In this document: positions 1-64,000 of the stretch, piece by piece
Position numbering within the stretch: position 1 is the first letter of the stretch
How the letters are laid out: every line of letters starts with the position of its first letter
From: Streptomyces sp. WZ-12
GTDB lineage: Bacteria > Actinomycetota > Actinomycetes > Streptomycetales > Streptomycetaceae
DNA: 64,000 bases
Assembly: GCF_028898845.1 (NCBI RefSeq)
Contig: NZ_CP118574.1
Span: 1,860,001 to 1,924,000, forward strand
Reading direction: 5' to 3'
The notes under the pieces: generated by a model
The model's database searches: none
What the model was told of the DNA's origin: nothing
The model's input: the letters and a program-made list of their open reading frames with translations, nothing else
Translations under genes and position numbers: made by a program

Positions 1-1
1 G

Positions 2-577
2 TCGACCATCGTGCGCGGCTTCGACATCGTCGCCCCCAAACTGGGCGACAACTTCCTGATCTACGGCGCCGGCACCATGGGCCTGCTCTACCTCCAGGTC
101 GCCCAGCGCTCCGGCGCCGCCTCGGTCTCGGTGGTGGACCTCAACGAGGACCGGCTGGCGGTGGCCCGGCAGTTGGGCGCGGACGCCGTCGCCACCAGCG
201 CCGACGCGCTGGCCGACGCCCACCCGCGCGGCTGGGAGGTGGTCACCGACTGCACCGGCAACGTCCGGGCCATCGAGGACGGGCTGACCCGGCCGGCCCG
301 CGGCGGCACCTTCCAGCAGTTCGGCTGCGCGCCCGACCAGGAGTCCGCGCGGTTCTCGCCGTTCCGGATCTACAACGACGAGATCCGGATCGTCGGCAGC
401 ATGGCGATCCTGCACAGCTACGGGCGCGCGGTGGAGCTGCTCGGCAAGGGCGTCATCGACTGCGAGACCATGATCACCCACCGGTTCGGACTCGACGCGT
501 ACGCCGCCGCCCTGGAGACCTTCCAGAAGGGCACCGGACGCAAGCTGCAGATCGTCCCGAGCGGACCGGCGGCGTGA
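2..577 (+). CDS. Zinc-type medium-chain dehydrogenase, C-terminal part (5' end outside window)
   Basis: Only the last 191 codons are in the window; the reading frame is open to the left edge, so the GTG at position 11 is probably internal. The visible part is the cofactor-binding half of a medium-chain dehydrogenase/reductase: GAGTMGLL is the Rossmann glycine loop and VVDLNEDRL ends the second strand with the acidic residue expected for NAD(H) preference. The catalytic zinc site and GroES-like half would lie upstream. The stop overlaps the start of the next dehydrogenase by four bases (GTGA), so the two are translationally coupled. The downstream GH105-type glycosidase suggests a role in oxidising a sugar or polyol. 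The substrate cannot be told from this fragment. Confidence 0.8.
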   Translation, partial: STIVRGFDIVAPKLGDNFLIYGAGTMGLLYLQVAQRSGAASVSVVDLNEDRLAVARQLGADAVATSADALADAHPRGWEVVTDCTGNVRAIEDGLTRPARGGTFQQFGCAPDQESARFSPFRIYNDEIRIVGSMAILHSYGRAVELLGKGVIDCETMITHRFGLDAYAAALETFQKGTGRKLQIVPSGPAA

Positions 578-1626
578 CGGCCGCGGCGGGCCGGGCGGTC
601 CCGGCCACCATGCGCGCCGCCGTCCAGCGCGGCCCCCGTCAACTCGCCGTCGAGGAGGTCCCGGTCCCCGTGCCGGGCCCGGGCCAACTCCTGGTGCGCG
701 TCCTGGCGGTCGGCACCTGCGGCTCCGACGTGCACTTCTACGAGCACGGCGAGTTGGGCGGCTTCCGGGCGGACGGGCCGCTGATCCTGGGCCACGAGCC
801 CAGCGGCGTGATCGTCGCGACCGGCCCGGGATCGACCCGGCGCTCCCTGAACGAGCGCGTTTCCATCGAGCCGGGCACCTGCTGCGGCCGCTGCGAACAG
901 TGCCGCGCCGGCCGGTACAACCTCTGCCCGGCGATGCACTTCTACGCCGTTCCCGGGCAGGCCGACGGCGCGTTCGCCGAATACGTGCTGGCCCACGAGG
1001 ACTTCGTGCATCCGGTGCCGGACGGCGTCTCCGACGAGGCCGCGGCGCTGCTGGAACCGCTGTCGGTGGCCGTCTGGGCCTGCCGCAAGGCGCGGGTCGC
1101 CCCCGGCGACCGGGTGCTGGTGACCGGCGCCGGCCCGATCGGTCTGGTGGCGCTGCAGAGCGCGCGGGCCTTCGGCGCCCAGGAGGTCGTCGTCAGCGAC
1201 GTCAATCCGCACCGGCTGGCACTGGCCCGGGAGTTGGGCGCCACCGAGGTGGTCAACGTGGCCGAACGGCCGCTGGCCGAGGCCGGTTTCGCGCCCGACG
1301 TGCTGCTGGAGTGCTCCGGCTCGGGCGCGGCGACCACCGAGGCGGTCCACCAGGTGGCGCGGGCCGGCCGGGTCGTCCTGGTGGGCATGGGCGGCGACGA
1401 GGTCACCCTCCCGCTCGCCCGCCTCCAGAACTACGAGTTGGAGGTCACCGGCACCTTCCGCTACGCCCGGACCTGGCCAACCGCGCTCGCCCTGGTCACC
1501 TCCGGCACGGTCGACCTGGACCGACTGGTCACCCACCGCTACGGCCTCGCGGACGCCGAGCGCGCCCTGACCGCCGGCGCCCGCGAACCGGACGCCGTCA
1601 AGGCGGTGGTGCTGCCGCAGAAGTAG
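574..1626 (+). CDS. Zinc-dependent alcohol/polyol dehydrogenase (MDR family)
   Basis: Full-length (350 aa) zinc-containing medium-chain dehydrogenase of the sorbitol/threonine dehydrogenase type. Visible features are the catalytic-zinc ligands Cys49 (in GTCGSD) and His74-Glu75 (GHEPSG), four structural-zinc cysteines (Cys104, 107, 110, 118), and the Rossmann loop GAGPIGL near residue 185. The GTG at 574 overlaps the TGA of the previous gene, which favours coupled translation. An ATG at 610 (MRAAVQRG) is a good alternative because many family members begin there. Together with the preceding dehydrogenase it forms an oxidoreductase pair, probably for a sugar, sugar acid or polyol; the exact substrate is inference. 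Confidence 0.85.
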   Translation: MTAAAGRAVPATMRAAVQRGPRQLAVEEVPVPVPGPGQLLVRVLAVGTCGSDVHFYEHGELGGFRADGPLILGHEPSGVIVATGPGSTRRSLNERVSIEPGTCCGRCEQCRAGRYNLCPAMHFYAVPGQADGAFAEYVLAHEDFVHPVPDGVSDEAAALLEPLSVAVWACRKARVAPGDRVLVTGAGPIGLVALQSARAFGAQEVVVSDVNPHRLALARELGATEVVNVAERPLAEAGFAPDVLLECSGSGAATTEAVHQVARAGRVVLVGMGGDEVTLPLARLQNYELEVTGTFRYARTWPTALALVTSGTVDLDRLVTHRYGLADAERALTAGAREPDAVKAVVLPQK

Positions 1627-1650
1627 CGGCCGACGGGCGGTGCGGGCCGC

Positions 1651-2691
1651 TCACACGCCGAGCGCGGCGAGCTCCGCGCCGGCCATCAGGAAGGCCCCCA
1701 CGCCGAAGTCGGCGGTGGAGTCACGGGTGACCGGCTGGCCCGACTCCGGCCGGTCACCGATGCCTTGGACGTAGCCCAGGAAGCCGTCGGGGCGCACGGC
1801 GGTGGCCACCATGCCCGCCCAGGCGCGCTCGGCCATCGGCAGATAGCCCTCGCGCGGCACCACGCCGGCGCGGATCGCGGCGGCGACGGCGTAGGCGAAC
1901 AGCGCGGTGCCGCTGGTCTCCGGGCCGGGCAGGTGCCGGGGGTCGGCGAGGTTGACGTTCCAGAAGCCGTCCGGGCGCTGCACGGCGCGCAGCGCGGCCA
2001 GTTGGTCGGCCAGGGTGCGGCGGTAGGCCGCGGCCGGCGCGAAGGTGTCGGGCAGCACCGCCAGCACCTTGGCGTGCGCGGCGGCGACCCATCCGTTGCC
2101 GCGGGACCAGCGCACCGGTCCGCCGTCCGGCGAGGTGATCCCGCCGGGCAGGAAGCGCTTGTCGCGGTACCACAGGGCGCTGGCCGGGTCGTACAGGCCG
2201 GGCCCGCCCTCGGCGTCCCGGGCGTGCCGGTAGAGGGCGTGCATCGCCTCCCAGTAGGCGGGCTCCTCGCGCAGCGCACCGAGCCGGGCGAACGACGGCA
2301 TCGCCATGTGCAGCGCGTCGTCCCACCACCAGTCGTCGTGGCGCTGTTCGACGGTGTCGGCCATCGCCCGTACCGCCTGCTCGATGGCGGCCGGCTTCGC
2401 CGGGTCGGGCGCCGGGTCCAGGGCGTAGAGGTCGAGGTAGACCTGGCCGGCGCACTGGTCGTCGGCGCGCCGGGTGGTGGGGCCGTTGCGCAGGCCGTAG
2501 GCGTGCCGCTCGGCCCAGGCGTGGGCGTGGGCGAGGTAACGCGGTTCGCGGGTGAGGCGGTGCAGGGCCAACAGGCCGCAGAAGAAGGTGGCCCGGGCCC
2601 ATTGGTTGTCACCGGGGTCGTGGTGCGCGCCGATCCAGTGGTCGGCGACCCGGCGCAGTACGGCAACGGTGGGGATGTGCCGGCGTTCCAT
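1651..2691 (-). CDS. Glycoside hydrolase family 105-like protein (unsaturated rhamnogalacturonyl hydrolase type)
   Basis: A 346-aa (alpha/alpha)6-barrel protein resembling YteR/YesR, which remove the unsaturated galacturonyl residue left by rhamnogalacturonan lyases. The motif WWWDDALHMAMP (residues 121-132) matches the conserved acidic segment holding the catalytic Asp in this family. Other family-like segments are RGNGW and a Trp/Gly-rich C-terminal third (GYVQGIG). The ATG at 2691 was chosen because GGAGGGG lies eight bases upstream; the frame stays open further upstream but without a ribosome site. No signal peptide is visible, so the enzyme is probably cytoplasmic and acts on imported oligosaccharide. 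It converges on the two dehydrogenases, which may process its products (inference). Confidence 0.8.
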   Translation of the reverse strand: MERRHIPTVAVLRRVADHWIGAHHDPGDNQWARATFFCGLLALHRLTREPRYLAHAHAWAERHAYGLRNGPTTRRADDQCAGQVYLDLYALDPAPDPAKPAAIEQAVRAMADTVEQRHDDWWWDDALHMAMPSFARLGALREEPAYWEAMHALYRHARDAEGGPGLYDPASALWYRDKRFLPGGITSPDGGPVRWSRGNGWVAAAHAKVLAVLPDTFAPAAAYRRTLADQLAALRAVQRPDGFWNVNLADPRHLPGPETSGTALFAYAVAAAIRAGVVPREGYLPMAERAWAGMVATAVRPDGFLGYVQGIGDRPESGQPVTRDSTADFGVGAFLMAGAELAALGV

Positions 2692-3115
2692 GAACACCCC
2701 TCCGGGACGGAAGCGATGGATATTCACGTACACGAACAGCGTTTCTGCACTTGAGTGAGCGGGGGACATCGTGGCAGCCAACTCGCGCCGGCGGAAGGGG
2801 CGGTGGTGCGCCGGCGCGCGGAGGGCCGGATTGCGCATCGCACGCGTGTGCCCGTAACGTGGGGGCCGTGACTACCGGGTCGGCCATGGGCCATGAGCGA
2901 GTGAGGCACCCGGTCACTCCGTGACCGCGCGGCGGGTGAGAGCCCCGCCCCCGCCTCCCACCCCCTCCTGTTTCTCCTTCTCTTCCGCGCCTCCGCCGCG
3001 CGCGCTTCCGCGTGCCGCGCCGCGACCCGCTGCGCCGCACCGCCGCCGTCGCGTGGTCGCTCCGCGCTGCCCGCGCGCTTTGGGCACCCCACCTTCCTCT
3101 GGAGACCACCCCTTC

Positions 3116-3955
3116 ATGCCCCATGACTTCAACCAGCAGGTCATCGACGAATTCCGGACCAACGCCGGCCGGGTCGGCGGCCCCTTCGAGGGCGGCCGGC
3201 TGATCCTGCTGACCACCACCGGCGCCCGCAGCGGCGCCCGGCACACCACCCCGGTCGGCTACCTCCCCGACGGCGAGCGGATCCTCGTCATCGCCTCGGC
3301 CGGCGGCGCCCCGCGCCACCCGGCCTGGTACCACAACCTCGTCGCACACCCCCAGGTCACCGTGGAAACCGGGGTGTTCGACTACGAGGCGCGGGCCGAG
3401 GTGCTGACCGGCGCCGCACGCGACCGGCTCTTCGCCCGCGCCGTGGAGGCCGACCCCGGCTGGGCCGCCTACCAGGACAAGACCCGCCGCATCCTCCCGG
3501 TGGTGGCGCTGGCCTCGGCCGAGAACGGCCCGCCGCGCTTCGCCGGTGCCACGCCCGGCGCCACCCTGACGCTGGTGCACGACGCCTTCCGACGGGAACT
3601 ACGCACCATCCGGAAGGAATTGACCGCCTCGGGACCGCTGCTCGGCGCCCAGCTCCGGGTCAACTGCCTGGCGCTGTGCCAGGGCCTGGGCAACCACCAC
3701 ACCGGCGAGGAGCGCGGGATGTTCCCGGCGCTCCGCCACCGGTGGCCGGAGTTGGCCCCCGCGCTGGACCGGCTGGACGAGGAGCACCGGCGCATCGCGG
3801 CGCTCCTCGCCGAACTGCGGCGGACGCTGGCGGAGCCGTCCGCCGCGCCCGGCGGGGTCCGCGCCGAGGTCGAGCGCCTCACGGACGAGCTGGAGGCCCA
3901 TCTGACCTACGAGGAGCAGCAGTTGATCCCGTTGCTCGACGCGCTGGCCGGCTGA
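3116..3955 (+). CDS. Deazaflavin-dependent nitroreductase domain fused to hemerythrin domain
   Basis: A 279-aa two-domain protein. Residues about 1-130 match the small split-barrel nitroreductase family of M. tuberculosis Ddn (F420-dependent): TTGARSGARHTTPV and PAWYHNLVAHPQVTVE are typical. Residues about 140-275 form a hemerythrin/HHE four-helix bundle with the expected His/Glu ligands (GNHHTGEE, DEEHRR, EAHLTYEE). The ATG at 3116 follows GGAGA; the in-frame region upstream is proline/arginine-rich and lacks a start with a ribosome site. The fusion suggests F420H2-linked reduction tied to a di-iron sensor of oxygen or nitric oxide, which is inference. It is monocistronic and converges on the acyl-CoA ligase. 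Confidence 0.85.
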   Translation: MPHDFNQQVIDEFRTNAGRVGGPFEGGRLILLTTTGARSGARHTTPVGYLPDGERILVIASAGGAPRHPAWYHNLVAHPQVTVETGVFDYEARAEVLTGAARDRLFARAVEADPGWAAYQDKTRRILPVVALASAENGPPRFAGATPGATLTLVHDAFRRELRTIRKELTASGPLLGAQLRVNCLALCQGLGNHHTGEERGMFPALRHRWPELAPALDRLDEEHRRIAALLAELRRTLAEPSAAPGGVRAEVERLTDELEAHLTYEEQQLIPLLDALAG

Positions 3956-3983
3956 GCGCCGCGCGGTGCCGCGGTCGCCGGGC

Positions 3984-5546
3984 TCAGATCCGGCGGCCGT
4001 GCCCCTCCCAATAGGGGTCCCGCAACTGCCGTTTGAAGAGCTTGCCGGACTCGTCCCGCGGCAGCCGCTGCTCGAACACCACGGTCCGCGGCACCTTGTA
4101 CGCGGCGAGCCGCCCGGCGACGTGGTCGCGGACCGCCGCGGCGGTGAGCCGCACCCCGGCCTCGGTCTCCAGGTGCGCGGCGAGGGCCTCGCCGAACTCC
4201 TCGTCCGGGATGCCGAACACCGCGGCGTCCCGCACGCCTTCGAGCGAGAGCAGGCACCCCTCGATCTCCGCCGGGTAGATGTTGACGCCGCCGGAGATCA
4301 CCAAGTCGTTGCGCCGGTCGCTGAGGTAGAGGTAGCCGTCGTCGTCGAGGTGGCCGATGTCGCCGAGGGTGACGAAACCGGGCAGGCCCGGTGCTTCCAT
4401 GGCGGCGCGTTTCTCCGCGTCGCCGAGGTAGCTGAAGCGGGGCCAGGTGTCGGCGGGCCGGACGTAGATCTCGCCCGTGGCGCCGGGCGGCAGCGCCGCC
4501 CCGTCGGGCCCGAGGACGGCGACCTCGCAGGTGCCCTGGGCGCGCCCCACGGTGCCGGGGTGGGCGAGCCACTCCGCGCTGTCGCACCAGGTCACCGCGC
4601 CGGTCTCGCTGCCGCCGTAGTACTCCCGAAGCACCGGACCCAGCCAGTCGATCATGGCGTGTTTGATATGGGGCGGGCAGGGCGCGGCGGCGTGCACCAC
4701 TGAGGTCAGCGAGGAGATGTCGTAGCGCTCGCGGACGTCCTTGGGCAGCCGCAACAGCCGGACGAACATGGTGGGGACCACCTGCGTCTGGGCGATGCGG
4801 TGCCGCTCGACCAGCCGCAGGAACTCCTCCGCGTCGAAGTGCGGCATCAAGGTGATGTCCAGACCGGCCGCCAGCGCCAGGACCGCGTGCTGGCTGGGCG
4901 AGGCGTGGTAGAGCGGGGCGGGGATCAGGGTCCGGCCGCCGGGCTCGACCGCGAAGTATTCGAGGAAGCCGCCGACCGCCTCGGTGAGCGTCTCCTGGGT
5001 GACCGGCTCGCGCAGAACTCCCTTGGGGCGGCCGGTCGTTCCGGAGCTGTAGATCACGGTGGGCGGTCGGGCGTCGGCGGGACGGGCCAGCGGGAGCCGG
5101 TCGGCCAACCAGGCGTCCAGCAGCGGGTACCGGCCGGTGACGGGCGGGACGGCCAGCCCGCAGGCGGCGGCCACGCCGGGCGGCACCGGCACCTCGATGA
5201 CGTGGACGCCGTCGGGCAGCACGGCGGCCACCGCGGGCAGCAGGTCGGTGTGGGCGAAGACCACCGCGCTGCCGCTGTCGGTGAGCACATGGCCCAGGTC
5301 GTCCGCGCGGAAGTGCCAGTTGACCGGGACGGCGGCGGCGCCGAGCTGGGCGGCGGCGGTGGTGATCTCCAGGTGCGCGGGCTCGTTGCGGAGCACCACC
5401 GCGACCCGGTCGCCGGGCCCGACTCCCAGCTCTGCCAGGCCCGTTGCGATCCGTGCGGCGCGGTCGAGGAACTCCGGATAACCACGTTCGTGCCCGGCGC
5501 AGCGGATGGCGGGGGCGCCGACGGTGGACGGTGCGACGGCTTCCAT
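3984..5546 (-). CDS. AMP-dependent acyl-CoA synthetase/ligase
   Basis: A 520-aa adenylate-forming enzyme. Motifs in order: phosphate-binding loop SSGTTGRPKGV (about residue 180), YYGGSETG (adenine and acyl site), GDIGHLDDDGYLYLSDR (hinge and ribose binding), GGVNIYPAEIE, and the C-terminal catalytic lysine in SGKLFKRQ. It would activate a carboxylic acid to acyl-AMP and then acyl-CoA. The start at 5546 is set by GGAGG upstream; the longer frame to 5909 has no such site. It is divergent from the maleylpyruvate-isomerase-like gene at 5722, leaving about 175 bases for two promoters. Substrate chain length or aromaticity cannot be read from the sequence. Confidence 0.9.
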   Translation of the reverse strand: MEAVAPSTVGAPAIRCAGHERGYPEFLDRAARIATGLAELGVGPGDRVAVVLRNEPAHLEITTAAAQLGAAAVPVNWHFRADDLGHVLTDSGSAVVFAHTDLLPAVAAVLPDGVHVIEVPVPPGVAAACGLAVPPVTGRYPLLDAWLADRLPLARPADARPPTVIYSSGTTGRPKGVLREPVTQETLTEAVGGFLEYFAVEPGGRTLIPAPLYHASPSQHAVLALAAGLDITLMPHFDAEEFLRLVERHRIAQTQVVPTMFVRLLRLPKDVRERYDISSLTSVVHAAAPCPPHIKHAMIDWLGPVLREYYGGSETGAVTWCDSAEWLAHPGTVGRAQGTCEVAVLGPDGAALPPGATGEIYVRPADTWPRFSYLGDAEKRAAMEAPGLPGFVTLGDIGHLDDDGYLYLSDRRNDLVISGGVNIYPAEIEGCLLSLEGVRDAAVFGIPDEEFGEALAAHLETEAGVRLTAAAVRDHVAGRLAAYKVPRTVVFEQRLPRDESGKLFKRQLRDPYWEGHGRRI

Positions 5547-5721
5547 GGTGCCTCCAGGAGGGAGCGGCCAGGACCGGCGCACACCGGTCCGGCTCATTGA
5601 ACAGCCAACGGTCACGCGCCCACCAGAGCGCCCCGCGCCATCCCCGGCGCACCCGCGGCGCGGTGCTCCGATCGCCCCGCACGGGGCGCCGCCGTCGGTG
5701 GCCGCTCCTATCCTCGGGGCC

Positions 5722-6297
5722 ATGGGAAACAACGACATCCTGCGCTCCCACGGCGAGGCGTTGGCGCTCTTCGGCACCCGGGTCCACGCCGTCCGCGAGG
5801 ACCAGTGGGAGGCACCCACCCCGTGCACGGAGTGGTCGGTGTTCGATCTGGTCAACCACCTGACCGCGGAGCAGCTCTGGGTGCCCCGTCTGGTGCGCGA
5901 CGGGTCCACGATCGCCGCGCTGGACGGGGACTTCGACGGCGACCAGCTCGGCGAGGACCCGGTCGGGGCCTGGGACCGCGCCGCGGCGGCGGCCGTCGCG
6001 GCGTTCGCCGAACCGGGCGCGCTGCACCGCTCGGTCCACCTCTCCTACGGCACCACCCCGGCCGACGCGTACTGCACGCAGATGACCGCCGATGCCGTGG
6101 TGCACACCTGGGACCTGTCGCGGGCGATCGGCGCCGAGGAGCGGCTGCCGGAGTCGCTGGTGGTCGCGGCGCTGCGCGAGGTGGAGCCGTACGCCGGGGC
6201 GTTGGAGGGCTCCGGGTTGTTCGCCGCGCCGGTGCAACCCCCGGCCGGCGCCGACGCGCTGACCCGGCTGCTGTGTCTGCTCGGTCGCCGACCCTGA
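5722..6297 (+). CDS. TIGR03086/MDMPI-type mycothiol-dependent isomerase-like protein
   Basis: A 191-aa protein of the DinB/maleylpyruvate isomerase superfamily. The start is typical (a helix, then PTPCTEWSVFDLVNHL), with a metal-ligand His in NHLTAE and a second conserved HTWDLSRAIG segment. Such proteins use mycothiol as cofactor or are uncharacterised metal-dependent thiol enzymes. The ATG at 5722 has no clear Shine-Dalgarno, but TATCCT sits seven bases upstream, as in leaderless streptomycete genes. The strong terminator at 6316-6348 follows directly. The in-frame extension back to 5506 overlaps the divergent promoter region and is unlikely to be translated. Confidence 0.8.
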   Translation: MGNNDILRSHGEALALFGTRVHAVREDQWEAPTPCTEWSVFDLVNHLTAEQLWVPRLVRDGSTIAALDGDFDGDQLGEDPVGAWDRAAAAAVAAFAEPGALHRSVHLSYGTTPADAYCTQMTADAVVHTWDLSRAIGAEERLPESLVVAALREVEPYAGALEGSGLFAAPVQPPAGADALTRLLCLLGRRP

Positions 6298-6315
6298 CCG
6301 CTGAGAAAGAGGAAA

Positions 6316-6348
6316 CCGGCCCCGACCCCACTGAGGGGTCGGGGCCGG
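6316..6348. terminator. Rho-independent-type terminator hairpin
   Basis: Perfect 14-bp inverted repeat (CCGGCCCCGACCCC at 6316-6329 and its complement at 6335-6348) around a 5-base loop, 18 bases after the isomerase-like gene. It lies between convergent genes and probably serves both. Confidence 0.85.
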
Positions 6349-6374
6349 CGGGCGCCCGCGGCCGGGCTCTGGGC

Positions 6375-6545
6375 TCAGTCGATGCCGCGGACGATATGGG
6401 GTTCGATGGGATCGTCCTCGCAGCCGGCCAGTCGCACCGGCGAACAGCGATCCCACGCCTCAAGATTGCGGACTTCCTTGATTCGCCCGGGGCGCTCGCC
6501 CTGCTTCAAAGGGGGCTGCTTGTGTTGAGCCTTGTGCACTGCCAC
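6375..6545 (-). CDS. Small hypothetical protein, 56 aa
   Basis: Short reading frame with good initiation signals. AAGGAG lies six bases before a GTG at 6545, and other in-frame GTGs sit at 6548 and 6539. The predicted protein begins MAVHKAQHKQPPLK, is rich in Lys/Arg/Gln in its first half and ends HIVRGID; it has two cysteines and one tryptophan. Codon use is noticeably less GC-biased at third positions than in neighbouring genes (many A/T-ending codons), as often seen in small regulatory or stress proteins of streptomycetes. There is no signal peptide or membrane segment. I do not recognise the family. The hairpin at 6316-6348 follows its stop and would terminate it. Confidence 0.6.
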   Translation of the reverse strand: MAVHKAQHKQPPLKQGERPGRIKEVRNLEAWDRCSPVRLAGCEDDPIEPHIVRGID

Positions 6546-6968
6546 CACGCACTCCTTCTTCGAGGTATTGGTTCCGACGCGGTGGCGCCTTGTTCTCGGA
6601 CCGGGAGGTCGGCCAGGGTTCATGGCGTTCCCGCGACGGGCCAATGGTGTTGGCGTCTCCCAGGTGGGTCGTCCGTCGTCCTCCAGGGTATCGGCGCCGC
6701 TCGCGGACCGCGCGACTTTTTCGGCGATAACCACCCGTCTCGGGAAGGCGGAAATGCCGCCCGGCGCCAAGGGGCGCACCCGGGCACCGGAACACGCGCC
6801 GTCATTCACCCGTTCGGGCGACCGTCCCCCTCGCGCGCCGCGCTCTTGGGCCGTGCGGTTGCCGGTTCGGGGCGGATCCGTAGCGTGGAAAGGTAGTCCG
6901 TATGCGCGAGGGCCCCGCCCCGCGCGCCGGGTCCGTGCGCCGCTGGCCGCGGTGCTACCCATGGGCGG
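6546..6968. other. Intergenic region between divergent genes
   Basis: About 420 bases separate the small protein gene (leftward) from the lipase-maturation-factor-like gene (rightward). It should hold both promoters. Open frames here lack ribosome sites and coding-like third-position bias. I see no hairpin, riboswitch or repeat that I can name. Confidence 0.5.
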
Positions 6969-8393
6969 GTGGAATGGTTCTCGGATCCTGGTGCATGGCT
7001 CGGCCGGCTGGTCTTCCAGCGGATGCTCGCGGTGCTGTACGTGGTCGCGTTCGTCGCCGCGGCCCGGCAGTTCCGGGCGCTGTTGGGGACCCGGGGGCTG
7101 TTGCCGATCCCCGCGTTCACGGCGCGGGTGCCGTTCCGGCTGTCCCCTTCGGTCTTCCACCTCCACTACTCGGACCGCTTCTTCGCGGGCTGGGCCTGGG
7201 GCGGGGCGGTGTTGGCGGCGGCGGTCGCGGCGGGGGCGGCGGACGCGGTGCCGCTGGGGGCGGCGATGCTGCTGTGGGCAGTGCTGTGGGCGATGTACCT
7301 GTCCATCGTCAACGTCGGTCAGACCTGGTACGGGTTCGGGTGGGAGACCCTTTTGTTGGAGGCGGGGGCGCTGGCGGTCTTCCTCGGCAACGCCGACACC
7401 GCTCCCCCGGTGCTGTTCGTGTGGCTGCTGCGCTGGCTGCTGTTCCGGGTGGAGTTCGGCGCCGGACTGATCAAGCTGCGCGGCGACCGCTGCTGGCGGG
7501 ATCTGACCTGCCTCTACTTCCATCATGAGACGCAGCCGATGCCGGGCCCGCTGAGCTGGTTCTTCCACCATCTGCCGAGGCCGCTGCACCGGGTCGAGAC
7601 GGCCGCCAACCACGTCGCCCAACTCGTCCTGCCGGTCCTGTTGTTCACCCCGCAGCCGGTGGCCGGGTGGGCGGCGCTGGGGATGGCGGTCACCCAGCTC
7701 TGGCTGGTGCTGTCCGGCAACTTCGCCTGGTTGAACTGGATCACCATCGCGCTGGCCATGTCGACCGCCGCCCCCCTGTGGGCCGGTCCCCCGGTGGCGC
7801 AGGGCGCCCCGCCGGGGTGGTTCGAGGTGCTGGTGATCGCCGCCGCGGTCGGCGTCGCCGCGCTCAGCTACCGTCCGGCGCGCAACCTCGTCACCCGGGG
7901 GCAGTTGATGAACACCTCGTACGAGCCGCTGCACCTGGTCAACTCCTACGGGGCGTTCGGCAGCGTCACCCGGGTCCGTCGGGAGATCGTCCTCGAAGGG
8001 ACGGCGGACGCGGTCTCCGGGCCCGGCACGACGTGGCGCGCCTACGAGTTCCACGGCAAGCCCGGCGACGTCGCGCGCCTGCCCCGCCAGTTCGCCCCGT
8101 ACCACCTGCGGTTGGACTGGCTGATGTGGTTCGCGGCGCTGTCGCCGTCCTACGCCCGACCGTGGTTCGTGCCGCTGGTGGCGCGGCTGTTGGAGAACGA
8201 CCGGGACACCGTGCGGCTGTTGCGCCGCAATCCGTTCCCGGATCTGCCGCCGGCCCGGGTGCGGGCGCGGGTCTTCCGTTACCGCTTCACGACCTGGTGG
8301 GAACTGCGGGAGACCGGAGAGTGGTGGCACCGGACCGCGGAGCGGGAATTCCTGCCTCCGGTGTCGCGGTCATCTCTTTCCGGAAGGCGATGA
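6969..8393 (+). CDS. Lipase maturation factor-like integral membrane protein
   Basis: A 474-aa polytopic membrane protein resembling LMF1/LMF2-type proteins. It has about six to eight hydrophobic segments in the first two thirds. Family-typical stretches are GFGWETLLLEAG, LRWLLFRVEFGAGLIKLRGD, and a soluble C-terminal part with YEFHGKPGD and LDWLMWFAALS. In animals LMF1 supports lipase folding in the ER; the bacterial role is not established. The GTG at 6969 (MEWFSDPG) was chosen because homologues start near this point. The last 107 bases overlap, in antisense, the 3' end of the TPR gene. Confidence 0.85.
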   Translation: MEWFSDPGAWLGRLVFQRMLAVLYVVAFVAAARQFRALLGTRGLLPIPAFTARVPFRLSPSVFHLHYSDRFFAGWAWGGAVLAAAVAAGAADAVPLGAAMLLWAVLWAMYLSIVNVGQTWYGFGWETLLLEAGALAVFLGNADTAPPVLFVWLLRWLLFRVEFGAGLIKLRGDRCWRDLTCLYFHHETQPMPGPLSWFFHHLPRPLHRVETAANHVAQLVLPVLLFTPQPVAGWAALGMAVTQLWLVLSGNFAWLNWITIALAMSTAAPLWAGPPVAQGAPPGWFEVLVIAAAVGVAALSYRPARNLVTRGQLMNTSYEPLHLVNSYGAFGSVTRVRREIVLEGTADAVSGPGTTWRAYEFHGKPGDVARLPRQFAPYHLRLDWLMWFAALSPSYARPWFVPLVARLLENDRDTVRLLRRNPFPDLPPARVRARVFRYRFTTWWELRETGEWWHRTAEREFLPPVSRSSLSGRR

Positions 8394-9375
8394 CCATCTC
8401 ACGGGCGTGCCGGAGCCCGATGCGGGCGAAGTCGCCTTCCAGGACGTCGAGTTCGGCCAGCGTGCCGATCGGGTCGCGGCCCAGGTGGGCACGGGACTTG
8501 GTCAGGCCCAGCCGGGAGAGCGCCTCCCCGCGCGGCTCGCTCATCTCGCGGAACTCGCCCAGCGCGAGGGCGTAGGTGTCGCGGGCCTCGGCGTACCGGC
8601 CGGCGCGGTAGAGGACGTTGCCGCGCATCTTGTGGTTGTAGGCGAGCGCGCCGGCGAGGTCCATGGTGCGGCAGATGGTCTCCGCCTCGGACAGCAGGGC
8701 CAGCGCCCGGTCCGGTTCGCCGCGGACCGAGAGCACGTCGGCCACCCCGCGCAGCGACCAGGCCCGGCCGCGGAAGTCGTCGGCCTCGGCGGCGATCCGG
8801 GCGGACTCCTCGAAGAGTTCCAGGGCCTTGCCGTGCTCGCCGGTGTTGCGGTGCATCTGGGCTATGCCGGACATCGCCCAGACCATGTGCCGGGCCTCGC
8901 CGTGCTCCCTGGCCTGCGCGAGGAGTTGCTCGTGGAGCTCGGCGACGGCGGCGTAGTCGCCCTGGATGCGGCCGGTCTCGGCGAGCCCGGCGAGGGAGTA
9001 GCCGTGCGCCAGGCGGTCGCCGCCGGTCTCGGCCAGCGCCACCGCGTGGGCGAGCAGCCGCCGGGCGAGCGGCAGGGTGCCGCACTGGCGGGCCAGGGTT
9101 CCGCCGCTCCACAACGCCCAGGCCATCGCGGCCGGTTCGCCGGCGGTGCGGGCACTGCGGTAGGCGGCGCGCCAGGCCGCGCCCGCCGCGTCCACCCGGC
9201 CCAGCCGCCGATTGGCCTCGGCGACGGCCAGTTGGGCTCTGGACCGCTCCAGCGCGGTGCCCGCGGCGGTGAGTGTCCGGTGCGCGGTGGCCAGTACCTC
9301 CTCATAGGAGGAGTTCACGCTCAGCGCCGAGCCGAGTTCGCCCTGGTACTCGGGGGCGAATGCCTTGCCGTACAT
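8287..9375 (-). CDS. Tetratricopeptide-repeat protein
   Basis: A 362-aa, all-helical protein. Repeated A/G-x-AL and W-x-x-G-x-A patterns from about residue 45 to 320 indicate seven to nine TPR units (for example GEHGKALELFEESARIA and GEPDRALALLSEAETI). There is no DNA-binding or catalytic domain, so it is likely a scaffold or adaptor, or the detached sensor part of an AfsR/STAND-type regulator. The ATG at 9375 is preceded only by a weak AAAGG. Just upstream lies an unusual pair of interlocked inverted repeats (9392-9419). Its 3' end overlaps the convergent membrane-protein gene by 107 bases. Confidence 0.75.
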   Translation of the reverse strand: MYGKAFAPEYQGELGSALSVNSSYEEVLATAHRTLTAAGTALERSRAQLAVAEANRRLGRVDAAGAAWRAAYRSARTAGEPAAMAWALWSGGTLARQCGTLPLARRLLAHAVALAETGGDRLAHGYSLAGLAETGRIQGDYAAVAELHEQLLAQAREHGEARHMVWAMSGIAQMHRNTGEHGKALELFEESARIAAEADDFRGRAWSLRGVADVLSVRGEPDRALALLSEAETICRTMDLAGALAYNHKMRGNVLYRAGRYAEARDTYALALGEFREMSEPRGEALSRLGLTKSRAHLGRDPIGTLAELDVLEGDFARIGLRHAREMVIAFRKEMTATPEAGIPAPRSGATTLRSPAVPTRS

Positions 9376-9390
9376 CGATCCGCGACCTTT

Positions 9391-9420
9391 CGATCAAGCG
9401 TTTGCCTTGATCGCAAACGT
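9391..9420. promoter_or_regulatory. Interlocked double inverted repeat (operator or RNA switch candidate)
   Basis: Four contiguous 7-base blocks follow the order A-B-A'-B': GATCAAG (9392-9398), CGTTTGC (9399-9405), CTTGATC (9406-9412), GCAAACG (9413-9419). A pairs with A' and B with B', so the two palindromes interlock. The element lies 16-45 bases upstream of the TPR gene start, inside its promoter or leader region. Confidence 0.6.
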
Positions 9421-9620
9421 ACGGAAGGCAGGGGGTGCGGCGAATCCGTCCGCGTATGGGTTGTGACGTACGACTGGAGTGCTACGTGCGGGGGTGCTGG
9501 TCATCATCGGGATGTACGGGGTCCTCGGGGTCCGGATCACTGACGAGACGTCAAGACCGTTGCCCTGGCGGGGTGATGGGCGGTGGAATCAGGCTGACCG
9601 GCACGACACCGGAGGTGGAC

Positions 9621-10772
9621 ATGGGCGAGGCGGCTGGGGTCCGGGGCGGGATCGGGCGACGGGGGTTCGTCGGGGCGGTCGGAGCGGTGGCCCTCGCCGC
9701 CGGGGGCGCACGGACGGCGCGGGCGGCACCGCGGCCACGGCCGCTGTTCCTTGGGACGTACACCTCTAAACCGGGCGGCGGCACCGGCATCGGGCTGGCC
9801 GCCTACGACCCCGCCAGCGGCGCCCTGACCGCCACCGGGGTCGTCCCGGGCGTCGCCGACCCCTCGTACCTGGCGCCGGCACCGGACGGCCGGACGCTGT
9901 ACGCGGTCGACGAGCAGCAGGACGGCGCGGTGACGGCGCTCGCCCTGCCGCCGGGCGGCGGCGCGCCGACGGTGCTCGGCGGTCAGCCCACCGGCGGGGC
10001 GGGGCCGTGCCATCTGTCGGTGCACCCCAGTGGGCGGTGGCTGCTGAGCGCCAACTACCTGTCCGGGAGCGTGGCCGTGCACCCGGTCCTGCCCGGCGGC
10101 GCGCTGGGGCCGCGGACCGACCTGGTGGTCCACGACAGCCCGCCACCCGGCCCCGGGCAGACCGGGCCGCACGCGCACCAGATCGTCACCGCCCCGGACG
10201 GCCGCCATGTGCTCGCCGTGGACCTGGGCAACGACACCGTCTACAGCTACCGGCTCGACCCGCGGGCCGGGACGCTGGCCCAGGTGTCGTACGCGACGCT
10301 GCGGCCCGGCGCCGGCCCCCGCCATCTGACCTTCCACCCCTCGGGGGCGTTCGCGTACCTGGCGAACGAGGTCGACAACACCGCGGTGGTCTGCGGCTAC
10401 GACCCGCCCACCGGGCGGCTGGTGCCCGGTGCGCCGCAGTCCACCGGGACCCGGCCCGGGGTCAGTTATCCGGCGCAGTTCCTGGTCACCCGGGACGGCC
10501 GGTTCGCCTTCCTCGCCAACCGCGGCGACAACACCCTCACCCGGTACGCCGTGGAGGCCGGCGGGGCCCGGCTGCGGCTGCTGGACACGGTGCCGGTGGG
10601 CGGGGACTTCCCCCGGCAGATCGCGTTCTCGCCGGACGAGCGGTGGCTGTTCGCCGCGAACCAGAAGTCCGGGTCGGTGACGGTGTTCGCGGTGGACGCC
10701 CGGGCCGGGACGCTGGTGCGGGTGGGCGAGCCGTTCCCGGCGCCGATGGCGGTCTGCGCGCTGCCGCGGTGA
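9621..10772 (+). CDS. Tat-exported lactonase (6-phosphogluconolactonase-like seven-bladed propeller)
   Basis: A 383-aa protein with a twin-arginine signal (GRRGFVGAVGAVALAAGG, ending near ARA at residue 38). A seven-bladed propeller of the YbhE/Pgl lactonase family follows: LFLGTYTSKPGGGTGI, YLAPAPDGRTLYAVDE, GGAGPCHLSVHPSGRWLLSA, GPHAHQIVTAPDGRHV and similar blades. Cytoplasmic relatives hydrolyse 6-phosphogluconolactone; exported members probably act on other lactones or are uncharacterised. The ATG at 9621 is set by GGAGGTGG just upstream. The gene stands alone, with the permease starting 93 bases downstream. Confidence 0.85.
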   Translation: MGEAAGVRGGIGRRGFVGAVGAVALAAGGARTARAAPRPRPLFLGTYTSKPGGGTGIGLAAYDPASGALTATGVVPGVADPSYLAPAPDGRTLYAVDEQQDGAVTALALPPGGGAPTVLGGQPTGGAGPCHLSVHPSGRWLLSANYLSGSVAVHPVLPGGALGPRTDLVVHDSPPPGPGQTGPHAHQIVTAPDGRHVLAVDLGNDTVYSYRLDPRAGTLAQVSYATLRPGAGPRHLTFHPSGAFAYLANEVDNTAVVCGYDPPTGRLVPGAPQSTGTRPGVSYPAQFLVTRDGRFAFLANRGDNTLTRYAVEAGGARLRLLDTVPVGGDFPRQIAFSPDERWLFAANQKSGSVTVFAVDARAGTLVRVGEPFPAPMAVCALPR

Positions 10773-10865
10773 TCCGCGGGGCGCGGCGGCCCGCGGCGGG
10801 CGGCCGACGCGCCCGAAACACTGCCGCAACACCCTTGCAGGATTGGCGCGTTAGCGTCGCGCCCC

Positions 10866-12302
10866 ATGAGTACGGGAACCACAGCCTCCGGCGGCGGTGC
10901 CGCGCCGGACACCAGCCCGCGGCCCGACGCCCCCGCGGAACCGGGCGCGGCGGCCGCCGGCGCGGGGCTCCAACAGGGCCTCAAACGCCGCCATATGCAA
11001 CTGATCGCGCTGGGCGGGGTGATCGGGGCCGGGTTGTTCGTCGGCAGCGGGGTGGTGGTCCGCTCGGCGGGGCCGGCCGCGGTGCTGTCGTTCCTGGCCG
11101 CCGGCGTGCTCACCGTGCTGATCATGCGGATGCTGGCCGAGATGACGGTGGCCCGCCCGGCGCTCGGCTCGTTCTACGCGCATGTGCGGGAGACCCTCGG
11201 CCACCGCGCGGGGTTCGCGGTGGGCTGGCTGTACTGGTACTTCTTCGTGATCGTGGTCGCCGTGGAGGCGGTGGCCGGCGGCCGGATCATCCGGCTGTGG
11301 CTGCCCGGCGCCCCGTTGTGGGCGGTCAGCCTGGTACTGATGGCACTGCTGACGGCGACGAACCTGGTGTCGGCGCGCTCCTACGGCGAGTTCGAGTACT
11401 GGTTCTCGTCGATCAAGGTCGTGGCGATCGTGGTGTTCCTGTTCCTGGGCGCGCTGTATGTGCTCGGGCTGTGGCCCGGCTCGTCCGGCGGGCTGGCGCA
11501 GCTCACCGCGCACGGCGGCTTCGCGCCGGAGGGCATCGGGGCGGTGCTGGCCGCCGTCGTGCCGTGCGTCGGCTTCTTCACCGGCGCGGAGATCGTGACC
11601 ATCGCCGCCGCGGAGTCGGTGGAGCCGGAGCGGGCGGTGGCCACCGCCATCCGGTCCATCGTGCTGCGGGTGGTCGCGTTCTACGTGCTGTCGATCTTCC
11701 TGGTGGTCGCGGTGGTGCCCTGGACATCGAAGGCGATAGAGGTCAGTCCGTACGCGGCGGTGCTGGACCGGCTGGCGGTGCCCGCAGCCGGCACGGTGAT
11801 GAACGCGCTGGTGTTGATCGCGGTGCTCTCCTGCCTCAATTCCGCGCTCTACACCTCGTCCCGGATGCTCTTCGCGCTCACCCGCAATGGGGACGCGCCG
11901 CGCGGCTTCACCAAGGTCAGTGCGAGCGGGGTGCCGCGGCGCGCGCTGCTGGCCGGGACCTCGGTCGGATATCTGTCGGTGATCGCGGCCTGGATCTCGC
12001 CCGATGTCGTCTTCCAGTTCCTCATCAACTCCTATGGCGCCATTGCCCTGTTCGTCTATCTGGCGATCGCGGTGGCGCAGCTTCGGATGCGGCGCCGGCT
12101 GGAGCGCGACGCGCCGGAGCGGCTGACCCTGCGGATGTGGGGCTATCCGTGGCTGAGCCGGCTGACCATCGCGCTGATGACGCTGGTGATCGGGGCGATG
12201 GCGGTACTGCCGGACAGCCGGGCGCAGTTCTGGCTGAGCCTGCTCACTCTGGGTGTCGTACTGGCCGCCTACGAAATCCGGCGACGGGTCCGACGGAGCT
12301 AG
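10866..12302 (+). CDS. APC-superfamily amino acid permease (GABA permease-like)
   Basis: A 478-aa transporter with a Pro/Ala-rich cytoplasmic N-terminus of about 38 residues, then about 12 membrane helices. The amino-acid-transporter signature is clear: RHMQLIALGGVIGAGLFVGSG at the first helix (unwound GAGLF substrate loop), EMTVARPALGSFYAHVRE, and SCLNSALYTSSRMLFAL. This is closest to the GabP/AnsP/CycA group of H+ symporters. The succinate-semialdehyde-type dehydrogenase at 21228 would fit GABA use, but it lies 9 kb away, so that link is only a suggestion. The strong hairpin at 12312-12349 terminates it. Confidence 0.88.
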   Translation: MSTGTTASGGGAAPDTSPRPDAPAEPGAAAAGAGLQQGLKRRHMQLIALGGVIGAGLFVGSGVVVRSAGPAAVLSFLAAGVLTVLIMRMLAEMTVARPALGSFYAHVRETLGHRAGFAVGWLYWYFFVIVVAVEAVAGGRIIRLWLPGAPLWAVSLVLMALLTATNLVSARSYGEFEYWFSSIKVVAIVVFLFLGALYVLGLWPGSSGGLAQLTAHGGFAPEGIGAVLAAVVPCVGFFTGAEIVTIAAAESVEPERAVATAIRSIVLRVVAFYVLSIFLVVAVVPWTSKAIEVSPYAAVLDRLAVPAAGTVMNALVLIAVLSCLNSALYTSSRMLFALTRNGDAPRGFTKVSASGVPRRALLAGTSVGYLSVIAAWISPDVVFQFLINSYGAIALFVYLAIAVAQLRMRRRLERDAPERLTLRMWGYPWLSRLTIALMTLVIGAMAVLPDSRAQFWLSLLTLGVVLAAYEIRRRVRRS

Positions 12303-12311
12303 GGCCGGTGT

Positions 12312-12349
12312 CGGGCGGGCCGTCCGCGGCGCCACGGACGGCCCGCCCG
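12312..12349 (+). terminator. Terminator after the permease
   Basis: Perfect 15-bp stem (CGGGCGGGCCGTCCG and complement) with an 8-base loop, ten bases after the permease stop. Confidence 0.85.
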
Positions 12350-12470
12350 CTCCCCCCTCGCGGCCGGCTCGGAAACTCCCCGGAAAGCCTCTGGATTCCC
12401 CAGGATTCTCCAGGGGGGCGTTTTTCACTTCCCCCTGAAGACCCTTGGCATTTCCGTATCCACCGCTGAC

Positions 12471-12509
12471 CTCGTCCGGTCGAATTCCCGGCGCATTCGA
12501 CCGGACGAG
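12471..12509 (-). terminator. Terminator after the Rpf-like gene
   Basis: Perfect 15-bp stem (CTCGTCCGGTCGAAT at 12471-12485, complement at 12495-12509) with a 9-base loop. It follows the leftward Rpf-like gene and backs up the permease terminator. Confidence 0.8.
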
Positions 12510-12542
12510 GAGCGGCTACGGAGGCCGATCAGTCGCCTTTTC

Positions 12543-13283
12543 TCACTCCGCAGCGGAGCCGTGGACCCGCAGTTGGGTACCCGGGTAGATGAGGTTCGGG
12601 TTCTCGCCGATAACCTGGCGGTTCTTGCGGTAGATTTCCTGCCACGGCTTTCCGTGGACGTTCGCGATACCGCTCAGCGTGTCCCCGATATTGACCGTCA
12701 CGATTGCGCCGGAAATCCGGCGCAACGGCTTCTTGTGGGTCTTTTCCGCGGGCACGTGGTGGTGCTTGTGGGTGTGTTTCGGCGCGGCGTGGCTCCGGGC
12801 CGGCAGGGTGTGCACGCGGCCGCCGTGGGGAGTGCCGCGCAGCCCGAGCGAGGCCGAGCAGGCGGGCCAGGCGCCCCAGCCCTGGCGGGCCAGGACCCGC
12901 TCGGCGACCTGGATCTGCTGCGCTCGCGAGGCCCGGGAGGCACGCGCCGCGTAGGCGCCGCCGCCGTAGGAGTGCCAGGTCGAGTGGCCGAACTGAAGAC
13001 CTCCGGAGAAACCGTTACCGGTGTCGATCCGCCAGTTGCCGCCGCTTTCGCACCGGGCCAGACGGTCCCAGGTGCCGGTGCTGGCGGCCTCGGCCGGCTC
13101 GTCGGACACCGCGCCCAGCGCACCGGCCGCCAGCAGGACGGCGGCCGCGGTGACGCCCCGGGCCCCCCGGCCGCGCAGTGCCTCGCCGCGGGTGGTCCGG
13201 TCCGCCGGTTCGCGGGTTTCCGCTGCCCGGCATTCCTGCGCCGCGGGCGATTCCTGCGTCTCCGGTACCTGCTGAGTTTCCAT
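12543..13283 (-). CDS. Resuscitation-promoting-factor-like muralytic transglycosylase with LysM domain
   Basis: A 246-aa secreted protein. A hydrophobic segment (VTAAAVLLAAGALGAV, residues 44-59) with an Ala-rich cleavage region follows an unusually long charged N-terminus. The Rpf domain spans about residues 70-145 (TWDRLARCESGGNW with catalytic Glu79, FSGGLQF, WGAWPAC with the paired cysteine). A His/Lys-rich linker leads to a C-terminal LysM (about 194-242: VNIGDTLSGIA, NPNLIYPGTQL) that binds peptidoglycan. Such enzymes cleave glycan strands during spore germination and growth. The ATG at 13283 has GGGAG eight bases upstream. A tandem 12-bp repeat lies further upstream in the presumed leader. 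Confidence 0.9.
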   Translation of the reverse strand: METQQVPETQESPAAQECRAAETREPADRTTRGEALRGRGARGVTAAAVLLAAGALGAVSDEPAEAASTGTWDRLARCESGGNWRIDTGNGFSGGLQFGHSTWHSYGGGAYAARASRASRAQQIQVAERVLARQGWGAWPACSASLGLRGTPHGGRVHTLPARSHAAPKHTHKHHHVPAEKTHKKPLRRISGAIVTVNIGDTLSGIANVHGKPWQEIYRKNRQVIGENPNLIYPGTQLRVHGSAAE

Positions 13284-13435
13284 GTTCGTGCTCCCGTCGC
13301 TTGTGCTGTGCGTACTGATGTGTCACTCGTTCCGGGGTTCCGGTCGGGCCGGTATTCCGGCGAGTGCGCAGAGGTGTCAGCGATTTCGGCGAGTTCTGGG
13401 ATTCGGGATCGTCGGATGGTTTCCGCGGCGCGCTT

Positions 13436-13511
13436 TTCTCCGGTGCGTTTTCTTCGGTGCGTTCTTCGGTGCGTTCTTCGGTGCGTTTCTGCGGTGCGTT
13501 TCTGCGGTGCA
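13436..13511. repeat. Six tandem 12-13 bp repeats upstream of the Rpf-like gene
   Basis: Six head-to-tail copies related to TTCTTCGGTGCG. Three are identical 12-mers (13450-13485); one CC variant precedes them and two 13-base TTTCTGCGGTGC(G/A) copies follow. On the leftward strand this reads as repeated CGCACCGAAGAA about 150-230 bases before the Rpf-like start, in its probable leader or promoter region. Confidence 0.85.
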
Positions 13512-14054
13512 TCGAATTCGACGAGGAAGAGACAACCATGGGCCGCGTCGGCATGGGCAGGGCGCGCGGTAGCGCCTCCGACGGCCAGCCCGCCCCCTCG
13601 CCGTCGGAAGGGGTACGGAATCCTCCGCATGGCGCACGGGCCCGGCGGGTAGGGGCGCACCCTTCGTGCCCGGGGTGCCGGACCGGGCGACAGTCGCCCG
13701 CCCGTTCGACTTCGGGGTGTCACCCCCCGTGGCTACGCCGGCGTCGGTGCATATGCGCGGCGGGGGGCCGCACGGGCCGCGCACGGTCCGCGACGCGGTG
13801 CAACCACCCGGGTTTCGGCGGGAGTTGGCAGGTCGCCCGGCGGCCGGCGGCCGGGCGCGCGGCGCGCAGCGGCCCGGCGCACCGAGACCGCCCCGGCCGG
13901 CCCGCCCCGTGCGCTCCCGCCCCCGCCCGCATGCTCCGCATCCGCGCGCGTCGCCGCGCCGCCCGTGCGCCCCTCCACCCCGCCGACCCGCCGGCCGCGG
14001 GGGTCGGGGAGCACCGCGCCAACGGGGTGGCACGTACGCGGGGCAAGCGCACTG
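13512..14054. other. Very GC-rich intergenic region, no gene recognised
   Basis: About 540 bases between the leftward Rpf-like gene and the 3' end of the leftward PaaX-type gene. Long open frames exist on both strands, but their compositions are Arg/Pro/Gly-rich and they lack ribosome sites, as expected of non-coding GC-rich DNA. Because streptomycete rpf genes often carry a c-di-AMP (ydaO) riboswitch, I looked for its conserved G-rich and GGTGAA-type segments and could not identify them with confidence. Confidence 0.5.
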
Positions 14055-14086
14055 GGGCCTCTCCGATGGGCGGGGCGGAGAGGCCC
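14055..14086 (-). terminator. Terminator of the PaaX-type gene
   Basis: An 11-bp perfect stem (GGGCCTCTCCG / CGGAGAGGCCC) with a 10-base loop. The right arm touches the last base of the leftward stop codon. Confidence 0.75.
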
Positions 14087-14835
14087 TAGCCCCTGTCGGA
14101 GGTGAGGAACTGCTGGAGGAGCTCCCGGAATTCGGCCTCGAAGGCGTCGTAGCGGGCGCGGAGCGCGGCGCCCGGCCAGGTCTCCGGGAGGAGGAGGGCC
14201 GGCAGCAGCGGGTCGGTGAGGAGGTGGCGGAGGACGGCCGCGGCGACGGTGAAGCGGTCGGCCGGGGCGTCGGCGCGGTCCAGCGCGGCCGACAGCTCAC
14301 CGGCGCGGGCCGCCCAGCCGTCCAGGTCCCACAGGCCGCGGGCGAGTGCGGCCGGATCGCCGTCGGGGCTGCCGGTGAACCAGGTGCACTGCGCGGTGGC
14401 CACCTCGGAGCGGGGCCGGTCGAGGTTGGCGGGGCGCAGCCAGTTGCCCTCGCGCAGCTCGGCCAGCCGCAGCGCGGCCATCGCCTGGCGCAGCGCGGCG
14501 CGTTCGGCCGGTGGTCGGCTGCCGTCCGCGCTGACCACGGCGATCTCCCACTCGCCCGACCAGGGGCGGGTCCGGGGCGCACGGCTCTCGTCCTGCCGGG
14601 CCTGGCGCTCCAGCAGCCGGGTGGTCAGCGCGTAACTGCCCGCCCGTTGGCGGAGGTCGCCGGCCGCCACCATCCGGGAGAGCGCGACCCGGACGGTGCC
14701 CTCGGCGATGCCGAAGAGTTCACCGACCCGCACCAGCGCGCGCACCGGCAGCCGCGGCGGGTGGTGGCCGAGAAGCGTGCTCAGCACGACGGAGCGGGCG
14801 GTCAACGGCCGGAGGGCGAGGGGGGCGTCGTTCAT
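14086..14835 (-). CDS. PaaX-family transcriptional regulator
   Basis: A 249-aa regulator with the PaaX architecture. An N-terminal winged helix (residues about 10-75: RPLTARSVVLSTLLGHHPP, then GELFGIAEGTVRVALSRMVAAGDL) is followed by the ligand-sensing middle and C-terminal domains (SGEWEIAVV). PaaX proteins repress aromatic or fatty acid catabolic genes and are released by CoA thioesters such as phenylacetyl-CoA. This one is divergent from an acyl-CoA dehydrogenase and enoyl-CoA hydratase, with 135 bases between starts, so it very likely controls them. The ATG at 14835 matches the family N-terminus; no strong Shine-Dalgarno is seen. Confidence 0.88.
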   Translation of the reverse strand: MNDAPLALRPLTARSVVLSTLLGHHPPRLPVRALVRVGELFGIAEGTVRVALSRMVAAGDLRQRAGSYALTTRLLERQARQDESRAPRTRPWSGEWEIAVVSADGSRPPAERAALRQAMAALRLAELREGNWLRPANLDRPRSEVATAQCTWFTGSPDGDPAALARGLWDLDGWAARAGELSAALDRADAPADRFTVAAAVLRHLLTDPLLPALLLPETWPGAALRARYDAFEAEFRELLQQFLTSDRG

Positions 14836-14970
14836 AGGTGCCGGAAGTCTAGGTCGTGCGGACGGGCGGGGCGGACGGGATGCGGACGCGGTGTGCGCCC
14901 CAAGGCGGTCGGCCTCCCACGCCGCGCCGCCCTTACGCCCTTCCTCCAGCCGTATGAAATCTGTAACGTC

Positions 14971-16626
14971 ATGGCTATGACCGTCACCCATGAAGTAACC
15001 AATCAGGCCCCGCCGCTGACCGGTTTCAGCGCGGCGGACGAGCCCGCGTTGCTGGCGGCGCTGCGCCGGGAGGGCGGCGCCTGGGGCGAGGCCGAGGTGG
15101 TCGAGCTCGGCGCGCTGGCCGGGTCCGCGAAGGTGCAAGACCAGGCCCACTGGGCGGAGCAGCAGCCGCCCCGGCTGCACACCCACGACCGGTACGGGCA
15201 CCGGGTGGACGAGGTCGAATTCCACCCGGCCTGGCACCAGTTGATGACCACCGCGGTGGAACACGGGCTGCACGCCGCGCCGTGGACCGACCGGCGCCCG
15301 GGGGCGCATCTGGTGCGCGCCGCCAAGTTCTACGTCTGGTCGCAGGCCGAGGCCGGCCACGGCTGCCCGATCTCGATGACCTACGCCGCGGTGCCCGCGC
15401 TGCGCGCCGCACCCGAACTCGCCGCGCAGTACGAGCCGTTGCTCGCCGCCCGCGCTTACGACTTCGGGCTGCGCGCCCCGCTGAGCAAGCGCGGGCTGAT
15501 CGCCGGCATGTCGATGACCGAGAAGCAGGGCGGCTCGGACGTGCGGGCCAACACCACCGCCGCGGTGCCCACCGGGGACGGGAGCTACCGCCTCACCGGC
15601 CACAAGTGGTTCACCTCGGCCCCGATGAGCGACGTCTTCCTGACCCTGGCGCAGACCCCCGAGGGGCTGACCTGCTTCCTGGTACCGCGGGTGCTGCCGG
15701 ACGGCAGCCGCAACGGGCTGCGGCTGATGCGCCTGAAGGACAAGCTGGGCAACCGCTCCAACGCCTCGTCGGAGATCGAGTACGAGGACGCCGTCGCCTG
15801 GCCGGTGGGCGAGCCCGGCCGCGGGGTGCGGACCATCGTCGAGATGGTGAACATGACCCGGCTGGACTGCGTGCTGGGCTCGGCGGCCGGAATGCGGGCG
15901 GGACTGCGGCAGGCGCTGCACCACACCGCCCACCGGCGGGCGTTCGGGCGGGAGTTGGACCGCCAGCCGCTGATGCGCGCGGTCCTGGCCGACCTGGCGG
16001 TGGAGTCGGAGGCGGCCACCGTGCTGGGGATGCGGCTGGCGGCCGCGGTCGACCGGTCGGCGGCCGGCGACGCCGGGGAGGCGGCGCTGCGCCGGCTGGC
16101 CCTGGCGGCCGGGAAGTACTGGGTGTGCAAGCGGGGCAGCGGCCATGCCGCGGAGGCCCTGGAGTGCCTGGGCGGCAACGGCTACGTCGAGGACTCCGGG
16201 ATGCCGCGGCTCTACCGGGAGGCGCCGCTGCTGTCGATCTGGGAGGGCTCGGGCAATGTCGCCGCGCTCGACGTGCTGCGCGCGCTGACCCGCGAACCGG
16301 CCGCGCTGGACGCCTACTTCGCCGAGGTGGACGCCGCGGCCGGCGCCGACCGTCGACTGGACGCGGCGGTGGCCGGGCTGCGGAAGCTGCTCGGCTCCCT
16401 GGGCGACCCGGAGCGGGCCCAGCTCATGGCCCGTTCGCTGGCGGAGCGGCTGGCGCTGGTGCTCCAGGGGTCGTTGCTGGTGCGGCACAGCACCCCGGCG
16501 GTCGCCGACGCGTTCTGCGCCTCCCGGTTGGACGGCGAGTGGGGGCACGCCTTCGGCACCCTGCCGCCCGGCGTGGACCACGCCGCGGTCCTCGGGCGCG
16601 CCCGGACCGGCGCGGACGCCGGCTGA
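14971..16626 (+). CDS. AidB-like acyl-CoA dehydrogenase
   Basis: A 551-aa flavoprotein, longer than ordinary acyl-CoA dehydrogenases and matching the AidB/isovaleryl-CoA-dehydrogenase-like subgroup. Motifs: GMSMTEKQGGSDVRANTT (flavin-binding segment, diagnostic of AidB), FTSAPMSDVFLTLAQ, LGGNGYVEDSGMPRLYREAPLLSIWEGSGN. E. coli AidB is induced by alkylation and binds DNA; actinobacterial members next to PaaX regulators may instead be catabolic. ATGs at 14971 and 14977 are both possible; no ribosome site is visible, and TAACGT at 14964-14969 could be a -10 element of a leaderless transcript. The gene is coupled to the hydratase by an ATGA-type overlap. Confidence 0.88.
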   Translation: MAMTVTHEVTNQAPPLTGFSAADEPALLAALRREGGAWGEAEVVELGALAGSAKVQDQAHWAEQQPPRLHTHDRYGHRVDEVEFHPAWHQLMTTAVEHGLHAAPWTDRRPGAHLVRAAKFYVWSQAEAGHGCPISMTYAAVPALRAAPELAAQYEPLLAARAYDFGLRAPLSKRGLIAGMSMTEKQGGSDVRANTTAAVPTGDGSYRLTGHKWFTSAPMSDVFLTLAQTPEGLTCFLVPRVLPDGSRNGLRLMRLKDKLGNRSNASSEIEYEDAVAWPVGEPGRGVRTIVEMVNMTRLDCVLGSAAGMRAGLRQALHHTAHRRAFGRELDRQPLMRAVLADLAVESEAATVLGMRLAAAVDRSAAGDAGEAALRRLALAAGKYWVCKRGSGHAAEALECLGGNGYVEDSGMPRLYREAPLLSIWEGSGNVAALDVLRALTREPAALDAYFAEVDAAAGADRRLDAAVAGLRKLLGSLGDPERAQLMARSLAERLALVLQGSLLVRHSTPAVADAFCASRLDGEWGHAFGTLPPGVDHAAVLGRARTGADAG

Positions 16627-17411
16627 TGGCCGACGAGCCCGAGGCGGCCGTACGGGTCGAGCGGGCCGGGCCGGTGACGACGGTGGTGCTGTCCCGGCCC
16701 GCGGCCCGGAACGCGGTGGACGGCCCGACGGCCCGTCAACTCGCCGACGCGTTCCGCGCGTTCGACGCCGATCCGGAGGCGCGGGCGGCGGTGCTGTGGG
16801 GCGCGGGCGGCACGTTCTGCGCCGGCGCCGATCTGAAGGCGGTGGGCACCGCGCGCGGCAACCGGGTGGCGCCGGACGGCGACGGGCCGATGGGGCCGAC
16901 CCGGATGCGGCTGCGCAAGCCGGTGATCGCGGCGGTCGCCGGGCACGCGGTGGCCGGCGGCCTGGAGTTGGCGCTCTGGTGCGATCTGCGGGTGGCGGAG
17001 GAGGGCGCGGTCTTCGGGGTGTTCTGTCGGCGGTGGGGCGTCCCGCTGATCGACGGCGGGACGGTGCGGCTGCCCCGGTTGATCGGCGCGGGCCGGGCGA
17101 TGGACCTGGTCCTGACGGGGCGTCCGGTGCCGGCCGCGGAGGCCCTCGACATCGGGCTGGTCAACCGCGTGGTGCCCACCGGTACCGCCCGCGCCGCGGC
17201 CGAGCGGCTGGCCGCCGAGCTCGCCGGCCTGCCGCAGGCGTGCCTGCGCAGCGACCGCGCCTCGCTGCTGGACCAGGAGGGGCGGGACGAGGAGGCCGCG
17301 ATGGCGTCCGAACTCCGGTACGGGCAGGCCGTGTTGGCGGAGGGGCTGTCGGGCGCGGCCCGGTTCGCGGCCGGCGCGGGGCGGCACGGCGCGCCGGACG
17401 ACGCACGGTGA
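16626..17411 (+). CDS. Enoyl-CoA hydratase/isomerase (crotonase family)
   Basis: A 261-aa crotonase-fold enzyme with both oxyanion-hole segments: GAGGTFCAGADLKAVG (about residues 58-73) and the central helix AGHAVAGGLELALWCDLRVA (about residues 105-124). The crotonase C-terminal trimerisation helices follow. The start ATG shares a base with the stop of the preceding acyl-CoA dehydrogenase, so the two are translated together. The pair supplies successive dehydrogenation and hydration steps of acyl-CoA breakdown under likely PaaX-type control. The exact substrate is not determinable. Confidence 0.9.
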   Translation: MADEPEAAVRVERAGPVTTVVLSRPAARNAVDGPTARQLADAFRAFDADPEARAAVLWGAGGTFCAGADLKAVGTARGNRVAPDGDGPMGPTRMRLRKPVIAAVAGHAVAGGLELALWCDLRVAEEGAVFGVFCRRWGVPLIDGGTVRLPRLIGAGRAMDLVLTGRPVPAAEALDIGLVNRVVPTGTARAAAERLAAELAGLPQACLRSDRASLLDQEGRDEEAAMASELRYGQAVLAEGLSGAARFAAGAGRHGAPDDAR

Positions 17412-17500
17412 CCGACGGCGCGCCGGCCGGCCCGGAGCGGCGCGTTCCCGGCGCGCCCCGCTACCGGTCGGCCGCCGCCACGCTCCGTCACCGGGAGTGA
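17408..17500 (+). CDS. Possible 30-aa micro-ORF coupled to the hydratase
   Basis: The GTG at 17408 overlaps the hydratase stop by four bases (GTGA) and opens a 30-codon frame with GC-ending third positions. The peptide is rich in Arg, Ala and Pro. It may be a short coupled peptide or chance; nothing else supports it. Confidence 0.2.
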   Translation: MTDGAPAGPERRVPGAPRYRSAAATLRHRE

Positions 17501-17547
17501 CGACGAGCGGGAATGCGGCCCCCAGGGGCCCCGCCTAAGGTGTTCGC

Positions 17548-19473
17548 ATGGCCGAGCGGCCCCCCGACCCCTCCGCAGAGGGCTCCGACCCCCGTGCCGA
17601 CCGGGTAGCACCCGGGGGCGAGGAGGAGGCACCCGGGGGGTCCGGCCACGAGCCCATCGACCTGCGGGAGCGGCTGTCGCTCAACCGCATGGGCACCTTC
17701 GACTGGGACCTCGACAGCGGGTTCATGGAGCTGGACCCCGGCGCCCTGAAGGTCTTCGACCTGCGCCCCGGCGAGCACGACGGCGCGCCGCTGTCCTTGA
17801 TCTCCCGGCTGCCGCCGGAGGAGGGCCTGCGCCTGGACGCTGCACTGTCCCAGGCGCTCCAGGAAGGCAACGCCTCCTACGGCGCGTACTTCCGGATCCA
17901 GTGCCGGGACGGAACTCGGCGGTGGACCCACTCCCAGGGCCGGATTCTGCGCACCGCACGGGGCGTGCCGTACCGGATCGTCGGCATCGTCCGGGAGGCG
18001 ACCAGCGAGCTCGCCGACTCGGCGCTGCTGATGAACTCCTGGCTGGACGACACCCTTCCGCTGTCCGAGGCGGCGCGGTCCCGGCGCCCCAGCTTCCTGA
18101 GCACCCGCGGCGAGTTGGTCGCCCGCTACCCGCGGCTGCGCCCGTTCGTCGACGTGCTGCCGACCGGCAGCGCCGCCTTCCTGCCGCTGATCGCCCAGGA
18201 CACCGTCCTCGGGGCGCTGGGGCTGTTCAACCACGAGCCGGCGGTGCACTCGGCGGAGGCCCGGAACCTGGCGCTGGCGCTGGCCGGTGTGGTGGCGCAG
18301 TCGTTGCAGCGGGCCACCCTCTTCGACCAGGAGCGGGAGTTCGCGACCGGGCTCCAGGAGGCGATGCTGCCGCGCCGGCTGCCGCCGATCGCCGGCGGTG
18401 AGGTCACCGTCCGCTACCACCCGGCGAGCGTCGGCCGGGACGTCGGCGGCGACTGGTACGACGTGATCGCGCTGCCGCAGGGCCGCACCGGACTGGTGGT
18501 CGGCGACGTCCAGGGGCACGACACCCACGCGGCAGCCGTGATGGGCCAGTTGCGGATCGCGCTGCGCGCCTACGCCAGCGAGGGGCACGCCCCGGAGACG
18601 GTGCTGGTGCGGGCCTCCCGTTTCCTGGCGGAGCTGGAGACCGAGCGGTTCGCGACCTGCACCTACGTCCAGACGGACCCGACGTCGGGGGCGCTGCACC
18701 TCGCCCGGGCCGGCCACCTGGGGCCGTTGATCTGCAACAGTTCCCAGCACATCGACTGGCCGCAGGTGGCCGGCGGGCTGCCGCTGGGGCTGGCCACCGC
18801 CTTCGGGCAGGACCACTTCCCGGAGACCCAGTTGTTCCTGGAGCCGGGGTCGACGCTGCTGCTGTGCACCGACGGGCTGGTCGAGCAGCCGGGCCGGGAC
18901 ATCGCGGCCGGGATCGAGGCGCTCTCCGCCGCGGTCCGCGCCGGGCCCACCGAGCTGGACGCGCTGGCCGACCGGCTCTCGAACCTCCTGTGGGCGGAGC
19001 CGGGTTCGGACGACGACATGGCACTGTTGCTGCTGCACCGCAGCGCGGTGCGCGGGGCGACCGCCACGCCGCGGCTGCGGCTGCACGTCCACCAGGCCGA
19101 TCCGGCGGGCACCGCGGAGGTCCGCTCGGCGGTGCGCCGCACGCTGGACCAGTGGCGGGCCGGCGCGGTCACGCACGACGTCGAGGTGGCCGCCTCGGAG
19201 TTGATCGCCAATGCGCTCACCCACACCGAGAGCGGCGCCCTGGTGTCGCTGGAGTTGCTGCCCGGTGCCCCGCGCCGGATCCGGCTGGAGGTCGAGGACC
19301 GGTCCAGCCAGTGGCCGCGCCGCCGGCGGCCCGGCGAGACCGCGACGTCGGGGCGCGGGCTGCTGCTGGTGGAGGCGTTGGCGGACCGGTGGGGCGCCGA
19401 GCCGCGGGGCAGCGGCAAGGCGCTGTGGTGCGAGTTCCCGGTGCCGGAGGCCGCGCCCGGAAACGGAGCCTGA
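17548..19473 (+). CDS. PAS-GAF-SpoIIE (PP2C) phosphatase with C-terminal ATPase domain, GAF apparently shortened
   Basis: A 641-aa regulatory phosphatase. It has an acidic/Pro-rich N-terminus, a PAS domain (about 38-150: MGTFDWDLDSGFMELD, YGAYFRIQCRDGTRRWTHSQG), a GAF-like segment (about 165-255: GSAAFLPLIAQDTVLGALGLF), and a SpoIIE/RsbU PP2C domain (about 265-490: GRDVGGDWYDVI, GDVQGHDTHAAAVMGQLR, LLLCTDGLVEQPG, SDDDMALLLL). It ends in a GHKL/RsbW-like ATPase (about 510-635: SELIANALTHTE, GRGLLLVEALADRWG). It should dephosphorylate an anti-anti-sigma factor and may itself bind sigma factors. A near-identical architecture is encoded at 27161-29224, but this copy lacks the N-terminal half of the GAF domain. 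Confidence 0.9.
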   Translation: MAERPPDPSAEGSDPRADRVAPGGEEEAPGGSGHEPIDLRERLSLNRMGTFDWDLDSGFMELDPGALKVFDLRPGEHDGAPLSLISRLPPEEGLRLDAALSQALQEGNASYGAYFRIQCRDGTRRWTHSQGRILRTARGVPYRIVGIVREATSELADSALLMNSWLDDTLPLSEAARSRRPSFLSTRGELVARYPRLRPFVDVLPTGSAAFLPLIAQDTVLGALGLFNHEPAVHSAEARNLALALAGVVAQSLQRATLFDQEREFATGLQEAMLPRRLPPIAGGEVTVRYHPASVGRDVGGDWYDVIALPQGRTGLVVGDVQGHDTHAAAVMGQLRIALRAYASEGHAPETVLVRASRFLAELETERFATCTYVQTDPTSGALHLARAGHLGPLICNSSQHIDWPQVAGGLPLGLATAFGQDHFPETQLFLEPGSTLLLCTDGLVEQPGRDIAAGIEALSAAVRAGPTELDALADRLSNLLWAEPGSDDDMALLLLHRSAVRGATATPRLRLHVHQADPAGTAEVRSAVRRTLDQWRAGAVTHDVEVAASELIANALTHTESGALVSLELLPGAPRRIRLEVEDRSSQWPRRRRPGETATSGRGLLLVEALADRWGAEPRGSGKALWCEFPVPEAAPGNGA

Positions 19474-19612
19474 CGCGTCCCGAACTCCGTTATGCCACGG
19501 GGAGATGGGCGGAGCGCGCGATGTCCCTTCGGGCGCCGGCGAACGGGGCCGCAAACCGGGGTGATCGTGCCAGGATGGCGACGACCGTTCGTCATGCAGG
19601 GGGAGGGCATCG

Positions 19613-21175
19613 ATGAGTGGCAGACCCGACGACCGGTGGTTCCCGCACGGGCCGGCCAGTCGCGCCGTACTGATCGGCACCGGCAGGTTCACCGGTCTGC
19701 CGGCGATCCCGTCGGTGGCGGCCAACCTCCGGGGCCTGTGGGCGGCCCTGACCCACCCGGACCACGGGCTGTTGGCCCCGGAGCACTGCCGGGTGGTGCC
19801 CGACCCCACCGACGCCTCGGCGATCGGGGCGGCGCTGGCCTGGGCGGTGCGGGAGGCCGAGGAGGTGCTGCTGGTCTACTACGCGGGCCACGGGGTGCTG
19901 GACGACGGCGGGTTGCTGCACCTGGGGCTGGTGCACACCGACCGGGACCAGGTGGGCTTCTCCGCCGTCCCGATCGAGCTGGTCAAGCGGCACGTGAGCG
20001 GGGCCCGGGCGCGGGCGCGGGTGTTGGTCGTGGACTGCTGCTTCTCCGGCCGGGCGGTCTCCGCGATGTCCGATCCGGCCGATCTGGCGGTCGGTCAGCT
20101 CGACCTGGCCGGCACCTACACGCTGACGTCCACGACCCGCACGGCGCCCTCGCACGCGCCGGAGGGGGAGACCTACACCGCGTTCACCGGCGCCCTGTTG
20201 GACGCCCTGGCCGAGCCGGTTCCGCTCACCCTCGACGAGGTCCACGGGCGGGTGGACCGCGCGCTGCACAGCCGGGGGTTGCCGCGGCCGCAGCGCCGAT
20301 CGGCCGGCGCGGCGGGCTCGTTGGTGCTGCTGCGGGGACCGTCGGGGGTGCCGGGCGCGGCCCGCGCCGCGGGTCCGACGGTGCCGCCCCCGCCGAGGAC
20401 GCCGCCGCCCCCGCCGCCGCCCGGCGCCCCGCCGTCGTTCCACCTGGGCGCCCCCGTGCCGCCGCCACGGCCGGCGCGTCGCCACCGGCCGGTGTTGATC
20501 GCCACCGCGGTCGGCGGCGCGCTCGCCGTGCTGCTGACGTCGTCGCTGGTCAAGGGGTGGTTCGAGGGGGGTGACGGGGGGTCGGGCACGGCGTCGGACG
20601 GCACCGTGTCGGGCGGGACCAACACGCCCGGCCATACGGGCGGCTCCGTTGGCGGCGCCCCCTACACCGGTCCGCCGGGCGCCACCTCGCACGCCCCGCG
20701 CCAGGCCGCCGCCGCGAAGGTGGTCTACCGCGACCGGCGGGTGGTCTGGCGCGCGCCGAGCTGCACGGGCAGCATCTCCCAGGCCCTCGACCTCGACACG
20801 CCCGCGGTCACCGCACAGACGATGGACACCTCCGGGAGCACCACCCTCGACTACATCGGCTGTCAGAACGGGTTGAACGGCGCCCAGGCCGTCATCACGC
20901 TCGCCAGTAGTTTCGGCAGCCCGGTCCGGGCGGGCACCGCGGACGCCGGGACGAACACGGGCGAGGCGTGCCGGTCGGCCGCCGAGGGCAGCCCGCTGGG
21001 CCCCAACACCAACGCCGCGAAGGTCTCCCCCGGCACGGTCTGGTGCGTGGTGACCAAACTGAACCAGGTGGCGAGGGTGACGTTCAGCAAGGTGGACACC
21101 TCGGACACCAGCAGCGGCGCGGGCCCGGGCAATCCGACCTTCGAGCTGACCGTCACGCTGTGGGCCGCGCCGTGA
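19613..21175 (+). CDS. Membrane-anchored caspase (peptidase C14) family protein with C-terminal outside domain
   Basis: A 520-aa protein. Residues 1-245 are a caspase-fold peptidase with the catalytic dyad His93 (YYAGHG) and Cys143 (DCCFSG). A proline-rich linker (about 255-285) and one membrane helix (about 290-312: VLIATAVGGALAVLL) follow. Then comes a Gly/Ser/Thr linker and an unrecognised C-terminal domain of about 150 residues containing four cysteines, consistent with two disulphides outside the cell. The start at 19613 has GGGGAGG upstream. The N-terminal peptidase would be cytoplasmic, pointing to a sensor-outside, protease-inside arrangement (inference). It lies 139 bases after the SpoIIE phosphatase on the same strand. 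Confidence 0.85.
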   Translation: MSGRPDDRWFPHGPASRAVLIGTGRFTGLPAIPSVAANLRGLWAALTHPDHGLLAPEHCRVVPDPTDASAIGAALAWAVREAEEVLLVYYAGHGVLDDGGLLHLGLVHTDRDQVGFSAVPIELVKRHVSGARARARVLVVDCCFSGRAVSAMSDPADLAVGQLDLAGTYTLTSTTRTAPSHAPEGETYTAFTGALLDALAEPVPLTLDEVHGRVDRALHSRGLPRPQRRSAGAAGSLVLLRGPSGVPGAARAAGPTVPPPPRTPPPPPPPGAPPSFHLGAPVPPPRPARRHRPVLIATAVGGALAVLLTSSLVKGWFEGGDGGSGTASDGTVSGGTNTPGHTGGSVGGAPYTGPPGATSHAPRQAAAAKVVYRDRRVVWRAPSCTGSISQALDLDTPAVTAQTMDTSGSTTLDYIGCQNGLNGAQAVITLASSFGSPVRAGTADAGTNTGEACRSAAEGSPLGPNTNAAKVSPGTVWCVVTKLNQVARVTFSKVDTSDTSSGAGPGNPTFELTVTLWAAP

Positions 21176-21227
21176 ACGGGCCGGGCGCCCCGACGAGTTG
21201 GCGCGCCCGGCCGCGGTGCGTGGCGGG

Positions 21228-22625
21228 TCAGTCCTCGGGCCCGTACCACAGCGTGGTCATGTTGCAGAACTCCCGGATGCCGTGGCCGGAGAGCTCCCGG
21301 CCGTAGCCGGAGCGCTTGGCACCGCCGAACGGCAGGCCGGGGTGGGAGGCGGTCATGCCGTTGAAGTACACCCCGCCGGCCTGCACGTCCCGTGCCAGGC
21401 GCTGCTGTTCGGCGGCGTCCCGGGTCCAGGCGTTGGAACTGAGGCCGAACGGCGTGTCGTTGGCGAGGGCGACCGCCTCGTCGAGGTCCGCGACGCGGTA
21501 GAGCGTGGCGACCGGTCCGAACGCCTCCTCGTGGTGGATCCGCATGTCCGGGGTGATGCCGGTGAGCACGGTCGGCTCGTAGAACCAGCCGGCGTGCCGG
21601 TCCGGCGGGCGGCGGCCGCCGCACAGCGCCCGGGCGCCCCGGTGGACCGCGTCGTCGACCAGCTCCTCCAGGTCGGAGCGGCCCTGCTCGCTGGAGAGCG
21701 GGCCGACGTCGGTGTCCTCGTCCATCGGGTCGCCGACGGTCAGCGCGGCCATGCCCGCGGTGAACCGCTCGGCGAAGGCGTCGTGGACGGCGTCGTGGAC
21801 GATGAACCGCTTGGCGGCGATGCAGGATTGGCCGTTGTTCTGGACCCGGGCGGTGACGGCGACCCGGGCGGCCTTGTCGAGGTCGGCGGAGGGCAGGACG
21901 AGGTAGGGGTCGCTGCCGCCGAGCTCCAGGACGGTCTTCTTGACCTCGTCGCCGGCGGTGGCGGCGACCGCGCGGCCGGCGGGTTCGCTGCCGGTGAGGG
22001 TGGCGGCGGCGATCCGCGGGTCGCGGAGGATGTCCTCGACGGCGCCGGAGCCGATCAGCAGGGTCTGGAAGCAGCCGTCGGGGTAGCCGGCGCGGCGGAA
22101 CAGCTCCTCCAGATAGAGCGCGGTCTGCGGCACGTTGGAGGCGTGCTTGAGCAGCCCGGTGTTGCCGGCCATGAGAGCGGGTGCGGCGAACCTGACGACC
22201 TGCCAGAGCGGGAAGTTCCAGGGCATCACGGCGAGGACGGTGCCGAGCGGGCGGTAGCGCACCACGGCGCGGGCCGCGCCGGCGTCCCGGACGTCGGCGG
22301 GGTCGGGCCGTTCGTCGGCGAGCAGCGCCTCGGCGCGGTCGGCGTACCAGTGCATGGTCTTGACGCACTTGGCGGCCTCGGCGCGGGCCTGGGCCAGCGG
22401 CTTGCCCATCTCGGTGGTCATGGTGCGGGCGGTGTCGTCCCGGTCGGCTTCGAGCAGATCGGCGGCGGCGTGCAGGAGTTCGGCGCGGCGGGCGAAGGAC
22501 GTGGTGCGGTGTTCCTGGAACGCCTGGTCGGCGCGGACCAGGCGGTCCTCGATCTCGCCCGCGTTGAGCGCGTCGAAGGTCTTGAGGGTCTCGCCGGTGG
22601 CCGGGTTGACCGTGGCGATGGCCAT
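21228..22625 (-). CDS. NAD(P)-dependent succinate-semialdehyde-type aldehyde dehydrogenase
   Basis: A 465-aa aldehyde dehydrogenase. Visible motifs are MPWNFPLWQVVRFAAPALMAGN (nucleotide binding), FTGSE-like LTGSEPAGRAVA, the general-base glutamate in VLELGGSDPY, the catalytic Cys in NNGQSCIAAKRF, and the C-terminal PFGGAKRSGYGRE. It resembles GabD/YneI-type succinate-semialdehyde dehydrogenases (shorter class, about 460 aa), which oxidise the semialdehyde from GABA or polyamine breakdown to succinate. GAGGAGG lies just upstream of the ATG at 22625. It is 52 bases downstream of a small proline-rich gene on the same strand. The nearby glutamine-synthetase-like operon may feed it. Confidence 0.9.
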   Translation of the reverse strand: MAIATVNPATGETLKTFDALNAGEIEDRLVRADQAFQEHRTTSFARRAELLHAAADLLEADRDDTARTMTTEMGKPLAQARAEAAKCVKTMHWYADRAEALLADERPDPADVRDAGAARAVVRYRPLGTVLAVMPWNFPLWQVVRFAAPALMAGNTGLLKHASNVPQTALYLEELFRRAGYPDGCFQTLLIGSGAVEDILRDPRIAAATLTGSEPAGRAVAATAGDEVKKTVLELGGSDPYLVLPSADLDKAARVAVTARVQNNGQSCIAAKRFIVHDAVHDAFAERFTAGMAALTVGDPMDEDTDVGPLSSEQGRSDLEELVDDAVHRGARALCGGRRPPDRHAGWFYEPTVLTGITPDMRIHHEEAFGPVATLYRVADLDEAVALANDTPFGLSSNAWTRDAAEQQRLARDVQAGGVYFNGMTASHPGLPFGGAKRSGYGRELSGHGIREFCNMTTLWYGPED

Positions 22626-22677
22626 GAGCGGCACCTCCTCGCGGGGTGGTGGAGTGGCTGGGGCGGGGCCCGGTGCG

Positions 22678-22992
22678 TCACGGGCGTCGGGCGGGCGCCC
22701 GGGTGAGCGGCCCGGGGGCCGGGGAGGGCTCCGGGACCGGGTCGGGGTCCGGCCCGGGCGGGCGCGGCACCGGCGACGGTTCCGGCGGGATCGGATCGGG
22801 CGGCCCCGGGGGTTGGGGCGGTCCGGGGAGCGGCTCCGGCGGGACGGGCCCGGGCGGCGGTTCGGGGACCGGGCCGGGCGGGGGCTCCGGGACGGGGCCG
22901 GGCGGTGGGCCTCCGGGGTCCGGGGGGACCGGTGGGGGCTGCCGGTCGAGGTCGGGGGTGCGGTCACGGCGGACGAGCGGTTGCCGCTGCAC
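22678..22992 (-). CDS. Small proline-rich repeat protein, 104 aa
   Basis: The GTG at 22992 is preceded by GGAGG with six bases of spacing. The product is about half proline, with repeats of PPPGPVPE, and a short basic N-terminus (MQRQPLVRRDRT). It has no signal peptide or catalytic motif and is probably unstructured. It sits 52 bases ahead of the aldehyde dehydrogenase in the same direction, so co-transcription is likely. GC-rich DNA readily gives Pro/Gly frames, so the coding call rests mainly on the ribosome site. Confidence 0.45.
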   Translation of the reverse strand: MQRQPLVRRDRTPDLDRQPPPVPPDPGGPPPGPVPEPPPGPVPEPPPGPVPPEPLPGPPQPPGPPDPIPPEPSPVPRPPGPDPDPVPEPSPAPGPLTRAPARRP

Positions 22993-23133
22993 GGCGGGCC
23001 TCCGGATCAGGACGAACGGTGTCTATAGGTGCCCCCGTACCCGAGTCTGGCCCGTCCATGGCCCCGGCGCACGGCGGGTTCCGGCGCCCGGTCGGTCCGG
23101 TGGCGGGGACGGACCTGCCGGGCGCCGCGGGGG

Positions 23134-24456
23134 TCACGGCTGCGGGTCGCGGGCGTCGTACCGGGCGAAGGCGCGCCGGCCGAGCCCGAGCGCGGTGACG
23201 ACCAGGAGGCAGGCCAGTCCGCCGCCGATCACCGCCGCGGCCGGCGAGGTCAGGTCGGCCGCGGAGCCGGCGAGGAAGTCGCCGAGCCGGGGGCCGCCGG
23301 CGACGACCACGATGAAGACGCCCTGGAGCCGGCCGCGCATCTCGTCGGGGGTGGCGGCCTGGAGCATGGTGCTGCGGAACACCATGGAGACGGTGTCCGC
23401 GCAGCCCGCGACGGCCAGGAAGAACAGGCCGAGCCACAGGTGTGGGGAGAGGCCGAAGGCGGTGACGGCGGCGCCCCATGACGCCACCGCGAGCAGGATC
23501 GCCAGGCCGTGCCGGCGGATGCCGCCGAGCCAGCCCGAGAACAGGCCGCCCAGGACGGCGCCCACCGCGGGCGCGGCGACCAGCAGGCCGACGGTCTTGG
23601 CGTCGCCGCCGAACCAGAGCGCGGCGATCGCCGGGAACAGCGCGCGGGGCTGGGCCAGCACCATCGCGGCCATATCGGCGAAGAACGTCATCCGCAGGTT
23701 GGGACGGGTGGCCAGGAAGCGCAGGCCGTCCAGGACGGAGGCGCGGCGGGTGGGCCCGTCGCCCTGGCCGGGCCGCATCGACGGCAGCCGCCACATCGCG
23801 TAGAGCGAGACGCCGAAGGCGGCCACGTCGATGAGGTACGCCGCCTGGTAGCCCCACAGGCCGACGATCAGGCCGCCCAGCATCGGGCCGCCCATCAGGC
23901 CGAGGTTGGAGGTGAGCGACTGCAGGGCGTTGGCGGCCGGCAACTGCTCGGTGGGCAGCAGGCGGGGGATCATCGACGAGCGGGCCGGCGAGTTCATCGC
24001 GAAGCAGACGGCCTGGAGGGCGACGACGGCGTAGAGCAGCCAGACCCGGTGGTAGCCGGCGAGCGCCGCGGCGGCCAGCGTGACGGACATGACGGTGGCG
24101 CCGGTGGCGCTGGCCAGGCCCAGTTTGCGGCGGTCGACGGTGTCGGCGATGGCGCCGCCGTAGAGCCCGAAGACGACCAGCGGGATCAGCGAACACAGGC
24201 CCACCAGGCCGACGGAGAAGGTGGAGCCGGTGATCGCGTAGACCTGGAGGGAGACCGCGAGCGCGGTCATCTGCTGGCCCAGCCAGGAGACGGTGTTGCC
24301 GCACCACAGGCGGCGGTAGTCGGGGGAGGTGCGCAGCGGGGTCAGGTCGACGAAGATCCTGCCGCGCAGCGGTATTCGGGGCTTTTCGCCCTTTCCGGCC
24401 CGGTCATCGGCCGGCGCGTCAGAGGTAGTTGTACGTGGCACGCGGCAGTTAACCAC
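23134..24456 (-). CDS. MFS efflux-type transporter
   Basis: A 440-aa major facilitator with 12 predicted helices. Features are the loop 2-3 motif GAIADTVDRRKL, SPARSSMIPRLLP between helices 4 and 5, and MRGRLQGVF between 10 and 11, as in the enterobactin-exporter/macrolide-efflux (EntS/MefA-like) group. The annotated GTG at 24456 and a GTG at 24441 (MPRTTTSDAPAD) are both possible; neither has a clear ribosome site. It starts 43 bases after the amidohydrolase stop on the same strand and is probably the last gene of the glutamine-synthetase-like operon. It might export a product or toxic substrate of that pathway (inference). Confidence 0.85.
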   Translation of the reverse strand: MVNCRVPRTTTSDAPADDRAGKGEKPRIPLRGRIFVDLTPLRTSPDYRRLWCGNTVSWLGQQMTALAVSLQVYAITGSTFSVGLVGLCSLIPLVVFGLYGGAIADTVDRRKLGLASATGATVMSVTLAAAALAGYHRVWLLYAVVALQAVCFAMNSPARSSMIPRLLPTEQLPAANALQSLTSNLGLMGGPMLGGLIVGLWGYQAAYLIDVAAFGVSLYAMWRLPSMRPGQGDGPTRRASVLDGLRFLATRPNLRMTFFADMAAMVLAQPRALFPAIAALWFGGDAKTVGLLVAAPAVGAVLGGLFSGWLGGIRRHGLAILLAVASWGAAVTAFGLSPHLWLGLFFLAVAGCADTVSMVFRSTMLQAATPDEMRGRLQGVFIVVVAGGPRLGDFLAGSAADLTSPAAAVIGGGLACLLVVTALGLGRRAFARYDARDPQP

Positions 24457-24499
24457 GCCGCGCGGCCACGATGGAATAGGCGGACCGGCCCGGCACCCC

Positions 24500-25699
24500 T
24501 TACTTCCCGTTCCCCGCCCCGTCGTTGACGCCCGCCAGCCCGTAGACCCGGCGCGCCGTACCCGCCGCGATCATCGCCGCGACCCGCCGGGCGTCCGCCG
24601 CCGACCAGGCCCCGGACGCCACCCAGCCGCCCAACACCTCCCCCAGCGCCACCCGGAACAGCGCGCTGCCCACCGCGTACAGCTCCGGGAGCCCGTAGGC
24701 GTCGGTGGAGAACAACAGCTTCCCGAACGGCGCCAGTTCGAGGAACTCGGCGAGCACGGCGGTGGCCCGCGGGCCGGTGTGCGTCAGCGACAGCCCAACG
24801 TCGGCGTAGACGTGCGGGAAGGCCCCGGCGAGGTAGGCGGCCTGCCGGTGGTACGGGTAGCCGTGCAGCAGCACCAGGTCGGTGCCGGTGTCCGCGGTGG
24901 CCCGGACCAGGTCGGTGAGGAGCGCCGGGTCGGCGTGGTCCAGCCGCAGGTCGGGATCGCCGAAGCCGGTGTGCAGTTGAAGCGGGCGGCCGGTGGCGAC
25001 GGCGAGTTGGACGAGGTGGCGCAGCAGGACCGGATCGGTGAGCCGCGGGGCGCCCGCGCCGAGCCAGGTGCGGACCGCGGTCCGCACCACGTCCGGGCCG
25101 GGCGGCCGGGGGTCCAGGGCGAGGCCGTGCCGGTAGGCGGCCACCGACTTGAAGGCGACGGCGGTGCGGGCCGCGGCGCGCACCGCGCGACCGAGAGCGT
25201 CCACGAACTCCCCGGCGCGCGCGGCCCGTTCACTCCCCCGGTAGTCGGCCGCGACGCGCTCGGCCAGCGCCTCCAGCCGCACCACCTCGTGGCCGGCGCC
25301 ACCGCCCGCGGCCGCGGTCTCGTCCGGCCCGGTGAGGTCGCCGGGCAGCCCGGTGTCGACGAGGTACGCGCCGATGCCGGTGGCGGACAGCAGCCGCCGC
25401 CGGGTCTCGGCCGGGCCCAACTCGCGGCGGCGGGCGAGGTATTCCTCGGGCGGGCAGTGCGCGGGCAGGTCGAGCAGCGGCGGGCACCAACGGCGGACCG
25501 CGAAGCCGGTCTGGGTGTCGAAGTACGTGGTGCCGGCCGCCGGCGGCCGGTCCGACTCGGTGAGGAACGCGGCGAACGTCCCGGCGTCCGGGGCGTACCG
25601 GATCACGCCGTGGCAGTGGTGGTCCACCAGCGGCGGCAGTCCGTCCAGCACCGGGGCGCCGGTGTCGCCGACCGGCCGCGGCGCGTCGGCGGCGCTCAC
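24500..25699 (-). CDS. Amidohydrolase-2 family protein, FluG N-terminal-domain-like
   Basis: A 399-aa TIM-barrel metal-dependent hydrolase. Metal-ligand and active-site segments are DHHCHG (near residue 27), LQLHTGFGDPDL, LLHGYPYHRQ and FSTDAYGLPE, typical of the amidohydrolase partner of glutamine-synthetase-like enzymes (the arrangement fused in fungal FluG). The GTG at 25699 overlaps the TGA of the upstream gene by four bases, so the start is set by coupling rather than by the longer open frame. It probably hydrolyses or decarboxylates a gamma-glutamyl or related product made by its partner (inference). Confidence 0.85.
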   Translation of the reverse strand: MSAADAPRPVGDTGAPVLDGLPPLVDHHCHGVIRYAPDAGTFAAFLTESDRPPAAGTTYFDTQTGFAVRRWCPPLLDLPAHCPPEEYLARRRELGPAETRRRLLSATGIGAYLVDTGLPGDLTGPDETAAAGGGAGHEVVRLEALAERVAADYRGSERAARAGEFVDALGRAVRAAARTAVAFKSVAAYRHGLALDPRPPGPDVVRTAVRTWLGAGAPRLTDPVLLRHLVQLAVATGRPLQLHTGFGDPDLRLDHADPALLTDLVRATADTGTDLVLLHGYPYHRQAAYLAGAFPHVYADVGLSLTHTGPRATAVLAEFLELAPFGKLLFSTDAYGLPELYAVGSALFRVALGEVLGGWVASGAWSAADARRVAAMIAAGTARRVYGLAGVNDGAGNGK

Positions 25700-27081
25700 C
25701 AGCGCCAACGGGTGGCCGCGGCGATCTGGGCCGGCTCCCACTCCGCGAAGTGCGCCTCCTCGGCGCGCCGCACCGCGAGCACCGCGCCGTGCAGCACCTC
25801 CCCCAACGCCTCCCGCAGCGGCGTCGACTTCTCGAACCGGTCGGTGGCCTCGGTGAGCGTGGCGGGCAGCCGGACGATGCCGCGCCGGGCGCGCTCGCGG
25901 ACGCCCAGGATGCCGGGGTCGCCGGTCTGCGGGGCGGGGAGTCGGGCCCCGGTGTCGATGCCGTGCAGCCCGGCGGCGATCACCGCGCCGACGGCGAGGT
26001 AGGGGTTGGCGGCGGCGTCGAAGGTCTTGACCTCGGCGTGTCCGCCGTCGGGGTCGTCGGGCGCGCCGGTGACCAGCCGCAGCGCCGCCTCACGGTTCTC
26101 CACGCCCCAGCACTGGTACACGCCGGCCCAATGGGAGGGCAGCAGCCGCAGGTAACTGGCGGGCGAGGGGCAGCTGATGGCGAGCAGGGCGGGCAGCGCG
26201 TCCAGCACCCCGGCGAGGAACGACGCCGCGTCGGGCGCCAGGGCCCCGTCGGCGCCGGCGGCCCGGTGCAGGCTCGCCCCGTCGCGGCGGAGGCTGAGGT
26301 GGAGGTGAGCGCCGTTGCCCACCTCGCCGGCGACGACGGACGGGGCGAAGGAGGCGCGCAGCCCGTGCCGGGCGGAGACCGCGCGGATCGTCTCGCGGAC
26401 CAGGACCACCTCGTCGGCGGCGCGCACCGGGTCGTGGGGCGCGGTGCTGACCTCGAACTGGCCGGCCGCGTACTCGGGATGGATCTGGAGCACGTCGACG
26501 CCCTGGACGAGCAGCGCCTCGGTGACGTCACGGAGGTAGTCGGAGAGCTCCACGACCCGGGCCATGCCGTAGGCGGGGCCGACGCAGGGGTAGTCGAGCG
26601 CGTCGGCGTCGGCGGCGGGGCCCTGCGGGGCGCGGGCGAGGACCCACTCCGTCTCGAAGCCCATCCGCAGGTCGAGGCCGGCAGCCGCGGCCCGGTCGGC
26701 CATCCGGCGGGCGAACAGCCGCTGGCAGGCCGGGTGCGGCTGCCCGAGCTGGTCGTAGCGGTCGACCGGCGCCCAGGCCCAACCGGGCTGCGCGGCCAGG
26801 GTGGTGAGCCGCTCCAGGTCGGGGAAGAGCCGCAGATCGCCGTCCGGACCGCCGAGGTGGTCAGAGGCGGCGATGGCGTCGTCGGAGGTGAACACGTCGA
26901 AGACCGGCGACATCCCCACGCCCCGCTCGACGACGGCCGTCAACCGCCGGGCCGGCACGGCCTTGGCGCGGGCGATGCCCGCATTGTCCACCCAGGTCAG
27001 CGCGATGTTGCCGACGCCGTCCGCGTCGAGTCGCGCCGCCAACTGGCGGGCGCCCTCGCGCTGTTCCGCCCGCGATCCCAT
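25696..27081 (-). CDS. Glutamine synthetase family protein (gamma-glutamyl-amine ligase type)
   Basis: A 461-aa type-I glutamine-synthetase-fold ligase. Features are the beta-grasp N-terminus (NIALTWVDNAGIARAKAVP), metal-ligand GFETEW, HPEYAAGQFEVS, GNGAHLHLSL, and the C-terminal ANPYLAVGAVIAAG segment. Non-canonical streptomycete paralogues of this group ligate glutamate to polyamines or ethanolamine rather than ammonia; coupling to an amidohydrolase and an exporter fits such a detoxification or assimilation role. The ATG at 27081 has GAGGA seven bases upstream. The phosphatase gene ends only 79 bases before it on the same strand. Confidence 0.88.
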   Translation of the reverse strand: MGSRAEQREGARQLAARLDADGVGNIALTWVDNAGIARAKAVPARRLTAVVERGVGMSPVFDVFTSDDAIAASDHLGGPDGDLRLFPDLERLTTLAAQPGWAWAPVDRYDQLGQPHPACQRLFARRMADRAAAAGLDLRMGFETEWVLARAPQGPAADADALDYPCVGPAYGMARVVELSDYLRDVTEALLVQGVDVLQIHPEYAAGQFEVSTAPHDPVRAADEVVLVRETIRAVSARHGLRASFAPSVVAGEVGNGAHLHLSLRRDGASLHRAAGADGALAPDAASFLAGVLDALPALLAISCPSPASYLRLLPSHWAGVYQCWGVENREAALRLVTGAPDDPDGGHAEVKTFDAAANPYLAVGAVIAAGLHGIDTGARLPAPQTGDPGILGVRERARRGIVRLPATLTEATDRFEKSTPLREALGEVLHGAVLAVRRAEEAHFAEWEPAQIAAATRWRW

Positions 27082-27160
27082 AGAGCAGTCCTCACTTGGC
27101 CGTGCCGATCCCTCGGCGCCCGCGCCCGCTGCGTTCCGGGGGCGGCCAGCGCCTCCCCGG

Positions 27161-29224
27161 TCAGGGGCAGTTGAACTCGCACCATACGCACTTTCCACCG
27201 CCGCGCGGTTCCACTCCCCACACATCCGCCAGCCGGTCGACGAGCAGCAGGCCGCGGCCGGAGACCCCGGACTCGCCCGGTTCGCGGCGGCGCGGCAGAC
27301 TGCTGGCCCCGTCCTCTACCTCCAACCGCAGCCGCCGTTCCACCCCGTGCGGCATCCGGAGGCTGACGACCGCCTCGCCGTCGGTGTGCAGCAGCGCGTT
27401 GGTGATCAGCTCGTCGGCGACCAGTTCGACCTCCTCGGCGCGGTCGCCGGCGCCCCAGGCGCGCACCGCGGCGCGGATCATGTGGCGGGCGGAGGACAGC
27501 GCCGCCGGGTCGGCGGGGGCGACGTGTTGACGGAGGCGGCCCGCCGTGTCGTGCTCGGGCGGCCCGAGTCGACGCAGCAACAGCAGCGCCATGTCGTCCT
27601 CGCCGCGCCGGCCGTCCACCGACTCGCAGAGCCGGTCGGCGAGTTGCTGGACGTCCGACGGCCCGTCGCGGACCTCCCGGGCCAAGTGCGCAAGCCCCGC
27701 GTCCAGATCGGCACCCGGCTCCTCCACCAGGCCGTCCGTGCACAGCACCAGCGTGTCACCCGGCGCGAGGTGCACGGTGGTCACCGGGTAGTCCAGCAGC
27801 CGGAATTCGGAGGAGAGACCCAACGGCAACCCGCCGGCCACCGGCAGCCGCCGACAGATGCCCTCGGCGTGCCGCACCATCGGATCGAGGTGACCGGCCC
27901 GCACGAACCGGGCGGCGCCGGTGGCCAGATCGGCGTCGACGTACGTACAGGTGGCGAAGCGGTCGGTGTCGAGCTCGTTGAGGAACGCGGAGGCGCGGGC
28001 CACCACGGTCGCCGGCGCGTGCCCCTCCGCGGCGTAGGCGCGCAGCACGATCCGCAACTGGCCCATGAGCGCGGCGGCCTGGGTGTCGTGCCCCTGGACG
28101 TCGCCGATGACGGCGGCGACCCGGCCGTCCGGCAGCGGGATCACGTCGTACCAGTCGCCGCCGATGTCCCGGCCCATCCGGGCGGAGCGGTAGCGGACCG
28201 CGATCTGCGCCTCGACGACGCCCGGGATCCGGCGCGGCAACATCGCCTGCTGCAAGCCGGCCGCGATCTCGTGCTCCTGGTCGTAGAGCATCGCCCGGGC
28301 CAGGCTCTGCGCGATGCTGCTGCCCAGCGCGACGAGCACATTGCGCTCCTGGTCGGGGAAGTCGGTCTCGCGCTCGAAGAACAGGCCGATCACCCCGATC
28401 GGACGCCCCTGGGCGATCAGCGGCAGATACGCCCCGGAGCCGACGTTCAACGGCTCGACAGCCGGCCACAGCCGCGGGTAGGCGTCGTGGAACTCGGCGC
28501 GGCTGCCGACGAACCGCGGGGTCAGGGTCCGCACCACCTCGCTCATCGGGAACTCGTCGCCGACCCGGGTGTACTCCAGGTCCGGCACGTAACTGCCCGC
28601 CCGGCCCTCGGAGACCAGCCGGATCCGGCCGGCCTCGACCAGGCCCAGGATGACGTTCTCCGCGCCCAGCCGGCTCAGCCCCTCGTCGCCGGCGAGGACG
28701 CCGATCACCTCGCCGACCGTGCGGGCGTGCGCCAGGGCGGCGGTGGTGCGCTCGACGATGCTGGTGTGCCGCCGGCGCTCCTCGGTGATCGCGATCCGCT
28801 GGGCGGCCTGGGCGTACTCGTCGGTGGCGTCCCGGACCACGCCGATGACCCGGCGGGGACGGCCGGTGGGGTCCCGGCGGATGCTGCCCTGGGCGTGCGT
28901 CCAGCGCAGTGCGCCGTCGCGCAGCCGGACCCGGAAGTAGGCGCCGTAGGAATGGCTGCCGTCCTTGAGCGCCCGGGTCACCAGCGCCTCCAGCCGCGCC
29001 GCCTCGTAGTCGGGCACCCGGCAGCCGAGCGTGGCCGGGCGGTCGTCGTACTCCCCCGGGCGGAGGTCGAAGACCTCCAGCGCGGGCGGGTCCAGATGCA
29101 TCAGCCCGCTGTCGAGGTCCCAGTCGAAGCCGCCCATCCCGTTGAGGGCCAGCATCAGGTCCGGGTGGGCGGGCCAGTCGTCCGGCACCGACACGGTGGG
29201 CCGCTGCGCTCCCCGGTCAGCCAT
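27161..29224 (-). CDS. PAS-GAF-SpoIIE (PP2C) phosphatase with C-terminal ATPase domain
   Basis: A 687-aa regulator from the ATG at 29224 (an ATG at 29242 would add six residues; neither has a strong ribosome site). Order: PAS (about 30-130: NGMGGFDWDLDSGLMHLD), full GAF (about 140-305: HTSIVERTTAALAHARTVGEVI, ENVILGLVEAGRIRLV), SpoIIE PP2C (about 320-530: MGRDIGGDWYDVIPLPDGR, GDVQGHDTQAAALMGQLR, LVLCTDGLVEEPG, GEDDMALLLL), and a GHKL ATPase (about 555-680: ADELITNALLHTD, GRGLLLVDRLADVWG). It shares long identical stretches with the product at 17548, so the two are paralogues. Likely partner-switching control of a sigma factor by light, redox or small-molecule input through PAS/GAF. Confidence 0.9.
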   Translation of the reverse strand: MADRGAQRPTVSVPDDWPAHPDLMLALNGMGGFDWDLDSGLMHLDPPALEVFDLRPGEYDDRPATLGCRVPDYEAARLEALVTRALKDGSHSYGAYFRVRLRDGALRWTHAQGSIRRDPTGRPRRVIGVVRDATDEYAQAAQRIAITEERRRHTSIVERTTAALAHARTVGEVIGVLAGDEGLSRLGAENVILGLVEAGRIRLVSEGRAGSYVPDLEYTRVGDEFPMSEVVRTLTPRFVGSRAEFHDAYPRLWPAVEPLNVGSGAYLPLIAQGRPIGVIGLFFERETDFPDQERNVLVALGSSIAQSLARAMLYDQEHEIAAGLQQAMLPRRIPGVVEAQIAVRYRSARMGRDIGGDWYDVIPLPDGRVAAVIGDVQGHDTQAAALMGQLRIVLRAYAAEGHAPATVVARASAFLNELDTDRFATCTYVDADLATGAARFVRAGHLDPMVRHAEGICRRLPVAGGLPLGLSSEFRLLDYPVTTVHLAPGDTLVLCTDGLVEEPGADLDAGLAHLAREVRDGPSDVQQLADRLCESVDGRRGEDDMALLLLRRLGPPEHDTAGRLRQHVAPADPAALSSARHMIRAAVRAWGAGDRAEEVELVADELITNALLHTDGEAVVSLRMPHGVERRLRLEVEDGASSLPRRREPGESGVSGRGLLLVDRLADVWGVEPRGGGKCVWCEFNCP

Positions 29225-29392
29225 GCCGTCACTTTGCCACATTCACCCGTATTGCGGCTTGTCCAGTGCCCCGGACGCAGCCCGCCGCACCCCACCCACC
29301 CCATCACTGACTCAAGCATCAGCAATCCCGCAACACCCTCCCTCATACCCACACAGACCAGCAGCTTCCCGCCTCCCGCCCTCTCGCATCCG

Positions 29393-29421
29393 TTGCGATG
29401 TTCTCAACACCCTGTTAGCGT
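29393..29421 (+). promoter_or_regulatory. Predicted promoter of the XRE-TetR gene (leaderless)
   Basis: TTGCGA at 29393-29398 and TAGCGT at 29416-29421 are separated by exactly 17 bases. The ATG starts eight bases after the -10, so transcription would begin at or next to the start codon. No ribosome site is present, which fits a leaderless mRNA. Confidence 0.55.
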
Positions 29422-29429
29422 CCCCGGCC

Positions 29430-30449
29430 ATGGACGCAGACCCCGGCGGCCGGATCGCCGACGACACCGGACAGGTCACCGACCGCGTCCGGCAGGTGAT
29501 CGCCAGGCTCGGTTGCAGCCACCGCGAGTTCGCCCGACGGATCGTGATGGACCCCTCCAAGCTCTCCAGATCGCTGGGCGGCACCCGGCGCTTCGCCCTC
29601 GCCGAGATCGTCCGGATCGCCGACATCGGCGGGGTCGACACCGGCTGGCTGCTCGGCGCCCCGGAACGCCCCGCGGCACCGCCCGGGCGCGGCCCGGCCC
29701 CGGTCCCCGAAGGCGGCCGCCCGCTACAGATCGTCCGGGAGACCGTCCGGCTGATCGCCGAACACGGCTTCCACGCCGTACGGGTCGCCGACATCGCCGC
29801 CGCCTGCGGCACCAGCACGGCCGCCGTCCACTACCACTTCCCCGGCCGCGACGAACTGCTGGAGGCGGCCGTCCGCTGGTGCATGGACGAGGACACCGAC
29901 CGCCGCGCGGCCGGACTGGCGAAGGCCCCCGACGCCCGCGCCGAACTGCTGCACCTGATCGCCCTCCAGACCCCGCGCACCGCACAACAGCGCCGCCAGT
30001 GGCTGGTCTGGCTCGACCTGTGGGCCCAGGCCGCCCGCGACACCGCCGTGGGACGCCTCCACGAGCACTACTACCGGCAGTGGCGCACCACCGTCGCCGA
30101 CGTCCTCCGCCGCGGCATCGACCAGGGCGTCTTCCGCCCCGTCGACCCCGACGTCACCGCCCTCCGCCTCACCGCGCTCATCGACGGCCTGGCCACCCAG
30201 GTCCTGGCCACCGCCCCGGACAGCACCACCCCGGGCACCATGCATGCCGCGCTGTTGGCTTTCGTGGACAACGAGTTGGGGTGTGGCGGGAAGGGCGAGG
30301 CCGTCGACTCCGAGGGGGACGACTCCGCGACCACCGACGCCGACGCCCCCACTGCCGACGACACCGCTGCCGACGACACCGCTGCCAACGACACCGCTTC
30401 CGACAGCGCTGCCACCGACTCCCCTTCCGCTGCCCGACGACGTGCATGA
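29430..30449 (+). CDS. XRE-TetR fused transcriptional regulator
   Basis: A 339-aa protein with two DNA-binding modules. Residues about 15-76 form a Cro/CI-type helix-turn-helix (LGCSHREFARRIVMDPSKLSRSLGG). Residues about 97-143 form a TetR helix-turn-helix (IAEHGFHAVRVADIAAACGTSTAAVHYHFPGRDEL), followed by a TetR ligand/dimer domain to about residue 285. The C-terminal tail is acidic and made of near-perfect 15-bp repeats (ADDTA units, 30354-30398). It lies upstream and in the same direction as the carnitine genes, separated by a hairpin at 30522-30542, and probably controls them. Carnitine or an acyl derivative as ligand is inference. Confidence 0.85.
   Translation: MDADPGGRIADDTGQVTDRVRQVIARLGCSHREFARRIVMDPSKLSRSLGGTRRFALAEIVRIADIGGVDTGWLLGAPERPAAPPGRGPAPVPEGGRPLQIVRETVRLIAEHGFHAVRVADIAAACGTSTAAVHYHFPGRDELLEAAVRWCMDEDTDRRAAGLAKAPDARAELLHLIALQTPRTAQQRRQWLVWLDLWAQAARDTAVGRLHEHYYRQWRTTVADVLRRGIDQGVFRPVDPDVTALRLTALIDGLATQVLATAPDSTTPGTMHAALLAFVDNELGCGGKGEAVDSEGDDSATTDADAPTADDTAADDTAANDTASDSAATDSPSAARRRA
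30354..30398 (+). repeat. Three tandem 15-bp repeats in the XRE-TetR tail
   Basis: GCCGACGACACCGCT occurs twice, then once with one substitution (AAC for GAC), with a degenerate copy after it. They encode ADDTA-like units in the acidic C-terminal tail. Confidence 0.8.
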
Positions 30450-30521
30450 CGCCCCGACGACGTGCCTGACGCTGCCGCCGGGGCGGGCCGGCTGCGGGCC
30501 AGCTACGAGCCGGGCAATCGG

Positions 30522-30542
30522 ACGGCGCCCGTCGGGCGCCGT
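30522..30542 (+). terminator. Hairpin after the XRE-TetR gene
   Basis: Perfect 9-bp stem (ACGGCGCCC / GGGCGCCGT) with a 3-base loop between the regulator and the carnitine genes. It is short and lacks a T-run, so it may be partial. Confidence 0.5.
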
Positions 30543-30631
30543 GGCGTCCGGGCCCCTCACCCCAGCCACACCCCGGGGAATCACCAACCACCCCCTCGCC
30601 CCTCACCCGCCCCTCCTACCGAAGGGATCCC

Positions 30632-31531
30632 ATGACCACCGCCCCCACCAACGAGGTCATCATCACCTGCGCCCTGACCGGCGCCGGTGACACCGTCCGC
30701 CGCTCCCCGCACGTCCCCGTGACGCCCGAGCAGATCGCCCGGTCCGCGGTCGAGGCGGCCACCGCGGGCGCCGCGGTGGTGCACATCCACGTGCGCGACC
30801 CCGAGACCGGCGAACCGTCCCGCGACCCCCGCCTCTACGCCGAGGTCGTCGACCGCATCAAACAGACCGGCACGGACGTCGTCATCAACCTCACCGCCGG
30901 CATGGGCGGCGACCTGGTCATCGACCCCGAGCGCCCGCTCACCCAGCTCCCCGGCACCGACCTGGTCAGCGGCCTCGAACGCCTTCCGCACGTCGAGGAC
31001 CTGCTCCCCGACATCTGCACCCTGGACTGCGGCTCCCTCAACTTCGGCGACGGCTCCACGCTCTACGTCTCCACCCCCGACATGCTGCGCGCCGGAGCCA
31101 AGCGGATCCAGGAACTCGGCGTCCGGCCGGAGTTGGAGATCTTCGACACCGGCCAGCTCTGGTTCGCCAAGCAGTTGCTCGCCGAAGGTCTGCTGGACGA
31201 CCCCACCGTCTTCCAGTTGTGCATGGGCATACCGTGGGGCGCCCCGGCCGACCCCGGCGTCCTCCAGTCGATGGTGCACATGCTGCCCGAGGGCGCCGAG
31301 TGGGCCAGCTTCGCGCTCGGCCGGATGCAGATGCCGTGGGTCGCCCAGTCGATCCTGCTCGGCGGCAACGTCCGCGTCGGCCTGGAGGACAACCTCTACC
31401 TCAGCCGCGGCGTCAAGGCCACCAACGCCCAACTCGTCGAACGCGCCGTCCAGATCACCGAACTCCTCGGCGCGACCGTCGCCACCCCGGACCAGGCCCG
31501 CACCCGCCTGGGCCTGAAGCCCCGCGGCTAA
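30632..31531 (+). CDS. Beta-keto acid cleavage enzyme (BKACE/DUF849), probable 3-dehydrocarnitine cleavage
   Basis: A 299-aa TIM-barrel enzyme of the BKACE family: [69 protein letters not shown]. The histidine pair in HIHVRD binds the zinc. BKACEs condense a beta-keto acid with acetyl-CoA to give acetoacetate and a new CoA ester. Beside an L-carnitine dehydrogenase and a thioesterase, the expected reaction is 3-dehydrocarnitine plus acetyl-CoA to betainyl-CoA plus acetoacetate. The start at 30632 follows GAAGGGATCCC. This is the first enzyme gene of the operon. Confidence 0.9.
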
Positions 31532-31678
31532 CGCACGCACACGGAGGCACCAACGGGCGGGCGCCACACAACCCCACGGTGACGAGCGGACCGACACCAC
31601 ACCTGTCCGCCCGTCACCACTCGCCCCACCACCATCAGCCACTTCACGCCCCGCGCCCCACGCACTTCGCATACCGCA

Positions 31679-31703
31679 CCCTCCCCTCCCCTCCCCTCCC
31701 CTC
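31679..31703. repeat. (CCCCT)n tract, G-quadruplex-capable on the minus strand
   Basis: Four perfect CCCCT units (31683-31702) preceded by a C3 run. The complementary strand carries four G4 runs separated by single A residues. It lies about 35-60 bases upstream of the carnitine dehydrogenase start, with AGGAGG between. Confidence 0.85.
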
Positions 31704-31737
31704 ACAACTTTCCGCATTCCGCGCAGGAGGCAGCCCC

Positions 31738-33057
31738 ATGCCCTACACCCCCTCCACCACCCCCGAAGCCGCACGTCGGGTGGCGTGCATCGGCGCCGGC
31801 GTCATAGGCGGCGGCTGGGTCGCCCACTTCCTCGCCCGCGGCTACGACGTCACCGCCTGGGACCCCGCCGACGACGCCGAGGAGAAGCTGCGCCGCCTGG
31901 TCTCCGCCGCCTGGCCCGCCCTGGAACAACTGGGGCTCGCCGAGGGCGCGTCCCAGGACCGGCTGACGGTCGTCCCGACCCTCGCCGAGGCCGTCGCCGA
32001 CGCCCACTTCGTCCAGGAAAGCGCCCCGGAGAAGCTGGAGTTGAAGCGCTCGCTCCTCGCCGAACTGGACGCCGCCACGCCCCCCGGCGTGGTCATCGCC
32101 TCCTCCACCTCCGGCTACCCGATGACCGACATGCAGACCGAGGCGGCCGACCCGTCCCGCCTCGTCGTCGGCCACCCCTTCAACCCGCCGTACCTGATCC
32201 CGCTGGTGGAGGTGGTCGGCGGCACCCACACCGCCCCTGAGGCCGTGACCTGGGCATCCCGCTTCTACGACCTCGCCGGCAAGTCGGTCATCACCATGGA
32301 CCGCGAACTCCCCGGCTTCATCGCCAACCGCCTGCAGGAGGCACTGTGGCGCGAGGCGCTGCACATGGTCGCCAACGGCGAGGCCACGGTCGAGGACATC
32401 GACGCCTCGATCACCGAAGGCCCGGGCCTACGTTGGGCGTTCATGGGTCCCTGTCTCACCTTCGCACTGGCCGGCGGCGAGGGCGGCATGGCCCACATGC
32501 TCGACCACTTCGGGCCCTCCCTGAAGTCCCCGTGGACCCGCCTGGAGGCCCCCGAGCTGGACCGGGAACTCCGTGACGCCATGGTCGACGGCTGCGCCAC
32601 CGCCGCCGGCGACCGCACCTACGCCGACCTGGTAGCCGAACGCGACCAGGGCGTCATCAACGTCCTCCGCGCCACCGGCCGCCTCCCCCACCAAGCCCCC
32701 CGCCCCACCACCCACCCCAACAACCACGCCACCCACAACAGTTCCGACGGTGCCACCGGCTCCCATGACTCCGACGGCTCCAACGGCCACGCTGGCCTCG
32801 ACGCTCATGCCGCACCCAGCAGCCACACCGGCCTTGGCATCCACGCCGTACCCGACAGCCATGCTGTCCTCGGCATCCACGCCGTACCCAGCAGCCACGC
32901 CGGCCTCGACACCCACGCCGCACCCAGCAGCCACATCAGCCTCGACACCCACGCCGTACCCAACGGCCATGCCGACCCCGCTGCCCACACTGCCCCCGCC
33001 GTCCGCACCGAGCCCGATAACCAGACGGGCCCCAACACGCCTGGGAGCCCGGTCTGA
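31738..33057 (+). CDS. L-carnitine dehydrogenase with C-terminal 12-aa repeat tail
   Basis: A 439-aa protein whose first 320 residues match 3-hydroxyacyl-CoA-dehydrogenase-fold L-carnitine dehydrogenases: CIGAGVIGGGWVAHFLARGYDVTAWD (NAD site), VQESAPEKLELKR, SSTSGYPMTDMQ, GHPFNPPYLIPLVEVVGG, DRELPGFIANRLQEALWREALHMV. It would oxidise L-carnitine to 3-dehydrocarnitine for the upstream BKACE. After residue about 325 the sequence becomes low complexity; residues 353-424 are tandem 12-residue units (GLDAHAAPSSHT type) encoded by 36-bp DNA repeats. The normal family length is about 320, so the tail is extra. AGGAGG precedes the ATG. The stop overlaps the next start (TGATG). Confidence 0.88.
   Translation: MPYTPSTTPEAARRVACIGAGVIGGGWVAHFLARGYDVTAWDPADDAEEKLRRLVSAAWPALEQLGLAEGASQDRLTVVPTLAEAVADAHFVQESAPEKLELKRSLLAELDAATPPGVVIASSTSGYPMTDMQTEAADPSRLVVGHPFNPPYLIPLVEVVGGTHTAPEAVTWASRFYDLAGKSVITMDRELPGFIANRLQEALWREALHMVANGEATVEDIDASITEGPGLRWAFMGPCLTFALAGGEGGMAHMLDHFGPSLKSPWTRLEAPELDRELRDAMVDGCATAAGDRTYADLVAERDQGVINVLRATGRLPHQAPRPTTHPNNHATHNSSDGATGSHDSDGSNGHAGLDAHAAPSSHTGLGIHAVPDSHAVLGIHAVPSSHAGLDTHAAPSSHISLDTHAVPNGHADPAAHTAPAVRTEPDNQTGPNTPGSPV
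32794..33009 (+). repeat. 36-bp tandem repeat (about six units) inside the carnitine dehydrogenase 3' end
   Basis: Units at 32794, 32830, 32866, 32902 and 32938 are similar 36-mers, with a degenerate sixth at 32974. Each encodes 12 residues with His at positions 5 and 11 (or 10-11) and Pro at 8. Unit length is a multiple of three, so changes in copy number keep the frame. Confidence 0.9.
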
Positions 33058-33595
33058 TGAGCACCGCACCAACCACCTCCGGTGGGGCCCCCTCCCCCCT
33101 CCCCCACCCCCCCCCGCCCCCCGCCCCTCTCTCCCGCTTTTCCGGCAGGCCGTCCAGGACGAGTGGATTGACTACAACGGCCACCTCAGCGAGGCGTACT
33201 ACGTCCTGGCCTTCGGCTTCGCCACCGACGCCCTGATGGACGCGATCGGCCTCGACTCCGACTACCGCGCACGCACGGGCTGCTCGCTCTACACCGTCGA
33301 GGCTCACGTCCGCTATCTCGACGAGGTCCCCCGCGGCAGCCAACTGGCCGTCCGCACCACGGTGTTGGGCGTGGCCGCGAAGAAGCTCCGCCTACTCCAC
33401 GAGATGTACCGTTGCGCTCCCTCCGGTGCTCCCTCCGGCGACCCCGTGGCCACCGAGGAACTCTTCGCCCTCCATGTGGATCAGGACCAGGGGCATGCCG
33501 TCCCGTTCCCCGACGCCACCCTTGACCGGCTCGCGGCCCTCACCACTCCGGCCCCGGACTGGGCCGGCCACGGTATCCGCCCGGTCGGCACCTGA
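33057..33595 (+). CDS. Betainyl-CoA thioesterase-like gene with a frame break at a C9 tract
   Basis: The coupled ATG at 33057 (overlapping the upstream TGA, with GGGAG about ten bases before it) opens one frame. The conserved hotdog thioesterase sequence (QDEWIDYNGHLSEAYYVLAFGFATDALMD, YTVEAHVRYLDEVPRGS, ATEELFALHVD) is in the -1 frame from about 33134. The intervening DNA holds C-rich runs, including nine Cs at 33107-33115. Adding one C, or a -1 ribosomal slip, would join the two into a thioesterase of about 180 aa. The conserved frame has no ATG, GTG or TTG of its own near the domain start. Possible causes: base-calling error, phase variation, programmed frameshift or a new pseudogene. In the pathway it would release glycine betaine from betainyl-CoA. 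Confidence 0.7.
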
Positions 33596-33742
33596 TCACC
33601 AGGAGCCCGCGCCCCGCACCCCCACCGACGGCGGCCACCGACCGGCCCCGAAGGGCACGGCGCCGGCGGCGCCCGCCGCACCGACACCGGTGAGCGCCGC
33701 TCCACACCCGCGACACTCCAGCAGCAATCCGTCACGGAGAGC

Positions 33743-33774
33743 GCACCGGGGCTCCTGCACCAGCCCCGGTGCGG
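33743..33774 (+). terminator. Terminator of the carnitine operon
   Basis: Perfect 12-bp stem (CGCACCGGGGCT / AGCCCCGGTGCG) with an 8-base loop, about 150 bases after the thioesterase stop. Confidence 0.75.
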
Positions 33775-33905
33775 ACTCACGTCCGCACTCGCACTCCCGC
33801 CCCTAGCCATACTCGCGCCCTTACGCGCACCCACCCTCACGCCCCACTTCACGTCCAGATTCACATTCCGGTTCACGTCCAGATCCCTTCCCTTAGATCT
33901 CTTTC

Positions 33906-34042
33906 GAAGCCGTCCCCGAGAGCCGCCGCACCCGCCGAGGCGCCCCCTCCCGTTCGCGAGCTTCTCTGCCTCTTCGCGAGCTCTGCTTCATACTGTGCCG
34001 ATCTCGGGGCTCGACGGCTTCGGGGATCTCCCTGAAGCCGTC
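33906..34042 (+). promoter_or_regulatory. Alternative-pairing leader (GAAGCCGTC / GACGGCTTC / GAAGCCGTC)
   Basis: One 9-base segment (GACGGCTTC, 34013-34021) can pair with an upstream copy of its complement (33906-33914, extendable with CCCCGAG/CTCGGGG) or a downstream copy (34034-34042). The two hairpins exclude each other. The element ends 54 bases before the DUF427 start. Confidence 0.45.
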
Positions 34043-34096
34043 CCGGATGCGACCCTGAGGTAGTAACCATCCGCTTCACGAACGGAGATCAGGGTT

Positions 34097-34426
34097 ATGT
34101 CCACAGAAGGTCACCGCATCGAGGTCAAGCCGGGCACCGAGCCCGTCCGGGTCGTGGTGAACGGGCAGGTGCTGGCCGAGAGCCGGCGACCGTTGCTGCT
34201 CTTCGAGACCGGCTATCCGGTGCGCTACTACCTGCCGCCGGAGGACGTCCGCACCGATCTGCTGACCCCGTCGTCGACGCACACGGTCTGCCCGTTCAAG
34301 GGCACCGCGTCCTACTGGTCACTCGAACAAGGCCCTGAGGACATCGCCTGGGCCTACCCCGAGCCGCACGCCCAGGTCGCCGAGATCAAGGACCATCTGT
34401 GCTTCTACGAGGTGCAGTTGGGATAG
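34097..34426 (+). CDS. DUF427 family protein
   Basis: A 109-aa single-domain protein with the DUF427 pattern: a beta-rich N-terminus (RVVVNGQVLAES), RYYLPPEDV, TVCPFKGTASYW, then IAWAYPEPH and a final KDHLCFYE. The cysteine in CPFKG is conserved in the family, whose biochemical role is unknown. ATG 34097 follows GGAG at a spacing of about nine bases. It is preceded by a long non-coding stretch with alternative hairpins that may regulate it. Confidence 0.88.
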   Translation: MSTEGHRIEVKPGTEPVRVVVNGQVLAESRRPLLLFETGYPVRYYLPPEDVRTDLLTPSSTHTVCPFKGTASYWSLEQGPEDIAWAYPEPHAQVAEIKDHLCFYEVQLG

Positions 34427-34605
34427 CGACGGTGACCGGCTCCGACGGCCAGATGGTCCGGCAGCCAGGCGGCGAGGCAGCCCTGCATGCATGCACGCAC
34501 GCGACCATGCGGGCAGTGGAGTCCCCGTGGCCGTCGGAGCCCCCGGCCTACTCGTCCCCGCCACCCCACCACGCCTCCGGCCCCTCGCCCGCGCACAATC
34601 GAAGG

Positions 34606-35157
34606 GTGAACACCTCCGAGAACCCCCGCCACTCCGCCCGTCCCGAGGAGGGCAGCGCCCCCGTGTCCCGTTCCCGTGATCGCGATGAGCAGGGCCGGGC
34701 CCGGAATGCCCGGCCGCGGGACGGGCTCGGGCGGCCGTTGCCCTACGGTGCGCCGGGGGTCGCCCGGCAGCCGGAGGGGGTGCCCCGCACACCGGACGAG
34801 GCGCTGGTCGAGGCGCAGCGGCTCCTGGATGCCGGGATGCCGTTCCATGCGCATGAGGTGCTGGAGGACGCCTGGAAGGCGGCTCCGGAGTCTGAGCGGG
34901 AACTGTGGCGGGGGCTGGCGCAGCTCGCGGTGGGGTTGACGCATGCGGCGCGGGGCAATGCCGCGGGCGGTGCGGCGCTGTTGGGGCGCGGGGCCGCGGC
35001 GCTGGAGCCGTATGCGGCGGCTCCGTACGGGATCGACGTCGCCGGGTTGTCGGCGTGGGCGCGGGAGTTGACCGGCCGGCTCGCCGCGTCCGCGGAGGAC
35101 GCGGCGGCCGGCCCGGTTTCGGCGGCCGAGGAGGCCCCGCGGTTGCGCGGCCGGTAG
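34606..35157 (+). CDS. DUF309 domain protein
   Basis: A 183-aa protein. The N-terminal 60 residues are charged and low complexity. The DUF309 helical domain follows (about 62-160: TPDEALVEAQRLLDAGMPFHAHEVLEDAWKAAP, then ERELWRGLAQLAVGLTHAARGN), with the conserved H-x-H-E-V-x-E-x-W core. The family is small and metal-site-like, with no assigned reaction. The GTG at 34606 lacks a ribosome site, but CACAAT lies six bases upstream, so a leaderless mRNA is likely. Longer in-frame extensions to 34399 overlap the end of the DUF427 gene and look non-coding. Confidence 0.8.
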   Translation: MNTSENPRHSARPEEGSAPVSRSRDRDEQGRARNARPRDGLGRPLPYGAPGVARQPEGVPRTPDEALVEAQRLLDAGMPFHAHEVLEDAWKAAPESERELWRGLAQLAVGLTHAARGNAAGGAALLGRGAAALEPYAAAPYGIDVAGLSAWARELTGRLAASAEDAAAGPVSAAEEAPRLRGR

Positions 35158-35224
35158 GCGGTCGCAGGTCGCCGGCCGGGGGCGGGCGGTCGGGGCTCGT
35201 TCTGGCGTTGGGGCGTGGCGGGCG

Positions 35225-36181
35225 TTAAGAGCCCTCGTCAGTGGGGCCGGTACGGCCGACCGGTTCGGCGTGCGTCACGCGGTTGAAGCCCCAGTCGAGC
35301 AGTGTGCTGGCCTCCTTGTAGACGCCGTTGAGCGCGCCGGATTGGGGGTTGAGCACGGTGGCGATGAGGGTGTGGCCGTTGCGGCGGGCGGCGGCGATGA
35401 GGGTGTTGCCGGCCTTGCTGGTGTAGCCGTTCTTGACGCCGATGATGCCGGGGTAGCGGGCCATGCCGTGCGAGCCGGCCAGCAGGCGGTTGGTGTTCTC
35501 GATCTGGACGGCGGCGCCGCCGGTGGCGGGGAACTTGGCGCGGACGGTGGAGCAGTAGCGGGCGAACTCCTCGTTGGCGAGGCCGGCGCGGGCGAAGACC
35601 GTGAGGTCGAAGGCGGAGGACACCTGGCCGGGGGCGTCGTAGCCGTCGGGGGACTTGACCGTGGTGTCGCGGGCGCCGAGCCGGTTCGCCGTTTGCTGCA
35701 TCTCGCGGGCGGTGGTCGACCAGCCGCCGTTCATGGCGGCGAGGACGTGCACCGCGTCGTTGCCGGAGCGCAGGAAGACGCCGCGCCAGAGGTCGGCGAC
35801 GGTGTAGCTGCTGCCCTGGTGGACGCCGACGACGCTGCTGCCGGCGCCGAGGCCGGACAGGTCGGCGGCGCTGACCTGGCGGACGCGGTTGGCGGAGAAC
35901 TTGGGCAGCACGGTGACGGCGAAGAGGGTCTTGAGGGTGCTGGCCGGGGCGAGTTTGCGGTGTGAGTTCTTGGAGGCCAGCACTCTGCCGGTGTCGGCGT
36001 CGGCGACCATCCAGGCTAGGGCGCTGAGGCCGCTGGGGGACTGCCGGGCGGGGGCCTCCGTCTGACGGCCCGTCGGTGCGGCGGGACGGGCGTCGGCCGG
36101 TATCGGGGTGAGGGTCATTCCGGCGGCGGCGATCAGTGCCAGCGCACCGGTCTTCTTGGAGACGAGCGCGTCAAATGCCAT
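35225..36181 (-). CDS. D-alanyl-D-alanine carboxypeptidase (peptidase S11, penicillin-binding protein)
   Basis: A 318-aa exported PBP5-type serine carboxypeptidase. Residues 1-32 form a signal peptide (ALALIAAAGMTLTPIPADA). Active-site motifs: SxxK as S81-TL-K84, SxN as S139-G-N141, and the third motif as K250-N-G252 where KTG is usual. The KNG variant occurs in a subset of actinobacterial S11 enzymes. It trims the terminal D-Ala from peptidoglycan stem peptides outside the membrane. There is no C-terminal anchor, so it may be soluble or wall-bound. It is monocistronic, in the same direction as the downstream region of DUF309 (tail to tail). Confidence 0.9.
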   Translation of the reverse strand: MAFDALVSKKTGALALIAAAGMTLTPIPADARPAAPTGRQTEAPARQSPSGLSALAWMVADADTGRVLASKNSHRKLAPASTLKTLFAVTVLPKFSANRVRQVSAADLSGLGAGSSVVGVHQGSSYTVADLWRGVFLRSGNDAVHVLAAMNGGWSTTAREMQQTANRLGARDTTVKSPDGYDAPGQVSSAFDLTVFARAGLANEEFARYCSTVRAKFPATGGAAVQIENTNRLLAGSHGMARYPGIIGVKNGYTSKAGNTLIAAARRNGHTLIATVLNPQSGALNGVYKEASTLLDWGFNRVTHAEPVGRTGPTDEGS

Positions 36182-36289
36182 GGGGTCACGCTAAGTAGGG
36201 CGGACGGAGGGCGCAGCACGGTTGCGCCAGACGGGCCACGGGGTGGTGGTGTGTTCGGCGTGTCGGGGGCGTGCGCGGGTGCAAAGAAA

Positions 36290-36329
36290 GACCCGCCCGG
36301 TGCGACGGGGGATGCACACCGGGCGGGTC
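36290..36329 (-). terminator. Terminator of the P450 gene
   Basis: Perfect 13-bp stem (GACCCGCCCGGTG / complement) with a 14-base loop. On the minus strand it is followed by TCTTTCTTTG, a T-rich tail typical of intrinsic termination. It lies about 60 bases past the P450 stop. Confidence 0.85.
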
Positions 36330-36388
36330 ACAGCCCTTTCTACCGCATGTCTGAACGGTTACGCATCAAAAAGATGTGCGCTCTTGGA

Positions 36389-37612
36389 TTACCAGGCCAC
36401 GGGCAGCGAAATCAGGCCACGTGCGCGGATCGTCCGGCGGTGGCGCACTTCGTCCCGGGGGATGTCGAGGCGCAGTCCGGGGAAGCGGCTGATGAGGGCG
36501 TCGATGGCGGTCTCGGCCTCCATGCGGGCGAGCGGGGCGCCGAGGCAGTAGTGGATGCCGTGGCCGAGGGCGAGGTGGCCGGTGGGGTCGCGGGTCGGGT
36601 CGAAGGCGTCGGGGGCGGGGAAGCGGGCCGGGTCGCGGTTGGCGGAGGCGAGGGAGAGCAGGACGCACTCGCCGGCGGGGATGCGGGCGCCGCCGATTTC
36701 GATGTCCTCGACGGGGAAGCGGCGGATGGCGAGGGCGGCGGGTCCGTCGTAGCGGAGGAACTCCTCTACGGTGGCGCTGAGTTCGGCTGGATTTCGGCGC
36801 AACGCCCCGAGCCTCTCGGGGTGGTCGAGGAGGGCGAGGGTGGCGTTGCCGATGAGTTGGACGGTGTTCTCGTAGCCGGCGAAGAGGATGAGGAAGGCGA
36901 GGGAGGTCAGTTCGTCCTCGGTGAGCCGGTCGGTGGCGGCGTCGCCGGGGGTGTGGTCGCGTACCGCGATCAGGTCGGAGAGCAGGTCGTCGCCGGGGGT
37001 GGCGCGCTTGGCGGCGATCAGGTCGGTGTAGAACTCCAGCATCGCGCCGACTGCTTCCTTCCTCGCGTGCGGGCGGCCGGGGTCGGGGGTGAGGAGCGCG
37101 TCCGACCAGGCCAGGAAGTCGCGCCGGTGTGCGGCGGGGATGCCGAGGAGGTCGCAGATGACGGTGATCGGGAGGGGGCCGGCGTAGTCGGTGACGAGTT
37201 CGGCGCGGCCGTTCGCGGCCATGGCGTCCAGCAGTTCGTCGGCGATGCGGCGGACCAGGGCGCGGAGGGCGTCGATGCGGCGCGGGGTGAATGCCTGGGC
37301 GACCAGGCGGCGGATCCGGGTGTGGTCCGGGGGGTCCATGTTGAGCAGGTTGGCGTCGAGGGCGGGCGGCAGGGTGAAGCCGCGGTAACTGCCGGGCGCG
37401 GCATGGCGCTTGTCGAGCGAGAGCCGGGGGTCGGCCAGGGCGCCGCGGACGTCGTCGTAGCGGGTGACCAGCCAGGCGGGCTGACCGTCGGTGCCGGTGA
37501 TGCGGTGCACCGGGCCGGCCTCGCGGAGGGCGGCGCAGGCGGCGTACGGGTCGTCCAGGAGGGGGGTGGTGTCGATCGGGGCGTCGGGGCCGGTCTCGGC
37601 GGTGTTCTGCAT
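36389..37612 (-). CDS. Cytochrome P450
   Basis: A 407-aa soluble bacterial P450. Motifs: I-helix FAGYENTVQLIGN (Asn where Thr is commoner next to the acid residue), the K-helix ExxR in VEEFLRYDG, and the heme-binding LGHGIHYCLGAPLAR with Cys356 as the axial thiolate (the first Phe of the usual FGxGxHxCxG is Leu). It is closest to the CYP105/107-like group. The start at 37612 has no Shine-Dalgarno; TAGGCT nine bases upstream suggests a leaderless mRNA. It lies 125 bases downstream of the MAB_1171c gene in the same direction, so it may belong to that signalling set. Confidence 0.9.
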   Translation of the reverse strand: MQNTAETGPDAPIDTTPLLDDPYAACAALREAGPVHRITGTDGQPAWLVTRYDDVRGALADPRLSLDKRHAAPGSYRGFTLPPALDANLLNMDPPDHTRIRRLVAQAFTPRRIDALRALVRRIADELLDAMAANGRAELVTDYAGPLPITVICDLLGIPAAHRRDFLAWSDALLTPDPGRPHARKEAVGAMLEFYTDLIAAKRATPGDDLLSDLIAVRDHTPGDAATDRLTEDELTSLAFLILFAGYENTVQLIGNATLALLDHPERLGALRRNPAELSATVEEFLRYDGPAALAIRRFPVEDIEIGGARIPAGECVLLSLASANRDPARFPAPDAFDPTRDPTGHLALGHGIHYCLGAPLARMEAETAIDALISRFPGLRLDIPRDEVRHRRTIRARGLISLPVAW

Positions 37613-37737
37613 GGCGTACGAGCCTAGATCAGCGCGGGTGGCTGCCGGGCGGCACCGGCCGGGTGGGGTCGGTGCCGCCGCGGGCGGGTCGGGAGGCCCG
37701 GACCCCCGTACCGGGCCACCCCGTCTGTGGGGTGTGG

Positions 37738-38958
37738 TCAGCGGCGCGGGGTGGCGCTGCGCTGGCGCAGTTCGACGAGCACGGTTTCGATGAGCGGGGA
37801 GCGGTAGACGTCGGCGACGAGCGCCAAGTGTTCGTATTCGGCGGCGAGTTCGGGGCGGTGGTGGGCGGTGGCGACCACCACGCTGTCGGCGCCGTGGACG
37901 GGGACGTGGCCGACCGCGCGGTTCTCCAGGCCGCGGCGCAGGGCGGCGGCCTCGGCGACGGCGGCCAGTTGCCGGTCGTCGAGGGAGACGGCGCGGGCGC
38001 GTTCGAGGACGATGTCGACGGCGTCGGACTCCACGTGGCGACGGATGCCGCGTTGGACGTCGCGGATCTCGGCCATTTGACGGTTGGCGCGCCATTCCAG
38101 GTCGGCGAAGGGCCAACGGCCGGACCACCGGCTTCCGTCCATGGTGACCTCGGGGGTCTGGGCGGTGACGGTGCGCCAGAGGGGTGTGAGGCGGCGCAGT
38201 CGGCGCCAGGCGGCGACGCGGGGGCCGGCGGCGGGCAGGCTGAAGCCGGTCAGGACGAGGAGCGCGGCGACCGAGGCGCTGAGGGGTGCGACGCCGTTGG
38301 AGAGCCAGTGGGCCGGATGTCCGGTCCATGACAGGCTGAAGCCGATGACCTTGCAGGCGCAGTAGACCAGGCCGAGCCAGCAGCCGGCGGCCAGCACCCG
38401 CAGCCCGCGGGCCAACCAGGAGGGCCCGAGCCGGGCGGCGTAGCGGGGGCAGAGGGTGCCCAGGCCGGCGAGGCTGGCGCCGAAGATGGCCAGGTACAGG
38501 ACCAGGAAGACCATCACGCCGGGGGCGTCGGTGTAGGCGGTGCTGAAGTCGCGGGGGTGTTCCACGGCATCGGGGCGGCCGACGGCGAAGCCGGTGACGG
38601 CCACCGCCCACAGGAGCGCCACCGCGCCGACCGTCCGGCGGGCCCTGGTCCGGGCGCCGGCCCGGGCCGCCCCGCCGTCGCCGGCCGTCCAGCGGAGCAG
38701 CAGCACCAGCGCCCCGGCGGCGAAGACCATGACGGAGGAGTACAGGAAGACCATGGCGAGGTTGGCGACGCCGACCAGATGGTCGAAGCCGCGGTAGAGG
38801 CTGGGTGCGGAGAAGAGGAAGACCGTGGCGACGCCGCCGGTCATCACGCAGGCCAGCCCCAGGTCGGTGTTGCTGCGGTCGCGGAACCAGGCGACGGCTT
38901 TGTACGCCACCAGGGCCCAGGCGGCGGCCCCGAAGCAGAGGTAGACGACGTCAAACAC
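37738..38958 (-). CDS. MAB_1171c family putative membrane transporter
   Basis: A 406-aa protein with about seven membrane helices in the first 250 residues (YLCFGAAAWALVAYKAVAWF, DLGLACVMTGGVATVFLFSAPSLY, MVFLYSSVMVFAAGALVLLLRW). A cytoplasmic C-terminal domain with conserved LTPLWRTVTAQTPEV and RRHVESDAV follows. It matches the actinobacterial family found beside XRE and HELSH-protease genes. The function is unknown; a membrane receptor or transporter is likely. The GTG at 38958 overlaps the protease-like stop by eight bases, with GGGGAGAG upstream, so the two are coupled. Confidence 0.85.
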   Translation of the reverse strand: MFDVVYLCFGAAAWALVAYKAVAWFRDRSNTDLGLACVMTGGVATVFLFSAPSLYRGFDHLVGVANLAMVFLYSSVMVFAAGALVLLLRWTAGDGGAARAGARTRARRTVGAVALLWAVAVTGFAVGRPDAVEHPRDFSTAYTDAPGVMVFLVLYLAIFGASLAGLGTLCPRYAARLGPSWLARGLRVLAAGCWLGLVYCACKVIGFSLSWTGHPAHWLSNGVAPLSASVAALLVLTGFSLPAAGPRVAAWRRLRRLTPLWRTVTAQTPEVTMDGSRWSGRWPFADLEWRANRQMAEIRDVQRGIRRHVESDAVDIVLERARAVSLDDRQLAAVAEAAALRRGLENRAVGHVPVHGADSVVVATAHHRPELAAEYEHLALVADVYRSPLIETVLVELRQRSATPRR

Positions 38959-39613
38959 GGCTCTCCCCTTCCCGCGCGGCGGCCTCCCGTTGGCGGCGGA
39001 TGTGTTGGAGCGCGGGACCGAGCGCGGCCGCGACCTCGGCGGCCGGCCCCTCCAGCGGGAGTTCCCGCTCGGCCGCGGAGGGCACCACGTGCTCCATCAG
39101 CAGCGTGCCGAGCACCTCGGTCTCCCGTTCGGTGGGGTTGTCGTAGCCGTGGTGGCGGGCGAAGCCCATCGTCAGACCCATCCGTCGCATCGCGGTGGCG
39201 ACGTCGACGGACGGGGTCCACAGCCGCAGCGCGTCCTCGGTGACGGCCGGGTCCTGGGCGTGGCCGAGGAGGAGGTGGCTGAGTTCGTGCAGCACGATGT
39301 GGGCCTGGTGCCAGGGGGAGGTCTTGAGTTCGTAGAAGACCCAGTAGCCGTCGTCGGTGGTGGCGGTCATTCCGGAGACCACCCCGCCCAGGCCCATCGG
39401 CACGAGGTGGACGGGGCGTTGGACGCGCGCGGCGACGATGTCGCAGATCCCCCGCAGGTCGGTGGAGGCGGGCAGGTGCAGCTCCTTGATGAGCTGCTTG
39501 CACCGCCTGCGCATCTGCCCCACTCGCATGCTCGTCCCGTCCTCGTGTCCGGCCCGCCGCCAGGTGGTGAAGATCCCGTCGCGCTCAGCGGTCGGTGTCG
39601 GGCCGTGCGGCAC
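38951..39613 (-). CDS. HELSH-motif metallopeptidase-like protein (ImmA/IrrE-like toxin-component family)
   Basis: A 220-aa protein with a zinc-protease helix HIVLHELSHLLLGH (HExxH), preceded by an antiparallel pair of strands (VHLVPMGLGGVVSGMTATTDDGYWVFYE). This is the fold of ImmA/IrrE peptidases, which cleave partner repressors. GTG 39613 is chosen because GGGAGGTGA lies just upstream; it overlaps the XRE gene by 29 bases. GTG 39622 and ATG 39529 are less likely. In phage-derived ImmA/ImmR systems the peptidase degrades the adjacent XRE repressor, so the pair here may work the same way (inference). Confidence 0.85.
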   Translation of the reverse strand: MPHGPTPTAERDGIFTTWRRAGHEDGTSMRVGQMRRRCKQLIKELHLPASTDLRGICDIVAARVQRPVHLVPMGLGGVVSGMTATTDDGYWVFYELKTSPWHQAHIVLHELSHLLLGHAQDPAVTEDALRLWTPSVDVATAMRRMGLTMGFARHHGYDNPTERETEVLGTLLMEHVVPSAAERELPLEGPAAEVAAALGPALQHIRRQREAAAREGESRV

Positions 39614-40049
39614 GCCGCTCACCTCCCTGCTCCGGCGGGCCGTCCGGCAGGTTCATCTGCCGGCGGAACTGGGAGATGATCGTCGTCAGGCTGTCCTGGA
39701 CTTCCGGGGGCAGCCCGACCGAGCGCAGCGCGATGGCGCGCACCCGTTGGTCCCGCATGGCGGCGAGGAACCGGACCTCCTCCTCCACCCGCGCGGCCTG
39801 CGGCTGCGAGAGGTCCCCCAGCAGATACCCGACGGGCACCGCGAAGAACTTCGCCAGCGCGCGCAGGAGTTCGGGGCTCGGGTTCGCCCGTCGTCCGTTG
39901 CGCAGCATCGACAGGTACTGCTCGGTGACCCTGACGCCGCCGTACTCCGCCGTCCCGCGGCCGATCTCCTCGGCCACGTGGGCGTTGGTGTACGGGGCGC
40001 CCGGCGGGTGCATGTGCGCGAAAAGGTGGTTGAGCCGTTCCGCGAGCAC
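39585..40049 (-). CDS. XRE-family transcriptional regulator
   Basis: A 154-aa regulator from the GTG at 40049, which has GGGAGGGGAG directly upstream (an ATG at 40091 would add 14 residues). It has a helix-turn-helix in the first 90 residues (LAERLNHLFAHMHPPGAPYTNAHVAEEIG, VTEQYLSMLRNGRRANPSPELLRALAKFFAVPVGYLL) and a C-terminal helical tail (VRAIALRSVGLPPEVQDSL). The family regularly precedes a HELSH protease-like gene in Streptomyces. It overlaps that gene here, so they are co-translated. It probably represses its own operon until the peptidase acts. Confidence 0.85.
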   Translation of the reverse strand: MLAERLNHLFAHMHPPGAPYTNAHVAEEIGRGTAEYGGVRVTEQYLSMLRNGRRANPSPELLRALAKFFAVPVGYLLGDLSQPQAARVEEEVRFLAAMRDQRVRAIALRSVGLPPEVQDSLTTIISQFRRQMNLPDGPPEQGGERRAARPDTDR

Positions 40050-40364
40050 GCTCCCCTCCCCCTTGGACCGGTTGTCCCCTCCCACGGCCATCCCCCCGTC
40101 CGTCCGGCCGGCCCAACGAGCAGTTAAGGCCGCCGAAGCCACCTCCCCATCCTGTCACGCCGGGAACGCGGCGCACCAGTCCACATACGGACAGTGAGGA
40201 ACGCCGGACTTAACCGGGAGTTGAGTGATGAGGCAACGACACTGCGTCGACCTGGGCGGGGCGTACGGCGGGGCGGGGCGGGGCGGCGACCCGGGCCTTC
40301 TGGCGGGCGCGGCAACGGCGTTGGGACGACGGCGGGCGGGGGCCGGGGCCAGGAGAACGCGAAA

Positions 40365-40394
40365 AGACCGTGTCGGATATTTCCGACACGGTCT
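40365..40394 (-). terminator. Terminator of tRNA-Pro
   Basis: Perfect 13-bp stem (AGACCGTGTCGGA and complement) with a 4-base loop, followed on the minus strand by TTTTCGCG. It lies about 20 bases beyond the tRNA 3' end. Confidence 0.9.
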
Positions 40395-40414
40395 CCAACT
40401 CACGTTTCCGTAAG

Positions 40415-40488
<74 letters not shown>

Positions 40489-40619
40489 ATGCTCACCACC
40501 CCGGGGCTCCCGGAGCGGGCGTGCGACACAACAATACCGCACTTCAGAGGGTGACTGTCGCCATCTCCCGGCCGATGGGGGCGGGGCGGTCGGCACCGGC
40601 GGTCGCCCCGCGGGCGGCC

Positions 40620-40650
40620 TTGACCTCAAGCCGGCTTGAGGTTGCAAGGT
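40620..40650 (+). promoter_or_regulatory. SoxR-box-like palindrome within the transketolase promoter
   Basis: A perfect 20-bp palindrome (40623-40642) contains CCTCAAG-CCGG-CTTGAGG, matching the half-sites of SoxR boxes. It sits in a 19-bp spacer between TTGACC (40620-40625) and CAAGGT (40645-40650), the long spacing typical of MerR-family activation. The -10 ends seven bases before the ATG at 40658. Confidence 0.75.
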
Positions 40651-40657
40651 CGGTGGC

Positions 40658-41416
40658 ATGACGCACACGGCGACACAACCGGCCCTGGACGCCCCGCTGC
40701 ACGACGCCCGTGGATTCGATGAACTGCCCCGCCTGATGGGGCTGATGACCGGCGACGAGAAGCACGGACCCGCGGCCACCTCCCCCCTCGACGCCCTCTG
40801 GGTCCTCTACGACCGGGTGCTGCGGGTCTCCCCCGCCACCGCCGACGACCCCGACCGGGACCGCTTCCTGCCCTCCAAGGGCCACGGCCCGATGGCCTAC
40901 TACGCGGTGCTGGCCGCCAAGGGCTTCTTCCCCGCCGACTGGCTGCCGGACTTCGGCGCGTACCACTCGCCGCTCGGTCACCACCCGGACCGGGTGCTGG
41001 TGCCCAGCGTCGAGATCGGCAGCGGATCGCTGGGGCACGGGCTGCCGCTGGCCGTCGGCACCGCGCTGGGGCTGCGCGCCCAGGGCCGCACCGGGCCGGC
41101 GGTGTGGGTGCCGCTCGGGGACGCCGAACTCGACGAGGGCAGCAACCACGAGGCGCTCGCCTACGCGGGCGCGGCCGGCCTGGACCGGCTGCACGCCCTG
41201 GTCGTCGACAACTCCTCGGCCGCGCACGGCTGGCGGGGCGGGATCGCCTCCCGCTTCGGGGCCGTGGGCTGGTCCGCGGCGACCGTGGACGGCCGCGACC
41301 ACGAGGTGCTGCACGCGGCGTACCGCGCCCCGCACCCGGGCCGGCCGCACGCGGTGGTCGCCCGCGTCGAACCGAAGAACGCCACCGCCCCCGCGCGGCC
41401 CCGGCGGGCGGCCTGA
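40658..41416 (+). CDS. Transketolase, N-terminal (thiamine-diphosphate-binding) subunit
   Basis: A 252-aa split transketolase half: DRFLPSKGHGPMAYYAVLAAKGFF, EIGSGSLGHGLPLAVGTALGLR and GDAELDEGSNHEA (GDG-type Mg/ThDP motif with Ala for Gly, as in several split enzymes). It pairs with the C-terminal half at 41534. Two-subunit transketolases can serve sugar-phosphate metabolism or transfer ketol units in secondary metabolism. The ATG at 40658 lacks a ribosome site and lies just downstream of a MerR-type promoter, so the message is probably leaderless. The DNA carries a SoxR-box-like palindrome, hinting at redox or quinone control. Confidence 0.9.
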   Translation: MTHTATQPALDAPLHDARGFDELPRLMGLMTGDEKHGPAATSPLDALWVLYDRVLRVSPATADDPDRDRFLPSKGHGPMAYYAVLAAKGFFPADWLPDFGAYHSPLGHHPDRVLVPSVEIGSGSLGHGLPLAVGTALGLRAQGRTGPAVWVPLGDAELDEGSNHEALAYAGAAGLDRLHALVVDNSSAAHGWRGGIASRFGAVGWSAATVDGRDHEVLHAAYRAPHPGRPHAVVARVEPKNATAPARPRRAA

Positions 41417-41533
41417 GCGTCCCGCGTCGCACCACCGAGGACGTCCGACGTCCCCCCTCCCCATGACGACCGGCGACTGACGACCGGCGACTGACACCTC
41501 ACGGCCAACGGCCCTGATGCGAGAGGACTTTGA

Positions 41534-42439
41534 GTGAGGGACACCATGCGGGAGCGGTTCGCCGCGGTCGGTTCGCGACTGCTGGACGAGGACCCGCGGC
41601 TGGCCGTGGTGCTGGCCGACATCGGTGCCGATGGCTTCGCGGACGCGGCCCGGCGGCACCCCGCGCGGGTGCTGAACGTCGGCATCCGGGAGCAGTTGCT
41701 GGTCGGAGTGGGCGGCGGGCTGGCGTTGACCGGTATGCGGCCGATCCTGCACACCTTCGCCAGCTTCCTGGTGGAACGCCCCTTCGAGCAGGTGAAGTTG
41801 GGCTTCGGCCACCAGGGCACGGGTGGGGTGTTGGTGAGCGCCGGCGGCTCCTACGACTGGCCCAGCGGCGGTTTCACGCACATGGCACCGGGCGATGTGG
41901 CGCTGTTGGACACCCTCGACGGCTGGACGGTGCACGTGCCGGGGCACCCCGACGAGGCCGAGGTGCTGCTGCGGAAGGCCGCGGCGGCCGGTGACGACAA
42001 GGTGTACGTGCGACTGTCCGTACAGGTCAACGAGGCTCCGTGGGCCGTGGACGGGGTCGGGTTCGCGACGGTGCGTCAGGGCGGTGGCGGGGTGGTGGTC
42101 GCGGTGGGCCCGATGCTGGACAGCGTGCTGGCCGCCACCGAGGGGTGGGACCTGACCGTGCTCCACGCGACGACCGTGCGGCCCTTCGACGGCCGGGCGC
42201 TGCGGGCCGCCGCGGACGCCGCAGGTTCCGCGGACGTGGTGCTGGTCGAGCCGTATCTCGCCGGTACCTCCACGGGGCACGCCAACGACGCGCTGGCGGA
42301 CCGGCCGCACCGGGTGCTCGGACTCGGCGTCGGCCGCCGGGAGTTGCGCCCCTACGGGCAGCTCGACGAGCACCTGGCGGCACACGGGCTCGACCCTCGG
42401 GGGCTGCGGGACCGGATCGGCGGGTTCCTTCGTCGGTAG
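41534..42439 (+). CDS. Transketolase, C-terminal subunit
   Basis: A 301-aa protein with the pyrimidine-binding domain (LNVGIREQLLVGVGGGLALTGMRPILHTFASFLVERPFEQ, with the cofactor glutamate in GIREQ) and the C-terminal transketolase domain (VVAVGPMLDSVLAA, LHATTVRPFDGRAL, VVLVEPYLAGTS). It completes the active site with the preceding subunit. GTG 41534 has GAGAGGA six bases upstream; ATG 41546 is an alternative with GAGGG. A duplicated 13-bp GACGACCGGCGACT sits in the 117-base gap between the two genes. The pair is a likely operon. Confidence 0.9.
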   Translation: MRDTMRERFAAVGSRLLDEDPRLAVVLADIGADGFADAARRHPARVLNVGIREQLLVGVGGGLALTGMRPILHTFASFLVERPFEQVKLGFGHQGTGGVLVSAGGSYDWPSGGFTHMAPGDVALLDTLDGWTVHVPGHPDEAEVLLRKAAAAGDDKVYVRLSVQVNEAPWAVDGVGFATVRQGGGGVVVAVGPMLDSVLAATEGWDLTVLHATTVRPFDGRALRAAADAAGSADVVLVEPYLAGTSTGHANDALADRPHRVLGLGVGRRELRPYGQLDEHLAAHGLDPRGLRDRIGGFLRR

Positions 42440-42460
42440 GCCGGCCCGGGGGCGGATGGG

Positions 42461-43375
42461 TCAGAGGCGGGCGTCGAGCCAGGTCAGCAGGTCGGCCTGG
42501 ACCTGGTCGCGGCTGGTCTCGTTGAGGATCTCGTGACGGGCGTCCGGGTGGGCGCGCCAGGTCAGGTCGCGGGTACCCAGGTAGCGGAAGTCCTCCAGGA
42601 GTTCGTGGACCAGGGTCATCCGCTGGTGGCAGGGGTCCTGGTCGCCGACCGCGACGTGGACGGGCAGGCCGCGGGGGATCCGGGCCAGGTGGGCGGGGTC
42701 GTTGAGCTTGCGGATGGCGCGCACCCAGTCCAGGACCAGGCCGGCGGAGAACGGGAAGCCGCAGTCCTCGTCGGCGACGTAGCGGTCGACCTCGGCGGTG
42801 TCGCGGGAGAGCCATTCGTAGCCGGTGCGGTGGGCGAAGGCGTCGTTGAAGGAGCCGAAGGTGCGGGGGAGGAAGGGCGAGGGGTGGGCGCGGCCGTGGG
42901 CGGCGATCTCCGCCTCCAGTTCGGCGGTGGCGGCGTCGATGTCGAGGCCGGGCAGGGTGCGGAAGACACCGGTGAGGACCAGTCCGGCGAGGTCGGCGCC
43001 GTACTCCTGGGCGTAGTCGCGGGCCAGCATGGCGCCCATGCTGTGGCCGAGGAGGACGAGCGGGAGGCCGGGGTGGGCGGCGGCCGCGTGGTCGCCGATG
43101 CCCTTGAGGTCGCCGACGATGGCCCGCCAGGCGTCCTCGCCGGTCACTCCGCGGCCGCCGGTCGAGGGGGCGGTGGCGCCGTGGCCGCGGTGGTCGGAGG
43201 CGACGACGACGTAGCCGCGGTCGGTCAGGAAGCGGGCGAAGCGGTCGTAGCGGCGGGCGTGTTCGGCGGCGCCGTGGGCGATCTGCACCAGGGCGCGCGG
43301 GGCACCGGTCTCCGGGAGCCAGGTGTAGGTGGCGATGCGGGCGCCGTCGGGGGCGTGGTGGACGTCCTGCTGCAT
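42461..43375 (-). CDS. Alpha/beta hydrolase, monoacylglycerol-lipase-like
   Basis: A 304-aa serine hydrolase. Features are the oxyanion region LVQIAHGAAEHARRYDRFARFL, the strand DHRGHGAT, nucleophile Ser112 in GHSMGAM, an acid residue near VAVGDQDPCH, and the catalytic His in ARHEILNE. The HGxxEHxxRY pattern is characteristic of monoacylglycerol lipase/lysophospholipase (PldB-like) proteins. GGAGAG precedes the ATG at 43375. It is convergent with the transketolase operon and divergent from the exported propeller-amidohydrolase, sharing about 165 bases of promoter DNA. Confidence 0.88.
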   Translation of the reverse strand: MQQDVHHAPDGARIATYTWLPETGAPRALVQIAHGAAEHARRYDRFARFLTDRGYVVVASDHRGHGATAPSTGGRGVTGEDAWRAIVGDLKGIGDHAAAAHPGLPLVLLGHSMGAMLARDYAQEYGADLAGLVLTGVFRTLPGLDIDAATAELEAEIAAHGRAHPSPFLPRTFGSFNDAFAHRTGYEWLSRDTAEVDRYVADEDCGFPFSAGLVLDWVRAIRKLNDPAHLARIPRGLPVHVAVGDQDPCHQRMTLVHELLEDFRYLGTRDLTWRAHPDARHEILNETSRDQVQADLLTWLDARL

Positions 43376-43540
43376 GGTGCTCTCCTGGGGCGGCGTCGGT
43401 GGTCGCGCCCACTCTGGCCGGTGGGGCGGCCATTGGCCACGGGGCGCGCGAGGCGGATATGGCCGAGTGCCCGCCCGGCGTGGCACGATCGGGCGGTTCT
43501 GAGTCGACCCGTGCCGCAATCCCCTTTCACAGGAGGAACG

Positions 43541-46500
43541 TTGGACACCACAGACCGCTCCGAGCACTTCCCGATCCGGCGTGCGCCGCTGACCCGCCGC
43601 AGATTCCTCCAGGGCACCGCCTCGGCCGCCGCCGCGGCCGGGCTGGCCGGCGTCGCCGCCCCCGCGGCCGAGGCCCTGCCCGCCGCGCCGTCCGCCGTCC
43701 CGGCCGCGGGCGCGCCCGTGACGCTGTCCTTCACCGCCGCCACCAACGGCGCGGCCACCCTCGCCCCGTCCGGTGACCATCTGGTCGCCGAGGTGCAGAA
43801 CGTCCTGTGGTCGCTGCCCCGACACGGCGGCGAGGCGCGGGCGTTGACCCCGCCCGACCTGGAGCCGACCCGCCCGGCGTACTCCCCCGACGGGCGTCGG
43901 CTGGTGGTCTGCGCCTATCGGGGCGGGAACTTCCACCTGTGGACACTGGCCCCGGACGGCTCGGGCCTGACGCGGTTGACGGACGGGCCGTGGGACGACC
44001 GGGGGCCGGCCTGGTCGCCGGACGGGAGCCGGATCGCGTTCGCCTCGGAGCGCGGCGGCGACGCGGTGGCCGGGAGTCCGTACCGCATCTGGGTCCTGGA
44101 GGTGGCGTCCGGGCGGTTGACGCGGGTGACCGGGGTGCCGGGCCAGGACGGGCCCCATCAGGACGGCGCCTGGGAGGACTTCGACCCGTGCTGGTCGCCG
44201 GACGGCTCCCGCATCGTCTTCGTCCGCGGGCGGGTGAGCGGCGCCGCGCTGCTCTCCCGGACGGTGGCGTCGGTGCCCGCCGACGGGCGGGGCGCGGTGC
44301 GCACCGAGCACACCGAGGCGGCCGCGGCGCAGGTGATGGTGCCCGCGCTGTCCCCGACGGGGCGACTGGCGTATCTGCGGACCACCGACTTTCCGGGGCC
44401 GACCTGCACGCTGGTGGTGGACGGGACGGCGGTGGCGGTGGACGGCGATGTGGAGCCGGTGCCGCCGCGCTGGGTGTCGCGGGAGGAGCTGCTGCTGACC
44501 GTCGGCGGGCAGTTCCGCATCGTCCGGCCGGATGCGCCGCAGCGCGTGGAGACCGTGCCGTTCGCCGCGCGGCTGCCGCTGGATCGGCCGCGGTACCGCC
44601 TGAAGGACTACGGTTTCGAGTCCTCGGCGGCCGGCCCGGTCCGCGGCATCCATCTGCCGGCGCTCTCCCCCGACGGCCGCAGGGTGGCGTTCGCGGCGCT
44701 CAACTCGCTCTGGGTGGCGCCGACTTCCGGCGGCGGCGCGCCGCGCCGGATCACCTCGGCGGCGGCCACCCGGTATGTGCTCGCGCCCAGTTGGTCGCGG
44801 GACGGCCGGGCGCTGGTGTACGCGGACGACCGGGACGGGCTGTTCGCGGTGCGCCGCCGGGAGTTGGACTCGGGGGCGGAGACGGTGCTGGCGGCCGGCG
44901 GGCGGGTGCAGCCGGCGCTGTCGCCGGACGGCGGTCGGCTGGCGGCGCTGGACATGGCGGGCCATCTCGTGGTGCGGACGCTGACCGGTGGCGCGGAGAA
45001 GGTGCTGGCCGCGCCGATGGGGGCGGGCGGGCTGCCGGGCCGGCCCAGTTGGTCGCCGGACGGGCGGTTCCTGGCGCTGTGCGACCGCAATCGGCTCAAC
45101 CGCCGGTTCCGCGAGGGCTACAACGTCATCCGGATCGTCGATGCGGAGTCCGGGAAGGACCGGCTGTACCAGGTCGCCGAGCACGTCTCGATCGCCGACC
45201 GCTATGACTCCGGTCCGGTGTGGTCGCCGGACGGCAAGTGGTTGGCGCTGATCGCGGAGTCGGCGCTGTGGGTGCTGCCGGTGCGGCCGGACGGGACGCC
45301 GGCGGGCGCGCCGCGGCAACTGACCGAGGAGGCCGCGGACCATCCGTCGTGGTCCGGGGACTCCGGGACGCTGCTGTACCTGTCGGCCGGGAAGCTGCGG
45401 CTGGTTCCGGTGGCCGGCGGTCCGGCGCGGACCGTTCCGGTGGCGCTCACCCGGCGCCCGGCGCGCGCCCGGGACACCGTGGTGCACGCCGGCCGGTTCT
45501 GGGACGGCACCGGTGAGACGGTGCGGGAGGACGTCGACGTGGTGGTGCGGGAGGGGCGGATCACGGCCGTGGAGCCGCACCGGGCGTCCCGGGCCGGCGC
45601 CGCCCGCCGGGTGGACGCCGGTGAGCGGACGGTGCTGCCGGGGCTGTGGGACGCGCACACCCACCCGTGGCAGACGACGTACGGCGGGCGGCAGTCCGCA
45701 CTGCAGCTGGCGTACGGCATCACCACCACGGTGTCCTGCGGCGGCTTCTCCTACGAACAGGCCCGGCTGCGGGAGGCGTTGGCGTCCGGGGCGCTGACCG
45801 GGCCGCGGCTGCTGACCTGTGGTGAGCTGCTGGACGGTGGTCGGGTGGCGTACAGCATGGGGCGGGCGCACCGCACCGAGGCGGGGCTGCGCCGGTCGTT
45901 GGCCCGGGGCGCTGCGTTGGACTGGGACTTCGTCAAGACGTATGTACGGGCGCCTGGTTGGGTGATGGCCGAGGCGGCGCGGTTCGCGCACGAGCGGCTC
46001 GGGGTGCGCGCGGGGAGCCATCTGGTCACTCCGGGCGTGCAACTGGGACTGGATCTGACGACCCATCTCCAGGCCACCCAGCGGCTGGAGTTCGGCCATG
46101 CGGTGTCGGCGTCGGGGCACGCGTACCAGGACCTGACGGAGGTGTATGCGCAGGGCGGGTTCCGGATGTTGGCCACGCCGTTCTCGGCGTCGCCGCTGAT
46201 CGGTGAGGATCCGGCGCTGGCCGAGGACGTGCGGGTGAGCCGGCTGATGCCGCCGTGGGACGTGGCGGTGGTGCGGGAGAACGCCGGACACCCGCCGACG
46301 GCCGCCCAGTTGGCGGACATCGGGGTCGAGGTCGGGGTCTACCGCCGGGTCCTGGCCGGCGGCGGGCTGGTGGCGCTGGGCACCGACCAGCCGCTGGTGC
46401 CGGTGGGGCTCTCGTTGCACCTGGCGCTGCGGGCGCTGCACCGGGGCGGGCTGAGTGTGGCGCAGGCGCTGCGGACCGCGACGGCGCTGCCGGCGGAGGT

Positions 46501-46765
46501 GTTCGGCGCCGAGCGCGATCTGGGGACGTTGGAGGTCGGCAAGCTGGCGGACCTGACGCTGGTGGACGGCGATCCGTTCCGGGACATCGCGGCGCTGGTG
46601 CGGACCTCCGCGGTGCTCAAGGGCGGGCGGCTGTACGAGCAGCGGGAGTTGGTGGAGTCGTTCCCGGCGCCCGGTGCTGCGGCGCTGACGGCGGCGGCCG
46701 GTACGGACTGGCTGGAGGTGGGCCGGCAGCAGCGCCGCGAGTCCTGCTGCGACCTCGGGCACTGA
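43541..46765 (+). CDS. Tat-exported TolB-type propeller fused to amidohydrolase
   Basis: A 1074-aa secreted enzyme. The TTG at 43541 follows AGGAGGAACG. A twin-arginine signal (LTRRRFLQGTASAAAAAGLAGV) ends near residue 45. Residues about 60-640 are WD40/TolB-like repeats with many xWSPDGxxx units. Residues about 650-1045 form an amidohydrolase: DTVVHAGRFWDGTGE, LPGLWDAHTHPW (metal-binding HxH), GTDQPLVPVGLSLHL, GTLEVGKLADLTLVDGDPF. It resembles prolidase/imidazolonepropionase-like dipeptidases fused to propellers. It probably cleaves peptides or cyclic amides outside the membrane; the substrate is unknown. Confidence 0.88.
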   Translation: MDTTDRSEHFPIRRAPLTRRRFLQGTASAAAAAGLAGVAAPAAEALPAAPSAVPAAGAPVTLSFTAATNGAATLAPSGDHLVAEVQNVLWSLPRHGGEARALTPPDLEPTRPAYSPDGRRLVVCAYRGGNFHLWTLAPDGSGLTRLTDGPWDDRGPAWSPDGSRIAFASERGGDAVAGSPYRIWVLEVASGRLTRVTGVPGQDGPHQDGAWEDFDPCWSPDGSRIVFVRGRVSGAALLSRTVASVPADGRGAVRTEHTEAAAAQVMVPALSPTGRLAYLRTTDFPGPTCTLVVDGTAVAVDGDVEPVPPRWVSREELLLTVGGQFRIVRPDAPQRVETVPFAARLPLDRPRYRLKDYGFESSAAGPVRGIHLPALSPDGRRVAFAALNSLWVAPTSGGGAPRRITSAAATRYVLAPSWSRDGRALVYADDRDGLFAVRRRELDSGAETVLAAGGRVQPALSPDGGRLAALDMAGHLVVRTLTGGAEKVLAAPMGAGGLPGRPSWSPDGRFLALCDRNRLNRRFREGYNVIRIVDAESGKDRLYQVAEHVSIADRYDSGPVWSPDGKWLALIAESALWVLPVRPDGTPAGAPRQLTEEAADHPSWSGDSGTLLYLSAGKLRLVPVAGGPARTVPVALTRRPARARDTVVHAGRFWDGTGETVREDVDVVVREGRITAVEPHRASRAGAARRVDAGERTVLPGLWDAHTHPWQTTYGGRQSALQLAYGITTTVSCGGFSYEQARLREALASGALTGPRLLTCGELLDGGRVAYSMGRAHRTEAGLRRSLARGAALDWDFVKTYVRAPGWVMAEAARFAHERLGVRAGSHLVTPGVQLGLDLTTHLQATQRLEFGHAVSASGHAYQDLTEVYAQGGFRMLATPFSASPLIGEDPALAEDVRVSRLMPPWDVAVVRENAGHPPTAAQLADIGVEVGVYRRVLAGGGLVALGTDQPLVPVGLSLHLALRALHRGGLSVAQALRTATALPAEVFGAERDLGTLEVGKLADLTLVDGDPFRDIAALVRTSAVLKGGRLYEQRELVESFPAPGAAALTAAAGTDWLEVGRQQRRESCCDLGH

Positions 46766-46945
46766 CGGCCGGGGAAGCGTGGGGTGGCGCGGTTCCGCGG
46801 GGTGGCGGGACCGCGTCGCACCGCGCTCCCGGGAGGGGTTGTGCGGCGCACGCGCGCACTCCAGGTGTCCGTATGGATACGCCGGGTTGATGTTTTGCGC
46901 GACCCGGAGCTGGTATGCCAACGGGTGTTGCGCACCGCGGAGTCA

Positions 46946-46966
46946 AGATCGTTTCCGATACGATCT
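46946..46966. promoter_or_regulatory. Inverted repeat upstream of acyl-CoA dehydrogenase (operator candidate)
   Basis: AGATCGT (46946-46952) and ACGATCT (46960-46966) are a perfect 7-bp inverted repeat with a 7-base spacer, 75-95 bases upstream of the TTG start at 47041, in otherwise unassigned promoter DNA. Confidence 0.45.
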
Positions 46967-47040
46967 GGCGGCGTCGCGCGCGTCACACCCCCAGCGGGGA
47001 GCGGTCCGCAGGCAGGCAGTTCGCGTAAGGAGGGCTCGTC

Positions 47041-48306
47041 TTGCATCGCTACTTCACCGACCGGCGGCACGAGGTACTCCGGCGCCAGGTACGGGACTTC
47101 GCCGAGCGCGAGATCCGGCCCCGGGTCGCCGGCATGGAGGCGCACCGCACCGTCAGCCCCGACCTGTCGCGGCTGATCGCCCGTCAGGGATGGATCGGCG
47201 CGACGGTGCACCGCAGATACGGCGGGATGGGCGCCGGGCACGTCGCCAAGACCCTGATCATCGAGGAACTGTCGCGGGTGAGCGCCGCGATGGGCGCCAT
47301 GGCGCAGGCGTCCCAGTTGGGCGCTGCGAAGATCATCCACTTCGGCAGCGAGGAGCAGAAGCGGGCCTGGCTGCCGGCGATCGCCTCCGGCGACTGCCTG
47401 CCGACCATCGCGGTCACCGAACCGCACTCCGGCGGCCATGTGTTGGGGATGGCCTCCACCGCGGTCCGCGACGGCGACGACTACGTCCTGAGCGGCCGGA
47501 AGATCTACGTCGGCAACAGTCACATCGGCGATCTGCACGGCGTGGTGGTCCGCACCGGCGAGGGCTCCGGGGGCCTGTCGGCGTTCCTCGTCGAGTCCGG
47601 CACCCCCGGCTTCCGGGTCGGGCCGCAGCAGCCGGCGATGGGCCTGCACGGCTTCAGTTTCGGCGAGTTGTTCTTCGACGAGTGCCGGGTCCCGGCCGCC
47701 AATCTGCTGGGCCGGGAGGGCGACGGACTGTCCGTGGCGTACTCCTCCAGCGTGCTGTACGGGCGGCCGAACCTGACGGCGGTCTCGCTCGGCATCCACC
47801 AGGCCGTCCTGGACGAGACCACCGCGTTCTGCACCGAACGCCACCGCTACGGCGAGCCGCTCGCCGAACTCCCCACCATCAAGCTGAAGTTGGGCCGCAT
47901 CCAGTCCCGTCTGCTGCTCGCCCGGCTGGCCGCGTACCACGCGGTGCACCTGTTGGACCAGGGGCTGCCGTGCGATGCGGAGCTGATGAACGCCAAGCTG
48001 GTGAACGTGGAGTCGGCACTGGAGTCGGCGCGGGAGGCGATGGACATCCACGCCGCCTGCGGGCTGTTCACCGACCGGCCGGTGGAACGCTTCCTGCGCG
48101 ATGCCCACCACATCTTCGCGCCGGCCGGCACCTCCGACGTCCAACTGCTGCGGCTGGGCGAACTGGCGCTGGGTCAGGGCAAGGGCGAGTGGTCGGACCG
48201 GCTGGCGGGGCTGCTGCGGACGCCCTCGGATTCGCCGGAGGCGACCGCGTCTCCCGGGTCGGACGGACTGCCGGACGGCCGCGGGGCGTTGGCCGGGGTG
48301 TTCTGA
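47041..48306 (+). CDS. Acyl-CoA dehydrogenase
   Basis: A 421-aa flavoprotein: FAEREIRPRVAGMEAHR, PTIAVTEPHSGGHVLGMAS (FAD/acyl pocket), SGRKIYVGNSHIGDLHGVVVRTG, MGLHGFSFGELFFDECRVPAANLLG, and IHAACGLFTDRPVERFLRDAHH. The usual WxGT near the C-terminus is replaced by a PAGTSDVQL segment. The TTG start is supported by AAGGAGGG six bases upstream. Residues after 395 are a Ser/Pro/Gly-rich tail. No electron-transfer flavoprotein or ligase gene lies next to it, so the pathway is open; a role in secondary or glutaryl-type metabolism is possible. Confidence 0.85.
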   Translation: MHRYFTDRRHEVLRRQVRDFAEREIRPRVAGMEAHRTVSPDLSRLIARQGWIGATVHRRYGGMGAGHVAKTLIIEELSRVSAAMGAMAQASQLGAAKIIHFGSEEQKRAWLPAIASGDCLPTIAVTEPHSGGHVLGMASTAVRDGDDYVLSGRKIYVGNSHIGDLHGVVVRTGEGSGGLSAFLVESGTPGFRVGPQQPAMGLHGFSFGELFFDECRVPAANLLGREGDGLSVAYSSSVLYGRPNLTAVSLGIHQAVLDETTAFCTERHRYGEPLAELPTIKLKLGRIQSRLLLARLAAYHAVHLLDQGLPCDAELMNAKLVNVESALESAREAMDIHAACGLFTDRPVERFLRDAHHIFAPAGTSDVQLLRLGELALGQGKGEWSDRLAGLLRTPSDSPEATASPGSDGLPDGRGALAGVF

Positions 48307-48309
48307 GGC

Positions 48310-48355
48310 GCCGGCGGGCCCGGGCTCGACCGGCTCCCGGCCCGGGGCCGCCGGC
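48310..48355. terminator. Bidirectional terminator between convergent genes
   Basis: A 16-bp stem with a single mismatch (48310-48325 with 48340-48355) and a 14-base loop. It lies between the acyl-CoA dehydrogenase and the GAF gene, which converge. Confidence 0.7.
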
Positions 48356-48363
48356 TCGCCCGG

Positions 48364-49023
48364 TCAGGAGGCGCCGGCCTCCTGCTGCCGCCGCTCCATC
48401 TCGTGGATCTGCTCGACGAGTTCGGCGGCGAACGCCTTGATGGTGTGCAACCCCTCGCGCCCCCAGGGGCGGGGCTCGCGGTCGATGACGCAGACGGTGC
48501 CCAGCGTCGTGCCGGTGCGGTCGATCAGCGGGGCGCCGAGGTAGGTGCGGATGCCGAGCTCGTCGACGACGGGGTTGCCGGCGAACCGCGGGTAGTCGCA
48601 GACGTCCTCCAGCACCAGCGCCTTGCGCCGCACCACGACGTACGGGCAGTAGCCGTGGTCGCGGGCCATGATCCGCTCCGGGCGGCCGCTGGGCGGCGCC
48701 GGGCCCAGCTCGACGGCGGTGTCGAGGTCCGGCGCGTACAGGCCGGCGAAGTACTGCTCCCGCTCGTCGATGAAGTTGACCATCGCATAGGGGGTGTTGG
48801 TGGTCCGGGCCAGCTTGCGGGCGAACGCGTCGAAGGCGGGGAGCGGGTTCTTGCCGATGCCCAGTTCACGTAGTCGGGTGACCCGGGCCGGTGCCTCGTG
48901 GTCCTCCGGCGTGATCAACAGGCGTCGCGTCAGATCCTCGGTGAGGTGCGGTAGTTGGGAGGAGGGATAGCGCCAGGACGGATAGCGGGAGGGGAACGGG
49001 AAGCGTGCGGAGGGGACGTTCAT
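48364..49023 (-). CDS. GAF-domain sensor, last gene of the conservon operon
   Basis: A 219-aa protein. Residues about 40-210 form a GAF domain of the type found in diguanylate-cyclase and histidine-kinase sensors (FARKLARTTNTPYAMVNFIDEREQYFAG, DHGYCPYVVVRRKALVLEDVCDYPRFAGNPVV, RTYLGAPLIDRTGTTLGTVCVID). The C in GYCPYV and the GTVCVID strand are characteristic. The start ATG overlaps the stop of the CvnD-like GTPase by four bases, so it belongs to the operon. In many conservons a P450 occupies the fifth position; here a GAF protein does, suggesting a signal-binding output or input partner. Confidence 0.88.
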   Translation of the reverse strand: MNVPSARFPFPSRYPSWRYPSSQLPHLTEDLTRRLLITPEDHEAPARVTRLRELGIGKNPLPAFDAFARKLARTTNTPYAMVNFIDEREQYFAGLYAPDLDTAVELGPAPPSGRPERIMARDHGYCPYVVVRRKALVLEDVCDYPRFAGNPVVDELGIRTYLGAPLIDRTGTTLGTVCVIDREPRPWGREGLHTIKAFAAELVEQIHEMERRQQEAGAS

Positions 49024-49643
49024 GGCAGCTCCGGGGTGGCGGTGAGGACGGGAAAGGTGAGCAGGTGCGCGACGAGGGACACCAGCACCTGGGTGCCGGA
49101 CGCGCACTGGCGGGCGTCGCAGGGGACGACGGGGACCTGTGGGTCGAGGTCCAGGGCGGCCCGGATCTCGTCGGGTGCGTAGCGGTGCGAACCGTCGAAC
49201 TCGTTGACCGCGACGACGAAGTGGATGCCCCGCCCCTCGAAGAAGTCGACCGCGGCGAAGCACTGGTCGAGCCGTCGGGTGTCGGCGAGCACCACCGCGC
49301 CGAGCGCGCCGTGGGACAGCTCGTCCCACAGGAACCAGAAGCGGTGCTGCCCCGGCGTGCCGAAGAGGTACAGGACGTGGTCCGGGCCGAGGGTGATCCG
49401 GCCGAAGTCCATCGCGACGGTCGTGGTGGCCTTGTCCTCGACGCCGGCCAGGTCGTCGGTGGCGGCGCTGATCTGGGTGATGAGCTCTTCGGTGCTGAGC
49501 GGTTCGATCTCGCTGACCGCACCGACGAAGGTGGTCTTGCCGACCCCGAACCCGCCCGCGACCAGGACCTTCAGCGCGGTCGGGAAGTGATCGGACGACG
49601 GGTCCACCAAGGTGTGGGGGTCAGAGTCGTCTGCGAAGTCCAT
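49020..49643 (-). CDS. cvnD: Conservon small GTPase (CvnD-type)
   Basis: A 207-aa Ras-like/MglA-like GTP-binding protein: P-loop GGFGVGKTT (residues 30-38), switch region TTVAMDFGRITL, LFGTPGQHRFWFLWDEL (G3 with GTPGQ in place of DTPG), VVAVNEFDG (G4 with NEFD), and DARQCAS (G5-like). Its family partner is the roadblock protein of the same operon, acting as regulator. The ATG at 49643 overlaps the DUF742 gene by 23 bases. It ends with a four-base overlap with the GAF gene. The set is thought to work like a membrane-coupled G-protein switch. Confidence 0.92.
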   Translation of the reverse strand: MDFADDSDPHTLVDPSSDHFPTALKVLVAGGFGVGKTTFVGAVSEIEPLSTEELITQISAATDDLAGVEDKATTTVAMDFGRITLGPDHVLYLFGTPGQHRFWFLWDELSHGALGAVVLADTRRLDQCFAAVDFFEGRGIHFVVAVNEFDGSHRYAPDEIRAALDLDPQVPVVPCDARQCASGTQVLVSLVAHLLTFPVLTATPELP

Positions 49644-50028
49644 GCAGCACCGCCTCCAGCAGGGCGCGGTCGGGACGGGGGGCGGGGGCGGCCGAGACGG
49701 CCGAGGGGGTACGCGCGGCGAGCGCCCCGCAGTCGACGAGGTCGGCCAGGAGCACCTTGGTGACGACGGCGGGCAGCCGGATGTGGGCGGCGATCTCGGC
49801 GACCGGGACGGTCCGCCCGTCACACAGCCCCAGGACCCGGTCGTAGTCGGGTCCTTGCAGCCCGGCGGGCCGCCGGCCGGTGGCCCGCACCATGGTCATC
49901 AGGTCGAAGTCCGCCGTGGGGTGGGTGCGGCCCTTGCTGACGGTGAACGGGCGGACCAGGGGGCCCGCCACGTCGTCGACCCACGGGGCGTCCGGTCCGA
50001 ACGGCCGCTGCCGGAGGGGCAGGGCCAC
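49621..50028 (-). CDS. cvnC: Conservon DUF742 protein (CvnC-type)
   Basis: A 135-aa protein with the DUF742 pattern: APWVDDVAGPLVRPFTVSKGRTHPTADFDLMTMV at the N-terminus, then GLCDGRTVPVAEIAAHIRLPAVVTKVLLADLVDCGAL, a winged-helix-like region. GTG 50028 is taken as start by comparison with family N-termini; a TTG at 50034 overlapping the roadblock stop is possible. It lies between CvnB and CvnD with overlapping ends and is co-translated. DUF742 proteins may bind the kinase or DNA, but no activity is established. Confidence 0.88.
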   Translation of the reverse strand: MALPLRQRPFGPDAPWVDDVAGPLVRPFTVSKGRTHPTADFDLMTMVRATGRRPAGLQGPDYDRVLGLCDGRTVPVAEIAAHIRLPAVVTKVLLADLVDCGALAARTPSAVSAAPAPRPDRALLEAVLHGLRRRL

Positions 50029-50030
50029 GG

Positions 50031-50480
50031 TCAACGGCCACCCGCCGGACCCAGGGTGCGCGGGGCCGCCGACAGATAGGGCCGGACGCTCTTGACCAGC
50101 ATCCCCATCTCGTAGCCGAGCACGCCCGCGTCGGCCTCGCGGCCGGCGAGCACGGCCAGGCAGGCGCCGGACCCGGCGGCGGCGACGAACAGGAAGGTCT
50201 CCTGCATCTCGACGACCACCTGGAGGATGTCGCTGCCCTCCCCGAAGCGCGAACCGGCGCTCCGGGCAAGGGAGTACAGGCCGGAGGAGAGCGCCGCCAT
50301 GTGGTCGGCGACGTCGGGTTCGAAGCCGTGGCACGCCTTGACGAGGCCGTCGGCGGACAGGAGGACGGCGCTTCGGGTGTGGGGCACCCGCTGGACGAGT
50401 CCGGTCAGCAGCCAGGAAAGGTCGGTGTGCTGATTGCCGCGGAACTCCGCGTGCCGCTGTGCGCGCACATCACTCACCAT
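50031..50480 (-). CDS. cvnB: Conservon roadblock/LC7 protein (CvnB-type)
   Basis: A 149-aa roadblock-fold protein: DLSWLLTGLVQRVPHTRSAVLLSADGLVKAC, DHMAALSSGLYSLARSAGSRFGEG and VVVEMQETFLFVAAAGSGACLAVLA. Roadblock proteins act as dimeric partners or GTPase-activating elements for MglA-type GTPases such as the downstream CvnD. ATG 50480 overlaps the sensor kinase's end by 11 bases. It is part of the four-gene conservon core. Confidence 0.9.
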   Translation of the reverse strand: MVSDVRAQRHAEFRGNQHTDLSWLLTGLVQRVPHTRSAVLLSADGLVKACHGFEPDVADHMAALSSGLYSLARSAGSRFGEGSDILQVVVEMQETFLFVAAAGSGACLAVLAGREADAGVLGYEMGMLVKSVRPYLSAAPRTLGPAGGR

Positions 50481-52431
50481 GGTCGGGTTCGTCTCCTCGG
50501 GGGCGGGCCGTCGGGGCGTGGTGGTCGGGGGGAAGGAGCAGATCGGGGTCCGCGGTGCGGCCGGTCCCGCCGTCCTGGCCCGGGGTGGTGGCAGGAGCGG
50601 GGCCGGGGCGGCCGGCGGCGGCCAGACCGGCCGCGTAGCTGGGGTCGCCGCGGCTGAAGCCGCGTTGGTAGGCGGCCATCAGATGGGGGTCGTGGAGTCG
50701 TTCGGGGTCGGTGCGCTGCGGTGGCTGGACCGGCGCGTCGCGCAACTGGGGGGCGATGTGGGCCTGCTTGATGCGGCGCGGCAGCCGGGGCCGGTCGAGC
50801 TCGTCCAGGGGTGGCGGCGGGGGCGGCAGGACGACCGGGCCCGGGTCGGCGCGGCGGGTCGGAGCCGGGCGGGCACCGGTGGGGCGCTGGTCGGCGGGGT
50901 GGCCGCCGCCCGACAGCGCGCCGGGCGGGACGCCGGCCGGGCCGGAGGCGTGCTGCGGCGCGGTCGCGGCGGCCTCGACGCTGGCGACGGTGGTCTGTGC
51001 GGGGGTGCGGACGATGCGGCGGCGGGCGGGGAGGCCGTCTCCTCGGGTGGCGGGCAGCGCCGGCAGGGCCCGGGGCAGGGGCCCGACGGACGGCTCGCGG
51101 CGGTCGGGGGCGTAGTGGAAGCGGTCGCCGTGCGCCCGTTGGCCGCGCGCCGGGGCCGGAACGGGCTCCTCGTCCTCCATCCCGTCCGGGAACTCCTCGC
51201 GGATCTCGGCCGAGTTGGCGCCCAGCAGCTCCGGCGGCACGATCACGACGGCCTGCACGCCGCCGTAGATGTTGCCCTGGAGCCGGACCAGCAGGCCGTG
51301 CCGCTGGGCGAGCGCGGAGACGACGTAGAGGCCGATCCGGCCGTCGTCGAGGAGTTCGGTGAGGTCGATCCGCTCGGGGTCGGTGAGCAGCCGGTTCATC
51401 TGCTCCTGTTCGTCCCCCGCCATGCCCAGGCCGCGGTCCTCGACCTCGACGGCGAGGCCGGCGGTGACGTGCCGCGCGCGGACCGTGACCGGCGTCTCCG
51501 GGTCGGAGAACTCGGTGGCGTTCTCGACGAGTTCGGCGAGCAGGTGGACGACGTCGGCGACGGCGTGCCCGCGCAGGGTGCCCTCGAAGGGCGAGACCAG
51601 CTTGATCCGGGTGTACTGCTCGACCTCGGCGGTGGAGGAGCGCACGACCTCGGTCATGGTGATCGGCCGGGTCCACTGGCGGCGGGTGATGGCGCCGCCG
51701 AGGACGGCGAGGTTCTCGGCGTGCCGGCGGATGCGGGTGGCCAGGTGGTCGATGACGAACAGGCCCTTGAGCAGGTCCGGGTCCTCGACCTGGTACTCCA
51801 TCTCGTCCAGGGTGAGGATCTGGCGGTGGACGAGGGACTGGAGCCGCCGGGCGAGGTTGACGAAGACCTCCAGCTTCTGCTCGTTGCCGGTGGCGTCGCT
51901 GCGGACGATGCCCACCGCCTCGATGAGCGCGGCCTCCGCGGCCCGGCCGGTGACGGCGATGTCGTGGGCGACCTGGCCGAGGGGGTCGCCGCCGGGCTCC
52001 GCCAGCGGCTCCCGGCCGTCGTGGGGCCGCAGCCACTCGTCGTGGCGGACCCGGTCGAGGAGGTCGACGAGATCGGCCTGGGCGCGGGCGCACGCCTGGC
52101 GCAGCCGCGTGCAGCGGTGCGCCTGGGCGCGCGCCTCGGCGTTCCCGACCAGTCCGCCGATCAGGACGATGACGCAGACCGCGGCGAGGCCGCCGGCCAG
52201 CACCGCCCACTCGCGCTGGGTGATCCGCGCGCCGCCGCTGCTGACCACGAACGCGGCGACGCCCGCGCAGACGACGGCCACCGACAGGGCGGGGACGGCG
52301 GCGAGCCGGACCAGTCGGGACCGCAGCGCCGCGTCGGCCACCGGCTCGGGGAACGCCGCCCGGCCGTGCCGCCCCCCAGGGGAACCGGCAGCCTCCTGGG
52401 ACCTCTCGGTCCTCGGCGTTGCGGTACGCAT
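50470..52431 (-). CDS. cvnA: Conservon sensor ATPase/histidine-kinase-like membrane protein (CvnA-type)
   Basis: A 653-aa protein. Two membrane helices near residues 40-60 and 75-95 (VPALSVAVVCAGVAAFVV, WAVLAGGLAAVCVIVLIGGL) enclose a very short loop. A helical nitrate-sensor-like/dimerisation region follows. The HATPase domain spans about residues 290-405 (LAELVENATEFSDPETPV as N box, VEDRGLGMAGDEQEQMN as G1, RIGLYVVSALAQRHGLLVRL). A long Pro/Arg-rich C-terminal tail (430-653) follows. No clear phosphoacceptor His motif is evident. GGAGGG precedes ATG 52431. This is the head of the conservon operon; repeated ACCTACTT boxes lie upstream. Confidence 0.92.
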   Translation of the reverse strand: MRTATPRTERSQEAAGSPGGRHGRAAFPEPVADAALRSRLVRLAAVPALSVAVVCAGVAAFVVSSGGARITQREWAVLAGGLAAVCVIVLIGGLVGNAEARAQAHRCTRLRQACARAQADLVDLLDRVRHDEWLRPHDGREPLAEPGGDPLGQVAHDIAVTGRAAEAALIEAVGIVRSDATGNEQKLEVFVNLARRLQSLVHRQILTLDEMEYQVEDPDLLKGLFVIDHLATRIRRHAENLAVLGGAITRRQWTRPITMTEVVRSSTAEVEQYTRIKLVSPFEGTLRGHAVADVVHLLAELVENATEFSDPETPVTVRARHVTAGLAVEVEDRGLGMAGDEQEQMNRLLTDPERIDLTELLDDGRIGLYVVSALAQRHGLLVRLQGNIYGGVQAVVIVPPELLGANSAEIREEFPDGMEDEEPVPAPARGQRAHGDRFHYAPDRREPSVGPLPRALPALPATRGDGLPARRRIVRTPAQTTVASVEAAATAPQHASGPAGVPPGALSGGGHPADQRPTGARPAPTRRADPGPVVLPPPPPPLDELDRPRLPRRIKQAHIAPQLRDAPVQPPQRTDPERLHDPHLMAAYQRGFSRGDPSYAAGLAAAGRPGPAPATTPGQDGGTGRTADPDLLLPPDHHAPTARPRGDEPDHGE

Positions 52432-52502
52432 CGGCGCCCTCCGGATCGGCCGTTGGCAGTTCACGGAGCACGCACGCTAGTTGTTGCGGGGGTGGGGTTC
52501 GG

Positions 52503-52540
52503 ACCTACTTCGGGGTTTCGCTACCCCACGCCACCTACTT
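52503..52540 (-). promoter_or_regulatory. Direct repeat of AAGTAGGT upstream of the conservon
   Basis: AAGTAGGT (plus strand ACCTACTT) occurs at 52503-52510 and 52533-52540, exactly 30 bp apart (about three helical turns), with a small GGGGT/ACCCC hairpin between. It lies about 70-110 bases upstream of the CvnA start. Confidence 0.4.
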
Positions 52541-52644
52541 GGGTATGCACGGCCCGCACGGGCGCGCGATAAGATCCGAACTCCCGTACAAACAAGGGCG
52601 GTTGAGTAGCACACCAGCACCCCAACCGCCCCAACCGCCCCGCC

Positions 52645-53850
52645 TCACTGCGGGAGTTCGACGGCGGCGGGGTCCGCCTCTCCCTCCACCGCGCCGACCC
52701 GCGCCCCCGGACCCGCCGGCGGCCAGCTCGGCCAACCCTGGACCGGCGGCACCGCGACCACCCGCCACCAGGGCTCCACGACCTGCGCCTCGGCGGGCTC
52801 GAACGGCCGGCCCGGCGGCGGCACCGCGACCTCGGCGCCGGCCCGGTACGCCGCGGCGACCGTGCGCTCGGCGGGCTCGGCCCACGGATGCGGGGCGAGG
52901 TTGAAGGTGCCCCAGTGGATCGGCAGCAGCACCCCGCGCGGCCGCCCGCCCTGGAGGTCGAGCTGCGCCCGCAGCCCCTCCTCCGGGGTCATGTGCACGT
53001 CCGGCCAGAAATCGGAGTAGGCCCCTATCTGGACCATCGTGGCGTCGAACGGGCCGTGCTCCGCGCCGATTTGGGCGAAACCGGGGAAGTAGCCGGTGTC
53101 GCCGCTGTGGTAGATGCGGTGCTCGGGACCGGCGACGACCCACGAGGCCCACAGCGTGTGCTGCGCGCCACGCAGCCCACGGCCGCAGAAGTGCTGCGCC
53201 GGGGTGGCGGTGAGGGTGAGCCCGCCGACCCGGGTCGACTCGTGCCAGTCCAACTCGGTGATCCGGCCCGGGGGCACGCCCCAGAACTCCAGGTCGGCGC
53301 CGACGCCCAGCGGCACGACGAAGACCGCGCCGGAGGCCGCCAGTTGCTTGATGGTCGGCATGTCGAGGTGGTCGTAGTGGTCGTGCGAGATCACCACCGC
53401 GTCGACCGGCGTCAGCTCCGCCAGCTCCACCGGCACCGGGTGCATCCGCTTGGGCCCGGCCCAGCGCAGCGGCGAGCAGCGCTCGCCCCAGACCGGGTCG
53501 AAGAGCACCCGGTGCCCGTCGATCTCGGCGAACACGCTGGAGTGCCCCATCCACGTCAGCCGCAGCCCCGAGGCGGGCGGGCGGGTCCGGTCCGCGGCGG
53601 TGGGCCGGTGCACCGGAATCCGTCCCACCGGCGCCCTGCGCAACCGCCCCTCGCGGCTGAGCTGCGTGCGGGCCATCGGCAGCGCGGCGCCGCGGAGCAA
53701 CTGCCGGGTGGGCGTCGGATTGCGGAACTGCCCGTCCACGAACTGCGGCGACCTGCGCATCCTCGCCAGCCGCTCCCCCGTCGGCTCGGCACCGAAGCTG
53801 GCGGGGCGCAGCGCGGTCAGTGGTCTCGGGCGGGGACGGGATGCGGTCAC
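52645..53850 (-). CDS. MBL-fold metal-dependent hydrolase (NAPE-PLD/UlaG-like)
   Basis: A 401-aa protein. It has a basic N-terminal extension, then the beta-lactamase-fold core: LTWMGHSSVFAEIDGHRVLFDPVWGERCSP, VVISHDHYDHLDMPTIKQL (HxHxDH di-zinc site), GDTGYFPGFAQIG, VLLPIHWGTFNLAPHPWAEP. The Asp/His pattern matches N-acyl-phosphatidylethanolamine phospholipase D-like hydrolases. GTG 53850 has GGAGGTG upstream; the longer open frame to 54105 has no such site. It could act on phospholipid head groups or phosphodiesters. It is in the same direction as the FAD enzyme but 330 bases apart, so probably has its own promoter. Confidence 0.88.
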   Translation of the reverse strand: MTASRPRPRPLTALRPASFGAEPTGERLARMRRSPQFVDGQFRNPTPTRQLLRGAALPMARTQLSREGRLRRAPVGRIPVHRPTAADRTRPPASGLRLTWMGHSSVFAEIDGHRVLFDPVWGERCSPLRWAGPKRMHPVPVELAELTPVDAVVISHDHYDHLDMPTIKQLAASGAVFVVPLGVGADLEFWGVPPGRITELDWHESTRVGGLTLTATPAQHFCGRGLRGAQHTLWASWVVAGPEHRIYHSGDTGYFPGFAQIGAEHGPFDATMVQIGAYSDFWPDVHMTPEEGLRAQLDLQGGRPRGVLLPIHWGTFNLAPHPWAEPAERTVAAAYRAGAEVAVPPPGRPFEPAEAQVVEPWWRVVAVPPVQGWPSWPPAGPGARVGAVEGEADPAAVELPQ

Positions 53851-54183
53851 GGCACCTCCATGGTCGGGGCAGTCGCGAAGTGAACGGACCGCACGAACGG
53901 TGGGTTCCGACAACCGCCCGAGACCTGCACCGCGGCCCCGACTGCGCCACCGGCACCCTCCGTGGGCAACGACCCGACCGCCCGCCACATTCCCGAACCG
54001 ACGAAGCGACGCCTCGACGGATCGACCGGCGAGCGGGCCGACGGACGGACGAACCCGCAGACAGGCCCGTACTTCGTCGTACGACGGGGTGAGCGACGAC
54101 GCCACGCGGACTCCCCCGATCGGGTGAATCCGGAACGGGGTCGCGGCCCCGGCGCGACCGGCGGCGCTCCGCCCCCCTCGCCC
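53851..54183. other. Intergenic region between FAD oxidoreductase and MBL hydrolase
   Basis: About 330 bases between two leftward genes. A weak 7-bp hairpin (GGTCGCG 54139-54145 / CGCGACC 54153-54159) may terminate the FAD gene. The rest should hold the MBL promoter. No gene is recognised; the open frames are shadows. Confidence 0.45.
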
Positions 54184-55575
54184 TCAGGCCGTCTCCACCG
54201 TGCCGGGTGGTCTGGGCAGCCCCGGGCGACGGGGCAGGAAGACCGTGCGCAGGAGGACCCGCGGGGCCATGAGGCGGGCGGGCGGGGCGGTGAGGCAGAA
54301 GACGTCCCGGAAGGCGCCGCCGACGACCCGGTCGACGGCGGCGCGGGCGGCGAGCCGGTCGAGGTACCACGACATCAGGCGCTCGCCGGGGCCCGCCTTG
54401 GTCTCGGTGCCGTGCGCATAGGGGCGGTCGGCGCCGACCGCGGCCATCCAGGCGGACTCCGCGGCCCGGCCGACCGCCCGCTGTGCCCGGCCGAGGACGC
54501 CGGGCCCCGGGCCGCCGACGGCGTCGAGGGTGTCCCGCAGGGCCACCGCGCCGAGCGCGGCCACGGACATGCCCTGGCCGTAGACCGGGTTGAAGGTGCA
54601 GTTGGCGTCCCCGAGGACCAGCAGCCCCTCGGGGAGCGCGCCGGGGTGGTCGTAGTGCCGGCGGCGGTTGCGGGTGTCGCGGAAGCCGTGCACCGGCGAG
54701 ACCGGTTCGGCGCGGGTCAGGAGTTCGTGGACGTAGGGGTCGCCGACGGTGGCGCTGAACGCGGTGAACTCCGCCTCGTCCGTGGGCGGGTGGTGCCCCG
54801 TCACCCCGGACAGGGTCAGCAGCCAGTTGCCGCCCTCCACCGGGAGGTAGGCGGCGCCCCGGGGGCACTCAGGCCAGCCGGGGACGTTGACGGCGATCTC
54901 GGGTTCGCCGTCCTCGTCGGTGGGCCGGTACATCCGGGTCGCGTAGGCGAGGCCGGAGTCGACGGTCTCCTCCTGCGGTGTCTCGCGGCCGAGTTCGGCG
55001 TACCACTGGGGCGTGCGGGAGCCGCGTCCCGAGGCGTCGACGATCAGGTCGGCGGGGAGCCGGCGAGAGGTGCCGGTGGTGCGGGCGCGGACCGTGACGC
55101 CGGTGACCCGCCGGGCGTCGCCGATGAGGCCGATGGCCTCGGTCGCCTCCAGGACCTCGACGCGGGTGGTCGGTCCGACGGCGCGCAGGGCCCGTTCGCG
55201 GACGACGGCGTCGAGCACCGGCCGGGTGACGCTGAGCGTGGGGTGCCGGCGCTCGTCGAAGCGGCGCTGCCAGCCGGTGGGGGTGCGGGTGAGCAGGTCG
55301 CGCGGGAGGTGGAGGCTGCGGGCCCCGGCGTCGGTGAGCGCGGCGACCGTGCCGGGCAGCAGCCGCTCCAGTGCGCGCTGCCCGCCGCTGAGCAGGATGT
55401 GCAGGTGACGGGCCTGCGGGACGCCCTTGCGGAAGGCGTGGCCGGCCGGATAGCGGTCCCGTTCGACGACCGTGATCGTCTCGACGTGCCCGCGCAGGGC
55501 GACGACGGCGAGCATCCCGGCGAGCCCGCCGCCGATCACGACCGCGGTCCGCCCGCGGGCGGTGTGCTCCGGCAT
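54184..55575 (-). CDS. FAD-dependent oxidoreductase (geranylgeranyl-reductase/epoxidase-like)
   Basis: A 463-aa flavoprotein: GxGxxG at VIGGGLAGMLAVVALRGH (residues 13-30), acidic ribose ligand in VVERDRYP, KGVPQARHLHILLSGG (QxRHxHxL, as in squalene-epoxidase-like and geranylgeranyl reductase enzymes), VDASGRGSRTPQW, and the second FAD motif LVLGDANCTFNPVYGQGMSVAALGA. GGGAG lies before ATG 55575. It probably hydroxylates, epoxidises or reduces a hydrophobic substrate. It stands alone and is divergent from the PfkB kinase. Confidence 0.88.
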   Translation of the reverse strand: MPEHTARGRTAVVIGGGLAGMLAVVALRGHVETITVVERDRYPAGHAFRKGVPQARHLHILLSGGQRALERLLPGTVAALTDAGARSLHLPRDLLTRTPTGWQRRFDERRHPTLSVTRPVLDAVVRERALRAVGPTTRVEVLEATEAIGLIGDARRVTGVTVRARTTGTSRRLPADLIVDASGRGSRTPQWYAELGRETPQEETVDSGLAYATRMYRPTDEDGEPEIAVNVPGWPECPRGAAYLPVEGGNWLLTLSGVTGHHPPTDEAEFTAFSATVGDPYVHELLTRAEPVSPVHGFRDTRNRRRHYDHPGALPEGLLVLGDANCTFNPVYGQGMSVAALGAVALRDTLDAVGGPGPGVLGRAQRAVGRAAESAWMAAVGADRPYAHGTETKAGPGERLMSWYLDRLAARAAVDRVVGGAFRDVFCLTAPPARLMAPRVLLRTVFLPRRPGLPRPPGTVETA

Positions 55576-55969
55576 GCGTACTCCCTCTCCCCGCCCGGGC
55601 CGGCCCGCCGGTCCGTTGGTCACCGTCGCCGGGATCTGATCACTGTCGGGGCTCAGACTCCGGCGCCCGCCGGGCCGGTGTCAACGACCCGTTCCCGGCT
55701 GTGACCGGTTCGACGGCCGCTCGGCAACTCCCGTCCCGGGCTTCCTCCTGACGCGCGGCGGCCACCGCCCGGCCCACCCGTCAGCGCCCCTGCCCCGGGG
55801 CGTGAGCAGCGACTTCTCGGCGCCCGTTCCCCCTGCGCGTCACGCCAGTCCCTAACATCCCGATATGAGGCGGGTGTGCGTCTAGACTCCCGTCGGCGGG
55901 CGCACCGCGGCCGCGGCCGCTCCCACCAGCACGGGACTCGTCGCACCAGCAAGGGATTCAGGGACGCTT
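55576..55969. other. Divergent intergenic region between FAD enzyme and PfkB kinase
   Basis: About 390 bases expected to hold two promoters. A near-duplicate CACCAGCACGGGA / CACCAGCAAGGGA lies just before the kinase, 20 bp apart. TAGACT near 55883 is a possible -10. No gene is recognised here. Confidence 0.45.
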
Positions 55970-56944
55970 GTGACCTTCCAGCAGGTATCTGAGCCATATG
56001 ACGTACTCGTCGTCGGCGGATCGGGCGTGGACACCATCGTGCGGGTCAGCGCGCTGCCCGTGCCGTCCGCCGACAGACACCGGGTGCCGCCCATCCGCGA
56101 GGAGGCCGGGCACACCGGTACCGGTGTCGCGCTCGGCTGCGCGGCGCTGGGACTGACCACGGGGTTCGTGGACTTCCTCGGCGACGATCCGCCGGGCGCC
56201 CTGGTGCGCGAGCGGCTGGCCGGAAGCGGGGTCGACTTCCGCCCGCTGGCCTCCCCGCACGGCACCCGACGGGCCGTCAACCTCGTCTCGCCGGACGGCC
56301 GTCGGACGTCCTTCTACGACGCCCGCGACCCGCTCGATCTGCGCATGCCGCCCGAGCACTACCTCCCCCTGCTGCGCCGCACCCGGCACGTCCATCTGTC
56401 GATCACCCACTTCGCCCGGCACCTCTTCGACGACATCGAAGCGCTGGGCCTCCCCGTCTCCACGGACCTGCACGACTGGGACGGTCTGACGGAGCATCAC
56501 CGCGAGTTCGCGTTCCGCTCGGAGCTGGTCTTCCTCAGCACGGCGGGCGCCGGCGAGCGGATCGGTTCGATCATGCGGGAGATCGTCCACGAAGGGCGCG
56601 CCGAGGCCGTGATCGCCACCGCCGGCGCGGGCGGCGCCTATCTCCTCACGCCCGAGGACCGCACCCCTCGGCTGGTGCCCGCGGCCGTGCCGCCCCGCCC
56701 GGTCGTCGACAACAACGGCGCCGGCGACGCCTTCACCTGCGGCTTCCTCTACGGCCGGCTGACGGGTCAGGACCTGGAGGAGTGCGCCCGGCTGGGAGCC
56801 GTCGCGGGCGCCCACGCCTGCACGGCCGCCGGCGCGCACACCGCCCTCGCCCGGCCCGACGACCTGCGCGCCGCGCAGACTCCGCCGCCCCCACTGGCTC
56901 CGGTGGCCGCCGTCGAGGCCCAGGTCACCCGCACCGGGGCGTAG
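55970..56944 (+). CDS. PfkB-family carbohydrate kinase
   Basis: A 324-aa ribokinase-fold enzyme: VVGGSGVDTIVRVSALP, HTGTGVALGCAALGL (GG-type substrate motif altered to TGTG), GFVDFLGDDPPG, and PVVDNNGAGDAFTCGFLYG with the catalytic Asp near 253 in the anion-hole GAGD. It should phosphorylate a sugar or nucleoside; the specificity is unclear. The GTG at 55970 has AGGGA eight bases upstream and gives the usual N-terminus. Confidence 0.88.
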   Translation: MTFQQVSEPYDVLVVGGSGVDTIVRVSALPVPSADRHRVPPIREEAGHTGTGVALGCAALGLTTGFVDFLGDDPPGALVRERLAGSGVDFRPLASPHGTRRAVNLVSPDGRRTSFYDARDPLDLRMPPEHYLPLLRRTRHVHLSITHFARHLFDDIEALGLPVSTDLHDWDGLTEHHREFAFRSELVFLSTAGAGERIGSIMREIVHEGRAEAVIATAGAGGAYLLTPEDRTPRLVPAAVPPRPVVDNNGAGDAFTCGFLYGRLTGQDLEECARLGAVAGAHACTAAGAHTALARPDDLRAAQTPPPPLAPVAAVEAQVTRTGA

Positions 56945-57083
56945 CGCTCCGCGCCGAGCCCGAAGGCCCGGGCGACGCCGTCCCACGCCGCCCGGCCCCG
57001 GAAGGCCGGCCGCGACCTCAAGTGTCTTGCCACGCAGACGACTTGACGCCCTTCGCGCCACCGCGCGGGCGGGAGGGCGCGGT

Positions 57084-57986
57084 TCAGCCCTTGCGGCCCA
57101 CCACCCCGTAGAAGATGGTGTTGTTGAGCTCCTCCGGGCCGGGCACGGGCCCGTCCGGCCGCCACAGCGGCACCCGTACGACGCCCGGTTCCAGCGGGGT
57201 GAACGGCCCGAGGAGGGCGGCCACCTCGTCCTTGGTGCGCAGGGCGAGCGGGGTGGTGGCGCTCTTGTAGACCTCCTCGACGTGGGCGCGGGCGGCCTCG
57301 TCGACCCGGCCCTGCGCGTAGCCCTCGTACGGCTCGTAGGTGCCGTTCGAGAGGATCAGGTGGCTACCGGCGGGCAGCGCGGCGCCGAACGCGGCGAGCA
57401 GCGCGGCGGGGTGGTCGTCGTCGCCGAGGAAGTCGAGTACGCCACCGACCAGGAGGCCCACCGGCCGTTCCAGGTCGATGAGTTCGCGGACCGCCGGGTC
57501 CTCCAGGACCGCCTTGGGGTCGCGGAGGTCGCCGAGCGCGAAGGCGGTGCCGGGCGCGTTGGCGAGGCGGGCCCGGGCGTGGGTGGCCACGATCGGGTCG
57601 CTGTCCACGTAGACCACCCGGGTCTCGGGGGCGGTCTCGCGGGCCACCTCGTGGGCGTTGGGCGAGGTGGGGATGCCGACGCCGAGGACGAGGAACTGCC
57701 GGACCCCGGCGGCCACCACGGCGCGGACCGCGCGCCGGCGGAAGGCGCCGTTGGCGCGGACGCTGTCGCGCACCTTGGGGTGGAGTTCGATGACGCGGTC
57801 CGCGGCGACCCGGTCGACCTCGTAGTTGTCCCAGCCGCCGAGGAAGTAGTCGTACATCCGGGCCGGGTGCGGCCGGCTGGTGTCGATCTCCTCGGCGGCG
57901 AAGCCCAGATGGTCCGGGCCGGGCGGGTACGGCCCGATCGCCCAGGCTCCGGGGTCGCAACCGGGAGGGCTGTGCTGCTCGTTCAT
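57084..57986 (-). CDS. DUF574 SAM-dependent methyltransferase
   Basis: A 300-aa protein of the actinobacterial DUF574 methyltransferase family: IDTSRPHPARMYDYFLGGWDNYEVDR near residue 35, GVRQFLVLGVGIPTSPNAHEVA (SAM loop), VVYVDSDPIVATHARARL, LGDLRDPKAV and VGLLVGGVLDFLGDDD. Members methylate small molecules or have unknown targets and are often beside WhiJ-type trios, as here. GGAGGAG precedes ATG 57986. It lies ten bases from the DUF397 gene and is probably co-transcribed. Confidence 0.88.
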   Translation of the reverse strand: MNEQHSPPGCDPGAWAIGPYPPGPDHLGFAAEEIDTSRPHPARMYDYFLGGWDNYEVDRVAADRVIELHPKVRDSVRANGAFRRRAVRAVVAAGVRQFLVLGVGIPTSPNAHEVARETAPETRVVYVDSDPIVATHARARLANAPGTAFALGDLRDPKAVLEDPAVRELIDLERPVGLLVGGVLDFLGDDDHPAALLAAFGAALPAGSHLILSNGTYEPYEGYAQGRVDEAARAHVEEVYKSATTPLALRTKDEVAALLGPFTPLEPGVVRVPLWRPDGPVPGPEELNNTIFYGVVGRKG

Positions 57987-57996
57987 GGCTCCTCCC

Positions 57997-58260
57997 TCAG
58001 TGCGCCGGGCACGACGCGGCGGAGAGCAGGAAGTCGGCGTGGCCGGCCTTCGCGCCCTCGATGAAACTGACCATCTCGCGGTGGGTGTAGATCAGCGCGG
58101 GACCGTCCGGGTCGGTGGACTGGCGCAGGGCGACCCGGCCGTCGCGCAGCCGCAGGGCCTCGACGCACTCGCCGCCGTTTCCGCCGCTCCACGGCTTGTG
58201 CCAGCCGTCGCTGCCCAGTTCGCTGGCGGGCATCCCGTTGTAGATACGTATGCGGTCCAT
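57997..58260 (-). CDS. DUF397 small protein of the WhiJ-type system
   Basis: An 87-aa acidic-to-neutral protein. DUF397 features are the WHKPWSGGNGGECVEALRL core and VALRQSTDPDGPALIYTHREMVSFIEGAKAG. These small proteins pair with DUF5753 helix-turn-helix regulators, where they may act as antitoxin-like or co-regulatory partners (as in the abaA/whiJ loci of S. coelicolor). ATG 58260 is nearly adjacent to the stop of the regulator (58268), so the two form an operon. Confidence 0.9.
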   Translation of the reverse strand: MDRIRIYNGMPASELGSDGWHKPWSGGNGGECVEALRLRDGRVALRQSTDPDGPALIYTHREMVSFIEGAKAGHADFLLSAASCPAH

Positions 58261-58267
58261 GGGGGGT

Positions 58268-59134
58268 TCAGATCTCCTTGCGAAAGCCGCCCAGGATGGC
58301 CTCGGTCGCGTGTGCCGGCGCGGCCTGCGCACACATCCGGTCCAGGGCCTCCAGGAACTGCGAGACGTCGTTGCGCTGGTCGAAGTACACGGCTCCGACG
58401 AGGCTTTCCGCGTACGCGATGTCCGGGAGCTCCGGGATCGGGAAGCGGAAGATGTGGAACGGCCCGTACATGGCGGGGTGCGGACCCGCGGCGAACGGCA
58501 TCACCTGGAGCCGGACGTTCGGCATGGAGGTGGCCTCCATCAGCCGGGTGATCTGATCACGCATCACCTTGGGTCCGCCGATGGGGCGCCGCAGCACGGT
58601 CTCGTCCATGACCGACCACAGCATCGGGGCCTGTCCGCGGGTCAACAGCGCCTGGCGTTCCATGCGCAGGGCCACGATGCGGTCGATGTCGGCCGGGGCG
58701 GCGTGCGGCATTCCGGCGCGCAGCACGGCGGCGGCGTAGTCCTCGGTCTGCAACAGGCCGGGGACGTAGTGCGGTTGGTAGGAGCGGATCAGGTTGGCTT
58801 CGCTCTCCAGGCTGACGAAGGCGCTGAACCACTCGGGGAGGACATCGCGGAAGCGGTGCCACCAGCCGGGGCGGTTGGCCTCGCGGGCCAGGGAGACGAA
58901 GCCGTCGATCTCCTCCTGGTCGGTGACGCCGTAGGTCGCCAACAGCTTTTCCACGTACGGGAGTTTGAGGCCGACCTCGGCCTTCTCCATGCGCCGTATC
59001 GTGGCGTGCGTCACATCGAGCGCGGCGGCGGCGCGCTCGAAGGAGAGCCCCGCCCTCTCCCTCAGGTCCTGCAGTCGCTTGCCGAGCACCACCCGCAGGA
59101 CGGTCGGTGCACCTGCAGACCGTGGGTCCGCCAC
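58268..59134 (-). CDS. WhiJ-like XRE regulator with DUF5753 domain
   Basis: A 288-aa regulator. The helix-turn-helix is at about residues 16-70 (LGKRLQDLRERAGLSFERAAAALDVTHATIRRMEKAEVG). The DUF5753 ligand or partner domain spans about 100-275 (YVPGLLQTEDYAAAVLRAG, RMERQALLTRGQAPMLWSVMDETVLRRPIGG, VRLQVMPFAAGPHPAM, VYFDQRNDVSQF). GTG 59134 has GGAGGGG upstream. It is divergent from an RsbW-like ATPase, the third member of the WhiJ-type set, with 136 bases between starts. The set affects development and antibiotic production in streptomycetes. Confidence 0.92.
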   Translation of the reverse strand: MADPRSAGAPTVLRVVLGKRLQDLRERAGLSFERAAAALDVTHATIRRMEKAEVGLKLPYVEKLLATYGVTDQEEIDGFVSLAREANRPGWWHRFRDVLPEWFSAFVSLESEANLIRSYQPHYVPGLLQTEDYAAAVLRAGMPHAAPADIDRIVALRMERQALLTRGQAPMLWSVMDETVLRRPIGGPKVMRDQITRLMEATSMPNVRLQVMPFAAGPHPAMYGPFHIFRFPIPELPDIAYAESLVGAVYFDQRNDVSQFLEALDRMCAQAAPAHATEAILGGFRKEI

Positions 59135-59270
59135 GTCCGATCCCCTCCAACCAGCTTCAGTGCTCAGCAGTCTGTCATGCCGTCATCAGCTCGAACAGAC
59201 TGCACTTTCAATTCTGCAAATTACAGACTGATCCTTGCCAACGGTGAGCAACATCGCACATAGTTAAGTC

Positions 59271-59732
59271 GTGGCTTCCTACAAAAACGCTCCGTCGTTA
59301 GGGCGATGCGGCAGCTTCGCCGCTCCGAGCCCGCAGGACGCGTTCCACTTGCCGGCGCTGCGCACGTCCGTTCCCGAGGCGCGCAGGCGCGTCAGCATGC
59401 TGCTGTGCGAGTGGGGCGCGGCCCAACAGGTGCGGGACGACGTGGAGTTGGTGGTCACCGAGCTGTTCACCAACGCGGTGCGGCACACCGACAGCGAGAA
59501 GGTCGGCTGCGAGATAGCGGTCGTCGGCGCGCACATCCGCATAGAGATCACCGACGAGGGCGGACCGGGCACCTCCGCACCGCACGCCCTGCCCGGAAGC
59601 CTCGACGAAGAGGGCGGCCGGGGGCTGTTCCTGGTGGGCGCGCTCTCCGAGAGCTGGGGCACCCGGCCCGACGACGGCGGCCGGGGCCAGGTGGTCTGGG
59701 CGGACCTGCCGTATCGGGCGACGGCGCACTGA
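59271..59732 (+). CDS. RsbW-like ATP-binding protein of the WhiJ-type set
   Basis: A 153-aa GHKL ATPase: VELVVTELFTNAVRHTDSE (N box), IRIEITDEGGPG (G1), GGRGLFLVGALSESWG (G2), and no phosphoacceptor, as in anti-sigma kinases such as RsbW/PrsI. Short cysteines occur near residues 16 and 46. The GTG start at 59271 lacks a ribosome site, so it may be leaderless. It lies divergently to the XRE/DUF397 pair; the three usually occur together in Streptomyces. The terminator at 59729-59770 overlaps its stop codon. Confidence 0.9.
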   Translation: MASYKNAPSLGRCGSFAAPSPQDAFHLPALRTSVPEARRRVSMLLCEWGAAQQVRDDVELVVTELFTNAVRHTDSEKVGCEIAVVGAHIRIEITDEGGPGTSAPHALPGSLDEEGGRGLFLVGALSESWGTRPDDGGRGQVVWADLPYRATAH

Positions 59733-59770
59733 AGGCCCCGTTCCGCCGCGGGCGGGCACGGGGCCTTCAG
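59729..59770. terminator. Terminator between ATPase and SGNH hydrolase
   Basis: Perfect 13-bp stem (CTGAAGGCCCCGT / ACGGGGCCTTCAG) with a 16-base loop. The left arm includes the ATPase stop codon, and the hairpin also serves the convergent SGNH gene. Confidence 0.85.
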
Positions 59771-59783
59771 CGTGCCGTGGGAG

Positions 59784-60584
59784 TTACAGCGGAAGCAGGT
59801 CGGGCCGCTTGGGCTCGACGTCGTCACCGGAGGAGACGCCGCGCAGTCGGCGCCCGATCCACGGCACCAGGTGCTCGCGCGCCCAGTGGATGTTGTCCCG
59901 CCGCGCCTCGGCGGCGGTCCGCTCCGTCTCCTGCGGCCATGCCTGGTCCGGGTCGGCCGGCACCTCAAGTCCCAACACCTGTGCGGCGCGCAGCGCCACC
60001 CGGGTGTGCCCGTCGGCCGACAGGTGCAGCCGGTCCTCGCTCCACGCCCGCCGGTCCTGCACGGACTTCAGCGACCACAGGTCGAGCACCGGGCAGTCGT
60101 GCCGGTCGGCGATGGCCCGCACATGGGCGGTGTACGTGGCGATCTTGCCGCGCAGGTGCTTGAGGACCGGCATGCCCCGGGTGTCAAAACCGGTGCACAG
60201 CAGCACCGTCGGGACCGTCTCGCGCAGCGCGGCCACGGCCGCCTCGTAGCGCTCGGCCACCGCGTCCGGGTCCGAGCCCGGCCGCAGGATGTCATTGCCG
60301 CCGGCGCAGAACGTCACCAACTCAGGGGCGAGTTGCTGCGCCCGGGGCACCTGCTCCTCGATGATCCGGTCCAGAAGCCGCCCCCGCACAGCGAGGTTGG
60401 CATAGCGGAAGTCCCCCTCGTTCCGCTGGTCGGCGAGGAGGACCGCAAGGCGGTCCGCCCAACCGATGTACGCCCCGTCCGGACCGGGATCCCCGACCCC
60501 CTCGGTAAAGCTGTCCCCGACGGCTGCGTACGACCCGATGGCGCTGATCGCGCCGTTGCTGATGTTCTTCGAATCGTCTGCCAC
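59784..60584 (-). CDS. SGNH/GDSL-type esterase
   Basis: A 266-aa hydrolase of the SGNH fold: block I YAAVGDSFTEGVGD (nucleophile Ser25), block II Gly in NLAVRGRLLDRI, block III GGNDIL, and block V SEDRLHLSADGH with the catalytic Asp/His. No signal peptide is present, so it is cytoplasmic. The GTG at 60584 has no strong ribosome site. Substrate acyl groups are unknown. It is monocistronic and divergent from the tyrosine phosphatase. Confidence 0.9.
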   Translation of the reverse strand: MADDSKNISNGAISAIGSYAAVGDSFTEGVGDPGPDGAYIGWADRLAVLLADQRNEGDFRYANLAVRGRLLDRIIEEQVPRAQQLAPELVTFCAGGNDILRPGSDPDAVAERYEAAVAALRETVPTVLLCTGFDTRGMPVLKHLRGKIATYTAHVRAIADRHDCPVLDLWSLKSVQDRRAWSEDRLHLSADGHTRVALRAAQVLGLEVPADPDQAWPQETERTAAEARRDNIHWAREHLVPWIGRRLRGVSSGDDVEPKRPDLLPL

Positions 60585-60859
60585 GTCAGGACATACTTCA
60601 CCGCGAGAAGTGACCTACGCCACCGTAACCAGGGGTTGACGAGGGGTGATTAATACCACCAAGTCAAATTCTGTCCAAGTGGGAATAATGATCGATCAGG
60701 AAGTGCTGCCCCACCGCCATGGATGGGGGATGATGCGCGCCGTTGCACCGGTGTTGCGCCCCGTTGCCACCTGATTGCCGCAGGCATCGGTGTCGTATCG
60801 TCGGAAGGAGCCCCGCCTCGTCGACGAGCAGCGTCGGCGACCGACCCCGAGGAGCGCCC

Positions 60860-61669
60860 GTGACGCAGCAGACGCCGCAGGTCCCCCAGTCCCAGCCGGA
60901 ACTCGCGGAGGTCCGCAACTTCCGCGACGTGGGCGGGCTGCCGACCGTCGACGGGCGTCGCATCCGGCACGGTCGGCTCTTCCGCAGCGGTCACCTCGCG
61001 CACGCCACCGAGGCGGACGCCGCGTTCCTCGCCGGCCTCGGGCTGCACACCGTCTTCGACTTCCGCAACGCCGCGGACATCAAGCTGGAGGGCCCCGACG
61101 TCGCCCTCCCCGGCGTGCGGAACGTCAACATCCCGCTCACCGACCCCGCCGACGGCGCGGAGTTCTGGGCGATGGTCCGGGACGGCGAGCTGGACCAGCT
61201 CCGGCTCGCGCTCGGCGACGGCAAGGCCGCGGGCCGGATGGCCCTCACCTACCGCGAGATCATCACCACCCGCACCGAGGACCACAGCCGGCTGCTGCAC
61301 GCCCTCGCCGAGGACAGCGTCCCGGCACTGATGCACTGCGCCGCCGGCAAGGACCGCGCCGGTCTGTCCATCGCGGTCACCCTGCTCGCGGTCGGCGTGG
61401 AGCGGGACGCCATCGAGGCGGACTACCTCAAGTCCAACGACCCCAGCCGGCGCTACAAGGTCCGCCGCACGGACAGTTCGGCGGTCGGGATGTCACCGGA
61501 GGTCATGGAGCTGCTGTCGCCGCTGTTCGGCGCGCACATCGACTACCTCACGGCCGCCTTCGAGGCGATCGACGAGACCTGGGGCGGCATCGAGCCCTAC
61601 CTCACCGACGGCCTCAAGCTCTCCCCCGCCACCCGCGAGCAGCTCCGCGAGCGCCTGCTGACGGACTGA
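60860..61669 (+). CDS. Tyrosine-type protein phosphatase (PTP-like, Y_phosphatase3)
   Basis: A 269-aa phosphatase. The P-loop HCAAGKDRAG gives nucleophile Cys160 and Arg166 (CX5R). The upstream AEVRNFRDVGGLPTVDGRRIRHGRLFRSGHL is the typical N-terminal motif of the bacterial PtpB-like family. GTG 60860 is preceded by GAGGAG. Relatives dephosphorylate phosphotyrosine, phosphoserine or phosphoinositides. It is not clearly in an operon. Confidence 0.9.
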   Translation: MTQQTPQVPQSQPELAEVRNFRDVGGLPTVDGRRIRHGRLFRSGHLAHATEADAAFLAGLGLHTVFDFRNAADIKLEGPDVALPGVRNVNIPLTDPADGAEFWAMVRDGELDQLRLALGDGKAAGRMALTYREIITTRTEDHSRLLHALAEDSVPALMHCAAGKDRAGLSIAVTLLAVGVERDAIEADYLKSNDPSRRYKVRRTDSSAVGMSPEVMELLSPLFGAHIDYLTAAFEAIDETWGGIEPYLTDGLKLSPATREQLRERLLTD

Positions 61670-61772
61670 CCCCGCTCCAGGCGCCCACGGCTCGGGCGAC
61701 CCACCCGGCCGCCAGCACCAGCCCCGTCGCGCGGTGCACCGCGAGGAAGCCGAACGGCCGCTCGTGGTGCAC
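61615..61772 (-). CDS. Possible small ORF downstream of the aminotransferase
   Basis: After the aminotransferase stop, a leftward frame shows strongly GC-biased third positions and a plausible segment (HHERPFGFLAVHRATGLVLAAGWVARAVGAW type, split here for length). The first in-frame GTG is at 61772, without a ribosome site. It runs antisense into the end of the phosphatase gene. Coding status is uncertain; it may be a remnant or chance. Confidence 0.2.
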
Positions 61773-61861
61773 CGCGACGCGCAGCGCCCGGTACGGCGGG
61801 CCCGGCGGCGACCACCGGTAGCGCCGTGACCGCGGCCGCCGGGAAGCCCGGCGGGCCGCGG

Positions 61862-63244
61862 TCAGCGGTTGGCAACCGCCTGTTTGACCAGCGTCCGCCC
61901 GAAGTCCCACATCAGGCCGCCGCCGCTGTGGGCGTCGTCCATGACGGCCGTGAACGCCTCGACGAACCGGTCCACTTCCCGTTCGCCGATGGTCAGCGGC
62001 GGAATCAGCTTGATGACCTCCAGATGGTCGCCGGAGACCTGGGTCAGGATGCGGTGCCGCTGCAACAGCGGCACCACGACCATCTGCGCGAACAGGCCCT
62101 TCCTGGCGGCCTGCAACATCGTCCAACGGCTGCGCAGCCCCAGCGACTTGGGCCGCCCGAACTCGATGCCGATCATCAAGCCGCGACCGCGCACCTCGTG
62201 CAGCAGCTCGTAGCGGTCGACCAGCCCGGCCAGCCGGGAGCGCAGCAGCTCGCCGGTGTGCCGGGCGTTGGCGACGACCTGCTCGTCCTCCATCACCGAG
62301 AGCACCGCCAAACCGGCCGCCATCGCCTGGGCGTTGGCGCCGAAGCTGGCGGAGTGCACCAGCACCCGGTCCATGGACGAGTAGACCTTCTTGAAGATCC
62401 AGTCCTTGCCCAGGGTGGCGCTGACCGGGACGTAGCCGCCGGAGAGCGCCTTGGCGACGCAGACCAGGTCCGGTTCCACGCCCTCCTCGTGCTGGAAGGC
62501 GAAGAAGTCGCCGGTGCGGCCGAGGCCGGTCTGCACCTCGTCGGCGATCAGCAGCGCCTTGTGCCGGTGCAGCAACTCCTGGGCGGCGCGCAGGAATCCG
62601 GGCGGTGCGGCGGTGACGCCCTTGCCCTGGATGGGCTCGACGACGAAGGCCGCCACGTCCCCGCGCCCCAACTCCCGCTCCAGCGCGTCCAGATCGCCCA
62701 GCTCGACGGCGGTGTCCGGCAGCAGCGGGGCGAAGCCGTCCCGGAAGCCGTCCTCGCCGTTGACGGAGAGCGCGCCGGTGGTCAGGCCGTGGAAGCCGTG
62801 GCTGCAGTAGACGACGCGCGGGCGGCCGGTGACGTAGCGGGCGAACTTCAGGGCGGTCTCGATGGCCTCGGCGCCGCTGTTGCCGAAGAACACCCGGTCC
62901 AGGTGGGGCGCGTGGCCCAGCAGCTTCTCGGCGAGCAGCCCGGGCAGCGGCGGGCAGTCGAAGCGGGTGAGGTCGGCGAGTTGGGCGTCGAGGACGTCGT
63001 GCAGCGCCCGGCGGACGACCGGGTGATGCCGGCCCAGACCCATCACGCCGAAGCCGGCGAGCATGTCGAGGTAGTCCCGGCCCTCGGCGTCGTAGAAGTA
63101 GGCGCCCTCGGCGCGTTCGTAGACCTTGTCGAAGCCGATGGTGTGCAGCATCCGCGGGAGCTGGTGGTTGAGGTGGCGGCCGTGCAGGTCGTAGCGCTCG
63201 CCGCCGCGTTCGGCGAGCAGCTCGGTCAGGTCGAATCCGGTCAC
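61862..63244 (-). CDS. Class III aminotransferase of the hopanoid cluster (HpnO-like)
   Basis: A 460-aa PLP enzyme: GNSGAEAIETALKFAR, YCSHGFHGLTTGALS, LIADEVQTGLGRTG with the pyridine-N Asp235, and VAKALSGGYVP with the Schiff-base Lys265. In streptomycete hopanoid loci such an enzyme is expected to make aminobacteriohopanetriol by replacing the terminal oxygen of ribosyl-derived hopanoid with an amine. AAGGAG precedes GTG 63244. The adjacent HpnH supports this. Typical clusters have isoprenoid genes between the two; here they are 81 bases apart. Confidence 0.88.
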   Translation of the reverse strand: MTGFDLTELLAERGGERYDLHGRHLNHQLPRMLHTIGFDKVYERAEGAYFYDAEGRDYLDMLAGFGVMGLGRHHPVVRRALHDVLDAQLADLTRFDCPPLPGLLAEKLLGHAPHLDRVFFGNSGAEAIETALKFARYVTGRPRVVYCSHGFHGLTTGALSVNGEDGFRDGFAPLLPDTAVELGDLDALERELGRGDVAAFVVEPIQGKGVTAAPPGFLRAAQELLHRHKALLIADEVQTGLGRTGDFFAFQHEEGVEPDLVCVAKALSGGYVPVSATLGKDWIFKKVYSSMDRVLVHSASFGANAQAMAAGLAVLSVMEDEQVVANARHTGELLRSRLAGLVDRYELLHEVRGRGLMIGIEFGRPKSLGLRSRWTMLQAARKGLFAQMVVVPLLQRHRILTQVSGDHLEVIKLIPPLTIGEREVDRFVEAFTAVMDDAHSGGGLMWDFGRTLVKQAVANR

Positions 63245-63325
63245 GGTGATCTCCTTACGGGCGGGCGGCGGACACGGGTCGGGGGCGCCGGGGGCCCGGC
63301 GGCCCCGGCGCCCCCGATCACCGGG

Positions 63326-64000
63326 TCACCCGCGGTTGCCCGCGACGGTCTCCTTGGCCGCCCGGAGGGACTCCTTCAGCGAGCCCATGGTGGCCAGCAC
63401 GGCGGTGGGCTCGTAGCCGCAGTGCGCCATGCAGTTGGCGCACCGGGGGTCCTTGCCGCGGCCGTACTTCTCCCAGTCGGTCTCCTCGATCAGCTCCCGG
63501 TACGTCGGGACGTAGCCGTCGCTCATCAGGTAGCAGGGGCGCTGCCAGCCGAAGAGCGAGTAGTTGGGAATCGCCCAGGCGGTGCACGGGAAGTCCGCCT
63601 TGCCCTCCAGGAAGTCCAGGAAGAGCGGGCTGTGGTTGAGCCGCCAGCGCCGCCGGTTGCCGCCGGCGAACGCCTTCCGGAACAGCTCCCTGGTCTGTTC
63701 CACGCCGAGGAAGTGCTCCTGGTCGGGGGCCTTTTCGTAGGCGTAGGCGGGCGAGAGCATCATCTCGTCGACCTTCAGGTCGTCGTTGAGGAAGTTGAGG
63801 ACCTCGATGATGGTCTGCGGGGTGTCGGTGTTGAAGAACGTGGAATTGGTGGTGACCCGGAAGCCGCGCCGCTTGGCCTCCTTGATGGCCGCCACCGCCT
63901 CGTCGAACACGCCCTCCTTCGCGACGGATTCGTCGTGCCGCTCCCGCATCCCGTCGATGTGCACCGCGAAGGCGAAGTACGGCGAGGGCGTGAACTTCTC
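63326..64000 (-). CDS. hpnH: HpnH, adenosyl-hopene-forming radical SAM protein, C-terminal part
   Basis: The window ends inside the gene; the last 225 codons (residues about 110 to the end) are seen. Recognised HpnH features are FAVHIDGMRERHDESVAKEGVFDEAV, TTNSTFFNTDTPQTIIEVLNFLNDDL, LSPAYAYEKAPDQEHFL, PCTAWAIPNYSLFGWQRPCYLMSDGYV and RCANCMAHCGYEP. The CxxxCxxC radical SAM cluster is upstream of the window. HpnH adds an adenosyl group to diploptene as the first step of C35 hopanoid side-chain synthesis. It lies 81 bases before the aminotransferase in the same direction. Confidence 0.92.
   Translation of the reverse strand, partial: EKFTPSPYFAFAVHIDGMRERHDESVAKEGVFDEAVAAIKEAKRRGFRVTTNSTFFNTDTPQTIIEVLNFLNDDLKVDEMMLSPAYAYEKAPDQEHFLGVEQTRELFRKAFAGGNRRRWRLNHSPLFLDFLEGKADFPCTAWAIPNYSLFGWQRPCYLMSDGYVPTYRELIEETDWEKYGRGKDPRCANCMAHCGYEPTAVLATMGSLKESLRAAKETVAGNRG

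Follow-up and report, generated by a model that had tools for sequence, protein, structure and literature searches.

Two questions are raised by the DNA immediately upstream of tktN, the first gene of a pair (tktN-tktC) predicted to encode a split transketolase: is the perfect palindrome that lies there a site for SoxR, and, if so, what would a transketolase of this kind do in a SoxR regulon? In antibiotic producers, the role proposed for SoxR regulons is the processing and export of redox-active metabolites. We analysed the gene pair in its window (the whole stretch of 64,000 nucleotides), in its genome and among its relatives. The explanation that we propose – a SoxR-activated promoter, an enzyme that transfers a ketol unit to quinones, and the handover of the promoter from one SoxR paralogue to another – is, taken as a whole, probably correct.

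Table 1. Features of the tktN-tktC locus (positions in the window).
Feature	Position	Strand	Description
tRNA-Pro(GGG)	40414..40488	-	upstream neighbour of tktN
-35-like hexamer TTGACC	40620..40625	+	TTGA precedes the box in 115/118 Streptomyces tktN genes
SoxR-type box CCTCAAG-CCGG-CTTGAGG	40624-40641	none	inside the 40623-40642 palindrome; half-sites (40624-40630 and 40635-40641) identical in the E. coli soxS promoter
-10-like hexamer CAAGGT	40645..40650	+	19-bp spacer; nAnnnT here in 115/115 boxed Streptomyces genes, CAnnnT in 86
tktN, 252 aa	40658..41416	+	Pfam Transketolase_N; predicted thiamine-diphosphate-binding half of the split transketolase
tktC, 301 aa from GTG 41534	41534..42439	+	Transket_pyr; predicted pyrimidine-binding/C-terminal half

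The palindrome reads ACCTCAAGCCGGCTTGAGGT, and the window sequence from 40619 reads CTTGACCTCAAGCCGGCTTGAGGTTGCAAGGTCGGTGGCATGACG. A reading made earlier from the sequence alone had described a palindrome with CCTCAAG/CTTGAGG half-sites placed inside a 19-bp spacer. Palindrome, half-sites and spacing are confirmed, but the box does not lie wholly inside the spacer: its first two bases also form the end of the -35 hexamer. The same overlap is present in E. coli soxS, and box, overlap and spacer together match the soxS geometry, which bears out the earlier assignment of the layout to SoxR-activated promoters. The -10-like hexamer is weak compared to the usual consensus. The ATG of tktN follows 16 nt past the box, and the transcript is likely to start close to it, that is, to be leaderless. 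A box pattern with a 6-base gap gave no match, the true gap being four. The exact 14-base box is expected 0.02 times in the 9.55-Mb genome if its GC content is taken as 72%, and is found twice; perfect 20-bp palindromes of any kind are not rare, 0.46 being expected in the window at its composition and two being seen. The second of these, the only other one found, lies at 25068-25087 (GTGCGGACCGCGGTCCGCAC).

Conservation of the box, which is a stronger test than these expectations, was assessed in three samples, the first two of which overlap: (a) the best 80 tktN loci of at least 536 relatives from named genomes; (b) 199 Streptomyces genomes, 116 of which hold tktN at E <=1e-60 (118 genes, the upstream region of each being taken); and (c) 394 genomes from the class, in 53 of which tktN is present at E <=1e-50, 32 of these lying outside Streptomyces (33 genes). 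TTGA followed by a box with 0-5 mismatches is present at 80/80 loci of sample (a). The TTGA-anchored boxes of sample (b) comprise 18 that are exact, 33 with one mismatch, 42 with two, 11 with three, five with four and six with five; the best box has at most two mismatches in 93/118 of the upstream regions, compared to 0.17% of 2360 base shuffles. Outside the genus, an anchored box with 0-5 mismatches precedes 32/33 genes. In the boxed genes of all three samples (80/80, 115/115 and 32/32) the ATG lies 15 or 16 nt past the box, and in each of them the hexamer 19 bp after TTGAnn reads nAnnnT (CAnnnT in 75, 86 and 13, respectively). For samples (b) and (c) together, 147/151 tktN genes have the box, at a constant spacing from their start codons. 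Four copies are boxless: L256, L257 and L357 are second copies (the last in genome G288), and L254 is a 64% relative.

A scan of the genome (G000) for soxR and for further sites, as the earlier reading had proposed, yielded one SoxR and two exact sites. Only one protein scores above the SoxR cut-off (the TIGR01950 equivalog, 116.9 bits): it reaches 231 bits, the runner-up of the 17 profile matches 48.9. This SoxR is encoded elsewhere in the chromosome (C1:6879572) and carries the CX2CXCX5C pattern, with the cysteine motif CIGCGCLSLSRC. In addition to the two exact copies of CCTCAAG-N4-CTTGAGG there are three sites with one mismatch; with up to two mismatches the count rises to 23, compared to 19 for a reversed control pattern, and thus only the top five stand out. 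Surroundings were inspected for these five and for loci L006 and L007. All five follow a TTGA when read in the direction of a gene; the genes faced are tktN, a SnoaL-like gene, an ABM-domain monooxygenase, a PIG3-like quinone oxidoreductase and an FMN reductase, the last three being, when matched by enzyme kind, of the sorts listed for the S. coelicolor SoxR regulon (PMC4146615). The SnoaL-like gene (L002:982-1485; G000:C1 about 7306414-7306917) has the other exact box 15 bases before its ATG and is a possible SoxR target. At positions 1501-1518 of L006 and L007, the related palindromes CCTCAGG-N4-CCTGAGG and GCTCAAG-N4-CTTGAGC immediately precede MerR-type genes, and are probably those genes' own boxes. 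Binding of SoxR to the tktN box, and activation from it, is in our view very likely.

Concerning the function of the enzyme, the earlier reading had offered two options: pentose-phosphate flux, or ketol transfer in secondary metabolism. The strongest rival to our explanation takes up the first – SoxR controls the pair, but TktN-TktC works as an ordinary transketolase and increases flux through the pentose-phosphate pathway during redox stress – and is, we consider, unlikely, although far from negligible. Supply of reductant would be a plausible stress response, and residues H26, H66, H100, D155, N185, E411 and H473 of E. coli TktA, which we take to be its catalytic thiamine-diphosphate (ThDP) and metal residues, are conserved in 111-113 of the 113 relatives (at the phosphate-site residues R358, D381, S385 and R520 the alignment is too poor for such a reading). 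H461 and D469 of TktA, which we likewise assume to have functional roles, are not kept; the N half is only 34% identical to TktA, and the C half gives no BLAST match to it at E up to 1e-3. Compared to the cut-off of 488 bits for the transketolase equivalog, the halves score 116.2 and 66.6 bits (each covering only part of the model), while a full-length transketolase is already present elsewhere in the genome (467 bits for its N domain) and none of the four genes that accompany tktN behind the five best boxes belongs to the pentose-phosphate pathway.

The pair also has affinities to subunits of the rif-cluster type. TktC is 55% identical to protein P0129, and TktN is 62% identical to the corresponding subunit at locus L410, both being of the rif-cluster type rather than Rif15 of A. 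mediterranei itself; the best solved-structure match of both halves is the Carboxydothermus split transketolase (6yak/6yaj; 116 and 66 bits). The database entry for tktC is shorter than the frame in Table 1 (297 aa, from an ATG at 41546). Locus L410 holds the boxless second copy of G288, near genes for a type II dehydroquinate dehydratase, a flavoprotein like hydroxyphenylpropionate hydroxylase, a LuxR-type regulator and a methyltransferase, a set that presumably resembles one end of the rifamycin cluster. These rifamycin-cluster-like genes (L410:3181-10862) occur in a Micromonospora-type genome that also has a SoxR-linked tktN copy. The closest relatives of the L410 copy are proteins from Micromonospora, Salinispora arenicola (87%), uncultured bacteria and Amycolatopsis. 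The rifamycin-saliniketal cluster of S. arenicola is described as holding a two-subunit transketolase, sare_1272/1273, homologous to rif15 (PMC4551226); P0129 is likely to be sare_1273. Given the rif-type identity and the separate full-length transketolase, the second option fits better than pentose-phosphate flux: ketol transfer to quinones is the best functional reading of TktN-TktC that these comparisons suggest, and a quinone is put forward, tentatively, as the acceptor.

At some loci tktN is accompanied by a regulator of its own. A divergent SoxR-like gene directly precedes tktN, from which the box separates it, at 11/80 named loci (among these 80, the upstream sequence of L044 is too short to judge adjacency) and at 14/33 loci outside Streptomyces, which amounts to 25/113 relatives' loci overall. 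The window has no soxR-like gene divergent from tktN, and a SoxR profile search finds no such paralogue in the genome. Among the 199 Streptomyces genomes, SoxR of the paralogue type (at least 203 bits, the next score being 174) is present in eight, all of which have tktN (chance 0.012). Six of the eight adjoin tktN; the other two, in G154 and G031, are about 106-112 kb off, and neither such a box nor tktN lies within the 9 kb taken around them. The CX2CXCX5C pattern is present in 33/33 paralogues (14 from the class, 11 named and eight from Streptomyces, some genomes perhaps sitting in two samples), and all of them fall into a single clade (100/96) when 78 SoxR-like proteins are placed in one tree, separate from the SoxRs encoded at other places in the genomes. 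In 9 of the 14 class genomes with adjacency the adjacent gene encodes the only SoxR-like protein (E <=1e-25). For the 18 class genomes without adjacency, SoxR is encoded elsewhere in 17; the exception, G234 (470 contigs), has tktN with a two-mismatch box and no SoxR match.

These data bear on a second rival, namely that the box is read by another MerR protein of the genome, not by SoxR. There are candidates among the 17 SoxR-profile matches, boxes of MerR-type regulators overlap in sequence (the L006 and L007 palindromes being examples), odd boxes occur in some relatives whose one SoxR is of the ordinary kind, and G234 has a box and no SoxR. However, the divergent regulators at all 25 loci have the SoxR cluster cysteines (the neighbours having been sought by SoxR queries), the three tkt-adjacent regulators that were scored, out of 33 known, all exceed the SoxR cut-off, at 186.7-190.2 bits, and the window's box is an exact SoxR site common to likely SoxR targets. 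A reader other than SoxR is therefore improbable.

In a quick tree of tktN (115 rows), adjacency of the regulator needs 10 changes, and branches with good support force at least four of these. The window belongs to a group of 19 (SH-aLRT 84, no bootstrap), which includes all 11 named loci with adjacent SoxR. We read this as pointing to an old unit of tktN and divergent SoxR from which the regulator was lost repeatedly, repeated gain and joint transfer being the alternatives. Mere co-occurrence of SoxR and tktN says little, since SoxR-like proteins are nearly universal in Streptomyces (194/199 genomes): tktN is present in 1/5 genomes without such a protein compared to 115/194 with one (p 0.16, or 0.03 if the 78%-complete G079, which has tktN and box yet no SoxR-like protein, is omitted). 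On the S. clavuligerus plasmid, which carries a tktN copy with a CTTCAAG-N4-CTTGAAG box, the expected paralogue is absent within 3 kb. A plasmid soxR (L417:1-3426) stands divergent to genes for DsbA-like, monooxygenase and hydrolase proteins, and may form a further private unit of this sort; on a Rubrobacter plasmid (L418:1-2998), a full-length tkt lies about 1.8 kb from soxR.

A further observation concerns the match between box and regulator. The DNA-binding region of SoxR reads ALHFYE both in E. coli and in the window's genome, while in the tkt-adjacent SoxRs an arginine replaces the histidine, at a position that presumably belongs to the DNA-reading part of the protein. With the His type defined as ALH[FY]YE (its DNA pattern was found in 169/199 Streptomyces genomes), an altered box – T in the second or A in the second-last position – is found, among the 115 boxed genomes, in 10/13 without the His type compared to 6/102 with it (Fisher 2.6e-8), and, after removal of the eight paralogue genomes, in 5/7 compared to 4/100 (2.3e-5); both p values exaggerate the strength of the association, as related genomes are counted separately and there may have been only three or four events. 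Six of the eight paralogue genomes, G036 and G048 among them, have CTTCAAG-N4-CTTGAAG; G154 has one half of it, and the box of G043 is near-canonical. An odd box together with a single Arg-type SoxR in G096, G165 and G105 fits the covariation; G010, G045, G047 and G184, with odd boxes despite a His-type SoxR and no tkt-type paralogue, do not. In G047 and G184, where the tkt boxes are odd, a second, Arg-type SoxR lies beside an alpha/beta-hydrolase-like gene (L269, L275). The window combines a His-type SoxR with a canonical box, and we lean towards the view that its tktN promoter was handed over from a lost paralogue to the ordinary SoxR.

The same history could have left the box a relic, its paralogue user lost and the promoter unresponsive, as the paralogue is absent here and the tktN tree groups the window with relatives that have it; yet decay would then be expected, whereas the box is perfect and fits the remaining SoxR rather than the CTTCAAG-N4-CTTGAAG usual for the paralogue, which makes this very improbable. 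That the palindrome is due to chance or is a terminator, for which the background expectation given above for the palindrome alone leaves room, can be dismissed given its conservation at a constant spacing from the tktN start. The proposal, first made from the sequence, that a SoxR-family protein controls this two-subunit transketolase is well supported by sequence comparison: by the box, its geometry, the single SoxR, conservation, the divergent paralogues and covariation.

Neighbouring genes proved less informative. Across 81 loci (filtered for open reading frames) only tktN (74/81) and tktC (66/81) are widespread and on one strand; the next neighbour clusters, at 42, 32 and 22 loci, are YjbR-, LysR- and MFS-like by eye and lie on the opposite strand, and shared neighbours were for this reason dropped as a clue to function. 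No rif-type genes were seen beside tktN-tktC in the window, and the pair is thus not located in a rifamycin cluster. Three genes separate tktN from a P450 gene on the minus strand (36389-37612), 3.0 kb upstream, and a similar P450 frame is found near tktN at 8/80 named loci (by eye); Rif15, the transketolase of rifamycin biosynthesis, works with a P450, Rif16. The stretch 37738-40142, also on the minus strand, encodes in a row an HTH protein, a HELSH-containing protein (metallopeptidase-like, by eye) and a putative transporter of the MAB_1171c family; genes like this trio recur at 5-7 of the 81 loci.

Taken together, our explanation runs as follows. SoxR, whose gene lies at a distant place in the chromosome, would in its oxidised [2Fe-2S] form bind the box between -35 and -10, where a spacing of 19 bp is presumed too long for unaided initiation, and would distort the DNA; in the presence of redox-active quinones a probably leaderless tktN-tktC transcript would then start. 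TktN and TktC would form a thiamine-diphosphate enzyme of the Rif15 family, whose best candidate reaction is the transfer of a two-carbon ketol, donated by a ketose phosphate, to the carbonyl of a quinone; this may mask or remove the inducing quinone. The ancestral gene pair would have had its own divergent SoxR paralogue, lost in the lineage of the window, where the ordinary SoxR now appears to read a box that has become canonical. A broader and distinctly more doubtful possibility is that of an ancient actinomycete module, in which a dedicated SoxR paralogue governs a quinone ketol-transferase that carboligates quinones out of harm's way: Rif15-type tailoring enzymes may have been drawn from it, and in lineages like that of the window the private SoxR may have been lost, the general SoxR taking over and the box drifting to fit. 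The Rif15 family includes an enzyme whose action on an oxidised naphthoquinone has been demonstrated; with a member of it kept under SoxR-type promoters in many genera of the class, the threat that SoxR counters could be tested directly. The box variants, paired with SoxR variants, offer a natural series for a MerR-family regulator and its site changing together, and for the passage of a gene from one paralogue to another.

How does this locus compare to known systems? The E. coli soxS promoter (CCTCAAGTTAACTTGAGG, with TTTACC, TATACT and 19 bp between them) shares half-sites, -35 overlap and spacer with the window. A divergent soxR-like gene, as in the E. coli soxR-soxS arrangement, is also present at 25/113 relatives' loci, whereas in the window's genome soxR lies elsewhere; and the E. 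coli target is a second regulator, that of the window an enzyme pair. With the S. coelicolor regulon the window's genome shares box, kind of regulator and, in three other boxed genes, kinds of enzyme. The sequence-only reading held that the known streptomycete regulon is without a transketolase. This holds for the six genes given for S. coelicolor in PMC4146615, but a footnote to Table 4 of the same paper, published in 2014, notes a predicted, conserved SoxR site for SAV_1623, a putative S. avermitilis transketolase, which is matched to tktN here by its description. A search of the open-access literature returned no further work on SAV_1623, and among the papers listed that one alone tied SoxR, by its terms and passages, to a streptomycete transketolase.

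Rif15, the two-subunit transketolase of late rifamycin steps, was shown to transfer a C2 keto unit, supplied by ketose phosphates, to rifamycin S but not to reduced rifamycin S (PMC6002545), and plumbagin and benzoquinone are reported to activate S. coelicolor SoxR (PMC5288332). If both are set side by side, SoxR would switch on an enzyme that acts on compounds of the kind it senses. The likeness to Rif15 lies in the split enzyme and in the 55-62% identity of tktC and tktN to rif-cluster-type subunits; the difference is that tktN-tktC has a SoxR-type promoter and no rif genes around it, while the rif-type copy of G288 is boxless. FasB and FasC of Rhodococcus fascians pFiD188 are 53-54% identical to both halves of the window's enzyme, and their place in a cytokinin locus implies that the chemistry of the family need not be quinone transfer. 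The FasB-type gene, annotated as ferredoxin, has an N-terminal addition and as neighbours a P450 and fas4; no box is present in the stretch examined, which starts 179 bp before the gene. The two fas-locus genes of the split-transketolase family (L414:3779-5638) lie beside a P450, like Rif15 with Rif16. The Carboxydothermus enzyme shares the split chain, at lower similarity. Within the literature searched, conservation across many genera, the clade of tkt-adjacent SoxRs, the covariation of box and regulator, and the assignment to the rif-type family appear to be new. SoxR-controlled quinone-response genes are already known, and the locus is a variant on them: an unusual enzyme with its own lineage of regulator.
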